Below, in pieces: positions 1-39,235 of a stretch of DNA of 39,235 bases. The stretch covers positions 1-39,235 of the IMG/VR virus record IMGVR_UViG_3300023245_001181; one strand, given 5' to 3'. The translations under genes were made by a program, and so were the position numbers. The notes under the pieces were generated by a model, which searched no databases, was not told the origin of the DNA, and was given only the letters and a program-made list of their open reading frames with translations. Source of the DNA: a virus. The number at the start of each line of letters is the position of its first letter. The stretch's first letter is position 1.

Positions 1-1
1 G

Positions 2-886
2 ACTAACCTTATAGACTCTGCTTATAATCCAGCATTTATAGCTGGATCAAACATTTTCATCACAGGCATAGATACACCATCTGGTAGACAGATTACGATA
101 TCATCACCCGGGGGAAGTGGAGGAGGAACCCCAGCTGGAAACACAACAGAAATTCAATATAATAACGCTGGAGCATTTGGATCAGACTCTTCATTTATAC
201 GAGCATCTGATGAGTTCTACGTTACTTCTGTTATGCAAACAGGCGATGAAATGGACATTGGACAAGGAGATTGGGAAAACGTTATTGGATTTCCAATTAT
301 AGGTTCAGGTCTTACTTACTTGAAGGGTGATTTGTTTTCAGGTTTAATTGTTGGAGACGGTAGTGAGGTAGGAGCTGGAGTAGGGCTCTTTTCTCTTACC
401 GAAGACGATGTAACTGGAAATACAGCAGCCTTAGGTTCAAACACTGATTCAATCTATTTTAACTTAGACAGAGAAAACGAATCAGCAAGCATTATTCTTG
501 ATGAGTTTGCGTCCAGTGTGGAGTTTGGCAACGCTGACTACAAAGCAGAACTTATTTTAGAGAACGCTTCAGCTGGTTTGTTTCTTAAAGACGAGAATGG
601 TGGAGAAGAGAGATCCATTACAGTTGTTGATTCTGGTATAAGAATAGGTTCAGCTCTAGGTTTTTACACTTTACCTGATGGTGACGGAACTGCCGGTCAA
701 ATTATTGAGACCGATGGAAACGGAAACCTAACTTGGGAAACTCCAAGCATACCAAGCATCATCCCTGCATACGATAATGATGCTGTAGCAGGCACTGCGG
801 GTTTAGCTACTGGTGATATTTACCAGACTACAGGTGCAGCTGTAAATCCATTAAATGTAGCTGGTATAATGATGGTTAAGCAATAA
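2..886 (+). CDS. Tail-fibre-like structural protein, 5' end outside window
   Basis: The reading frame is open from base 2 to the TAA at 884-886, so the gene begins upstream of the window; the visible part is about 294 residues. It is rich in Gly, Ser, Asn and Thr and contains a glycine-rich hinge (SPGGSGGGTP) followed by AGNTTEIQYNNAGAFGSDSS. That kind of sequence is common in repeat-built, beta-rich fibre or appendage proteins of phages. The C-terminal part (DGTAGQIIETDGNGNLTWET) also resembles short fibre repeats. No chaperone or enzymatic domain is visible. The product probably forms part of a tail fibre or other virion appendage; this is a compositional and pattern-based call, not a family assignment. 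Confidence 0.55.
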   Translation, partial: TNLIDSAYNPAFIAGSNIFITGIDTPSGRQITISSPGGSGGGTPAGNTTEIQYNNAGAFGSDSSFIRASDEFYVTSVMQTGDEMDIGQGDWENVIGFPIIGSGLTYLKGDLFSGLIVGDGSEVGAGVGLFSLTEDDVTGNTAALGSNTDSIYFNLDRENESASIILDEFASSVEFGNADYKAELILENASAGLFLKDENGGEERSITVVDSGIRIGSALGFYTLPDGDGTAGQIIETDGNGNLTWETPSIPSIIPAYDNDAVAGTAGLATGDIYQTTGAAVNPLNVAGIMMVKQ

Positions 887-985
887 GTCATTTGTTTTCG
901 ACTACACACGATTTCACTATAGTATTACTAGCATCTGATGAATAGTGTGGATAAATATGAAGAAAATGAAAACAAATCTGTTCAT

Positions 986-996
986 GTTCATATAAT
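986..996 (+). promoter_or_regulatory. Candidate promoter element GTTCATATAAT upstream of dUTPase
   Basis: The 11-mer GTTCATATAAT ends 14 nt before the dUTPase ATG and recurs exactly at 8035-8045, 19 nt before the phosphofructokinase-like gene. It contains a TATAAT-like core. Both downstream genes are metabolic, which suggests a pre-late promoter class different from the GATATATAA elements. Only two exact copies were noticed. Confidence 0.35.
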
Positions 997-1010
997 CTCT
1001 AAACGACAAT

Positions 1011-1502
1011 ATGGCAAATACAGACAATAAGTGTGCAGATCTAGAAGTTAGAGATTATTATACTGAAAATGGATATGATGAAAAATCTTCTTTAGGTGAC
1101 TTATACGAACTCCAAGGTAAAACTCAGGATATGTATGCACAAAAACAAGGAAAGAAATCATTTGGCGAGTTCAACATCGGTGAAGTGATAGATTTTATGA
1201 TGATGAATAACCACGCGCTAGTAGATGAGCTTCACGAGATGGTAGATGCGGTTGGTGGAATTGATGATGGTGCTGGTAATGCAGCATGGAAGCCTTGGAA
1301 GAGTGCTAATGCTGAAATTAGAGAAAAGAAACTTTCTGACTTATCTGATAATGATATGAAAGAACTTAAGATGGAGTTTATAGATGCAATGCACTTCATG
1401 TTTAATAATGGGTTAGCTTTAGGCATTACATCTCAGGAGATTTACAATTATTACCTAAGTAAGAATGAAGAAAATTGGAACAGAGCCCGCACCGGATATT
1501 AA
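1011..1502 (+). CDS. Dimeric (all-alpha, MazG-like) dUTPase
   Basis: This 163-aa protein resembles the all-alpha NTP pyrophosphohydrolase fold of dimeric dUTPases, which convert dUTP to dUMP and pyrophosphate. This keeps uracil out of DNA and supplies dTMP precursors. Visible signatures are the acidic helix ALVDELHEMVDAVGG (Mg-binding E/D residues), the aromatic WKPWK segment, a second acidic helix EFIDAMHFMFNNGLALG, and a C-terminal KNEENWNRARTGY resembling the N-x-x-R-x-x-G-Y ending of the family. Length is right for a phage member. It lies directly upstream of the polymerase N-half and near the ribonucleotide reductase, a sensible nucleotide-metabolism context. A MazG-type NTP pyrophosphatase with another substrate is the main alternative. 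Confidence 0.78.
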   Translation: MANTDNKCADLEVRDYYTENGYDEKSSLGDLYELQGKTQDMYAQKQGKKSFGEFNIGEVIDFMMMNNHALVDELHEMVDAVGGIDDGAGNAAWKPWKSANAEIREKKLSDLSDNDMKELKMEFIDAMHFMFNNGLALGITSQEIYNYYLSKNEENWNRARTGY

Positions 1503-1551
1503 GTTATCATAGTTTTTTAGATATAATTAATAACCCTCATAAAAATAAAGA

Positions 1552-2967
1552 ATGCTATTAGATATTTCCCAACACGACAAGCAGATTTGGATTTCATATT
1601 ACAATTTAGAAGGTAAGACAAGGTTTAAGACTTATGATGTTCTACCTGAAGAAATGTATAATTGGGAAGTATGCAGGGAAGGTGATAAGAAAGCTGACAC
1701 TAAGATGAAAAATTGGGATGGTCGCCCAGTTAAGAAAGTGAAAGCCATGAGACTCAATAAGCACAGGATGATCCAATACATATCAGATATTGGGTTCTCT
1801 GATCGTGAATTGATTTTTGGTTATCATTTTCCACGAACATACTTTGTAGATATTGAAGTTGAAGTAAATGAGAATAATGATTTTACTGAGCCGTCCAAGG
1901 CAGCCACTCCAATCACCGCTATCTGTGTAGTAACACCCAACCGACAGTGCATAATATTAGCAACTAAACAACTTCCTAAAGGGGAGATTGCTAAAATTGA
2001 AAATCGTATCAACAATCACTTTAAAGATCTTGATGTCACATACCAATTTGAATTTAAGTGTTTCGATTCTGAATATGATATGTTATATACATTTTTGGAT
2101 AAGTTCGTAAAGAACTTCCCAATGATGACAGGTTGGAACTTCATTAAATTTGACTGGGCATATATTCGAAACCGAGCACGGAAGATCAACATCGATCCAA
2201 GAATTGCTTCACCTATCAAGGAACTAGGACAGACTAACGATGAATTTCCACTTCATGTAGGAATTATGGATTACATGGACATCTATAAAAAATGGGATCA
2301 CTCAGTTGACATCAAGGAAGACTTTAAACTTGACACTGTTGGCGAAGCAGTTTTAGGAATTAGGAAAGTTAAGTACGATGGCACTATTCAGGACATGTAT
2401 GAAAAGGAATATCCTAAGTACATCTTCTATAATGGAGTAGATACTATTCTTGTTCAGTTAATTCATGAAAGAATTAAAACGATGGAGATTGCATTAACAA
2501 TATCTCACTTAAGCCAAGTAACAGTATTCAAAGCAGGTTCTCCGGTTGCGGTAACAGAATCTTTAATCTGCCGAGCATTATTGGGTAAGGATTTAGTTAT
2601 GGCAAAGGATCCAGCTAAAGTATCAATTAAGACTGGGAAGTATGCAGGCGCATTTGTAAAACACCCTATTCCAGGACTTCACTCTGCTGTTGCTTGCTTC
2701 GACTTTGCATCGCTATATCCTTCGATAATGAGACAGATGAATGTATCACCTGAAAGTTTTATTGCTAAAGTGGCACCTGAAGAAAAAGATACTGAACTTG
2801 GACCAGATAGAATTGTAGCAATTAACGGTGCTGTCTATAGCACGGACACTTCTATTTTGAAAGAAATTCTAACTGATTTGTATGGCCAGAGAAAGACTTA
2901 TAAGAAGAAATCGTTTGAGCTTCAGACCCAAGCGTACGAGATGGAGAAAGCCATATCTAAGTCCTAG
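1552..2967 (+). CDS. 43A: DNA polymerase family B, N-terminal half (gp43A)
   Basis: This 471-aa protein is the N-terminal half of a T4 gp43-type replicative polymerase. The 3'-5' exonuclease motifs are intact: Exo I with D100-I-E102, Exo II around D201 (FIKFDWAYI), and Exo III YNGVD with D297. Polymerase motif A follows as DFASLYPSI with the catalytic Asp at residue 384. The frame then ends in the fingers helices (QRKTYKKKSF...) at TAG followed by TAA, before motifs B and C. The missing half is encoded at 15457-17094. Neither an intein half nor a splicing motif is visible at this C-terminus, so the halves probably associate non-covalently. Split gene 43 is known in some Aeromonas T4-like phages, also in the fingers region, but with the parts much closer together. 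Confidence 0.93.
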   Translation: MLLDISQHDKQIWISYYNLEGKTRFKTYDVLPEEMYNWEVCREGDKKADTKMKNWDGRPVKKVKAMRLNKHRMIQYISDIGFSDRELIFGYHFPRTYFVDIEVEVNENNDFTEPSKAATPITAICVVTPNRQCIILATKQLPKGEIAKIENRINNHFKDLDVTYQFEFKCFDSEYDMLYTFLDKFVKNFPMMTGWNFIKFDWAYIRNRARKINIDPRIASPIKELGQTNDEFPLHVGIMDYMDIYKKWDHSVDIKEDFKLDTVGEAVLGIRKVKYDGTIQDMYEKEYPKYIFYNGVDTILVQLIHERIKTMEIALTISHLSQVTVFKAGSPVAVTESLICRALLGKDLVMAKDPAKVSIKTGKYAGAFVKHPIPGLHSAVACFDFASLYPSIMRQMNVSPESFIAKVAPEEKDTELGPDRIVAINGAVYSTDTSILKEILTDLYGQRKTYKKKSFELQTQAYEMEKAISKS

Positions 2968-2994
2968 TAAGACATTTACTACAAACTTAAGCGG

Positions 2995-3002
2995 TATAAA
3001 TA
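2995..3002 (+). promoter_or_regulatory. TATAAATA, T4-late-promoter-like sequence
   Basis: The octamer TATAAATA is identical to the T4 late promoter core. It lies between the polymerase N-half and nrdJ, 130 nt before the nrdJ ATG, with the 3050-3098 inverted repeat in the would-be leader. It could be chance in AT-rich DNA. Confidence 0.3.
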
Positions 3003-3049
3003 TACTATAGATAATTTAACTCACGGAGACATTATCTAGCACAATCTTG

Positions 3050-3098
3050 CCACTTAAATGTAGCTATATGAAGAAATTCAAAGCATACATTTAAGTGG
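3050..3098 (+). repeat. 13-bp perfect inverted repeat (hairpin) upstream of nrdJ
   Basis: The arm CCACTTAAATGTA at 3050-3062 is exactly complementary to TACATTTAAGTGG at 3086-3098, with a 23-nt loop. The loop and right arm contain a tiny frame (ATG at 3069, reading MKKFKAYI then stop). The hairpin is followed by TTATTTT, so it may end the polymerase transcript. It could equally be a leader structure for nrdJ or a scar at the break in gene 43. Confidence 0.6.
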
Positions 3099-3132
3099 TT
3101 ATTTTAACTTTACCAAAAAGAAAATAATATAA

Positions 3133-5358
3133 ATGAAAATGAATGGAACGCGAATTTTATCTGACATTAAATTTTACAATGACTACTCGAAGTACAACGA
3201 GAAGTTAGAGCGAAAACAGACCTGGGATGAGAGGGTTGATAGTGTAATGGATATGCACCGTACAAATCCAAAGTTTAAAGAAGCTTTTAAGAACAAAGAA
3301 TTTGTTAAGATGTTTGATAGTGCAGTTAGTGCATATCAAGAGAAATTAGTATTAGCGTCTCAAAGATCTTTGCAGTTTAGCGGAGCACCTATTATGAAGC
3401 ATAACGCCAAGATGTACAATTGTACTGTATCATATTGTGATAGAACGGCAGTATTCCAGGAAGCTATGTATATGTTACTTTGTGGCTGTGGAGTTGGAAT
3501 GTCATTCCTAAAACCGTATGTTGCTAAACTGCCTACAGTATCTAAAAGAACAAACGGTACTAAGACATATGTAATTCAAGATTCTATTGAAGGTTGGTCA
3601 GATGCAGTTGGAGTATTAATGTCTTCATATTTTGATGCTGACCGTACATTCCCAGAATATAAAAATAGCGTTGTTCACTTTGATTATAGTCTAATAAGAC
3701 AAAGAGGATCTCTGATAGCTGGAGGATTTAAAGCACCAGGACATGAAGGACTTCAGCAGTCTTTAGAAAGAATAGAACGTCTATTAGAATCTTATATTAC
3801 AGTAGCAAGCATTAAGATGACTCCTATTATTGCATACGATATTTTGATGCATTGTTCTGATGCTGTGCTCAGCGGCGGAGTTAGGCGTTCAGCCTCAATT
3901 GCCTTATTCAGTCATGACGATGCGGAAATGATGAATGCAAAGACTGGAAATTGGTTCATGTCTAATCCACAGCGGGCAAGATCAAATAACTCTGTTGTAT
4001 TAGTAAAGGATGAGATTAGCAGAAGTGCATTTGATGAAATATTCAATTCGACTAAAGAGTTCGGTGAACCTGGATTTGTATTTTCAGAGTCTATTGAAGT
4101 TGTCTATAACCCATGTGTAGAAATAGGAATGGTCCCACGCACAATTGAAATGGTTAGCGGATGGCAAGTATGCAATTTAACAGAAATCAATGGTAGGAAG
4201 TGTGCTGATGCAGATGCATTCTTTAGAGCCTGTGCTGCTTCTGCCTTCATTGGAACACTTCAAGCATCGTATACTGATTTTAAATATCTGGCTCCAGAAA
4301 GTAAGGAGATATGTGACAATGAAGCTCTTATCGGTTGTTCGATTACAGGATTTATGAACAGCCCAAAGATTCTATTTGATCCAGAAATTCTACAGCGTGG
4401 TGCAACTATCATTAAAGAAGTTAATGCAATCGTAGCTGAGATGATCGGGATCAACCGAGCTGCAAGAACTACGTGCGTGAAACCTTCAGGAAATGCGAGC
4501 ATTCTCCTAGAAACTACTTCGGGTATTCATGGTGAACATTCTCCTACGTATTTTAGGATTATGCAAATGAATAAAGATGAAGAAGTTTCTAAATATCTTA
4601 TGTCTAAATATCCTGATCTTATTGAAGAATCTGTATGGTCTTCTCAGAATACTGACTACGCTCTGTTTATTCCAGTTAAAGCCGATAAAAAAACAATATT
4701 CAAATCTGAACTACTTGGCACAAAGCAATTAGAATACGTTAAGCTGGTTCAGCAGAACTGGGTTGAGCCTGGAACTAACATAGATCTTTGTATTATTCCT
4801 GAAGTTCGTCATAACGTATCTAATACTATTACTGTTGATGACTGGGAAGAAGTAAGAGAATATATCTGGAATAATAAGAAATGGTTCTCAGGAATTAGTC
4901 TTTTACCATTTGTAGGAGATAAAGTCTATAACCAAGCACCATTTACTGAAGTGCTTGATCCTAATGAAATCATTGAAAAATACGGTCAACCTTCTATGTT
5001 CGTATCTGGGATGATAGTTGACGCATTACACTTATTTGAGAACAACTTATGGAAGGCATGTGATTATTTAATGGATGCAGAACTTCCAATAGAAGGAACA
5101 CGACAGTCAGTATTACTTAAGAAGGATTGGTTAAGTAAAGCCAAGAAATTCGGAAGACGTCATTTTAAAGGTGTAGATGAATTAGTCTTCTGTATGAAAG
5201 ACGTTCACTTAGCACATAAGTGGATGAAGACAAGTAGATCTATTGCAAACTTGGACGTAACATCAATTTTAACTAAGATCAAGCCCAAATACGTTGAGGT
5301 GAACAAATTCTCTGCTGTTGCTTGTGCTGGTGGTTCATGTGAAATAGTAGCACTATAA
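3133..5358 (+). CDS. nrdJ: Adenosylcobalamin-dependent (class II, monomeric) ribonucleoside-triphosphate reductase
   Basis: This 741-aa protein matches monomeric class II reductases such as the Lactobacillus leichmannii enzyme, which is about 739 aa. These enzymes reduce ribonucleoside triphosphates to deoxy forms using coenzyme B12. Visible active-site elements are C97 in MYNCTVSY and C347 in VCNLTEIN (the redox pair), N326-x-C328-x-E330 in NPCVEIG (radical Cys with its Asn and Glu), the conserved RTTCVKPSGNASILL loop, and the C-terminal shuttle pair C731 and C736 in ACAGGSCEIV. There is no intein and no small-subunit gene nearby, consistent with a self-contained enzyme. It sits between the polymerase N-half and small late-type genes. 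B12 would have to come from the host or environment. Confidence 0.9.
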   Translation: MKMNGTRILSDIKFYNDYSKYNEKLERKQTWDERVDSVMDMHRTNPKFKEAFKNKEFVKMFDSAVSAYQEKLVLASQRSLQFSGAPIMKHNAKMYNCTVSYCDRTAVFQEAMYMLLCGCGVGMSFLKPYVAKLPTVSKRTNGTKTYVIQDSIEGWSDAVGVLMSSYFDADRTFPEYKNSVVHFDYSLIRQRGSLIAGGFKAPGHEGLQQSLERIERLLESYITVASIKMTPIIAYDILMHCSDAVLSGGVRRSASIALFSHDDAEMMNAKTGNWFMSNPQRARSNNSVVLVKDEISRSAFDEIFNSTKEFGEPGFVFSESIEVVYNPCVEIGMVPRTIEMVSGWQVCNLTEINGRKCADADAFFRACAASAFIGTLQASYTDFKYLAPESKEICDNEALIGCSITGFMNSPKILFDPEILQRGATIIKEVNAIVAEMIGINRAARTTCVKPSGNASILLETTSGIHGEHSPTYFRIMQMNKDEEVSKYLMSKYPDLIEESVWSSQNTDYALFIPVKADKKTIFKSELLGTKQLEYVKLVQQNWVEPGTNIDLCIIPEVRHNVSNTITVDDWEEVREYIWNNKKWFSGISLLPFVGDKVYNQAPFTEVLDPNEIIEKYGQPSMFVSGMIVDALHLFENNLWKACDYLMDAELPIEGTRQSVLLKKDWLSKAKKFGRRHFKGVDELVFCMKDVHLAHKWMKTSRSIANLDVTSILTKIKPKYVEVNKFSAVACAGGSCEIVAL

Positions 5359-5362
5359 GATT

Positions 5363-5371
5363 GAATATATA
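5363..5371 (+). promoter_or_regulatory. Late-promoter-like element GAATATATA
   Basis: This close variant of the recurrent GATATATAA element ends 18 nt before the ATG at 5390, within the 15-21 nt spacing seen at several other genes. The downstream gene encodes a capsid-targeted-type protein, which fits a late promoter. Confidence 0.45.
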
Positions 5372-5389
5372 CTTCAAATAGATTAACGT

Positions 5390-6046
5390 ATGGAGCACAT
5401 TTTAGAATTTAACGAGTTTATAACAGAACGATATGGTCGTAGTGGTCATTCTTCTATGTATAAAGATAATGCGAAAACAGAGTTTGGTACATCTATAATT
5501 AAATTTGTAGATTCTTACTTTCGTGGGACTAATGATAATTCAACAGTAAGTACAGTTAAAAGCTATATCTATGACATTATTGAAGCAGAAGTAAATGATG
5601 AACTTAACGTTGTAGATTTAGATGACTGGGATGATAAAGCATTCGATGATTTTCTAATAAGACTGATTAACGCAGTTGAAGATGGTGAACATATAGTAGC
5701 ATCTAAAATTGAAGATTATCTAACAGACTTAAATGCACAAGACATAGAAGATAAAGTTGTTGACTTGGAGAGAGATCTTGAAGAAGCTGAGAGGGTACGA
5801 AAAGAAATGGATGCTGATATGGATATTGACGCTGGTTCAGTTATAGCTCAAGGTAAAGAATGGACTGATGCTGATGGTAATCGTTGGGGTGCTGAAATGA
5901 ACAATGCAGATGAGAAGATCGACAGTCTTAAAGCAGAAATTGAAAAGGTAAAATCTCAAGGTCTAGATTCTAAAGTAATAAAGAACCTTGAGAAAGTTAC
6001 AAAAAATGAAGTCAATTCTGTAATAAAATTAATCAATAAGATATGA
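5390..6046 (+). CDS. Putative internal head protein with capsid-targeting leader
   Basis: This 218-aa acidic, helix-rich protein has no recognised enzymatic domain. Its N-terminus MEHILEFNEFITER closely resembles the T4 internal-protein capsid-targeting sequence MKTYQEFIAEA. In T4, that leader directs proteins into the prohead core and is cut after Glu by gp21. The expected cut here is after ITE (residue 13). The rest is predicted mostly helical, with a charged coiled-coil-like stretch around residues 115-200 (VDLERDLEEAERVRKEMD and following). The gp21-type protease that could process it is encoded at 35116. A late-type element precedes the gene. Function inside the head or after injection is unknown. 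Confidence 0.6.
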   Translation: MEHILEFNEFITERYGRSGHSSMYKDNAKTEFGTSIIKFVDSYFRGTNDNSTVSTVKSYIYDIIEAEVNDELNVVDLDDWDDKAFDDFLIRLINAVEDGEHIVASKIEDYLTDLNAQDIEDKVVDLERDLEEAERVRKEMDADMDIDAGSVIAQGKEWTDADGNRWGAEMNNADEKIDSLKAEIEKVKSQGLDSKVIKNLEKVTKNEVNSVIKLINKI

Positions 6047-6062
6047 AACACTTAAATAGTTT

Positions 6063-6803
6063 ATGAACAAATTTATATTAGGTCCTTGTTCTGTAGAGAG
6101 CAGGGACCTTTTTTATTCTATAGCAGAATCGCTATATCCTAAGATGCAAGGAAAGTCTTGGTATCTTAAAGGCTCTTTTGATAAAGCTAATCGAACATCT
6201 ATACATTCTGATCGTGGACCTGGACTTGCAGCGTCTATTGAAATATTCGATGAAGTTAAACGTAACTTCCCTGGAATACAACTATCAACTGATGTCCATG
6301 AAACATGGCAGATTAATAGATTAGCAGGTCAAGTTGATATGATCCAAATTCCAGCATTTTTATGTAGACAGACAGACCTCGTTGTAGAAGCAGCACGTTC
6401 TTTCAAGGTTATAAATATCAAGAAAGGACAATGGATGTCAGCAGAAGCAATGAAACATATCGTCAGTAAGGCTAAAGACGCTAATCCAGAATGCCACGTA
6501 ATAATAACTGAAAGAGGAAGTCAATTTGGATTCGATAGAGTTATAGTTGATTTTAGAGGTGTTGAAGTAATGAAGAAATTCGCAGATGAAGTCATATTAG
6601 ACTGTACACATTCGACTCAAATGTCAGGAGATAGTATGACTGGTGGTGATAGAGAGCTTGCTAAAAAATATACACAAGCAGCTGGAATATTTGGATACGA
6701 CGGAGTATTTGTCGAAACACATCCTGAACCAGAAAAAGCTATATCTGACAAGGATAGTCAAATCGAACTATCTTGGGTTGAGGATTGGATAAATACTATA
6801 TGA
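6063..6803 (+). CDS. kdsA: 3-deoxy-D-manno-octulosonate 8-phosphate synthase (KdsA)
   Basis: KdsA condenses phosphoenolpyruvate with arabinose 5-phosphate to give Kdo 8-phosphate, the first committed step to the LPS sugar Kdo. The 246-aa sequence shows the family hallmarks LGPCSVESRD, KGSFDKANRTSIHS (substrate loop; KANR-SIHS separates KdsA from DAHP synthases), RGPGL, STDVHE and IQIPAFLCRQTDL. C9 occupies the metal-ligand position, with later candidate ligands H (CTHSTQ), E (FVETHPEP) and D (SDKDSQ), so it looks like the metal-dependent class. It is shorter than typical bacterial KdsA (about 280 aa). It overlaps the Nudix gene by 4 nt (ATGA). No other Kdo gene (kdsB, kdsC, kdsD) is recognisable in the window. 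Confidence 0.9.
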   Translation: MNKFILGPCSVESRDLFYSIAESLYPKMQGKSWYLKGSFDKANRTSIHSDRGPGLAASIEIFDEVKRNFPGIQLSTDVHETWQINRLAGQVDMIQIPAFLCRQTDLVVEAARSFKVINIKKGQWMSAEAMKHIVSKAKDANPECHVIITERGSQFGFDRVIVDFRGVEVMKKFADEVILDCTHSTQMSGDSMTGGDRELAKKYTQAAGIFGYDGVFVETHPEPEKAISDKDSQIELSWVEDWINTI

Positions 6804-7447
6804 AAGCTAAAGAATCAGCTGGGTTAGCAATTGTCTTTGAAGGTAAAGTACTATTAGCTCACACTACTGGCCGAGGTTGGTGGGGAAGTTATGGTATTCC
6901 TAAGGGTGGAATAGATGAAGGAGAATCTAAATTAGATGCTGCTATCAGAGAAACGTATGAAGAGGTTGGTATTAAAGTACCAATACATATGATTGATAAG
7001 ACTGAGCATACTTACACTCTAACAGGTAAAGGACAAAGAGTTAATAAGATAGTCTATTGGTACATTGTAAAAATAGAAAGTTTATCAGATCTTAAAATTA
7101 AGGATTTGAAGATACCTAAGAAGGACCTTCAAGTTGAAGAAGTTGATTGGGCTGGGTTTATTCCTTATTCAGAAGCTATGAAAAGAGTTATGAAAAGTCA
7201 AATTAACGTAATTAACAACCTTAGGGGTAGTGGCTTAATTGAAAGTTACAATTCTTTAGGTGATAAATATAACAGATCAGAACAAACTATGAAACACGTA
7301 AAACTATTTGAAGAATTCATTTTAGATGAAGAAAGTAATTTAAGCGGTAAAATTAAATTTTTATCACACAAGAAACATGGGGATACAGAAGCAGCAGAAG
7401 ATTACATCGAGGAATTTATTAAAGTTTGCAAAAAAACATTAGGATAG
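6800..7447 (+). CDS. Nudix hydrolase with C-terminal capsid-targeting-like segment
   Basis: The ATG at 6800 overlaps the kdsA stop (ATGA) and is preferred over an upstream TTG at 6785. The 215-aa product has a complete Nudix box at residues 36-58 (GGIDEGESKLDAAIRE followed by TYEEVGI), so it should hydrolyse a nucleoside diphosphate linked to another group. The substrate cannot be told from sequence. The Nudix fold ends near residue 145. The C-terminal part contains Met164 followed by KHVKLFEEFILDE, which looks like a T4 internal-protein leader, and then about 40 more residues. This suggests fusion of a Nudix gene to a small head-protein gene, or an internal start at 7289. The stop is a lone TAG and the same frame stays open beyond it. 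Confidence 0.82.
   Translation: MKAKESAGLAIVFEGKVLLAHTTGRGWWGSYGIPKGGIDEGESKLDAAIRETYEEVGIKVPIHMIDKTEHTYTLTGKGQRVNKIVYWYIVKIESLSDLKIKDLKIPKKDLQVEEVDWAGFIPYSEAMKRVMKSQINVINNLRGSGLIESYNSLGDKYNRSEQTMKHVKLFEEFILDEESNLSGKIKFLSHKKHGDTEAAEDYIEEFIKVCKKTLG
7289..7447 (+). other. Possible nested start encoding a 52-aa capsid-targeted peptide
   Basis: An in-frame ATG at 7289 inside the Nudix gene would give a 52-aa product beginning MKHVKLFEEFILDE, which fits the capsid-targeting pattern seen at true N-termini elsewhere in the window. GATAAATA at 7262-7269 lies 19 nt upstream, at the spacing of other late-type elements. That octamer also encodes D-K-Y and occurs inside other genes, so the support is weak. 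Confidence 0.25.
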
Positions 7448-7450
7448 CAT

Positions 7451-7828
7451 ATAAACCCATTTGATGAATTTATCAGTATAGTAGAAGTCAATGAAAAGAG
7501 TAAATCTTTAACTTCAGTTATCTCTGATGCTAACAAGCTTAAAGCTGAACTTCAAACTCTTAAGGGTCAATTGAAAGGTACGAGTGGTAAAGTTAAGAGT
7601 TCTATTGAAACTAGCATTCTTAATACTGAAGAGAAGCTTCGACGCGTAGCTAAATTGATTATGAATTTGAGGGCTGATGAATCTCTTAACGAAGCCAAAA
7701 CCTTAATGGCATTGCAACGTTCATTAGATAAACTACAAAACGATTACGAAAAAGAACTGGATGATGAAGCTCTTGATGCTTTATCAGACTTTATAATAAT
7801 TATAAACAATAAAATCAAAGAAAAGTAA
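7451..7828 (+). CDS. Coiled-coil protein with capsid-targeting-like start; start codon unclear
   Basis: The frame is open from directly after the TAG at 7445-7447 to TAA at 7826-7828, in the same frame as the Nudix gene. Immediately downstream of the TAG it reads H then INPFDEFISIVEVNEKSK, which resembles the F-x-E-F-I leader of other genes here. The coding signal therefore begins near 7451, where the codon is ATA rather than ATG. The first conventional in-frame start is TTG at 7571, which would discard the leader. Options are an ATA start, read-through of the TAG, or a base error or mutation (ATG to ATA). The body is helical and heptad-like (KLKAELQTLKGQLKG, EEKLRRVAKLIMNL). Function is unknown; it may be an internal head protein. 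Confidence 0.5.
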   Translation: MNPFDEFISIVEVNEKSKSLTSVISDANKLKAELQTLKGQLKGTSGKVKSSIETSILNTEEKLRRVAKLIMNLRADESLNEAKTLMALQRSLDKLQNDYEKELDDEALDALSDFIIIINNKIKEK

Positions 7829-7830
7829 AA

Positions 7831-8007
7831 ATGGAAAAATTCGAAGAAATTAAAGCTCTTATTGCAAGCGTGGAAGAAGATGTAGACAAGTTCTACAAAA
7901 AGGGTAACAAGTCAGCAGCCGTACGGATTCGTAAAGGTATGCAAGATATTAAAACTCTAGCGCAAGAAGTAAGAGGACATGTCCAAGAGACAAAGAATAG
8001 TATGTAG
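7831..8007 (+). CDS. Histone H1-like (Hc1-type) DNA-binding protein
   Basis: This 58-aa protein starts two bases after the previous stop and ends in TAG. It resembles the small histone H1-like proteins of Bacteroidetes in length and arrangement: an N-terminal helix (MEKFEEIKALIASVEEDV), the central KFYKKGNKSAAVRIRKGMQD, and IKTLAQEVRGHVQE. The central basic segment with the KGNK and R-x-R-K-G-M-Q-D patterns is characteristic. These proteins are thought to bind and compact DNA. In a phage it could be packaged with the genome, compact intracellular phage DNA or compete with host nucleoid proteins. It sits in a run of putative internal head proteins. The family call rests on recall of the pattern, not an alignment. 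Confidence 0.75.
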   Translation: MEKFEEIKALIASVEEDVDKFYKKGNKSAAVRIRKGMQDIKTLAQEVRGHVQETKNSM

Positions 8008-8034
8008 GCTTAAATTTTAAACCTATTTTAGAAA

Positions 8035-8045
8035 GTTCATATAAT
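8035..8045 (+). promoter_or_regulatory. Candidate promoter element GTTCATATAAT upstream of phosphofructokinase-like gene
   Basis: This is an exact copy of the 11-mer at 986-996, ending 19 nt before the ATG at 8065. The gap after the histone gene and the start of the carbohydrate gene run downstream make a promoter likely here. Confidence 0.35.
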
Positions 8046-8064
8046 AGTTGTAACAGACTAATAT

Positions 8065-9273
8065 ATGAACTTTTTAGTAACTATGTCCGGAGGGACAACC
8101 CAGGTAATAAATTCTACCCTAGCCGGTGTAATAGACGGAATACGAAAGTTCTATCCATCAGCAGAAATTTTTATCCCAAAGCCTGGCATAATCGGGTTAC
8201 TTGAGGATAATATCTATAGAGTAAAATGGCATGGTGTTGACACTAAGTCACTTTCCAAATTGCCTGGCTCTTCAATAACTGGTACTACTAGGATTAAGAT
8301 TTTAGACGATGATGAAATAGAAAGTCTTGAAGCTAAGCTAACGGAACTTAGAATAGGAACCTTCATTAACATTGGTGGGAGTGGTACTATAAAGCAATCG
8401 CTGCAACTATCTTCTAAATTTAAAGACATCGATTTCATTGCACTTCCAAAAACCATTGATAATGATTTAGGAGATAAAGAGTTCAAGCAACTTTCCTACA
8501 CTCCAGGTTACTTGTCGGCAATCAGATACATCATATCACATACATTCAACTTAATTCGTGAAAACGAAGGAGCATGTTCAAGTGATAAAGTTTTAGTATC
8601 ACAAGTATTCGGTAGAGATACTGGACATATTGGCGCTATTTCTACACTTGTTGGGAACGACAGAGTTCTAACATTATTTCCAGAACGACCAGTATCTTGG
8701 GCGAATGTAAAAGCTGCAATAGAAGCCAAAATCAAAAAACATGGTGGCTGTGTAGTTGTAGTACCTGAAGGCTATCAGTTTGATGAACATCCTGAAGATG
8801 GAGAAGATTTTCAAAAAGAATATGATTTAAGTGGTCAAGTAATGTGGGGAAGTTCATATAGTAGTATCGCTCAGATTATTTCAAATCGTCTTAACGATGA
8901 TGGTATACAATCAAGAATTTCAAATACTACAATTGAGCAGAGACAATGTTTCTCTCTTATGGATAGCAATGACATTAAACGATCATATGGAGTTGGGTAT
9001 ACCGCAATTAGTCACAGAGTAAGAGGAAGACGAAACTTCTTTAACTCAATACAAATGAAAGAAGATGGTACTTACAAAACTGTTGCAATCGACTTGGCAG
9101 ACATTAAAGATTTTAACAGAAAGCTTCCAACTGATTGGATAGCTAAAGATGGCTTTGGTGTAACTAAAGAATTCTTTGCATATATCAAGAGTTTAAATTT
9201 AGGTGACGTTGTTACCGGTAAATACTACATGGACCCACTTACAATAATTGAAAAGTATGAAGTACCAAAATAA
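8065..9273 (+). CDS. 6-phosphofructokinase-like protein (PPi-type features)
   Basis: This 402-aa protein follows the PfkA fold. It has an N-terminal glycine-rich loop MSGGTTQVINS (residues 7-17), the nucleotide/PPi loop IGGSGTIKQ, the catalytic PKTIDND at 128-134 with D132 as the expected base, SQVFGRDTGHIGA, and VVVVPEG. Lysine in PKTIDND is the PPi-dependent signature, so the donor may be pyrophosphate. The usual GGDG or GGDD at the metal/phosphoryl-donor loop reads GGSG here, with Ser106 replacing the first Asp, which is odd for an active kinase. It opens a carbohydrate gene run and overlaps the next gene. It could rewire host glycolysis or act on another sugar phosphate. Confidence 0.8.
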   Translation: MNFLVTMSGGTTQVINSTLAGVIDGIRKFYPSAEIFIPKPGIIGLLEDNIYRVKWHGVDTKSLSKLPGSSITGTTRIKILDDDEIESLEAKLTELRIGTFINIGGSGTIKQSLQLSSKFKDIDFIALPKTIDNDLGDKEFKQLSYTPGYLSAIRYIISHTFNLIRENEGACSSDKVLVSQVFGRDTGHIGAISTLVGNDRVLTLFPERPVSWANVKAAIEAKIKKHGGCVVVVPEGYQFDEHPEDGEDFQKEYDLSGQVMWGSSYSSIAQIISNRLNDDGIQSRISNTTIEQRQCFSLMDSNDIKRSYGVGYTAISHRVRGRRNFFNSIQMKEDGTYKTVAIDLADIKDFNRKLPTDWIAKDGFGVTKEFFAYIKSLNLGDVVTGKYYMDPLTIIEKYEVPK

Positions 9274-10129
9274 AGTTAACGTATTATCATTCTTGTTTAA
9301 TCGCCCAAAGCATACTGCGGAAACGCTAGGTGCATTGTTGGAGCAGAAAGAATTTATCAATGAAATCTTCTTTTATATAGATAAACCCACTAGAGAAGAA
9401 GATAAGAAATTACAAGATGAGGTTATCTCTATTCTCTTAAGTTTGATCCATAAACACGACCTTAAAAATTATCACATTATTCGTCGCGATGAAAATTATG
9501 GAATAGCAAAATCTATAACAACTGCTACTAATGAGTACAGCATAGCACACTCAATTCCGTTTGTAGTTATTGAAGACGATTGTAAACCACATTCGATGTT
9601 TATGTCATTTATGGCATATGTATTTGAAGAGTATAAAGAAGATGATAGTGTATACACAGTTTGTGGTTATCAATATGAAGAAGATGATGCTGACATAGCT
9701 AGAGTAGAATTATCACGAAGATTTAATCCGTGGGGCTGGGGTTCGTGGCCACATAAGTGGAACTTTGAATGGAGAGACCGAGATTTTACTGAAGAAGAAA
9801 CTTCAACTTTACCAAATTCTGTTAAAAAATTCACAGAAGATAAGAGCTATATCAATGGCAAGATGGATATTTGGTCTACGACAGTAGTCATTAAGCAGTT
9901 TATAAATAAGCTAAATTCAGTAGTACCAACAAGATCATTGATTGAAAATATTGGCAACGATGGTACTGGTGTTCATTCAGATGCAACTGACGTTTTTGAT
10001 ATTAGTAGTAGAGAATTCAAATTTCTTGAATTAAACAATCCATATTTAAAGTGTATAAATAATAAGCGGGAACAAATTATAGAAGATTCTCTGGCTCATA
10101 TTTTAGTTAAAGTCATGAATAAAAAATGA
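9257..10129 (+). CDS. Putative GT-A-type glycosyltransferase
   Basis: The ATG at 9257 overlaps the end of the phosphofructokinase-like gene by 17 nt; a TTG at 9248 is an alternative start. The roughly 290-aa product opens with a beta strand typical of GT-A enzymes (VNVLSFLFNRPKHTAETLGAL), continues with ENYGIAKSITTATN, and carries an acidic triad in VVIEDDCKPH that would bind the metal-nucleotide sugar. WGWGSWPHKW may line the acceptor site. It probably transfers a sugar from a nucleotide sugar to a surface glycan, a phage protein or modified DNA; the acceptor is not evident. It overlaps the next gene by 4 nt, so it is translated with the rest of the sugar block. Confidence 0.65.
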   Translation: MKYQNKVNVLSFLFNRPKHTAETLGALLEQKEFINEIFFYIDKPTREEDKKLQDEVISILLSLIHKHDLKNYHIIRRDENYGIAKSITTATNEYSIAHSIPFVVIEDDCKPHSMFMSFMAYVFEEYKEDDSVYTVCGYQYEEDDADIARVELSRRFNPWGWGSWPHKWNFEWRDRDFTEEETSTLPNSVKKFTEDKSYINGKMDIWSTTVVIKQFINKLNSVVPTRSLIENIGNDGTGVHSDATDVFDISSREFKFLELNNPYLKCINNKREQIIEDSLAHILVKVMNKK

Positions 10130-11127
10130 TAGATCTTCATACGCACCTTTACCCAGAGGCAGATGACCGTTGTCTTAGAGGTCTTGATGAATTACTTAAT
10201 TACCATTATGTCCTCGGTGAGTTTTATACAGCATCTGGGAAGCTAAAGAGTGATATACAGTTATTCAATCGGAAGTCAAAAAGTGAGAGATCAGAGGAGA
10301 TCTGGGATACTTTACTAAAGGGTAAACTATGGAACCCAAAATATAATAGCGAACATGTAAATGGTATCTTAACGTGTGTTAATCAGTTTTCAGGTACTTG
10401 GCACTATGATTCATATGCCGATATTTTAGAAGGATATAAAGCTCCGACTATGAAAGAGGTTATGAAAATAATTGGATTAGAGAAAGTAGTTGCAACATAC
10501 GAACCAAACGAAAAATATCTGTCTGACGATAATACCATTCCTTCTATAAGAATTGATAAATACTCAGATGTTACTCGTCCAGCTGATACAAATGCACTAT
10601 ATTATTCATTTTCATGTGAGAGTAAAGAACTTCATGTTTTTGATAGACTTAACGGTAATCTGTTTAATGATCTTACAGATAATAACATTCCGTTTTGGAT
10701 AATGTTAGGAGTGAGGCGAGATGTAACCCCGTACATGGGACTTGGTGGAGATTCAATTGGCGAATGTAATATTCTCAAGTTAGTTGAATTTGCAAATAAC
10801 CACCCCGAACTAAAAATACCTTTCTCTATATTAGATCCTTCAAAAATACATGAAGCTATAGTTGCGAGTCGAGTAACACCAAACTTATTTTTTGCTGGGC
10901 ATTGGTGGTTTAATAATATACCATCAGCAATCAAACAGAATATGCAAACTGCAGTTGATTTAATAGGGTATGAAAACTTTATTCATTATTATTCAGATGC
11001 AAGAGTTGTCGATCAATTACTTTATAAGTGGAGACACTATAATCAAACCAAACTAAATTTAGGATATGAATTACATCTTTCCGATGGCCGGTTACGGCAA
11101 ACGCTCTTCGGAGCTAGGTCTGTTTAA
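10126..11127 (+). CDS. Amidohydrolase-superfamily protein, uronate-isomerase-like
   Basis: This 333-aa protein begins MIDLHTHLYPE, placing the H5-x-H7 metal pair at the N-terminus as in amidohydrolases. Near the C-terminus, GHWWFNNIPSAIKQN and FIHYYSDARVVDQLLYKWRHY recall the W-W-F and D-x-R segments of uronate isomerase (UxaC), where the Asp binds metal. UxaC interconverts glucuronate/fructuronate or galacturonate/tagaturonate. The protein is shorter than typical UxaC (about 470 aa), so the substrate may differ. Its 3' end runs 62 nt into the next gene in another frame. Neighbours are glycosyltransferases and a nucleotidyltransferase, consistent with sugar metabolism. The superfamily is fairly clear; the exact reaction is not. 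Confidence 0.55.
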   Translation: MIDLHTHLYPEADDRCLRGLDELLNYHYVLGEFYTASGKLKSDIQLFNRKSKSERSEEIWDTLLKGKLWNPKYNSEHVNGILTCVNQFSGTWHYDSYADILEGYKAPTMKEVMKIIGLEKVVATYEPNEKYLSDDNTIPSIRIDKYSDVTRPADTNALYYSFSCESKELHVFDRLNGNLFNDLTDNNIPFWIMLGVRRDVTPYMGLGGDSIGECNILKLVEFANNHPELKIPFSILDPSKIHEAIVASRVTPNLFFAGHWWFNNIPSAIKQNMQTAVDLIGYENFIHYYSDARVVDQLLYKWRHYNQTKLNLGYELHLSDGRLRQTLFGARSV

Positions 11128-11812
11128 GCCCTTTATTAAAGTCGGAGAAAAAGAAATCTTCAAGCATTGTGTCGATGGTTTAGACATTAATGAAAACGAT
11201 ACTATCTTGTGTATAGTGTCAAAAGAAACAGCACCTAGTGATGCTACCGATGTTATAAGTCAATATTTTATGGATCTTGGAGTCAAGCTAGTAACTGTTG
11301 CTTTACTTGATAGTGTTCCTGATGGACCAGCATTAAGTGTAAGAGGTGGTATTATAAGAGCTAAAGAAATTGGACATCAATTCAACGATAGTCAGATTCA
11401 TATTGTAAACATTGATCAAATTATTTCATATGCTAGTGTAGAATTATCTAAAGATGAATGTGCAATGCCATTATATTTTAATAATACTGGTGCTTCATGC
11501 TATGTAAATCTTTCAGATGATTTTAAACATATTATTGACATTAAAGAAAAAGATCTAATTTCTCCGTTTGCATCTGCTGGTGTTTATATATTTGAAAACG
11601 AAGATCTTTTGCTTAGATGTATTGACTGGGGTGAGCATAATCCTGAAGCATGGGTAACAGCACCTAAGTATAATAGTAAAGAATTATTCATTGGGCCATG
11701 TATGAACTATGCACTCCTAGAAGGAAATACTTGTCATCCAGTTTCAGTTATAAGTAAAATTGATCTTGGTAGTACACAAGCAATAAACAAAGTTAAAAAG
11801 ACAATTCTATGA
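11066..11812 (+). CDS. Sugar nucleotidyltransferase (NTP transferase family)
   Basis: The 248-aa product begins NYIFPMAGYGKRSSELG followed by LFKPFIKVG. These are the nucleotide-binding G-x-G-x-R-like loop and the K-P catalytic motif of RmlA/GlmU-type nucleotidyltransferases, which join a sugar phosphate to an NTP. A metal-binding Asp is likely in IVNIDQI, and GPALSVRGGI fits the family's mid-region. The start is fixed by this motif and lies 62 nt inside the previous gene. It overlaps the next gene by 4 nt. It probably makes the donor for the neighbouring glycosyltransferases. It does not look like CMP-Kdo synthetase (KdsB), whose start motif differs. Confidence 0.75.
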   Translation: MNYIFPMAGYGKRSSELGLFKPFIKVGEKEIFKHCVDGLDINENDTILCIVSKETAPSDATDVISQYFMDLGVKLVTVALLDSVPDGPALSVRGGIIRAKEIGHQFNDSQIHIVNIDQIISYASVELSKDECAMPLYFNNTGASCYVNLSDDFKHIIDIKEKDLISPFASAGVYIFENEDLLLRCIDWGEHNPEAWVTAPKYNSKELFIGPCMNYALLEGNTCHPVSVISKIDLGSTQAINKVKKTIL

Positions 11813-13101
11813 ACATAGGTTACGGTAAGTTTGGAAAAAGTATAGCCTTCAACGAAAAGAGGTGGGGCTTGCACGGTGGAGACGCTGCACCAGCTATAAT
11901 GATAGTTGCTTTAGCAAAAGCTAATCCTGATGTAACTTTCTATCTTTTAGGTAGAAGTGATTACAAAACGATAGAAACTAAACGAAGACTTGAATTATTT
12001 CCAAATCAGAATGTCATTAATGTTTGGGATAAAGTAAATAATTACAGCTTAACAGACTATAAGTTTGTTGCAGAGTGGCTAGTTAAAAATGAGGTTAAAA
12101 TTGATGGTGCTATTTATATTAGTGGACCAACTGGCTCAATTTCTATTCCTGATAGCTTTGTACGCATTGATAAGAAAGGATCAGCAGAAGGGCTTATAGC
12201 TAAAACGATGGTGTTCAGTGAACGTTATGCTGGTCCAATGATTTACGCAACTAATGAAAATGACTTTCCGTTCATTACGTTATGTGAGGACCCAAGATAC
12301 TATCCTCTTTTAACTCGTGATATGTTCAGAAGACCAACTTTCACTCTTGGTCAATTTAACAATGCAGAAAAAGAAGTTAAGCATCATACTGATTATACTG
12401 ACCAAACTTTAGCATGGACTAAAGTTCCAGTTACTTATTCGTATGTTGAAACTATATTTGCAATGGGTGAAACTCCCTACAACTCAGAGGAATTGTTCAA
12501 GAAGAAATCGAAGCTAATGAATCTTTATCTAAATCAGGGTTTGGGTGCAGGTGGAATGGACCGTGGTCCAATTGTAAAAGAGTGGGTATTAGATCAATTT
12601 CCAAATAAAGGCATTATGGTCCATGGAAAATGGCAAGAACCATACTGCGACCTAGATGAGTTCACATCTAAGGGGATGTCTGAGTTGATAGAAGAAATGG
12701 AAGAAACTAAATACACACTTATTATCCCGGTTAAGAAAGGATGGGTTACTTCTAAATTCTGGAAAATGTTACACTTTGGCATTCTTCCGTTTATGCATCC
12801 TACTTACGATACTCAAAAATCGATTCCAGTAGACGACTTCTTAAGAGTAGAAAGCCCAGCGGACTATAAGCGCAAAATTGAATACCTAGAAAGTAACCCG
12901 GATAAATATAAAGAACTATACGACTCAACGATGAAATTATTCAGAGAAAATTTTTATTCAGGTAAGAGTTTAATAACAGAAGTTTATAATTCGTTATATG
13001 AATCAATGGGACTTCCCAGAGATTACCAATTTCCAAAAGAACCGCTTAACATTGACATCAGTTCATTTAAGACGGTCAAAAAATTAACACCGTTATTTTA
13101 A
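11809..13101 (+). CDS. Putative glycosyltransferase (GT-B-like)
   Basis: This 430-aa protein starts with MNIGYGKFGKSIAFNEKRWG and a G-G-D-A-A-P segment, then alternating strands and helices (VTFYLLGRSDYK). Late in the sequence it has VKKGWVTSKFWKMLHFGILP, reminiscent of the E/K-x-x-x-x-x-x-E region of GT-B glycosyltransferases where a helix precedes a G-x-x-P turn. No single diagnostic motif is complete, so the assignment is tentative. It overlaps the nucleotidyltransferase (ATGA) and is followed one base later by the cytosine methyltransferase. A role in glycosylating phage DNA or a host glycan is possible; the sequence cannot decide between these. Confidence 0.45.
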   Translation: MNIGYGKFGKSIAFNEKRWGLHGGDAAPAIMIVALAKANPDVTFYLLGRSDYKTIETKRRLELFPNQNVINVWDKVNNYSLTDYKFVAEWLVKNEVKIDGAIYISGPTGSISIPDSFVRIDKKGSAEGLIAKTMVFSERYAGPMIYATNENDFPFITLCEDPRYYPLLTRDMFRRPTFTLGQFNNAEKEVKHHTDYTDQTLAWTKVPVTYSYVETIFAMGETPYNSEELFKKKSKLMNLYLNQGLGAGGMDRGPIVKEWVLDQFPNKGIMVHGKWQEPYCDLDEFTSKGMSELIEEMEETKYTLIIPVKKGWVTSKFWKMLHFGILPFMHPTYDTQKSIPVDDFLRVESPADYKRKIEYLESNPDKYKELYDSTMKLFRENFYSGKSLITEVYNSLYESMGLPRDYQFPKEPLNIDISSFKTVKKLTPLF

Positions 13102-13102
13102 T

Positions 13103-14536
13103 ATGAAAAAGAAATTAAATTTTGGCTCTATTATTCCACTTGTTGGTGGAAATATTCTTGGTTGTACGAAATCTGCTGGAGAAGATCCGTCGTTTCATTT
13201 AAGTTATAGTGCTTTTGCTAACAATGAAAAACATTTACGTGAATATCAACCCAATGTCCCATTCTATTACATAGATGAACAAGAAGTACCAGATTTAGGT
13301 GAAGTCGATTACGTAAATACGACATGTCCATGTGCCGGGCTTTCAATGCTAAGTACAGCAGTCAAAGGTATTGACGCACCACAGAATGATTGGCTGTACG
13401 AATCTGCTAATTACGTACTAAGCCAAGTCAAACCTAAAGTAATGTGGGGAGAAAACGCACCAGGATTATTTACGGGTCTAGGTAAAGAAGTTGCTCAGAA
13501 GCTTATCGCAATAGGTAAAGAACATGGATATTCTTTCTCTATGATTAAGACGAACACTCAGCTTCATGGCATACCACAAAGACGGTACAGAACATTCTAC
13601 TTTTTCTGGAATACTCCAACTGTTCCAATTTTAAATTGGAAGAAAAAGAGCCATGGTACATTATTAGAATACCTTGCAGAAATTCCTGAAGATGCAACAC
13701 ATCAAGACTGGCATATAATTGAAAAGTCTTTGACAGATTATTACTTACCGTATCAATTCGTTCTTGATAAGTTAGGATTAACACATCCACAATACGCTAA
13801 AGAATATGCTGGGACGAGTATTGCTAAATACATTCACGATAACAACTTAGTTGACGAATGTATAGAATGGCTTGATGCTAATCATCCTGGTGCTAGGAAA
13901 TCGGATATGAAAGGTAAACAGACTTTCGAACATTCTTTGAGAAGGGAGCAAGCTAAAACGGCTGAAGGTAAAGGTTTCTGGGATTCGTCACCAAGATTCT
14001 ACGGTGAGATTTTTGGACCAGTTATCAAAAGAAACATGAAGAGTGGCGGCCATCCAGTTGAGAACAGATTCTTGAACGTAAGAGAAGCACTTCACTTGAT
14101 GGGAATGCCACATGACTTTCAAGTTGAAGGACAGCGTGCACTAAACCACATTGCACAGAATGTACCAGTAAATACCGCAGCTGATTGGGCTGACGAAGTT
14201 ACTAAGTTTATTAATGGTGAATTGAAAATGTCAGATAAGTCATTCTTAAAGCAAGATAATTGCGCTAGGAAAAATATAGATGATTATTCATACGAACCAC
14301 AACCAATCTACAGAGTAGAAAGTGTAATTACTTTAGATGAAGCATTCATGGAAAGAGAGAAAGCTGCAAGAAAGAATATTGAAGAACTTTTTGCCAGACC
14401 TAAACCAGAATATAGAGTTGAAAGTTTAATCAAACCAGGTAAGACATTCACTACACGATTATCTATCATACGAAAGAACATAGACGAACGTATTTCTGAA
14501 AGTAAAAAAGAATATAGAGTACAGAGTCTAATTTAA
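13103..14536 (+). CDS. C5-cytosine DNA methyltransferase with C-terminal 34-aa repeats
   Basis: This 477-aa protein carries the motifs of cytosine-5 methyltransferases: a degenerate motif I (PLVGGNILG), motif IV TTCPCAGLS with the nucleophile C77, motif VI GENAPG near residue 115, motif VIII QLHGIPQRRYRTF, motif IX NVREALHLMGMP, and motif X HIAQNVPVNTAADW. It should methylate C5 of cytosine in a target chosen by the 170-310 region. After about residue 375 there is a basic tail with three copies of R-K-N-I-(D/E)...Y-R-V-(E/Q)-S-(L/V)-I at a 34-residue spacing, not a standard part of the enzyme. It may mark phage DNA against host restriction. A cytosine-modifying enzyme acting together with the upstream glycosyltransferases is an inference only. 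Confidence 0.88.
   Translation: MKKKLNFGSIIPLVGGNILGCTKSAGEDPSFHLSYSAFANNEKHLREYQPNVPFYYIDEQEVPDLGEVDYVNTTCPCAGLSMLSTAVKGIDAPQNDWLYESANYVLSQVKPKVMWGENAPGLFTGLGKEVAQKLIAIGKEHGYSFSMIKTNTQLHGIPQRRYRTFYFFWNTPTVPILNWKKKSHGTLLEYLAEIPEDATHQDWHIIEKSLTDYYLPYQFVLDKLGLTHPQYAKEYAGTSIAKYIHDNNLVDECIEWLDANHPGARKSDMKGKQTFEHSLRREQAKTAEGKGFWDSSPRFYGEIFGPVIKRNMKSGGHPVENRFLNVREALHLMGMPHDFQVEGQRALNHIAQNVPVNTAADWADEVTKFINGELKMSDKSFLKQDNCARKNIDDYSYEPQPIYRVESVITLDEAFMEREKAARKNIEELFARPKPEYRVESLIKPGKTFTTRLSIIRKNIDERISESKKEYRVQSLI
14267..14533 (+). repeat. Three tandem 34-residue repeats in the methyltransferase tail
   Basis: Units begin at the RKNI tetrapeptides of residues 389, 423 and 457; the last is truncated to 21 residues. 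Each has R-K-N-I-(D/E), then a variable charged segment, then Y-R-V-(E/Q)-S-(L/V)-I. The spacing is exactly 34 residues between successive RKNI motifs. An internal Met (MSDKSFLK, codon at 14230) precedes the block, so it may derive from fusion of a small gene. Confidence 0.7.
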
Positions 14537-14591
14537 TCAAAACTATCTTATACATCTTTAATATAACAATAAATTTAACACTAACAATATA

Positions 14592-15341
14592 ATGAAAATA
14601 GATTTAGCAGAAATTAACGGGCACGAATTTTCGAGCTTTATTAAGAAACTTTTACCAATTGATAAATTTATATTTATGAAGGTCGGTAAAACGAACACTT
14701 TATCATCAGTGTATTTACCTGAACGAGATGCAGTAAAATTAGTAACTGTTAAAACTGAAGATCTTTTTGGTGTTGGCGTTATTGAAAACCCTGTAAAGGT
14801 TTCCTTCTATAACGGAACGAAAGTAAATGATGCCTTAGCACATTTTGGTGCATCAATTTATGGGAGTATAAATTCTGATGAAGTAGATGGAGAAAATATG
14901 GCAAGTGATTTTATGATTGGAAGTAATGATCTAAAGATTAACCTAGCATGTGCAGATCCTAGCTTGTCATTTATGGAAATGACAAAGGATGAAATGGTAA
15001 GAGCATTCAGTACAGATGATTCTATCTTTGAGTTTGATTTATTAACAACTCATGTTGAGAGAATGAAGTCATTATTCAGTCTTGATAAAGAAGAAGAAAT
15101 CTTCACACTCTATATAGGTGAAAGAGGAGTAAGTGTTAAAGGTACATCATACGATGCAATCCTTTCTCAGAACTACGAAGGATCAGGAGGAGAAGGATCA
15201 AAGGTTACAGTCTACAAAAAATACCTTCAACTTCTTGACAAGGAAAACTACAGAGTTCTTGTTTGTGAAAACAAATTAGTCTTTAAATCTTTGGATACGA
15301 ATACACAACTTACTGTTGCCGTTGCTATTACTGACGAATAA
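14592..15341 (+). CDS. 45: DNA polymerase sliding clamp, gp45-like
   Basis: This 249-aa protein is close in size to T4 gp45 (228 aa) and shares its general pattern: an N-terminal helix (FSSFIKKLLPIDKFIF), alternating beta-rich segments, and a C-terminal run (TVYKKYLQLLDKENYRVLV, then VFKSLDTNTQLTVAVAI). This run parallels the gp45 end, where a strand-helix pair precedes the last strands. gp45 forms a ring that holds gp43 on DNA and also activates late transcription with gp55 in T4. It lies immediately upstream of the polymerase C-half, the expected functional neighbour, and is followed by a terminator. Clamp-loader genes 44/62 are not in the window. Sequence similarity is low, so context carries part of the call. 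Confidence 0.72.
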   Translation: MKIDLAEINGHEFSSFIKKLLPIDKFIFMKVGKTNTLSSVYLPERDAVKLVTVKTEDLFGVGVIENPVKVSFYNGTKVNDALAHFGASIYGSINSDEVDGENMASDFMIGSNDLKINLACADPSLSFMEMTKDEMVRAFSTDDSIFEFDLLTTHVERMKSLFSLDKEEEIFTLYIGERGVSVKGTSYDAILSQNYEGSGGEGSKVTVYKKYLQLLDKENYRVLVCENKLVFKSLDTNTQLTVAVAITDE

Positions 15342-15365
15342 GAATTCATATCATATCAATTTAAG

Positions 15366-15390
15366 ACACTCGCTTGGCCGAGTGTTTTTT
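15366..15390 (+). terminator. Rho-independent terminator after the clamp gene
   Basis: Stem ACACTCG (15366-15372) pairs with CGAGTGT (15379-15385) around a 6-nt loop and runs into a T tract to 15390. It lies 25 nt after the gp45 stop and separates the clamp from the polymerase C-half. Confidence 0.85.
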
Positions 15391-15456
15391 ATGCCTAAAC
15401 AAATCTAGGAAAAGCTAATATAAAATATATGATAATTGACTTAAATTCTAAACAAC

Positions 15457-17094
15457 ATGAGTGAAGATCTTGGAGCATTAGCCCTACAGAAACTTGAAGA
15501 AGTACAGAAAGAGGCTAGAAAATATTACTCATACGAACAAGCCGTCAAACTCACTCTTAATAGCATCTACGGGGCTTTTGGTAATGAGCATTTTTTTTTT
15601 TACAACGTAGATATAGCAGAAACTATAACACTTCAAGGTAAAGATGCAATTCTTTATAGTGAGGAACTAATCAACAAATACTTTACACATTATTGGCATA
15701 ACGATACTATAGCACATGAAGCTATGGGAGTCAAAGTCAAAGTTAAAGTTAAAGATCCTGTTGGGATCTATATTGATACGGATTCTATTGTTGGAAATTC
15801 AACAATCAGATTAAGTGATGGCAGGGAAATTTCAGTAAAAGATCTATATAATGAAGGAGTAGAGGATATGGGATCTACTTTAAACGGCCACGAATCAGTA
15901 TCGTGTAAAACTGGAGTACTAAACTGGTCCAAAGAAAAAGAACTTTATTACGTACCAGTAGCAAGAGTTATAAGACATAAAGTTTCAAAGAAGAAGTGGA
16001 AGCTTAAGACTAAGTCGGGTAAAGAAATCATTGTAACAAATGATCACTCTATGATAGTATTTAGAGACGGTATACAGCTTGAAATTAAACCAAGCAATAT
16101 ATCGTATACTGATAAAATACTAACTATTCTAAAGAGATCCGAACTACTAAACGAAGAATATACTATAGAAGAAATTGATACGATAGAATGTATCGGAGAT
16201 TTTGATGATGAATATGTATATGACATTGAAGTAGATGATGATACGCACACATTTATAGCAAATGATATACTTGTTCATAATTCAATCTATATGAAATTCG
16301 AAGAAGTAATTGAAAGCACAGATTGGGAAGGTGACGAAAAGACATTCATTCTAAAGCTATACAATGCTAGGTTAAAGGGATTTATCGAAAAGATAATGCA
16401 AAAATATGCAGACGATAATAATGCGGAGAACTTCTTGAGTTTTGAACTAGAATCAATTGCGAAGAATGCAATATGGTTAGCCAAGAAAAATTATATGCAG
16501 AATATAGTTTGGCATGATCCTGATCTCCACTACGATGAATTGACTAAAATTAGTGCAAAGGGATTTGATATCATTAAAGGTTCGGCTCCGTTATTCGCTC
16601 GTGAGAAACTGAAAACTCTAATTACTTTTATATTCTCAAAGCCGAAGTTCCAAATGAAAGAGTTTGCTGAAATTCTTAAAGAAATGAAGAGGGAGTTCAA
16701 ATTAGCAAACATAGATCATATCTGTATGTCAAAGAATGTAAACAATTACCAAAAATACATTCTTAATGACTACGAAGAATTTGAATTTGGTTTAAGATGT
16801 CCAATGGGTGTAAGAGCAGCTGGGTATCACAATTACCTTCTTAATAATTCTGAGCATAAGAAGAAATATCAATGTGTAGGTAATGGTGAAAAGCTAAAGA
16901 TATATCATAGTACCGATAAAGCATGTGACATATTTGCTTACGCGCCAGGTGACTACCCATACGAAATTGCACCACCTATCGATTACGATGTACAGTTTGA
17001 AAAGACAATTCTGGATCCAATCAATAGAGTTCTCAAGGCTATGAGTTATAAGGGATTTAACCGCAATTTGATTTATGTGACTGGAGTATTTTAA
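15457..17094 (+). CDS. 43B: DNA polymerase family B, C-terminal half (gp43B) containing a mini-intein
   Basis: The 545-aa precursor begins in the fingers (MSEDLGALALQKLEEVQK). It carries motif B KLTLNSIYGAFG at residues 31-42 and motif C, whose YIDTD/SIYMKF sequence is interrupted by a 166-aa intein at residues 110-275. The palm and thumb follow. Without the intein the part is 379 aa; added to the 471-aa N-half this gives 850 aa, near T4 gp43 (898 aa). Both halves are needed for activity: motif A is in the N-half and motifs B and C are here. The ATG start gives no overlap with the N-half. The N-half gene is 12.5 kb upstream. An 11-T run at 15591-15601 encodes the FFF after motif B. Confidence 0.93.
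   Translation: MSEDLGALALQKLEEVQKEARKYYSYEQAVKLTLNSIYGAFGNEHFFFYNVDIAETITLQGKDAILYSEELINKYFTHYWHNDTIAHEAMGVKVKVKVKDPVGIYIDTDSIVGNSTIRLSDGREISVKDLYNEGVEDMGSTLNGHESVSCKTGVLNWSKEKELYYVPVARVIRHKVSKKKWKLKTKSGKEIIVTNDHSMIVFRDGIQLEIKPSNISYTDKILTILKRSELLNEEYTIEEIDTIECIGDFDDEYVYDIEVDDDTHTFIANDILVHNSIYMKFEEVIESTDWEGDEKTFILKLYNARLKGFIEKIMQKYADDNNAENFLSFELESIAKNAIWLAKKNYMQNIVWHDPDLHYDELTKISAKGFDIIKGSAPLFAREKLKTLITFIFSKPKFQMKEFAEILKEMKREFKLANIDHICMSKNVNNYQKYILNDYEEFEFGLRCPMGVRAAGYHNYLLNNSEHKKKYQCVGNGEKLKIYHSTDKACDIFAYAPGDYPYEIAPPIDYDVQFEKTILDPINRVLKAMSYKGFNRNLIYVTGVF
15784..16281 (+). mobile_element. Mini-intein in DNA polymerase motif C
   Basis: The 166-aa element starts at Ser (SIVGNSTIRLSDGREISVKD, a block A with Ser in place of Cys). 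It has a block B with T-N-D-H (IIVTNDHSMIV), block F YDIEVDDDTHTF and block G ILVHN, and is followed by Ser+1. Removing it restores YIDTDSIYMKF, the catalytic motif C. There is no room for a LAGLIDADG or HNH endonuclease, so it is a mini-intein and depends on splicing for polymerase function. The catalytic-site location matches the known preference of inteins for conserved active-site positions. Confidence 0.92.
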
Positions 17095-17100
17095 GAACAG

Positions 17101-17578
17101 ATGATAAGACCAGCTTTTAGCGAACATAAGTCAAAGTTATTTGTTCTTATAGTTGCTTTGTTTACAACTATTGGCCTTCCACTTATTATACAAGATTTAT
17201 ATAGCTTGTCAAGCGCTTGGAATACAATGTGGCACCCCCTTTTTTATACTTTCGAATGCTATCATTTCATATTACATGTACTCAGCTCAAAAATGGAAGA
17301 TCTCTGCTCTACTATTACTAGCATTAACAGCATTCTCTATTGAAATGTATAGAGATGTACATTATTTCGTTGCAGTATTATTCTTCTTAAGTTGTGTTAG
17401 ACCAATCATATTAAATAAAAAACTACGCGTATATTCAATACCATACATACTATCACTATTCTTATTTGTATGGAACATTATGATAGCAGAAATAATTTCA
17501 ATTTTAGTACTACTACTATATCATGGTCATTTGCTTTACTTAGCGTGGTCAATAAATAATAAAAGGCATCGGCGATGA
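17101..17578 (+). pseudogene. Small multi-pass membrane protein with an apparent frameshift
   Basis: The frame starting ATG at 17101 (MIRPAFSEHKSKLFVLIVAL) encodes one hydrophobic helix and reads well up to WNTMWHPLF. From there the membrane-protein pattern continues in the next frame (ILSNAIISYYMYSAQKWK...) to the TGA at 17576-17578. The switch falls at a C5T6 tract (17235-17245); one base fewer there would give a single 158-aa protein with about four or five membrane segments. This is either a sequencing/assembly error, a slippage (phase-variable or programmed +1) site, or a real mutation. It overlaps the next gene by ATGA and leads the secreted-protein cassette. Function is unknown. Confidence 0.55.
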
Positions 17579-18183
17579 GATTACTATTTTTATTTTTACT
17601 GGTTCCAATGTTATCATTTAGCCAATGTATCGTAACTGACAATGTTGTAGTTACACCTCTTCCGATTAGCGGAACTTATCAACCTGGACAGACTATAACG
17701 TTCACTTATACGATTACAGATTATAATGGCCTTTCAGTTAACTGGCTTCACGGTATTGTTCCTACTTTGGGTTCAGGTTGGAACGTAGGATCATTAGCAC
17801 CAACAGGAATACCTACAAATGCAACTGGAAGTGGAGAATGGATCTGGGTTACTAATGTTACTTCATCTGCAACTGAGAATACAGTTGCTGGACCTGGATG
17901 GTTTTACGATACACCAAGTGGTGGTCCTCCTTTAGATGGAGATCCTGGAAATAATTGGGGCGATGGATTAACTGGTCCTTGGACCTTCCAATGGGAGATT
18001 ACTGTCGGAGATTGTCCACCTAATGCAAATGGAGATGATCTAAGTGTTATTATAGAAAACTACGCAGATGGGGAGACTGGAAGCTGGATAAATTTAGACT
18101 GTCAGATGGATCCTAATGAAACTTTCTTAGCAACTGTTGAATGCTGTGTACCAGTTTTAACTCCACCGATCTTTCACAATTGA
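17575..18183 (+). CDS. Secreted protein of flavobacterial type, unknown function
   Basis: This 202-aa protein opens with a signal peptide (MRLLFLFLLVPMLSFSQ) of the flavobacterial style, with cleavage likely around SFSQ|C. The mature part is beta-rich and polar, with many Gly, Asn and Trp residues (GPGWFYDTPSGGPPLDGDPG, GPWTFQWEITVGDCPP) and several paired cysteines. The middle resembles domains of Bacteroidetes surface proteins. It ends VPVLTPPIFHN, with no T9SS sorting domain. It begins within the stop of the membrane gene (ATGA) and is followed by a late-type promoter element. It should be exported to the periplasm or beyond. A function in host-surface alteration or superinfection exclusion would be a guess. 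Confidence 0.6.
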   Translation: MRLLFLFLLVPMLSFSQCIVTDNVVVTPLPISGTYQPGQTITFTYTITDYNGLSVNWLHGIVPTLGSGWNVGSLAPTGIPTNATGSGEWIWVTNVTSSATENTVAGPGWFYDTPSGGPPLDGDPGNNWGDGLTGPWTFQWEITVGDCPPNANGDDLSVIIENYADGETGSWINLDCQMDPNETFLATVECCVPVLTPPIFHN

Positions 18184-18189
18184 TATATA
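18182..18189 (+). promoter_or_regulatory. Late-promoter-like element GATATATA
   Basis: The element overlaps the TGA of the preceding gene and ends 19 nt before the ATG at 18209, the spacing seen for the other copies. The downstream run of four genes (to 19990) is tightly overlapped, so one transcript may cover all of it. Confidence 0.5.
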
Positions 18190-18208
18190 CTCTAAACAAC
18201 TATTCTAT

Positions 18209-18763
18209 ATGAAATTAATTTATCAACCTCAGAGTTTAATTGACCGCGCATTGGCTCATGCCTTTATAACTAAGGCAGAATCAAAGTCTAAAGATGCAAA
18301 AGCCGCAGCTGAAGAGCAAGCAGAGGAAACATCAGCTAACTGGCCAGAAGGCAATGGATTCGGTTCATCTGATTTCACATACGAACTCAAAGGATTTTTA
18401 AATATGATGGGGAAGAAAACTGAATTTAAGAATGGTCGCCTCGTATTAGTTAAAGAATCTATCAATGAGCTTAAATCATTCGAAGAATTTATCAAAGAAT
18501 CTTTAACTGAAGATGCCAAACTTGTAAACGAAGGACGTGCCAGATTTTGGATCGAGACTTGGTACGATGGTGGAAAAACTCAATTCTTAGGTTCAGACGG
18601 AACTGGCTATACAACAAAGATGCCAACAGATAAAGATTTTGATCAACGAGAAGTACATATCAGAAGTCTTGTAAAAATCAAACCATTCCTAAAGGGTAGT
18701 GTGATATTTAAAGTTACTAATTCTGATGGTAAGGTTTTAAAAACAAAAGAAGTAACGATATGA
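18209..18763 (+). CDS. Putative internal head protein with mid-protein capsid-targeting motif
   Basis: This 184-aa protein is of unknown function. Residues 1-87 are polar with an Ala/Glu/Lys-rich helix (SKSKDAKAAAEEQAEETSAN). The segment NELKSFEEFIKESLTED around residues 90-106 matches the capsid-targeting pattern of the neighbouring genes, and the remainder (RARFWIETWYDGGKTQF...) is beta-rich. There is no in-frame start codon directly before the motif. It therefore looks like fusion of an upstream segment to a leader-bearing protein, or a gp21-type cleavage site used to release a C-terminal domain. It overlaps the next gene, which has the same motif at its N-terminus, by ATGA. Confidence 0.45.
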   Translation: MKLIYQPQSLIDRALAHAFITKAESKSKDAKAAAEEQAEETSANWPEGNGFGSSDFTYELKGFLNMMGKKTEFKNGRLVLVKESINELKSFEEFIKESLTEDAKLVNEGRARFWIETWYDGGKTQFLGSDGTGYTTKMPTDKDFDQREVHIRSLVKIKPFLKGSVIFKVTNSDGKVLKTKEVTI

Positions 18764-19074
18764 TTTCCTTTAATGAATTTATAAACGAAATGGCCGTTTC
18801 GTGGGATAATATGAAATTCCAAGTTTCTATCAATGACCAAAATGGTATGACTGTTTCATTTATTCCTGATGGTAAAACATTAGATGCTGCATCAAAAGAT
18901 ATCCTGGCTGAACGTATACACGATAGATTAATACATTCTATGCCAATCTTAGCACAAGCTTTGGAATATGATTCAAGAGCATCAGGTGCAGGGATCGTAT
19001 TCAAATTTGATAAGCACAACTACGCAGAAAGTCTAACGAGATCACTCAAGTCTAACTATAAAAAGCCAAAGTAA
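18760..19074 (+). CDS. Putative internal head protein with capsid-targeting leader
   Basis: This 104-aa protein begins MISFNEFINEM, an excellent fit to the T4 capsid-targeting leader (MKTYQEFIAEA) with predicted cleavage after E10. The mature part would be about 94 aa, with mixed alpha/beta character and a basic C-terminus (SLTRSLKSNYKKPK) that could bind DNA. Start ATGA overlaps the previous gene, and the stop overlaps the next start (TAATG). In T4, such internal proteins are injected with the DNA, and one (IPI*) inhibits a host restriction enzyme. Whether this one has such a role is unknown. Confidence 0.6.
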   Translation: MISFNEFINEMAVSWDNMKFQVSINDQNGMTVSFIPDGKTLDAASKDILAERIHDRLIHSMPILAQALEYDSRASGAGIVFKFDKHNYAESLTRSLKSNYKKPK

Positions 19075-19427
19075 TGAAAAACATACTTCTAATAATAGCA
19101 TTTACAGTAATTGCGTCTTTCATTTCGACTGATGTATTTTCACAAGCACTTCCATGTCCACACTTTATATGTGAATTGGATCCAAATTTAACTACTTACG
19201 CCGTAGCAAACACTCCAGGCTCTACGTATTTGTGGACCGTAATTGGCGGTCTTATAGCTTCTGGTAACGGTAGTAGCAGTATCGAAGTTGATTGGTCAGC
19301 AGTTGTTCCTGGAATTTACGAAGTTGAAATAATTGAAACAGATGCAAATGGCTGTGATGGTGACCCGGTACTCTGCGATGTTACGATCAACCCAACTCCG
19401 ATCACAGGTGTAATAACTCATGACTAA
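19074..19427 (+). CDS. Secreted PKD-like-domain protein
   Basis: This 117-aa protein has a clear signal peptide (MKNILLIIAFTVIASFIS) with likely cleavage near DVFSQ|A. The mature part is one PKD/Ig-like domain: YLWTVIGGLIASGNGSSSIE, VDWSAVVPGIYEV and ETDANGCDGDPVLCDVTI. That pattern (W-x-V-x-G-G ... S-I-x-V-D-W ... G-x-Y-x-V) is frequent in flavobacterial extracellular proteins. It ends TPITGVITHD, without a sorting domain. It is joined to its neighbours by TAATG overlaps on both sides and sits directly before the T9SS-domain gene. It may pair with that protein or act as a separate exported factor. Confidence 0.6.
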   Translation: MKNILLIIAFTVIASFISTDVFSQALPCPHFICELDPNLTTYAVANTPGSTYLWTVIGGLIASGNGSSSIEVDWSAVVPGIYEVEIIETDANGCDGDPVLCDVTINPTPITGVITHD

Positions 19428-19990
19428 TGTTCAAGTGGCTAATTGTATTTCTGTTCTTTCCTCTTTGGGCATCTGGCCAATTTTTTCATCAAATACCAGA
19501 CTGCTATAATGATATAGAACCTGTTCAGTATAACATTGAACAAAATCCAGTTTTAGAATATTCTTACGAAATTGTTGGTGGTACAATATTATCAACTGAT
19601 GAAGGCGGAGTTTTAGTTGACTGGCTTTCAGCCGGCCAGCTTATCGTAATCAGTACTAGCGATTTAGGATGTGCTTCTAATTCAACATTGATCATGGAAT
19701 TAATTCCATGCAATGAAACTACATTCTATGTACCTAACACGTTTACTCCGAATAATGATCTTATAAATGACAGCTTCACCCCTAAAGGTACTAACTACAA
19801 GTATTATGAAATGTCGGTTTACAACCGCTGGGGAGAGCAAGTTTACTTCACTCGTAGCATTATGAATGGATGGGATGGTACATTCAAAGGTAGATTATGT
19901 CCTAGTGATGTGTATGTCTATCTAATTGTCTACCTAGATTACAAGAATTACTATCAACCAATTAGTGGCAAGTTAATCCTTATGAGGTAA
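19427..19990 (+). CDS. Secreted protein with T9SS type B C-terminal sorting domain
   Basis: This 187-aa protein has a signal peptide (MFKWLIVFLFFPLWASGQ). A small Ig/PKD-like segment follows (SYEIVGGTILSTDEGGVLV, then DWLSAG). From about residue 103 it has a full gliding-motility-type C-terminal domain: NTFTPNNDLINDSFTPKG, YYEMSVYNRWGEQVYFT, GWDGTFKGRLCPSDVYVYLI, ending GKLILMR. This is the type B sorting signal of the Bacteroidetes type IX secretion system (F-T-P-N-x-D-x-x-N-D; Y-N-R-W-G; W-D-G-x-x-x-G). The protein should pass Sec and then the host T9SS to the cell exterior. It is the last gene of the overlapping cassette. The T9SS call is strong; its role for the phage is unknown. Confidence 0.85.
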   Translation: MFKWLIVFLFFPLWASGQFFHQIPDCYNDIEPVQYNIEQNPVLEYSYEIVGGTILSTDEGGVLVDWLSAGQLIVISTSDLGCASNSTLIMELIPCNETTFYVPNTFTPNNDLINDSFTPKGTNYKYYEMSVYNRWGEQVYFTRSIMNGWDGTFKGRLCPSDVYVYLIVYLDYKNYYQPISGKLILMR

Positions 19991-20031
19991 ACAAAGTACC
20001 CAACTTTCCATATAAAACAAAAACTACTTAT

Positions 20032-20985
20032 ATGGCAGGTAAACAATACTCCTTCACCGAATTGAATAAAGAGATGAACAAAATCTCTGAATATGGTGAT
20101 ACAATGGATAAGTCAACTATTTCAGAAATTGACCACTACATCCCAACAGGCAATTATATGTTAAATATGTGTTTGACTGGATCCTTATTTAAAGGCTATC
20201 CAAACAACAGAGCCGTGGCTCTCGCTGGCATTTCAGGAGCTGGCAAAACCTTTTTGACACTTAATGGTGTTAGAGAAGCACAGCAAATGGGTTACAGTGT
20301 AGTATATTATGACTCAGAAAACGCAGTAGATAGGACCCTTGTTGAAAAGTTTGGAATTGACACAAAGTTATTCAGATACGAACCGTGTAATACTGTTCAG
20401 GAATTTAGAACTTCTGTAACTGCTATTACTGATGTTCTAATTGAACAGAAGAATAAGGGCATTGAACTACCAAAGATCATGATTATTTTAGATTCAGCTG
20501 GTAACTTAGCAACCCAGAAAGAAATTGATGATGCTAAATCCGGAAGTAATAAAGCAGATATGACAAGAGCAAAGCTTCTGAAATCAACATTTAGAATTCT
20601 AATGACCAAACTCGGAATTTGTAAGATTCCTCTCATATTCACAAATCATACTTATATGACTACTGATTTATTTGCTAAGCAGGTCGGAGGAGGAGGCTGT
20701 CTTGTTCCTGGGTCTCTAGTTCTAATGGCAGATGACACATATTCAAAAATAGAGAATATCAACGATGGTGATTTAGTTAAGACATTATCTGGAGATAAGA
20801 AAATTGAAAAGACATGGACCTTTGATAAACCTACTTTTAATGTAGAATTTGAAGATGGTAGTGAACTTACATGTTCAGAAGATCACAGATTCTTTATTGG
20901 CAATGCTGATGATGATCCGTTGGATGATAACAACTGGGTTTTTGTAAAAGATCTAAACAAAGGTTCAGAAATATCTCAATATTGA
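20032..20985 (+). CDS. uvsX: UvsX recombinase N-terminal half fused to split intein N-half
   Basis: This 317-aa protein has residues 1-222 as the ATPase half of a T4 UvsX/RecA-type recombinase. Walker A is GISGAGKT at 66-73, YYDSENAVDR follows, and Walker B is IMIILDSAG. The sequence reaches the loop-2 glycines QVGGGG and then switches at C223 into an intein N-half, stopping with TGA. The remaining recombinase is encoded at 21994-22662, after a free-standing endonuclease gene. Trans-splicing would give GGGG-SGPEYAAS and a recombinase of about 404 aa (T4 UvsX is 391 aa). Start spacing fits an upstream CATATAAAA element. Confidence 0.93.
   Translation: MAGKQYSFTELNKEMNKISEYGDTMDKSTISEIDHYIPTGNYMLNMCLTGSLFKGYPNNRAVALAGISGAGKTFLTLNGVREAQQMGYSVVYYDSENAVDRTLVEKFGIDTKLFRYEPCNTVQEFRTSVTAITDVLIEQKNKGIELPKIMIILDSAGNLATQKEIDDAKSGSNKADMTRAKLLKSTFRILMTKLGICKIPLIFTNHTYMTTDLFAKQVGGGGCLVPGSLVLMADDTYSKIENINDGDLVKTLSGDKKIEKTWTFDKPTFNVEFEDGSELTCSEDHRFFIGNADDDPLDDNNWVFVKDLNKGSEISQY
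20698..20982 (+). mobile_element. Split intein, N-half (95 aa) in UvsX
   Basis: It begins CLVPGSLVLMADDTYSKIEN (block A with Cys1). A block B-like ELTCSEDHRFFIG follows, and it ends EISQY at a TGA. No block F or G is present on this polypeptide; these are on the 40-aa C-half at 21994-22113. The insertion point is the conserved glycine loop (DNA-binding loop 2) of the recombinase. Together the halves total 135 aa, a minimal splicing domain with no endonuclease. Confidence 0.92.
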
Positions 20986-20995
20986 GAGGTTAGTA

Positions 20996-21013
20996 GTGGA
21001 GGGATCCCTCCAC
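20996..21013 (+). repeat. 18-bp perfect palindrome between uvsX N-half and endonuclease gene
   Basis: GTGGAGGGATCCCTCCAC is a perfect palindrome, GC-rich in an AT-rich genome. As RNA it folds to a 7-bp stem with a GATC tetraloop. It lies 10 nt after the uvsX-N stop and 4 nt before the endonuclease promoter-like element. No T tract follows, so it is not a typical terminator; it may block read-through, stabilise the transcript end or bind a dimeric protein. Confidence 0.7.
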
Positions 21014-21017
21014 CACC

Positions 21018-21026
21018 GATATATAA
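21018..21026 (+). promoter_or_regulatory. Late-promoter-like element GATATATAA for the endonuclease gene
   Basis: An exact GATATATAA ends 15 nt before the endonuclease ATG. Its position just after the palindrome suggests the endonuclease is transcribed separately from uvsX. T4 homing endonuclease genes are often under late promoters. Confidence 0.55.
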
Positions 21027-21041
21027 TCTAAACATCTTAAT

Positions 21042-22046
21042 ATGAGTCATTCTTCCTCACGACATATAAATTCTACACGTACTATAAAAGAGTTTAAAAT
21101 TGTTTTACATGAATGTTTTAAAAACGTTAACTTACAGAATTCTGCTTTTATTGAGGATTTATTTTTATATATGTCTAAACTACAAATTAAAGGTCATGTT
21201 CATTTTATAGATACATGTTCTGCTTATTTTAAAACTAGACGAAATGGGAAGGGTGTATCTAAAATATCTAAAGACTATTGGTTATCTATGGGATGGTCTC
21301 TCGATGAAGCAATTAGATTTGTATCTGATCTTCAGAAGAAACGATCGCACTTTAATATAGATTATTGGTTAAACAAGGGGCTTACTCTCGAAAGGGCTAA
21401 ATTAGAAGTCAATCGAGTACAATCATATAATTCTAATAAGAGATATGAAAAATATACAAAGGCAGAGATATCCGAGCAGTCGGTATGGTCTAAGAAGCAT
21501 TGGCTAAATAAAGGTTTATCAGAAAAAGAAGCGGATTATGAAGTGAGTAAACGCAACTATAGCAAACGAGAATTTTGGAGTAGTGATTCTGAGTACGAAG
21601 AAATAAAAAAAATCATAGGCAAAAAAACTTCAGACTTTATAAAAGAAAATCCAGAATTATATAGCTCTTTTTTTGGATCGGTTTCAAAGGAAGAGATAGA
21701 ATTTTTTAAATACACCAAGTTAAAAATTCCAGGCATATTGCATAAACAGTTCATAGTTAATGTAAAAAAATCAAAAGAGTTAAATCCGGGTATTGTCAAA
21801 TACGATGGGTATATTAAGACCAGCCTTGGTATAATATTGATTGAATACGATGGCTTATATTGGCATAACCAAACCTATGATGAAATAAAAGACTCTGTTA
21901 CGCTTGGCATACGAGATGATATTCTAGGAATACTACGAATCTCATGCAAACAATACAAAACTAATAAGAAAAACATTATAAAATTAATTAATCATGGAAT
22001 TGAAAAAATTAAAAGTAAAGAAAGTAACAGAATTAAAATCTACTAA
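21042..22046 (+). CDS. Vsr-like homing endonuclease between the uvsX halves
   Basis: This 334-aa basic protein has at least three N-terminal repeats of about 40 residues built on (Y/H)-W-L-(S/N)-x-G-(L/W)-(S/T)-x-x-E-A (DYWLSMGWSLDEA, DYWLNKGLTLERA, KHWLNKGLSEKEA). These are likely DNA-recognition modules. The C-terminal domain (YDGYIKTSLGIILIEYDGLYWHN ... RDDILGILRISCKQYK, in two parts) resembles the very-short-patch-repair (Vsr/EDxHD) nuclease fold used by the endonucleases of fractured split-intein loci. It would cut intact uvsX alleles and spread the split. Its last 53 nt overlap the C-half gene in another frame. A GATATATAA element precedes it. The fold is inferred from motifs. Confidence 0.75.
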   Translation: MSHSSSRHINSTRTIKEFKIVLHECFKNVNLQNSAFIEDLFLYMSKLQIKGHVHFIDTCSAYFKTRRNGKGVSKISKDYWLSMGWSLDEAIRFVSDLQKKRSHFNIDYWLNKGLTLERAKLEVNRVQSYNSNKRYEKYTKAEISEQSVWSKKHWLNKGLSEKEADYEVSKRNYSKREFWSSDSEYEEIKKIIGKKTSDFIKENPELYSSFFGSVSKEEIEFFKYTKLKIPGILHKQFIVNVKKSKELNPGIVKYDGYIKTSLGIILIEYDGLYWHNQTYDEIKDSVTLGIRDDILGILRISCKQYKTNKKNIIKLINHGIEKIKSKESNRIKIY

Positions 22047-22113
22047 AGTACACGATTTAACTGTAGCAGATGTTCAGCATTATATAACTAACAACGGAGT
22101 AATACATCATAAC
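21994..22113 (+). mobile_element. Split intein, C-half (40 aa) in UvsX
   Basis: The segment MELKKLKVKKVTELKSTKVH leads into DLTVADVQHYITNNGVIHHN, a block F/G pair. The penultimate His and final Asn are followed by Ser+1 of the extein. A 40-aa C-half with a highly charged start is typical of natural split inteins, whose halves assemble by opposite charge; the N-half end is rather acidic (NADDDPLDDNN). Confidence 0.92.
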
Positions 22114-22662
22114 TCTGGACCTGAGTATGCAGCATCTATTATATTATTTCTAGGTAAAGCTAAATTGAAAGATAAAGCTGAAGGCGATGGTAAAGAACAA
22201 ACTGGAATTATAGTTGCAGCTCGACCTAATAAGAATAGATTTGCAAAACCAAAAACAGTAAAATTCCACATTTCCTTTAACAAGGGTATGAATCCTTATG
22301 TAGGGTTAGAAGAGTATATCAACTGGGAGAACTGTAAAATTGGAAGAGGTAAATTTCTAACTCCCAATGACTACAAAAAACTTACTGAAGCAGGAAAAGA
22401 AGAATGTATAGAACATATTTATACTGAAGATAGTACATCAAAGACATTATATTTCCAGGCTAAAGAAACATCCCGTCAAATATGCGTAGCTCATTTGAAT
22501 TGCATGGTTCCTACTAACGAATTGTTCACGTCTAGGGTTATAACTCGAGATGTTTTAGAATTGCTAGAACCGATTATTGCAAAAGATTTTAATTATGGGA
22601 CAGACGAACTTAGCCAAGAGGACTTCAGTGATATGTTAGAAGATGGTGTCGAAACAGATTAA
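21994..22662 (+). CDS. uvsX: Split intein C-half fused to UvsX C-terminal half
   Basis: This 222-aa protein has residues 1-40 as the intein C-half and 41-222 as the C-terminal UvsX domain (SGPEYAASIILFLGKAKLKD, FNKGMNPYVGLEEYINW, acidic tail ending VETD). These parallel the T4 UvsX region after its GGGTGP loop. The ATG lies within the end of the endonuclease gene. No upstream sequence encodes further recombinase, so this polypeptide must join the N-half at 20032 to make active recombinase. Its 3' end overlaps the next gene by 20 nt. Confidence 0.92.
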   Translation: MELKKLKVKKVTELKSTKVHDLTVADVQHYITNNGVIHHNSGPEYAASIILFLGKAKLKDKAEGDGKEQTGIIVAARPNKNRFAKPKTVKFHISFNKGMNPYVGLEEYINWENCKIGRGKFLTPNDYKKLTEAGKEECIEHIYTEDSTSKTLYFQAKETSRQICVAHLNCMVPTNELFTSRVITRDVLELLEPIIAKDFNYGTDELSQEDFSDMLEDGVETD

Positions 22663-22948
22663 CAAAGACAAGCTAAAAGTAAAATACGTCATTGGTAGTT
22701 ATGCAGTACTACCAAAGTACCCAGACGCTGGTGACGTATTCTATGAATTTTTTACGAACTATTGCTCGCGTAAAGGCGATAGGCGTATTAAGTTCACAAC
22801 CTCTTCTATTGAGAAAAAATATCCAACGATGTCCAAAGAACGAATGGAGCACATTATCGAATATTTGGTTATGCATGAACTGATAGAAGAGGTTAGTCAA
22901 GCAGCAGCTTATACTACGTACAAGATTATAAAAAATCCTTACGAGTAA
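22643..22948 (+). CDS. Small conserved-looking protein, winged-helix-like, unknown function
   Basis: This 101-aa protein starts inside the last 20 nt of the UvsX C-half gene. It looks compact and mostly helical, with IKFTTSSIEKKYPTMSKERM and a following helix (EHIIEYLVMHELIEEV) then a short beta end (AAYTTYKIIKN). That arrangement recalls winged-helix domains. It lies between uvsX and the helicase, the place where T4 has the unrelated gene 40. No family was recognised. Confidence 0.5.
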   Translation: MVSKQINKDKLKVKYVIGSYAVLPKYPDAGDVFYEFFTNYCSRKGDRRIKFTTSSIEKKYPTMSKERMEHIIEYLVMHELIEEVSQAAAYTTYKIIKNPYE

Positions 22949-22985
22949 ACATTTACACTTATTAATGTATAACTATTAAAAATAT

Positions 22986-24272
22986 ATGAACACACCAGTA
23001 GATCACGAAAAAGCATTCTTTAATTTCTTTTTAGCTAAACCTTCTTATCTTAGGTCACTTAATAAGAATTTCTTTGCTAATCCTGACATTGATGTTTTAG
23101 CTCAGGTCGCAAAGGAATTTTACATTAAGTATAGTGAAGCACCGTCCGTGGACCAGATGAAAGCTCTAACTAAAGATTTAAGACAAGAAATTTCAGATGA
23201 TATTACTAATTCTATCTACAGTATTAACATTGCGGAGTATGAAAAGGAATGGTTAAAGAGAACTGCAGAGGCATGGATCAAATGGAGACACTTTGATAAG
23301 AAACTAATTAAGACTATCGAATTTGTAAAAACTCAAAATGTATCACCTGAAAACGTGGAAGATGTTGTAAACAGAGCCATCACTATGATAGCAGATGAAG
23401 CTTCTATAAATTTTGATGCAGATTTAGGAATAGACTTCTTTAATGCAGATAGCCACCGCCAAAGGAAAACTAAAAAGATAGAGACTGGGTGGTCATTTGT
23501 AGATAGAATTTCAAACGGTGGTTATGATCCAAAAACCCTAATAATTTACGCCGGGGAGCAAGGGGTTGGGAAAAGCATTTGGCTTGCTAACGACGCTGCT
23601 AACTTTGTACGCATGGGACATAATGTAGTATTCATTACTGCAGAAATGTCTCAAGAGAAAGTATTAAAAAGAATTGGTTCTAATCTTTTAAACATTCCAA
23701 TGAGTGAATATGATGAAAAGTCAGCCAACCGAGATCTAATTAAACGGAGACTTGATATTGTCTCAAGAGGTATACTTCCACCTGGAAGATTATTCATTAA
23801 GGAATATCCTACAAGTAATGCATCAGTATTAGATATAGAAGCATACTTGAAAACATTAGAAGAAACTCAAGATCATAAAGTAAATGTACTTATTGTTGAT
23901 TATATTAACATCCTAGCTAATTATAGAAATCCAAACACTGAGAATACATACATGAAGATCAAGCAAATCGCAGAAGATCTACGTGCACTCGCAGTAAAGC
24001 GCAATCTATTAATTATCTCAGGGACGCAGCTAAATCGTGGGGCTTGGGATTCTACAGAAATTAAGATGGAGAATATCGCAGAGTCAGCAGGCTTGGCACA
24101 CACCGCAGATGTAATGTATGCACTTATACAAGATGCAAGTATGCATGTCAATAGAGAATATTGGCTTAAAGTATTAAAGATAAGAGATGGACACGGAAAG
24201 GGTTCAAGATGCAGATTTAATATTGATTACGAACATATGAGATTAACCGAAACTGAAGATATAACACACTAA
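22986..24272 (+). CDS. 41: Replicative DNA helicase, gp41/DnaB-like
   Basis: This 428-aa RecA-fold hexameric helicase has a helical N-terminal domain (residues 1-150). Walker A GEQGVGKS is at 190-197, VVFITAEMSQEKV follows, and Walker B is LIVDYINILANY. The sensor/H4 region LLIISGTQLNRGAW and the arginine-finger segment KVLKIRDGHGKGSRCRF come last. It unwinds the fork for the split polymerase and recruits primase. It is shorter than T4 gp41 (475 aa) and, unlike several phage gp41 genes, has no intein. It follows uvsX as in T4. Its own start is preceded by a TGTATAAC element. Confidence 0.9.
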   Translation: MNTPVDHEKAFFNFFLAKPSYLRSLNKNFFANPDIDVLAQVAKEFYIKYSEAPSVDQMKALTKDLRQEISDDITNSIYSINIAEYEKEWLKRTAEAWIKWRHFDKKLIKTIEFVKTQNVSPENVEDVVNRAITMIADEASINFDADLGIDFFNADSHRQRKTKKIETGWSFVDRISNGGYDPKTLIIYAGEQGVGKSIWLANDAANFVRMGHNVVFITAEMSQEKVLKRIGSNLLNIPMSEYDEKSANRDLIKRRLDIVSRGILPPGRLFIKEYPTSNASVLDIEAYLKTLEETQDHKVNVLIVDYINILANYRNPNTENTYMKIKQIAEDLRALAVKRNLLIISGTQLNRGAWDSTEIKMENIAESAGLAHTADVMYALIQDASMHVNREYWLKVLKIRDGHGKGSRCRFNIDYEHMRLTETEDITH

Positions 24273-24277
24273 TCATA

Positions 24278-24712
24278 ATGGCAATAGACAAAATATTTAA
24301 TAACACCTATGGCGAACAAGAGTTCGATAACAGTACGATGTCATTTAAGGTAGAAGCTTCATACGAAGATACTACTGATCCAGAAGATAAAATACATTAT
24401 GAGATATTAATGGATCAGGTTGACTCCTTAATTAAAAAGAGCGAGTTTAAAAATCTAAGTAAAGTAACACATGCTGGTGTAACTAAGAAATTGAATAAAG
24501 TTCAGATTAACCAAGTCTTCTTCTTTATTATTAGTAAGATCGGTAAAAATTATAAACGAGTTGAGTTATTCGGTGCACTATCAGATTACTTCGATGTATT
24601 TCCGAATAAGTTCTACAGTTCACTCTCAAACAAATTTAAGGATGAACTGATCCAAGAATTAGATTCTAAGTATGACATTATCGCAAAGAAAAATATAAGA
24701 AAATTGTTCTAA
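24278..24712 (+). CDS. Hypothetical protein between gp41 and gp47
   Basis: This 144-aa protein of unknown function starts 5 nt after the helicase stop. The N-terminal 45 residues are acidic and likely flexible. The rest is helical and basic (SLIKKSEFKNLSKVTHAGV, KLNKVQINQVFFFIISKIG, KRVELFGALSDYF). The position next to gp41 allows a helicase-associated or transcription co-factor role, but no motif supports one. Confidence 0.5.
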   Translation: MAIDKIFNNTYGEQEFDNSTMSFKVEASYEDTTDPEDKIHYEILMDQVDSLIKKSEFKNLSKVTHAGVTKKLNKVQINQVFFFIISKIGKNYKRVELFGALSDYFDVFPNKFYSSLSNKFKDELIQELDSKYDIIAKKNIRKLF

Positions 24713-24713
24713 G

Positions 24714-24815
24714 ATGGCTAAGCGCATATGGATGGTCTCGGATTCGCATTTATTTCATAATGTATCAATATATACATTATGGGATATACATTTAAGGATA
24801 TTAGGAACATTATAA
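24714..24815 (+). pseudogene. Broken 5' fragment of gene 47
   Basis: An ATG two bases after the previous stop reads MAKRIWMVSDSHLFHNVSIY and then TLW. This aligns with the start of the intact gp47 1 kb downstream (KRIWLLSDTHLGCRSNSVLW), including the metallophosphatase D-x-H motif. The similarity stops about where the next gene, a homing endonuclease, begins (24779), and the frame ends at 24815. It is the original 5' end of gene 47, cut off by insertion of the endonuclease gene together with a substitute 5' end. The two 5' ends differ clearly, so they come from different gene 47 lineages. Confidence 0.7.
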
Positions 24816-25741
24816 TTAAATCTAACGGTAGACCATATTCTTTAAATTCTAAAGTATATACTGACATTGTTAAGACTTGGATTTTAGAAAATATAATTGG
24901 AAACTCTACTATAAACGGTAAACTTTGGTGTATTGCACATCATTTAGAATACGTTCCAACATGTGCAAATGTTAAATGTAATAAGTACACTAGGTATCAT
25001 AATAAATTTAAAGAGGGTTTTAGAAAATTTTGTGGAGATCCAAGCTGCAGTGCTAATCATAAAGAAACGAAAGAAAAATATAAGAAAACTTCATTGAAAA
25101 ACTGGGGTACTGAAAATCCATTAGAAAATAAAGATTTCCGGGAAAGATGCAAGTCTATAGTAGAAGCAAAATACGGTAGTAAGTATGCAATGCAATCTAA
25201 AGCATGTAAAGAAAAATATAAGAAAACTTCATTGAAAAACTGGGGTGCTGAAAATCCACTACAGAATAATGAAATTAGAAAGCACTGTAGAAATACATTG
25301 CTTAAAAATTATGGAGTCGATGTTCCAGCCAAAAATATTCATATCATGAAAAAAATTATGAATAGTAGGAAAATTAGAACCATAGCGTTTAAAAATAGTG
25401 GCATATATTATCAAGGATCTTACGAATTGCATTTTTTAGAATTAATGGAACAGCATAATATGTTAGCATTAGTAAGTAATGGTTTGAGTTTTAAATACGA
25501 TTATTTAGATAAGGTAGATAGACTCTATGTTTCAGATTTTTTCATCAGTAATTTGAATGAAGTGATAGAAATAAAGTCTAAGTGGACATACAATAGAAGG
25601 GGATCTGATATGGTTTTAGAAAATCAAAATTTAGCAAAAATGGCAACTGTAATTAATGAAGGTAGGAATTTTAAGTTTCTAATTGGTAAGGTTAAAATTG
25701 AAGAGTATGTAATATCCTTAAATGTACATTATGCAAAGTAA
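24779..25741 (+). CDS. Homing endonuclease with zinc finger, repeats and PD-(D/E)XK-like domain
   Basis: This 320-aa basic protein has a four-cysteine zinc-binding candidate in CANVKCNK and FCGDPSCSANH near residues 60-95. Repeated DNA-binding units follow (KYKKTSLKNWGTENPLENKD and KYKKTSLKNWGAENPLQNNE, with a related NTLLKNYGVDVPAKN). A C-terminal nuclease-like domain comes last: QGSYELHFLELM ... YVSDFFISNLNEVIEIKSKW, matching the D ... E-x-K pattern of PD-(D/E)XK enzymes. It sits exactly between the broken and intact starts of gene 47, as expected of a mobile intron-less endonuclease. Its 3' end overlaps the intact gp47 start by 11 nt. Confidence 0.75.
   Translation: MGYTFKDIRNIIIKSNGRPYSLNSKVYTDIVKTWILENIIGNSTINGKLWCIAHHLEYVPTCANVKCNKYTRYHNKFKEGFRKFCGDPSCSANHKETKEKYKKTSLKNWGTENPLENKDFRERCKSIVEAKYGSKYAMQSKACKEKYKKTSLKNWGAENPLQNNEIRKHCRNTLLKNYGVDVPAKNIHIMKKIMNSRKIRTIAFKNSGIYYQGSYELHFLELMEQHNMLALVSNGLSFKYDYLDKVDRLYVSDFFISNLNEVIEIKSKWTYNRRGSDMVLENQNLAKMATVINEGRNFKFLIGKVKIEEYVISLNVHYAK
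25070..25258 (+). repeat. Two direct copies of a 51-bp segment, 138 nt apart, in the endonuclease gene
   Basis: Bases 25070-25120 and 25208-25258 match at all but one position; the first 39 are identical. The 138-nt period equals 46 codons, so the repeat is a duplicated DNA-recognition module kept in frame. Confidence 0.85.
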
Positions 25742-26831
25742 AGATACAAAACGAATTTGGCTTTTAAGTGATACTCATTTAGGCTGTAGATCAAATTCAG
25801 TACTATGGTTAGGCATAATTGAAGATTACTTCTTTAATTTTTTTATACCGTTAGTTAAAGAGGAATACAAAGATGGTGATGTATTATTTCACCTAGGTGA
25901 TGTTTTTGATAATCGTCAAAGTATTAACCTAGCAGCACAAGATTTGGGCATACGAGTATTTGAAGAATTGTCAAAGATATTCCCAGAGATACGAGTTATA
26001 GTTGGCAATCACGACATTATGAAAAAGAATAGCAACGACATTACGTCTGTTGACTGCTTAAAGTATATTCCGAATGTGAAGGTTCATAAAGAACCACATA
26101 TCGAAAGATATGGCGATGTTAAATGTTTGCTGATGCCTTGGCGTAGAGATTCTGCACATGAGGCAGAATCATTAGCAGAAATTGATGAGGAGATAGACTA
26201 TATGTTCTGTCATACAGAAACTCAAGGTGTTCAAGTTAGTCCTAGCACTAGGCATCTTCACGAAGGTGGTAATGATGTTCATATCTTCTCAAGATTTAAA
26301 AGAGTCTATAGTGGACATATTCATTATCGTCAGGAGAAAGAGAATTTCATTTTAGTTGGTAATCCATATCAGATGACACGTTCTGATAGAGGTAATAGAA
26401 AAGGAATCTATCTATTAGATCTTGAAAGTGGTGATCATACATTTTATGAAAATGATTACTCTCCAGAATTTGAAAGGTATTATATGCCAGATATTATGGA
26501 ACGTACGATGGGTGAATTAGCAATAGAAATCAAAAACAATTTTGTAGATCTATTTATACCTTCAAATATTCTAGGTAAGTATGACATTAATGCTTTCATG
26601 GATCATTTGGATGGACTTGCTCACCAACTTGAACCAAGAGTATACGATGAAGAAAGTATGGCTCAAATTGAAGACGGGAGCATATCAGACTTTAAAGGTG
26701 AAATAGATTTGATGCAGATAGCAGAGGTTTATATTGATGGAATGAACATAGAAGAGGATCTGAAGCAGAAATTAGTTAAGTCTGTGATATTACTATATAA
26801 AGAAACATTAGCACCCTCACACGAAAATTAA
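25731..26831 (+). CDS. 47: Recombination nuclease subunit gp47 (SbcD/Mre11-like)
   Basis: The ATG at 25731 is favoured because it places KRIW seven residues in; an ATG at 25722 is an alternative. Metallophosphoesterase motifs are in order: LLSDTHLG, FHLGDVFDNR, VIVGNHD, FCHTETQG and YSGHIHYRQ, followed by the capping domain. With gp46 it forms the Mre11-Rad50-type complex that resects DNA ends for UvsX-driven recombination-dependent replication. T4 gp47 is about 339 aa; this is 366. The start region overlaps the endonuclease gene, and gp46 begins 3 nt after the stop. The 5' end appears to have arrived with the endonuclease. Confidence 0.92.
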   Translation: MQSKDTKRIWLLSDTHLGCRSNSVLWLGIIEDYFFNFFIPLVKEEYKDGDVLFHLGDVFDNRQSINLAAQDLGIRVFEELSKIFPEIRVIVGNHDIMKKNSNDITSVDCLKYIPNVKVHKEPHIERYGDVKCLLMPWRRDSAHEAESLAEIDEEIDYMFCHTETQGVQVSPSTRHLHEGGNDVHIFSRFKRVYSGHIHYRQEKENFILVGNPYQMTRSDRGNRKGIYLLDLESGDHTFYENDYSPEFERYYMPDIMERTMGELAIEIKNNFVDLFIPSNILGKYDINAFMDHLDGLAHQLEPRVYDEESMAQIEDGSISDFKGEIDLMQIAEVYIDGMNIEEDLKQKLVKSVILLYKETLAPSHEN

Positions 26832-26834
26832 GAC

Positions 26835-29000
26835 ATGAAGCTCCACTCGATAGAATTTAAGAACTTCGCAAGTTATGGCAATAGAGTCCAAAAAATAGAC
26901 TTTGAAGATGTTGGCAATTTGTACTTAGTGCTAGGAGAAAATGGAGCTGGCAAATGTCTTGCAAAAGATACTTCCATTAAAGTTAGCATCGATGACCCAG
27001 TTCTTCGAAATCAGTTTTTAGAGTTTATTAAGAATAAGAAAGAATGTAAAATAGAAGTACATAAGTACTTTAAGCCAGACTCAAAAACAGAATGTAATAT
27101 AGGTGATCTGTATGAGTTTAACATGCTTAATAATAGTGTAAGTGATGGAGCATTTGAAGTATGTACACGGCATGGTAAGAAAAAAGTCTTGGGCGTTGAC
27201 ATAACGGCGTACGATAGCATTCAGCACAAACTAACAACTGATACCGGCAAAACTATAGCAAGTTCGCCAGATCATCTGTTCTTTTTTAATGACTGGAAAA
27301 AAGCCAAACTATTTAAAGTCGGAGATTGTATAGAGACTGAAGATGGTATAGAGCATATAGTTGAAAATAAAATAATAGATGGTACTGCCGATCTATATGA
27401 CATTGAAGTAGATGAAGTTAAAGAATTTTATGCAAACAGATTTGTTTCTCATAACTCGTCCCTTGCTAAAGTCATAACTTATCTCTGTTATGGTAAAACT
27501 GAAGGTGCAAATATTAAAGATTTACCTAACCGTGTTAATGGTAGTATGTGGGGTAGAGTCATTATGACTTGTAAGAACAACCGAGTTGAGATTGAGAGAG
27601 GTGTAAGTCCAAGTATATTCACAGTCAAAGTTAATGACGTTGAATATGATGTAGCAGGCAAGACTAATCTTCAAGACTTCTTAGAAACTGAAATATTCGA
27701 TATTCCATACCATGTGTTTAAGAATGTAATTATATTATCTGTAAACGACTTTAAGTCATTTATTACAATGTCCACAAGCGACAAGAAGCAAATCGTTGAT
27801 AGAATTTTTGGGTTCTCTGCTATTAACGAAATGAAAGAGCTTGTTAAGAATAAGAGGAAGTTAATAGTTGAAGACATTAAAGTATTTGAAGAAGAGATCA
27901 AAACGCTCACAGATTCTATTGAGTCTGTAAAGCTGAAGCTTGATGAATTTGAAAAAGCTACTAATGATAAAAATACTGCGGAGATAAAGACTCTGAAGAC
28001 TAGACTATTTGAACTTAATGAAAATAAGAAAAAGCTAGTAACAGCAAATGAAAGGGTTAGATCTATGATCGTTTCATCTACAGAAGAAGCTAAACGCAAA
28101 GTTCAAAAGCAACAAGATATTAAGAACGATATTGCTTCTCACAACAGAGCATTAAAGTTATATGAAAACAATTCGTGTCCAACGTGCAATGCATCTTTAG
28201 AATCTGAATTTCACGAAAAAGAAGAAGATAAACACAAGTGTGCAATAGCCACACTTGGAACTAATCAAGAAACTATTAAAGCAGAAGTATTAATTGCTGA
28301 GGAAAATCTACAAACTGCAAGAGATAACAATAGAAAGATTATAACTCGTGCTGCTCAGCTTGATACTCAAATGGAACAGATTAAAACTGAGCTTATAAAG
28401 ATATCAGAAAATAAAGGTCAAAATTCTATACATTTACGTGATCTAATTGATGACTTTGATGTTAAGAAAGAATCAAGCCTAAGTGGTAAAACTTCTATTG
28501 AAGGAAAGAATTATTACCTATCATTACTTGAAACTATTGTAGGTGAGGATGGTATTAAGAACCTAGCTGTCAAATCTATATTACCATCACTTAACAATCA
28601 CGTAATGCTGATGGGTAAAGAGATGGGTATACCGTTTGGGGTAGTATTTGATGAGAAGTTTAATTGTGTACTCTATCATTTGGGCGAGGAGATAAATCCC
28701 AAGACACTATCAACAGGTGAGAAGAAGAAAGCAGATTTCGTAATTATTATGGCATTAATAAAAATGATAAAGACAAGATTCCCTGGATTGAATATTCTGT
28801 TTTTGGACGAAATATTTTCATCTATAGATTCTTCTGGCATATACCATATCATTAATATCCTTCATCAGACCATCAAAGAAGCTAAGATCAACACATTTGT
28901 AATAAATCATACAGTATTACCATCAGAATATTTTGATAAAAGACTTGAAATTAGCAAAGACTCCGGCTTTAGTGAATTTACTGTTGAAGACATTGGATAA
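26835..29000 (+). CDS. 46: Recombination ATPase gp46 (SbcC/Rad50-like) containing a mini-intein
   Basis: The precursor is 721 aa; after removal of a 167-aa intein (residues 41-207) it is 554 aa, very near T4 gp46 (560 aa). Walker A is GENGAGK/SSLAK, interrupted by the intein directly after the catalytic Lys40. Coiled-coil arms flank a zinc hook CPTC at 448-451. The ABC signature LSTGEKKKAD is near residue 625 and Walker B ILFLDEIFSS near 655. It works with gp47 in end resection. Without splicing the ATPase has no P-loop. It starts 3 nt after gene 47, and the TAA stop forms part of a GATAAATA sequence. Confidence 0.93.
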   Translation: MKLHSIEFKNFASYGNRVQKIDFEDVGNLYLVLGENGAGKCLAKDTSIKVSIDDPVLRNQFLEFIKNKKECKIEVHKYFKPDSKTECNIGDLYEFNMLNNSVSDGAFEVCTRHGKKKVLGVDITAYDSIQHKLTTDTGKTIASSPDHLFFFNDWKKAKLFKVGDCIETEDGIEHIVENKIIDGTADLYDIEVDEVKEFYANRFVSHNSSLAKVITYLCYGKTEGANIKDLPNRVNGSMWGRVIMTCKNNRVEIERGVSPSIFTVKVNDVEYDVAGKTNLQDFLETEIFDIPYHVFKNVIILSVNDFKSFITMSTSDKKQIVDRIFGFSAINEMKELVKNKRKLIVEDIKVFEEEIKTLTDSIESVKLKLDEFEKATNDKNTAEIKTLKTRLFELNENKKKLVTANERVRSMIVSSTEEAKRKVQKQQDIKNDIASHNRALKLYENNSCPTCNASLESEFHEKEEDKHKCAIATLGTNQETIKAEVLIAEENLQTARDNNRKIITRAAQLDTQMEQIKTELIKISENKGQNSIHLRDLIDDFDVKKESSLSGKTSIEGKNYYLSLLETIVGEDGIKNLAVKSILPSLNNHVMLMGKEMGIPFGVVFDEKFNCVLYHLGEEINPKTLSTGEKKKADFVIIMALIKMIKTRFPGLNILFLDEIFSSIDSSGIYHIINILHQTIKEAKINTFVINHTVLPSEYFDKRLEISKDSGFSEFTVEDIG
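26955..27455 (+). mobile_element. Mini-intein in the Walker A loop of gp46
   Basis: This 167-aa element runs from C41 (CLAKDTSIKVSIDDPVLRNQ) to a final H-N (NRFVSHN) with Ser+1. Block B is IASSPDHLFFF and block F is LYDIEVDEVKEFYA. Excision rebuilds GENGAGKSSLAK. It has no endonuclease domain. Its size is almost that of the polymerase intein (166 aa), but the two are clearly different in sequence. Confidence 0.93.
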
Positions 29001-29003
29001 ATA
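28996..29003 (+). promoter_or_regulatory. GATAAATA, late-promoter-like, upstream of structural gene
   Basis: GATAAATA overlaps the gp46 stop codon and ends 14 nt before the ATG at 29018. It marks the change from replication/recombination genes to virion genes and is close to the T4 late consensus TATAAATA. Confidence 0.45.
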
Positions 29004-29017
29004 CTAAAAGGTAATTT

Positions 29018-29941
29018 ATGTCAAGCTATAACGAGGAGTTCAATACAGACAACGTAATACTACGTTACATCTTAGTAGCAACACTTGCGGAGCTAAAAAA
29101 CAAAGTCTATTTCTACAATCAAATAGATGAAGATACGAATGTAAAGATAAACTTGCCATTCTTACCGTCTATTACTGGAAACGAAAGAATGTTAATGGAC
29201 TTATTTAAGTTCAATGCAGAGGAGGCTGGTAAAGCTATTGGTGATTACGAAGTAGTTCCACGTGGAATGTTACAGTTGACTGGGCTAAATGTAGATGCTG
29301 GGAGTCAGACTAATAAATATGTTCGTTCAGAATTTGTTAGAGAATATGATGGGCAACTTAAAACCTTTTCACTTCAAACTGCATATGTTCCAATTAATAT
29401 GTCATTTGATGTAACAGTAATATGTTCAAATCAATTGGAGATGTTTAAAGTTACTGAAGCAATTATAAGTAAATTGTATAAGACTAGTTATTTTCAAGTA
29501 GATCTTGGTATGATGAGGATTGAAGGTTCACTTGAAGTACCTGAAGATTATGCCCAGAATAGACTATACGAATTTGGATTAAGTGATAAGAAAGAATTTG
29601 AAGTTACTTTCCCACTAGAAGTTAAATCATTTATGCCAGTATTTGAAGGTGGTATTCTATTAGCAGAGCTTATTACACTTATAAAAGATACTCCAGACAA
29701 TCCTAACCGGGATGGTATTGGGATGTTAAGAGATGGTGAAATACGATTTGGTGGTGTAATTCAAAAGGCTATTTACACTGTTGATGACTTAAATAAGGCG
29801 CCAGGAATAGGAATATGGAGTAACTTAGAAACACCTCCAGATCCTGATAGTGTTCCATTTTTAGACGGTGAAGTAGATTCAGCTGTAGATCCACATGAAA
29901 ATGATAAAAGTAAACAGTTCAGAAACGATGATACTGAATAA
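29018..29941 (+). CDS. Putative virion structural protein
   Basis: This 307-aa protein lies at the start of the late region. It has beta-rich segments (LQTAYVPINMSFDVTVICSN, RIEGSLEVPEDYAQ, KKEFEVTFPLEVKSFM) and an acidic, disordered C-terminal 40 residues rich in Asp and Pro. The overall look is like conserved structural proteins of marine T4-like phages, but no T4 homologue was identified. It precedes another structural gene and a GATATATAA element. Tail or baseplate are possible locations. Confidence 0.5.
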   Translation: MSSYNEEFNTDNVILRYILVATLAELKNKVYFYNQIDEDTNVKINLPFLPSITGNERMLMDLFKFNAEEAGKAIGDYEVVPRGMLQLTGLNVDAGSQTNKYVRSEFVREYDGQLKTFSLQTAYVPINMSFDVTVICSNQLEMFKVTEAIISKLYKTSYFQVDLGMMRIEGSLEVPEDYAQNRLYEFGLSDKKEFEVTFPLEVKSFMPVFEGGILLAELITLIKDTPDNPNRDGIGMLRDGEIRFGGVIQKAIYTVDDLNKAPGIGIWSNLETPPDPDSVPFLDGEVDSAVDPHENDKSKQFRNDDTE

Positions 29942-29965
29942 GAAACAAACTCATAATATGTCCTT

Positions 29966-29974
29966 GATATATAA
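29966..29974 (+). promoter_or_regulatory. Late-promoter-like element GATATATAA
   Basis: An exact GATATATAA preceded by CTT, ending 17 nt before the ATG at 29992, at the standard spacing of this element in the window. Confidence 0.55.
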
Positions 29975-29991
29975 ACCAAATCAGTCACTTA

Positions 29992-31869
29992 ATGAACAAG
30001 CTTAACGAAGGACAGACTCAAGTATATGCAGACGGGCATGTTGATCCACAGTATGGAGTCAATACCGGAGCGCCATATTTGAATAATCCACCACAACAAC
30101 TTCTAGACATTGCCACCGAATTCTTTAAGAGCGGTAAGTCTGAAGCACAAGTATTAGCAATCTTAGTAGGGATGGGCACTAAACAACAACTTGCTCTTTC
30201 TGCAATTCAAGCATTAAGAGGGCGGGGGCCAATGACAGAAACACAACAAAAAAATCATACAAATATGAAATTCACACTCGTTGATCTATACGAAAATGTG
30301 GTGAACACAATCGATAAGCTTGAGACTTTATCTGCAGATAAGTCTAGAGTATCTTATTCAACTAAGCAAGCTAAAGATCTTCTTGAAAGCGCTTTAGGTA
30401 TGTTCCCAGAAATGACTATTAACTCTAATATCATTGCTAAATTAACTACGGAAGAAATTGCGACTATAAAAAGTCAAGATGATCCAAGAGCAACTTGGCT
30501 AACTTTAGTAGATGAAAAAGTTACTCCAGTTTTAAAATACAATATCGCAAAGGCTATTCATAACACTTCTGCTATTCACGATTGGGTAAAGCCAATCAGT
30601 GAACTAAGAGGATATATTGATAATATGTATGCAACCCATACTTTTTCATTTAAAGTAAATGAAGCTGTATTAAGTATTGGAACTCGTAACAATCCGCTAG
30701 ATGGCAAATTAGCTGTTGAATTAACAACACTTCTTAACGAAACTGAAGATGTAATTAAAGCTGGCTTTGAAAGCATAGCTGCTAAGAATCCTTGGTCAGC
30801 TGAGTGTAAAGCAATCCTCAACGAAATGAAAGCTGAAGCGCAAGGCGCAGACCAAGCAAGAGCAGTTGTTCTAAAAACATTTACACCAATCCTTACGGAA
30901 GGGACCACTGTGATTTTTAATCTTCACGGTTCAACCTTTGGATTTGATGGAACTGAAGTAACAGAAGCTAACGTTACCGATTCGCGATTCGGACAAGTAA
31001 GAGAAGGATTGGAAATGTTTAAACAATCAGGAAATTCATTAGTACTATTCGGTGAAGCTGAAAGCGCACTTAAAATTGACTTAACAGAAGGCACAATTGG
31101 TTTAGGTAAAATTGATCTATCTGAGAAAACATCCCAAGAAATTAAAGAATCATTACTTGCGAGTAAATTCTTTAGTGCACGTAACGCTTGGGAAGCAGAT
31201 AAAGTTGCAGCTATGATAGAACATTTAGACATGGTCGCTGAAATGGACACAGCATTATCACTTACAAGTACAGAGTTCTTAAATGTGTATCTTACTATGT
31301 TAGCTGTTGAAAGTAACGGTGGAGTATGGATGCACAAGGTAAACCCAGCAATGAGTTTAAACGAAATGAAATTCTATCCAACTGCAACTAAAGCACTAAA
31401 AGAAGCTAAAGACTTTATTGGATATGATGCAACTTCATATCTATCTAAAAGTTTAATAGCAGAAGGTGAGGCTTCAGCAATCGTTGAACACAAACGAACT
31501 GTTATTGATAGCGAAATAAGCTTCTTAGAAGAAAAGAAAGAAGTTATTACTGCTGCTATTAAACGAATTGGTATAAGCGAAGAGCTAACTGAAGCACTTG
31601 GACTTGTCGAAGGAGCTCTATCTAAAAAAGAACAAGAACTTCAAGCAACATATATCGTTGAAAAAAAAACTAAGCGTGATTATCTAAACGATGGTTATGC
31701 GGAAGCTATAATGAGTATTGATAGTGGAGCGTTTAAAAAAGGCCAAGAGGTTATGGTAAATGCTGAAGAATATTCTTCATTGGGTGATGATGGTTTGATT
31801 GATGTAGTTGATGCAAATACTATGGAATCAGAATACATTGAAAGAGGAAAGCTTAAGGTTAAAATTTAA
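29992..31869 (+). CDS. Large putative head/virion protein
   Basis: This 625-aa protein begins MNKLNEGQTQVYADGHVDPQ; L-N-E|G fits the gp21-type cleavage rule (L/I-x-E followed by a small residue), so it may be processed during head maturation. Most of the body is helical with alternating small beta segments (ILTEGTTVIFNLHGSTFGFD). Residues 500-570 are predicted coiled coil (DSEISFLEEKKEVITAAIKR, ELTEALGLVEGALSKKEQEL). The C-terminal 50 residues (FKKGQEVMVNAEEYSSLGDD) look like a small SH3-type barrel. It is the last gene before a strong terminator. No T4 counterpart was recognised. Confidence 0.5.
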   Translation: MNKLNEGQTQVYADGHVDPQYGVNTGAPYLNNPPQQLLDIATEFFKSGKSEAQVLAILVGMGTKQQLALSAIQALRGRGPMTETQQKNHTNMKFTLVDLYENVVNTIDKLETLSADKSRVSYSTKQAKDLLESALGMFPEMTINSNIIAKLTTEEIATIKSQDDPRATWLTLVDEKVTPVLKYNIAKAIHNTSAIHDWVKPISELRGYIDNMYATHTFSFKVNEAVLSIGTRNNPLDGKLAVELTTLLNETEDVIKAGFESIAAKNPWSAECKAILNEMKAEAQGADQARAVVLKTFTPILTEGTTVIFNLHGSTFGFDGTEVTEANVTDSRFGQVREGLEMFKQSGNSLVLFGEAESALKIDLTEGTIGLGKIDLSEKTSQEIKESLLASKFFSARNAWEADKVAAMIEHLDMVAEMDTALSLTSTEFLNVYLTMLAVESNGGVWMHKVNPAMSLNEMKFYPTATKALKEAKDFIGYDATSYLSKSLIAEGEASAIVEHKRTVIDSEISFLEEKKEVITAAIKRIGISEELTEALGLVEGALSKKEQELQATYIVEKKTKRDYLNDGYAEAIMSIDSGAFKKGQEVMVNAEEYSSLGDDGLIDVVDANTMESEYIERGKLKVKI

Positions 31870-31895
31870 GTTGCATATTTATACATAATGAATTG

Positions 31896-31923
31896 GGCCG
31901 GGAAAGAACTTCTCGGCCTTTTT
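31896..31923 (+). terminator. Rho-independent terminator after the large structural gene
   Basis: GGCCGGGAA (31896-31904) pairs with TTCTCGGCC (31910-31918), with one G-T wobble and a 5-nt loop, followed by TTTTT. It lies 26 nt after the stop at 31869 and ahead of the gp55-like gene. Confidence 0.85.
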
Positions 31924-31961
31924 GCATATAACTAGTATATTAACATTAAACTTTAACAAAG

Positions 31962-32327
31962 ATGGCACGTAAACGAAACTATCTAAATAACAAAGATCTT
32001 GTTGCTGAGATTATAGCATCTAAAGAGCAAGACGAACTAACGCCTAAGGCACTGAAAATGTTAATGATGTTGGCAGACAGATCTTCAAATAGATTACCGT
32101 ATAATAATCCTGACGATAAGCAAGATTGCATAGCATGGGCTTATATGGATCTATATAAATATTGGAGGAACTTCAATCCTGAAAAAAGTACTAACGCTTT
32201 TTCATATTTCACAGAGATATGCAAACGTGGTTTTGCTAAAGGCTGGAATGCACTTCATCCAAAAAAGTACAAAGGAACTATTTCAATTAACGGTTCAGTT
32301 GATGGTGATGGGCTTTATTCATTTTAA
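31962..32327 (+). CDS. 55: Late-transcription sigma factor, gp55-like
   Basis: The 121-aa product opens RNYLNNKDLVAEIIASKEQD, matching the YVNNKELLQAIIDWK start of T4 gp55 in position and character. It continues with MLMMLADRSSNRLP, DCIAWAYMDLYKYWRNFNPE and AFSYFTEICKRGFAKGWNAL, the core helices of small phage sigma factors (region 2-like). It is shorter than T4 gp55 (185 aa), mainly lacking the C-terminal extension that in T4 reaches the gp45 clamp. It would direct host RNA polymerase to late promoters. The recurrent GATATATAA-type element near structural genes is the likely target. It is adjacent to the gp4-like gene. Confidence 0.72.
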   Translation: MARKRNYLNNKDLVAEIIASKEQDELTPKALKMLMMLADRSSNRLPYNNPDDKQDCIAWAYMDLYKYWRNFNPEKSTNAFSYFTEICKRGFAKGWNALHPKKYKGTISINGSVDGDGLYSF

Positions 32328-32329
32328 AC

Positions 32330-32821
32330 ATGAGCATAAAAAAGGTTAAACCTACATCCAAATCGAAATTCAAGCAGGGGTATTACACTCCTAAGTTTAT
32401 TACTAAGTATAACGGTGTTATGCCGATTATTTATAGGAGTAGCTGGGAACGTAAGTTCTGTCATTGGTGTGATCATAATGAAGATGTTATATCTTGGATG
32501 AGTGAACCTTTCTCTGTTAAGTACTTCGATATTCTCACTAAAAAATTCCGCAACTACTATCCTGATTTTTACATTAGAATGAAACGAGGGGAAGAGAATG
32601 GAGTTCCGATAATTCAGAACTATGCAATAGAAGTAAAGCCAAAGGCACAACTTAAAAAACCAAAAGAACCAAAGCGCAAGACTCCAAAAACTATGGCTAA
32701 CTATAAGTGGATATACGAACAGTATGTCAAAAACTTATGTAAGAACGATGCACTACAGAAAGCTGGCAAATTGGCCAACTTCAAAGTAATGCTGATTACA
32801 GAAGATTCTAAAATATTCTAA
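32330..32821 (+). CDS. 4: Head completion protein, gp4-like
   Basis: This 163-aa protein contains FKQGYYTPKFITKYNG, IIYRSSWERKFCHWCDHNED, EPFSVKYFDIL and YYPDFYIRMKRGE, then NYAIEVKPKAQ. This order matches the T4 gp4 (gp50/65) head-completion family, which has a TnsA/PD-(D/E)XK-like fold. The S-S-W-E, P-D-F and E-V-K positions correspond to the nuclease-like core. gp4 acts on filled heads before tail joining. It overlaps the next gene by one base and begins 2 nt after gp55. Confidence 0.75.
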   Translation: MSIKKVKPTSKSKFKQGYYTPKFITKYNGVMPIIYRSSWERKFCHWCDHNEDVISWMSEPFSVKYFDILTKKFRNYYPDFYIRMKRGEENGVPIIQNYAIEVKPKAQLKKPKEPKRKTPKTMANYKWIYEQYVKNLCKNDALQKAGKLANFKVMLITEDSKIF

Positions 32822-33390
32822 TGGCTGATAGTCTTAAGGAAAGCATATCTGACTATACGAAGGCAAACGGTGGAAAATCTGGCGCATCTAAAGCTAGCCA
32901 ATCTCAACTTAACATCCTTGGTGACACTTATTCTGGAAGATTCCAGTACGGAAAGATGTATTCGTTTCGGTACTTTACACCTAAACCAATATCCTATGAC
33001 TCCAATCCAATTGTAATAGGCCTAGGCCCAAGCACAGATGGAAACGAACTGGGTTTGAATTTGCATTATTTACCTTACGCTGTAAGGAAAACATTCCTAG
33101 ATAGAATCTGGCAAAGTTATTCTAATGTGATAGAATCAAATCTTGCTTACTCAGGCAAGCCTAGAAATCAATCACCTCTCCCAGGATTTAATTGGAATAA
33201 CTTAAAGAATGCTTATGGTAATCATATCAATTTAGAACACTGTGTTCATCAATATAAACTTGGACGAATACGAAATATGAGAATGTTAGGATACGAAGAT
33301 TGGTATATCGCCGCTGCTAACGATGAAAATAGATTTGTCGGAAAAAGTATTAGTCAAGCTCAAGCGCTTTATTACAACACTGATATATAA
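32821..33390 (+). CDS. Conserved virion protein next to gp4, function uncertain
   Basis: The 189-aa product has a Ser/Lys/Gly-rich N-terminus (residues 1-35), then a conserved-looking core YGKMYSFRYFTPKPISYDSN, PIVIGLGPSTDGNELGLNLH and YLPYAVRKTFLDRIW. The G-x-N-L-H-Y-L-P motif occurs in phage virion proteins that I have seen linked to head completion or DNA-end protection, but I cannot place it firmly. Gene position between gp4 and portal agrees with a head, neck or DNA-end role. Its stop codon forms the end of a GATATATAA element. Confidence 0.5.
   Translation: MADSLKESISDYTKANGGKSGASKASQSQLNILGDTYSGRFQYGKMYSFRYFTPKPISYDSNPIVIGLGPSTDGNELGLNLHYLPYAVRKTFLDRIWQSYSNVIESNLAYSGKPRNQSPLPGFNWNNLKNAYGNHINLEHCVHQYKLGRIRNMRMLGYEDWYIAAANDENRFVGKSISQAQALYYNTDI
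33382..33390 (+). promoter_or_regulatory. Late-promoter-like element GATATATAA upstream of portal gene
   Basis: An exact copy overlaps the end of the previous gene, ending 17 nt before the portal ATG. AAGGAAGG between the two is a rare clear Shine-Dalgarno-like stretch in this window, suggesting strong translation of the portal gene. Confidence 0.55.
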
Positions 33391-33407
33391 CTCAAGGAAG
33401 GAAACAC

Positions 33408-35042
33408 ATGGCTGGATTTACAAATAGAAAGGGACCTCTAACAGGAGGCAATCCTGTTACTAAGGCATTGAAAGATTTATCTAATCTAGGCATGGCTTAC
33501 GATGACATGGTCATACGTAATTCACGCGCAGTCGGTTTTACTGAAAACCAATTCGGATATACGATGAATCCGATGGGTAATGATGCAGATGACATTTATT
33601 CACCGTTCGCGGCTATGTCATTAACTGATACAACACTTAAAAAGAATATCTCATTCTTTGATAAGCAATACGCTGAAAAGATAAAAAAATATAGAACATT
33701 TGCAGTTCAAGATGAGTTAGAAGAAATCTTAGATGTTTTGTGCGACGAAGCAATCGTATTTGATGAATCTAATTACTGTGGGTATGGTAACTTCAGTGGT
33801 CAAATTTCAAATGCAATAGAGGAAGAAATAGGAGATGTATACAATAATATATATAACTATTTTGGATTTAATGATGCACTAAGTATTTGGAACTACTTTA
33901 GAAAATGGTTAGTCGATGGTTATATTGCATTTGAGATTGTTTATAACGATGATCAAACAGAAGTAATCGGGTTTAAAGAATTAGATCCTCAGTCGTTAGT
34001 GCCAGGGATTGATACAACCACGGGAAAGAAACAGTGGACTCAATATCCTGGCGGAGGTGTAAAAGAAAAGCAACTGTGGGACTCTCAAGTAATCTATATA
34101 TCTTATTCCCAAGTAAACTCACCACAAAGAACATCATATATTGAAAGACTAATTAGATCATTCAATATGTTGAGGATTATGGAACATACCAGAATTATCT
34201 GGGCTGTTACTAACGCATCCTTTAAAACCAAATTTGTAATACCAGTTGGTGGTAAATCTAAAACGAGAGCTAAGCAATCACTTGCATCTCTTATGAATAG
34301 TTACCGAGAAGTTGTTGACTTCGACTTCGATAGTGGTGAAATGAATACGAATGGAAATCCAATGATGCCATTCAATAAGGAATATTGGTTACCCTCTAAA
34401 GATGGCGAGCAACCTGAAATTGAAAACATTGGCGGTGACGGTCCAGATCTTGGCGATACAGAATCTTTATCATATTTCTCAGATAGATTAAAACTAGCTT
34501 CAAAAATTCCATTCTCTAGATTTGACAGAGAAGGTGGTTCTGTTTGGGACTTGGAAGCAAGTGGTATGATGAGAGATGAAATTAAATTTGCTAAATTTAT
34601 TAACCGTTTACGATCAATCTTCCAGGAAATATTAGTTAAGCCGCTTTATATTCAAATGTGTCTTAATCATCCTGAACTTCAGAAGGATGTGTCTTTTAAA
34701 TCTGGGCTTGGTTTAAATTGGGTAAAAGATAATGTATTCGAAGAATTAAAAGAAATGGAATTAATGACACTCCGAGTTGACTTTATCGGTAACGTTAAGA
34801 CTCAATTGAGTGAAATGGATGCAGAAATGACAGAAATTCCATATTTCAGTTTGCCTTGGTTAGTGAAACGATACGGTGGATTTACTCAGGATGATCTAAA
34901 AGCTAACGCTAGATCAATGACACGAATTGATCTAGAGAAAGAAGGGTTTGCAGAACAGGACATAGAAAAGATACTGCTAGGAGCTAATAAAAAAGATTTT
35001 GAGGCCGAATCTGAACCTGACCCTATGGATGAATTTGAATAA
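33408..35042 (+). CDS. 20: Portal vertex protein, gp20-like
   Basis: This 544-aa protein (T4 gp20 is 524 aa) carries portal landmarks: LEEILDVLCDEAIVFDESNY (the D-x-x-x-x-E-A region), IAFEIVYNDD, GFKELDPQSLVPGI and MEHTRIIWAVTNASFKTKFV. Then come MMPFNKEYWLPSKDGEQPE and IPFSRFDREGG. The portal forms the twelve-subunit ring through which DNA is packaged and ejected and to which the tail attaches. It is followed by the protease-scaffold and capsid genes, as in T4 (20, 21, 22, 23). The acidic C-terminus ends DPMDEFE. Confidence 0.9.
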   Translation: MAGFTNRKGPLTGGNPVTKALKDLSNLGMAYDDMVIRNSRAVGFTENQFGYTMNPMGNDADDIYSPFAAMSLTDTTLKKNISFFDKQYAEKIKKYRTFAVQDELEEILDVLCDEAIVFDESNYCGYGNFSGQISNAIEEEIGDVYNNIYNYFGFNDALSIWNYFRKWLVDGYIAFEIVYNDDQTEVIGFKELDPQSLVPGIDTTTGKKQWTQYPGGGVKEKQLWDSQVIYISYSQVNSPQRTSYIERLIRSFNMLRIMEHTRIIWAVTNASFKTKFVIPVGGKSKTRAKQSLASLMNSYREVVDFDFDSGEMNTNGNPMMPFNKEYWLPSKDGEQPEIENIGGDGPDLGDTESLSYFSDRLKLASKIPFSRFDREGGSVWDLEASGMMRDEIKFAKFINRLRSIFQEILVKPLYIQMCLNHPELQKDVSFKSGLGLNWVKDNVFEELKEMELMTLRVDFIGNVKTQLSEMDAEMTEIPYFSLPWLVKRYGGFTQDDLKANARSMTRIDLEKEGFAEQDIEKILLGANKKDFEAESEPDPMDEFE

Positions 35043-35088
35043 TTTTAGAATACGAACTAGCACAATCTAGTTTCAGAGAAGACTACAT

Positions 35089-35097
35089 AATATATAA
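35089..35097 (+). promoter_or_regulatory. Late-promoter-like element AATATATAA upstream of protease-scaffold gene
   Basis: A one-base variant of GATATATAA ending 18 nt before the ATG at 35116. Confidence 0.5.
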
Positions 35098-35115
35098 AAC
35101 AAATAATAAACAAAC

Positions 35116-36849
35116 ATGGGAGTTAAGAACCTACTTATACTAGAAAGATCTACGGCGGATTTAGCCGCAACTACAAATTCTGACGGTAGTGTAATTTTAG
35201 AAGGTATATTCACAGAGCTCGGAGTTAAGAATAAGAATAACAGGATTTACGAAGTTGAGGAAGTGTTACCACACATCAAAGAACTACAAGCTAAAGTTAA
35301 GACAAAAAAGCTTCTAGGTGAACTTGATCATCCAAAAGACTTTGATATTAGTTTATCAAACGTATCTCATGTTATCGAAGAGTTAACTTACGATGAAGTG
35401 AAGAAACAAGTACGAGGTAGAATTCGACTTTTAAATACTACTAAAGGCAAGGAAGCAAAAGCACTTATCGAAGATGGTATTCCGCTTCACATTTCCTCAA
35501 GAGCAGCAGGAACAGTTGGTTCAGATAACCGAGTTAAAATCAAGAGATGGTTTACTTACGACTTAGTTGCAGATCCTGGATTTGAAAATGCAGAATTATC
35601 AAGAGTAAACGAGTCATATGGTTTTGACAATGACAATTTATTTATTTACGAAATAGACAAACCGATATATAAAATAGAAGAAACAAAATCAGAAGAAATG
35701 ACTGGAGATGAAAAATATGTACTTGCTGAGGATTTTAATAAGTATACAGAATACTTAAAGGATAAAATCACAAAGTTAGAGGAAGCAGCAGCTACCGAAG
35801 ATAATTCAAAATTAGAAAAACTTATTCAATATTCTAACACTATTGCCGAAAAGGTTAATGGGATTGTTGAAAGTATAGAAGGTCTTGATGAATCTCAAGA
35901 GAAGAATGTAACTTATTCTAATTACCTCGCAGAAAACTTAAGGCTGATTAAAGAATACACAGGATACCTTGGAGAAGAACTAGATTTAAGTATTCAATAC
36001 ACTGGACATGTAGCAGATAAAGCTGATAAAGGAATTCAGTATTCTGAGGAAGTTGCAGAGAAAGCTGACCAAGCAATACGATTTGGTAATTACCTTGCAG
36101 AAGGACTTAACAAAGGAATTTTATATGCTGAGCATCTTGGTGTAAAACTTGATGAAAGTATAGCATACGCTGAATACCTTAAAGAAGGAGTTCAACGAGG
36201 AATTAATTACGCTGAGTATATGGCTGAGCAGATCAACGAAGAATACGACAAAGCACTATTGGAAAAGAATGGTACTAAAGTTACAGCATTAACTGAATCT
36301 GTTCAATTTACAGAAAAAGCTGAAGAATATAAAAATTCATTGACTGAAAGTATTGATTCTTTAATTGCAAAGGCAGAAGCTAAGAACGTAAGTGAATTGG
36401 TGTTTTTAAACTTCTTAGGTGAAGGTAAGAAAAGAGAGTTCGAAGCACTAACGGAAGATGTTAAAGGTAGAGTAATCACTAAGATGAATGAATCTACGAT
36501 TATGAGTTCTATTGATGCACATAACGTTTGGGAATCATGTTTCATGGTTGCAGAAAACAAACCAAGTGTTATTGATGATATGCCAGCGAAGTATCATGAT
36601 AAATGGAATAAACTATCTGAAGCTAGAAAAACTCAAATTATCGCAGAATCTAATTTCTATCCTGTTGATACGTCATATCAAATTAATAACTTCTGGGCAA
36701 CGCGCGATTTGAGAGATAAGCAAATGATAAGTGAAAAACTTAATGAAAATTCAACTGCAGTAGGTGGAGAGGTTAAAAACCAATATGCAATTTCTGCTGA
36801 ACAAAGAGCTGATATTGTTAGCAAAATGAAATTTAGCTTAAATCGTTAA
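35116..36849 (+). CDS. 21: Prohead protease (gp21-like) fused to a coiled-coil scaffold (gp22-like)
   Basis: Residues 1-180 are a T4 gp21-type serine protease: EGIFTELGVKNKNNRIYE, LGELDHP with catalytic H72, IRLLNTTKGKEAKALIEDG, and HISSRAAG with the catalytic Ser at 127 or 128. The roughly 380 residues that follow have no protease homology and are helical, with a nine-unit, 14-residue repeat at residues 236-376. They end in a segment with several L/M-x-E sites (SLTE|S, KMNE|S, KLSE|A) that the protease could cut. T4 encodes these roles separately (gp21 212 aa, gp22 scaffold). An internal ATG at M195 with its own promoter-like element suggests the scaffold is also made alone. It lies between portal and capsid genes. 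Confidence 0.85.
   Translation: MGVKNLLILERSTADLAATTNSDGSVILEGIFTELGVKNKNNRIYEVEEVLPHIKELQAKVKTKKLLGELDHPKDFDISLSNVSHVIEELTYDEVKKQVRGRIRLLNTTKGKEAKALIEDGIPLHISSRAAGTVGSDNRVKIKRWFTYDLVADPGFENAELSRVNESYGFDNDNLFIYEIDKPIYKIEETKSEEMTGDEKYVLAEDFNKYTEYLKDKITKLEEAAATEDNSKLEKLIQYSNTIAEKVNGIVESIEGLDESQEKNVTYSNYLAENLRLIKEYTGYLGEELDLSIQYTGHVADKADKGIQYSEEVAEKADQAIRFGNYLAEGLNKGILYAEHLGVKLDESIAYAEYLKEGVQRGINYAEYMAEQINEEYDKALLEKNGTKVTALTESVQFTEKAEEYKNSLTESIDSLIAKAEAKNVSELVFLNFLGEGKKREFEALTEDVKGRVITKMNESTIMSSIDAHNVWESCFMVAENKPSVIDDMPAKYHDKWNKLSEARKTQIIAESNFYPVDTSYQINNFWATRDLRDKQMISEKLNENSTAVGGEVKNQYAISAEQRADIVSKMKFSLNR
35664..35672 (+). promoter_or_regulatory. Internal GATATATAA element inside the protease-scaffold gene
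   Basis: An exact GATATATAA lies within the fused gene at the boundary between protease and scaffold, 25 nt before the in-frame ATG at 35698. In other positions of the window exact copies stand just ahead of gene starts. Confidence 0.45.
35698..36849 (+). other. 22: Possible nested scaffold gene (internal start of the fusion)
   Basis: The in-frame ATG at 35698 (MTGDEKYVLAEDFNKYTEYL) would give a 383-aa scaffold protein lacking the protease. The start falls after the protease core and before the 14-residue repeats, and GATATATAA precedes it. A nested scaffold within a protease gene is the arrangement of phage lambda C/Nu3 and herpesvirus UL26/UL26.5. Excess scaffold over protease would be needed for prohead assembly, which such an internal start would provide. 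Confidence 0.45.
35821..36243 (+). repeat. 14-residue tandem repeats in the scaffold domain
   Basis: A pattern I-x-(Y/F)-(S/A/T/G)-x-x-(L/V)-(A/G)-(E/D)-x-(L/A/V)-(D/N)-x-(G/S/A) repeats across residues 236-376. The aromatic residue falls at positions 239, 267, 281, 295, 309, 323, 337, 351 and 365, always a multiple of 14 apart. Two heptads per repeat indicate a long regular helix or coiled coil. One unit (about 250-263) is degenerate. Confidence 0.85.
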
Positions 36850-36871
36850 TAATTCTTAACTATTTATACTT

Positions 36872-36901
36872 AAAGTGGATCTTAATCGATCCACTTTTTT
36901 T
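36872..36901 (+). terminator. Rho-independent terminator after the protease-scaffold gene
   Basis: AAAGTGGATC (36872-36881) pairs perfectly with GATCCACTTT (36888-36897) around a 6-nt loop, followed by T residues to 36901. It lies 22 nt after the stop and insulates the capsid gene from upstream transcription. Confidence 0.88.
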
Positions 36902-36931
36902 ATGCTTTAGAAAAAAGGTCAATAAACCATT

Positions 36932-36940
36932 GATATATAA
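36932..36940 (+). promoter_or_regulatory. Late-promoter-like element GATATATAA upstream of capsid gene
   Basis: An exact copy, here 70 nt before the ATG, giving the capsid mRNA the longest leader of the group. It sits directly after a terminator, as expected of an independent, strong capsid promoter. Confidence 0.6.
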
Positions 36941-37010
36941 TTCATAATCACAACTGTTAAGAAGCAAAAGACAGTAGGTTAAGAAAATAGCGAAAAAAAT
37001 AAAAATTAAA

Positions 37011-38708
37011 ATGTACGCTAATCAACTTATAAACGAGGCCGAGGTACAAAGTATTTGGGGACCGATTATTGAGGAGTCAACTGGAATTACTTCAAAGTCT
37101 AAGCTAGTTTGGATGTCAAAGTATTGCCATTATCACAACCTTAATGAAAGTGTCTACAATACTGTTCACCTTAACCCGAACATGAATGTTCCTGGAATGG
37201 GAGCAACACAATTTCCTGATCATCCAGGAACAATGAATAAGTTTACTGGCCAAACTCCCGGTTCAGGAGACAGACCTTTCTCACTACTTCCACTTGCTAT
37301 GCAGGTTGCAGCACAGACAGTAGGACTTGATCTTGTACCAGTAGTACCAATGCAAGGACCTATGGGAGTTCTTACATATTTGGACTTTGTATACGCTGGT
37401 GGATCTGTTATGGCAGCAGCTGGAGGATTAAATTCTAAAGCAGCACCATTAATGATCAAGGCGCCATTAACACTTAACAGTGCACAGCCTGCTCTTGCAG
37501 CAGACCAAGTGTTTTACGCTCAGGCAGCTGACGGAACACAAGCATCATACAAGCTTACCTTTGTAGGTCTATCTCGTATTGATGGTTACCCAATCTTCAG
37601 AGTAGAAGGATGGACTGGAAGCGCATACGCACAAGGTGGTGAAAACGGATCGGAAGCAATCTACCAAGCAATTGTTGCTGGCGAAGATTTCTGGTTAGAT
37701 GACCGATCACTTGTATCAGCCGGAACATGGGATGGTGGTGCAGAACTTGTAAAAGCTCTTGAAGATCATATTACTGGATTCTCTGGATCTGGATTTGAAC
37801 TAAGTAGCCGTGGCGATGGATCTGTAGCATCAATTGACCCTTATGAAAGAGAAGTTGGTGAATCTACACCAGATAACCTTATTGGTCTATCATTGTTCAA
37901 CAAATCAGTATCTGCTAAGACTTACCAAGTTGCAGCCGCTGTTACACGTGAGCAAGTCCAAGACCTTAAGCAATTTGGAATTGATGCAGTAGCTCAAGTT
38001 GAGGCAGTTCTTGTAAATGAACTTACTCAGGATATTAACAAACTGATTCTTGACAGAATCTTCAAACTAGGTTGTACTAACGCAGCTCAAATTGAAGCTG
38101 TTACTGGAACAGTTCTATCTGCAGCATTCAACACCGCAGTTGTTCCTGGAACAACAGCAATCACATTGGGCCAAGATAACACTGGAGCAGTAGTAACTGT
38201 TAATGCAGGAAACGTTACAGTTGGAGCAGGTGGTGAAACACAAGGAACATTGCAAAGAAGAATCCTTACAAAGGTTCTTGCTGCAACTAACCTTATTGGT
38301 ACTCGTGGAAGACGTGGTCCAGCTGACTTCGCCGTAACTGGTGGAAAAATGGCAACTGCTATCCAAGATGTATCTGGGTTTGTACCTTACCCACTATCAA
38401 ATACTATTAACCAAGCAGGTGGATCACTTTATCCAATTGGCGCAGTAAGTGGAGTTACTATCTATGTTGATCCAAACAGAGACTTCAATGATACACGTAT
38501 CGCTGTTGGACGTAAAGGTGACGGAAATTCACCAGGATTGGTATTCATGCCGTATCTAATGGCTGAGTCTGTAGAGACTATCGCTGAAGGTACAATGGCA
38601 CCGAAGATTGCGATTAAATCACGATTTGCATTGGTTGAAGCTGGGTTCCATCCTCAGACTATGTATTACACTATGGACTTTAAACTCACTAATGTAGACA
38701 TTATCTAA
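37011..38708 (+). CDS. 23: Major capsid protein, gp23-like
   Basis: This 565-aa protein (T4 gp23 is 521 aa) has the HK97-fold features of the T4 capsid family: MQVAAQTVGLDLVPVVPMQG and PMGVLTYLDFVYAGG near the N-arm, a long mid-region, AVTREQVQDLKQFGIDAVAQ, and RGRRGPADFAVTGGKMATAI. FVPYPLSNTINQAGGSLYPI, GLVFMPYLMAESV and FALVEAGFHPQTMYYTMDFK follow. It begins MYANQLINE|AEV, where the cut after E9 would parallel T4's FLTE|AEI but leave a far shorter propeptide than T4's 65 residues. It has its own promoter-like element and is bracketed by terminators. Codons are more GC-rich than in the neighbours, suggesting high expression. Confidence 0.92.
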   Translation: MYANQLINEAEVQSIWGPIIEESTGITSKSKLVWMSKYCHYHNLNESVYNTVHLNPNMNVPGMGATQFPDHPGTMNKFTGQTPGSGDRPFSLLPLAMQVAAQTVGLDLVPVVPMQGPMGVLTYLDFVYAGGSVMAAAGGLNSKAAPLMIKAPLTLNSAQPALAADQVFYAQAADGTQASYKLTFVGLSRIDGYPIFRVEGWTGSAYAQGGENGSEAIYQAIVAGEDFWLDDRSLVSAGTWDGGAELVKALEDHITGFSGSGFELSSRGDGSVASIDPYEREVGESTPDNLIGLSLFNKSVSAKTYQVAAAVTREQVQDLKQFGIDAVAQVEAVLVNELTQDINKLILDRIFKLGCTNAAQIEAVTGTVLSAAFNTAVVPGTTAITLGQDNTGAVVTVNAGNVTVGAGGETQGTLQRRILTKVLAATNLIGTRGRRGPADFAVTGGKMATAIQDVSGFVPYPLSNTINQAGGSLYPIGAVSGVTIYVDPNRDFNDTRIAVGRKGDGNSPGLVFMPYLMAESVETIAEGTMAPKIAIKSRFALVEAGFHPQTMYYTMDFKLTNVDII

Positions 38709-38730
38709 TCGTAGGATTAAATAATTATCT

Positions 38731-38765
38731 AAAGAGGGTTCCTATTATAGGAACCCTCTTTTTTT
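38731..38765 (+). terminator. Rho-independent terminator after the capsid gene
   Basis: AAAGAGGGTTCC (38731-38742) pairs perfectly with GGAACCCTCTTT (38750-38761), and the 7-nt centre can pair further. A T run continues to 38765. It is the strongest hairpin in the window. Confidence 0.92.
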
Positions 38766-38770
38766 GTTTC

Positions 38771-38779
38771 AATATATAA
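38771..38779 (+). promoter_or_regulatory. Late-promoter-like element AATATATAA upstream of last gene
   Basis: A one-base variant of GATATATAA ending 21 nt before the ATG at 38801, directly after the capsid terminator. Confidence 0.5.
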
Positions 38780-38800
38780 TACAACAACAATAACTCAACT

Positions 38801-39235
38801 ATGAGCAGATTACTAAACTTCGAGACCTTTACTATAATTTCAGAATCAAATGAACATTACTCTAATGAGTTAGATTCATTAACTGAAAGACTTATTGATG
38901 CAATTACAAGTCCACTTAAGTACCGTAAAGTAAAGGCTGCTGGGAAGAAACTGCAAAAGGCACTCGCTACTAAGGCGATGGTCGATGTTGACTTTATAAA
39001 GAAAAGCAAAGGGCTTCCAGTTGAAAAGAAGAATCTTGTTAAAGCTGCCGGCGATGCAAAAAAAGCAGCATACGATGAAACTATAAGTGCATTAAATCAA
39101 TCAATCGATGATGCTGCAACTACGGATGGCCTAAAAGCAATGGCAGCAGTTACTAAAACTACTGCAAGGTTATCAGCTGCAGAAGTTACATTAAAGGGTG
39201 CAAGTAAGGCAGAGGCAAAAGCAATTAATAAACAA
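38801..39235 (+). CDS. Putative internal head protein, 3' end outside window
   Basis: The frame opens at ATG 38801 and remains open for 145 codons to the end of the window. The N-terminus MSRLLNFETFTIISES resembles the capsid-targeting leaders seen elsewhere here (F-x-x-F ... I-S-E|S), with a likely cut after E15. The visible body is strongly Ala- and Lys-rich and helical (KVKAAGKKLQKALATKAM, KKNLVKAAGDAKKAAYDETI), a composition suited to DNA-binding head core proteins. It follows the capsid gene and has its own promoter-like element. Function is unknown. Confidence 0.6.
   Translation, partial: MSRLLNFETFTIISESNEHYSNELDSLTERLIDAITSPLKYRKVKAAGKKLQKALATKAMVDVDFIKKSKGLPVEKKNLVKAAGDAKKAAYDETISALNQSIDDAATTDGLKAMAAVTKTTARLSAAEVTLKGASKAEAKAINKQ

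Follow-up and report, generated by a model that had tools for sequence, protein, structure and literature searches.

A uvsX recombinase gene fractured by a split intein, with a nuclease gene between its halves: a probable trans-splicing and homing element of phages

In the window analysed here, a 39,235-nucleotide stretch of virus DNA (IMG/VR record IMGVR_UViG_3300023245_001181), the gene of the UvsX recombinase is broken by an insert of about 1.4 kb placed in its loop-2 codons; an intein part is attached to each half, and a gene for a predicted nuclease lies between the two. The reading best supported by sequence comparison is that the two UvsX halves are joined by protein trans-splicing and that the element homes into intact uvsX genes, since empty sites exist in related phages, the splicing residues are retained, dN/dS is low, contigs of up to 387 kb with the fractured gene hold no second uvsX and the element changes state repeatedly on the UvsX tree. 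As an explanation of the whole locus, a fractured uvsX with a split intein, trans-splicing and homing from a nuclease gene with a late promoter is, in our judgement, highly probable.

Anatomy of the fractured uvsX locus

The locus consists of three genes, all on the plus strand. Gene 1 (20032–20985) encodes the UvsX N-extein, residues 1–222 (20032–20697), which holds the Walker A motif and the ATPase core and extends to the loop-2 glycine run, its C-terminus reading ...KQVGGGG (residue 222, base 20697). Next comes the intein N-part (20698–20985), 95 residues running from C223 to SQY, with Cys1, the block B motif SEDH and then a stop codon. Gene 2 (21042–22046) is free-standing and encodes the 334-residue nuclease. 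Gene 3 (21994–22662) begins with the 40-residue intein C-part (21994–22113), which runs from its Met to VIHHN and contains blocks F and G with the C-terminal His-His-Asn; the Ser encoded next, at 22114, opens the C-extein, residues 223–404 (22114–22662), whose first residues are Ser-Gly-Pro. The last 53 nt of gene 2 are also the first of gene 3 (21994–22046), a small correction to the initial annotation, whose gene order stands.

The N-extein matches the UvsX family PHROG 97 (E 8e-48) and Pfam RecA (E 1e-13), and the C-extein gene matches the recombinase family PHROG 18112 (E 3e-16) and also PHROG 97. Joined, the exteins give 404 residues, and the joined protein aligns with intact UvsX (loci L022 and L023) free of gaps at the junction, in keeping with the recombinase of about 404 residues foreseen at the loop-2 glycines. 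The open reading frames and an intein_Nterm match bear out the proposed N-half with an intein segment from C223 and a stop, and the frame of gene 3 confirms the 40-residue block F/G segment that ends in His-Asn before Ser and the UvsX C-half. The locus thus has the make-up of a fractured gene: two reading frames that join to match uncut homologues, with an intein part on each half.

Intact alleles and distribution on the UvsX tree

Searches of IMG/VR yielded 80 uvsX loci and 14 nuclease loci. The initial annotation had called for intact uvsX genes with an uncut junction in related phages, and about 70 of the IMG/VR loci are of this kind, with residue 222 joined directly to residue 223. The three-part layout recurs in 15 contigs besides the window, which represent about nine distinct sequences, several being near copies; with the window there are ten distinct fractured loci of this type, and in all ten a free-standing gene, a nuclease by superfamily fold, lies between the uvsX halves as first described. 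The inserts of the fractured contigs measure 1.35–1.43 kb, and their length and phase differ between loci. A near-clean empty-site pair is provided by L006 and L065, whose extein DNA is 93–95% identical and whose flanks are 87–95% identical; the difference between them is a precise insert of 1,419 bp, present in one and absent from the other. Because 15 further contigs share the layout while the intact alleles pass straight from residue 222 to 223, both chance and an artefact of assembly, which had been raised as a concern, are excluded as the source of the break.

On a tree of 42 UvsX proteins, joined or intact, the ten fractured loci are interspersed among intact alleles, with 8 changes of state, at least 6 of which are forced by well-supported branches, and the AU test rejects a single clade of fractured loci (p 2.5e-7). 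One member has the element and its sister lacks it in the pairs window and L023, L007 and L022, L006 and L065, and L015 and L087, and likewise in L044 and L097, a weakly supported pair. This scatter is what homing would predict, and together with the empty-site pairs it is the pattern of horizontal spread looked for in a homing endonuclease; some of the changes may be losses of the element.

An ancient element inherited vertically, its patchiness due to many precise losses instead of homing, would be compatible with the fact that any one change on the tree could be a loss and with the element trees, which in part follow that of UvsX. We regard such a history as unlikely, since losses precise to the codon would need to be frequent. 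Moreover, L015 has a UvsX that lies near the window's group, yet its intein and nuclease are the most divergent, and between L042 and L044 the synonymous divergence is smaller in intein and nuclease than in the extein N; both patterns fit lateral movement of the element. Under the homing reading, the nuclease would cut the uncut uvsX of co-infecting phages, and repair templated by the fractured allele would copy the whole 1.4-kb insert.

The split intein and its competence for splicing

Intein profiles recognise both parts, for the most part slightly below the curated cutoffs. The N-part matches NCBIfam intein_Nterm with E 4e-5 and 24.4 bits, just missing the cutoff of 24.5, the C-part matches intein_Cterm slightly below cutoff (E 0.03), and the joined intein matches Pfam Intein_splicing with E 2e-8 and 34.4 bits (cutoff 35.8). 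Among solved structures, the joined intein is matched best by gp41-1, a split intein (6QAZ, E 1.9e-5). Cys1, the block B His, the block F Asp, the penultimate His and the terminal Asn are kept in all 17 fractured loci examined, which span two very distant groups, and the +1 residue is Ser or Thr in 17 of 17. All parts of the locus, both intein halves included, are under purifying selection, dN/dS of the N-part being 0.10–0.16 where not saturated. Loop 2 is the DNA-binding loop of RecA-family recombinases, and the break falls in its glycine run, which is unbroken in all uncut alleles, so the unspliced UvsX halves are unlikely to work.

The position of the break and the complete set of intein catalytic residues, present across both halves in every fractured locus and maintained by purifying selection, also argue against a non-covalent recombinase of two chains that acts without splicing. 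The precedent for such an arrangement is the split NrdA of Aeh1, with MobE between its halves, which works as two peptides (PMC10448857, PMC2988022); for UvsX we consider it very improbable. Removal of the gap from RNA, by a group I or II intron or by translational bypass, with the intein-like segments incidental, is hardly credible. The exon end is complementary to a downstream motif, superficially like the guide pairing of an intron; against this, an Rfam scan of 19900–22800 gave nothing credible and no match to a group I or II covariance model, neither the exactness of the intein boundaries nor the conservation of the intein codons would serve a purpose, and the inserts vary in length and phase.

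The number of uvsX copies bears on the remaining alternative. The window, a 39-kb fragment of its genome, has one uvsX, and no second uvsX is found in fractured-uvsX contigs of 387, 192, 170 and 161 kb, so that the intact second copy envisaged as a counter-argument is absent from the window and from these long contigs; the bacterial genome contigs searched contain a single uvsX relative. The idea of a uvsX decaying into a pseudogene, or of an artefact of assembly, with recombination supplied by another protein, might be entertained as the data are comparative and the window is part of a genome, and it has next to no probability given the same layout in fifteen other contigs, frames open throughout, low dN/dS and long contigs devoid of a second uvsX.

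With trans-splicing as the preferred reading, the UvsX halves would be made as two separate proteins, their intein parts would associate and then excise themselves through Cys1, the penultimate His, the terminal Asn and the +1 Ser, and the exteins would be ligated to the 404-residue recombinase.

The intervening nuclease

The N-terminal half of the nuclease contains repeats of the form YW..KG....A, which presumably bind DNA, and its C-terminal domain is of PD-(D/E)xK type, with D255, E268-x-D270, H275 and D280; these residues and E218 are conserved in the alignment of relatives. All full-length relatives in IMG/VR are located between uvsX halves, and the gene is under purifying selection (dN/dS 0.12–0.19 where not saturated). 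No match to the nuclease is found in Pfam, NCBIfam or PHROGs, nor in a profile search of the PDB with its alignment, while a distant relative, L018 (32% identity over 99 residues), matches DUF559 above the DUF559 cutoff. AlphaFold (AF2) models are confident, with a pLDDT of 84 for the whole nuclease and 88 for the nuclease domain, and Foldseek searches with the full model and with the domain return mostly PD-(D/E)xK-type nucleases, in weak matches of which none is individually significant and none is specific to Vsr or I-Bth0305I. The models and motifs support membership in the PD-(D/E)xK superfamily. The initial designation as Vsr-like accordingly holds at the superfamily level; the weak Foldseek matches and the lack of a sequence match do not establish a closer assignment to a Vsr or EDxHD family. 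Because the nuclease has no sequence match in Pfam or the PDB and its structural matches are weak, we can only infer that it cleaves a specific site.

A late-type promoter element and a candidate operator in the spacer

The spacer between genes 1 and 2 carries the late-type promoter element ATATATAA on the plus strand (21019–21026), 23 nt upstream of the nuclease ATG. The plus strand of the window has eight copies, six of them in spacers upstream of gene starts, namely those of the nuclease and of the genes at 29992, 33408 (portal), 35116 (head protease), 37011 (major capsid, at 78 nt) and 38801. Five short spacers contain the element against 0.43 expected in shuffles, and none of 1,000 shuffles has as many. 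TATATAAT is no more frequent in the window as a whole than chance predicts; its excess over chance is confined to its placement ahead of late genes. As ATATATAA stands upstream of structural-region genes, the nuclease has, by sequence, the phage's late-type promoter inside a replication operon, which gives an identity to the promoter-like element noted initially; the nuclease would be transcribed from this late promoter of its own. Similarly, the nuclease genes Aeh1 mobE and T4 I-TevI lie within early or middle units and have a late promoter of their own (PMC2988022).

The start codon of the nuclease is hidden in a hairpin in the I-TevI and Aeh1 mobE genes (PMC2988022). The window has a perfect 18-nt palindrome, GTGGAGGGATCCCTCCAC (20996–21013, plus strand), immediately 3′ of the N-half stop, with a local fold z of −2.9; its G+C-rich hairpin stops some 28 nt short of the nuclease ATG and, unlike those of mobE and I-TevI, leaves the start codon uncovered. 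When the whole spacer is folded, the hairpin is no better than in shuffles, and a mobE-like trap of the start codon is therefore rejected for the window. Elsewhere, in L042, L044, L048, L002, L004 and several Straboviridae, the nuclease start codon is buried in a hairpin, often with TATAAATA inside. No intrinsic terminator was found 3′ of the N-half.

Overlapping the palindrome is a C-rich motif, CCCTCCACCACC (21006–21017, plus strand), which repeats the exon end GGAGGAGGAGG in inverted form and is the best inverted match to it among 972 sequence windows. In L007, L008 and L015 the C-rich motif is likewise the best inverted match in its own locus; other loci are weaker. The form CCnCC, an inverted copy of the Gly codons at the end of the extein N, occurs 3′ of the N-half stop in every one of the ten spacers belonging to this element type, shortly upstream of a TATA element in the window, L006, L014, L042, L044 and L048, and is absent from the loci with GIY-YIG-type nucleases.

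The operator of I-TevI, which overlaps the late promoter, agrees with the enzyme's homing site in 15 of 20 nt (PMC2988022), and for this reason self-repression suggests itself here. The C-rich inverted copy beside the late promoter would be a putative operator: as a mimic of the homing site it may be bound by the nuclease, so that late transcription is shut off once uvsX is fractured. We put this forward tentatively, as a possibility with the odds against it. The window is like I-TevI in having a candidate homing-site-like sequence beside a late promoter and unlike it in that the motif is inverted. Alternatively, CCnCC may pair with the exon end as RNA. Were self-repression true, autorepression like that of I-TevI would have a second, independent origin, in an unrelated family of nucleases linked to a split intein.

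Discussion

Dassa et al. (2009, NAR 37:2560) are reported to have described fractured genes in which a split intein is accompanied by a free-standing endonuclease, the genes being those of gp41, NrdA, NrdJ and IMPDH. As in that arrangement, a phage gene for an enzyme of DNA metabolism is broken here by a split intein at a functional site, and a nuclease gene lies between the intein halves; the differences are that the host gene is uvsX and that the EDxHD/Vsr family is not established for the nuclease. uvsX is a new host gene for the arrangement; its empty sites form a well-documented series, and the control region of the element can be tested. The closest solved structure, the gp41-1 split intein (6QAZ), likewise falls into the usual N and C halves; identity to it is low, and the parts of the window's intein, 95 and 40 residues, sit in loop 2 of a RecA-family protein.

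Other phages have an intein at the same place. The fractured uvsX genes of Straboviridae, among them Yersinia TG1, Salmonella CF-SP2, Escherichia HY03, Klebsiella Lion_ER11 and Vibrio EniLVp02, share the insertion site (GG|C...HN|TG) and have a nuclease gene between the halves, with N-parts of 96–97 and C-parts of 35 residues; in contrast to the window, their nuclease has NUMOD3 repeats and belongs to the Seg/GIY-YIG type, and its start codon often lies in a hairpin. Prevotella Lak-B megaphages have the same three-part uvsX with a homologous nuclease (30% identity, E 4e-16), whose frame is open only if TAG is read as Gln; these records are unannotated. The UvsX of Salicola phage SCTP-2 carries an intein at the same loop-2 site, which, unlike that of the window, is a contiguous mini-intein of 134 residues devoid of a nuclease, and it has a second intein in the P-loop.

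The initial annotation named no UvsX case, a point that needs qualifying. A literature search, in which papers on UvsX and inteins were partly judged by title, found no published description of a fractured or split-intein UvsX, in agreement with it; fractured uvsX genes are nevertheless present in records of named phages, namely the cultured phages Yersinia TG1, Salmonella CF-SP2, Proteus Pm5461, Klebsiella Lion_ER11, Enterobacter UFV01, Escherichia HY03, Pseudomonas PspYZU05, Shigella SP21535, Shewanella Thanatos-1, Vibrio EniLVp02 and VmeM-32, as well as Lak-B. In the named records the uvsX pieces are annotated separately, and among the cultured phages a HintC domain is noted only for VmeM-32. 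The 'uvsX_1/uvsX_2' annotations of these phages most likely denote one spliced protein.

These loci offer new split inteins for protein engineering, with N-parts of 95–99 and C-parts of 35–40 residues. The one loop-2 site has taken up a contiguous mini-intein, a split intein combined with GIY-YIG-type nucleases or a split intein combined with the unrelated nuclease of the window's type, and on account of these three occupants uvsX forms a natural series on the origin of fractured genes. Homing in T4-like phages relies on the recombinase UvsX (PMC2988022). Since homing uses UvsX, and UvsX would be given back only by trans-splicing, both the recombination of the phage and the spread of the element itself would depend on the split intein.

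Inteins and homing-endonuclease-type genes of the window and of compared viruses

A C-rich sequence beside the nuclease promoter of the fractured uvsX (window 20996-21017) repeats, in inverted orientation, the end of the uvsX exon, where Gly codons close the UvsX N-extein. It is present in the corresponding spacers of the loci L006-L048, and was found in all loci that carry the window's type of element (10/10). The window holds another free-standing homing-endonuclease-type gene besides that in uvsX, a DUF7487 gene (24779-25741); a hairpin with perfectly paired arms, CATAATGTAT...ATACATTATG (z -2.4, window 24700-24800), takes in its start codon. Immediately upstream, the 5′ end of the gene that follows, which is gp47/SbcD-like, recurs as a stray copy starting at 24714 (MAKRIWMVSDSHLF), as if the start of the gp47/SbcD-like gene had been re-made by insertion of the DUF7487 gene.

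In the relative L128 (IMGVR 3300037295_000360), where uvsX is likewise fractured, a UvsW-type DECH helicase is a further fractured gene (L128 1432-4807), with split junctions VDE|C...N|CH and a 117-aa ORF without a family match in the gap. The UvsX of Salicola phage SCTP-2 (L110 2067-4037) carries two contiguous mini-inteins, one of 143 aa in the P-loop and one of 134 aa at the loop-2 site.

Family B DNA polymerase parts are encoded in the window by two genes 12.5 kb apart (1552-2967 and 15457-17094), the second of which bears a contiguous mini-intein (junctions YIDTD|S...HN|SIY). Since each part has its own separate family in PHROGs, splits of this kind also occur in other phages. A contiguous mini-intein in the Walker A region of the gp46/SbcC-like gene (window 26835-29000; junctions GAGK|C...HN|SS) raises the number of inteins within this 39-kb stretch to three, each in a different replication or recombination gene.
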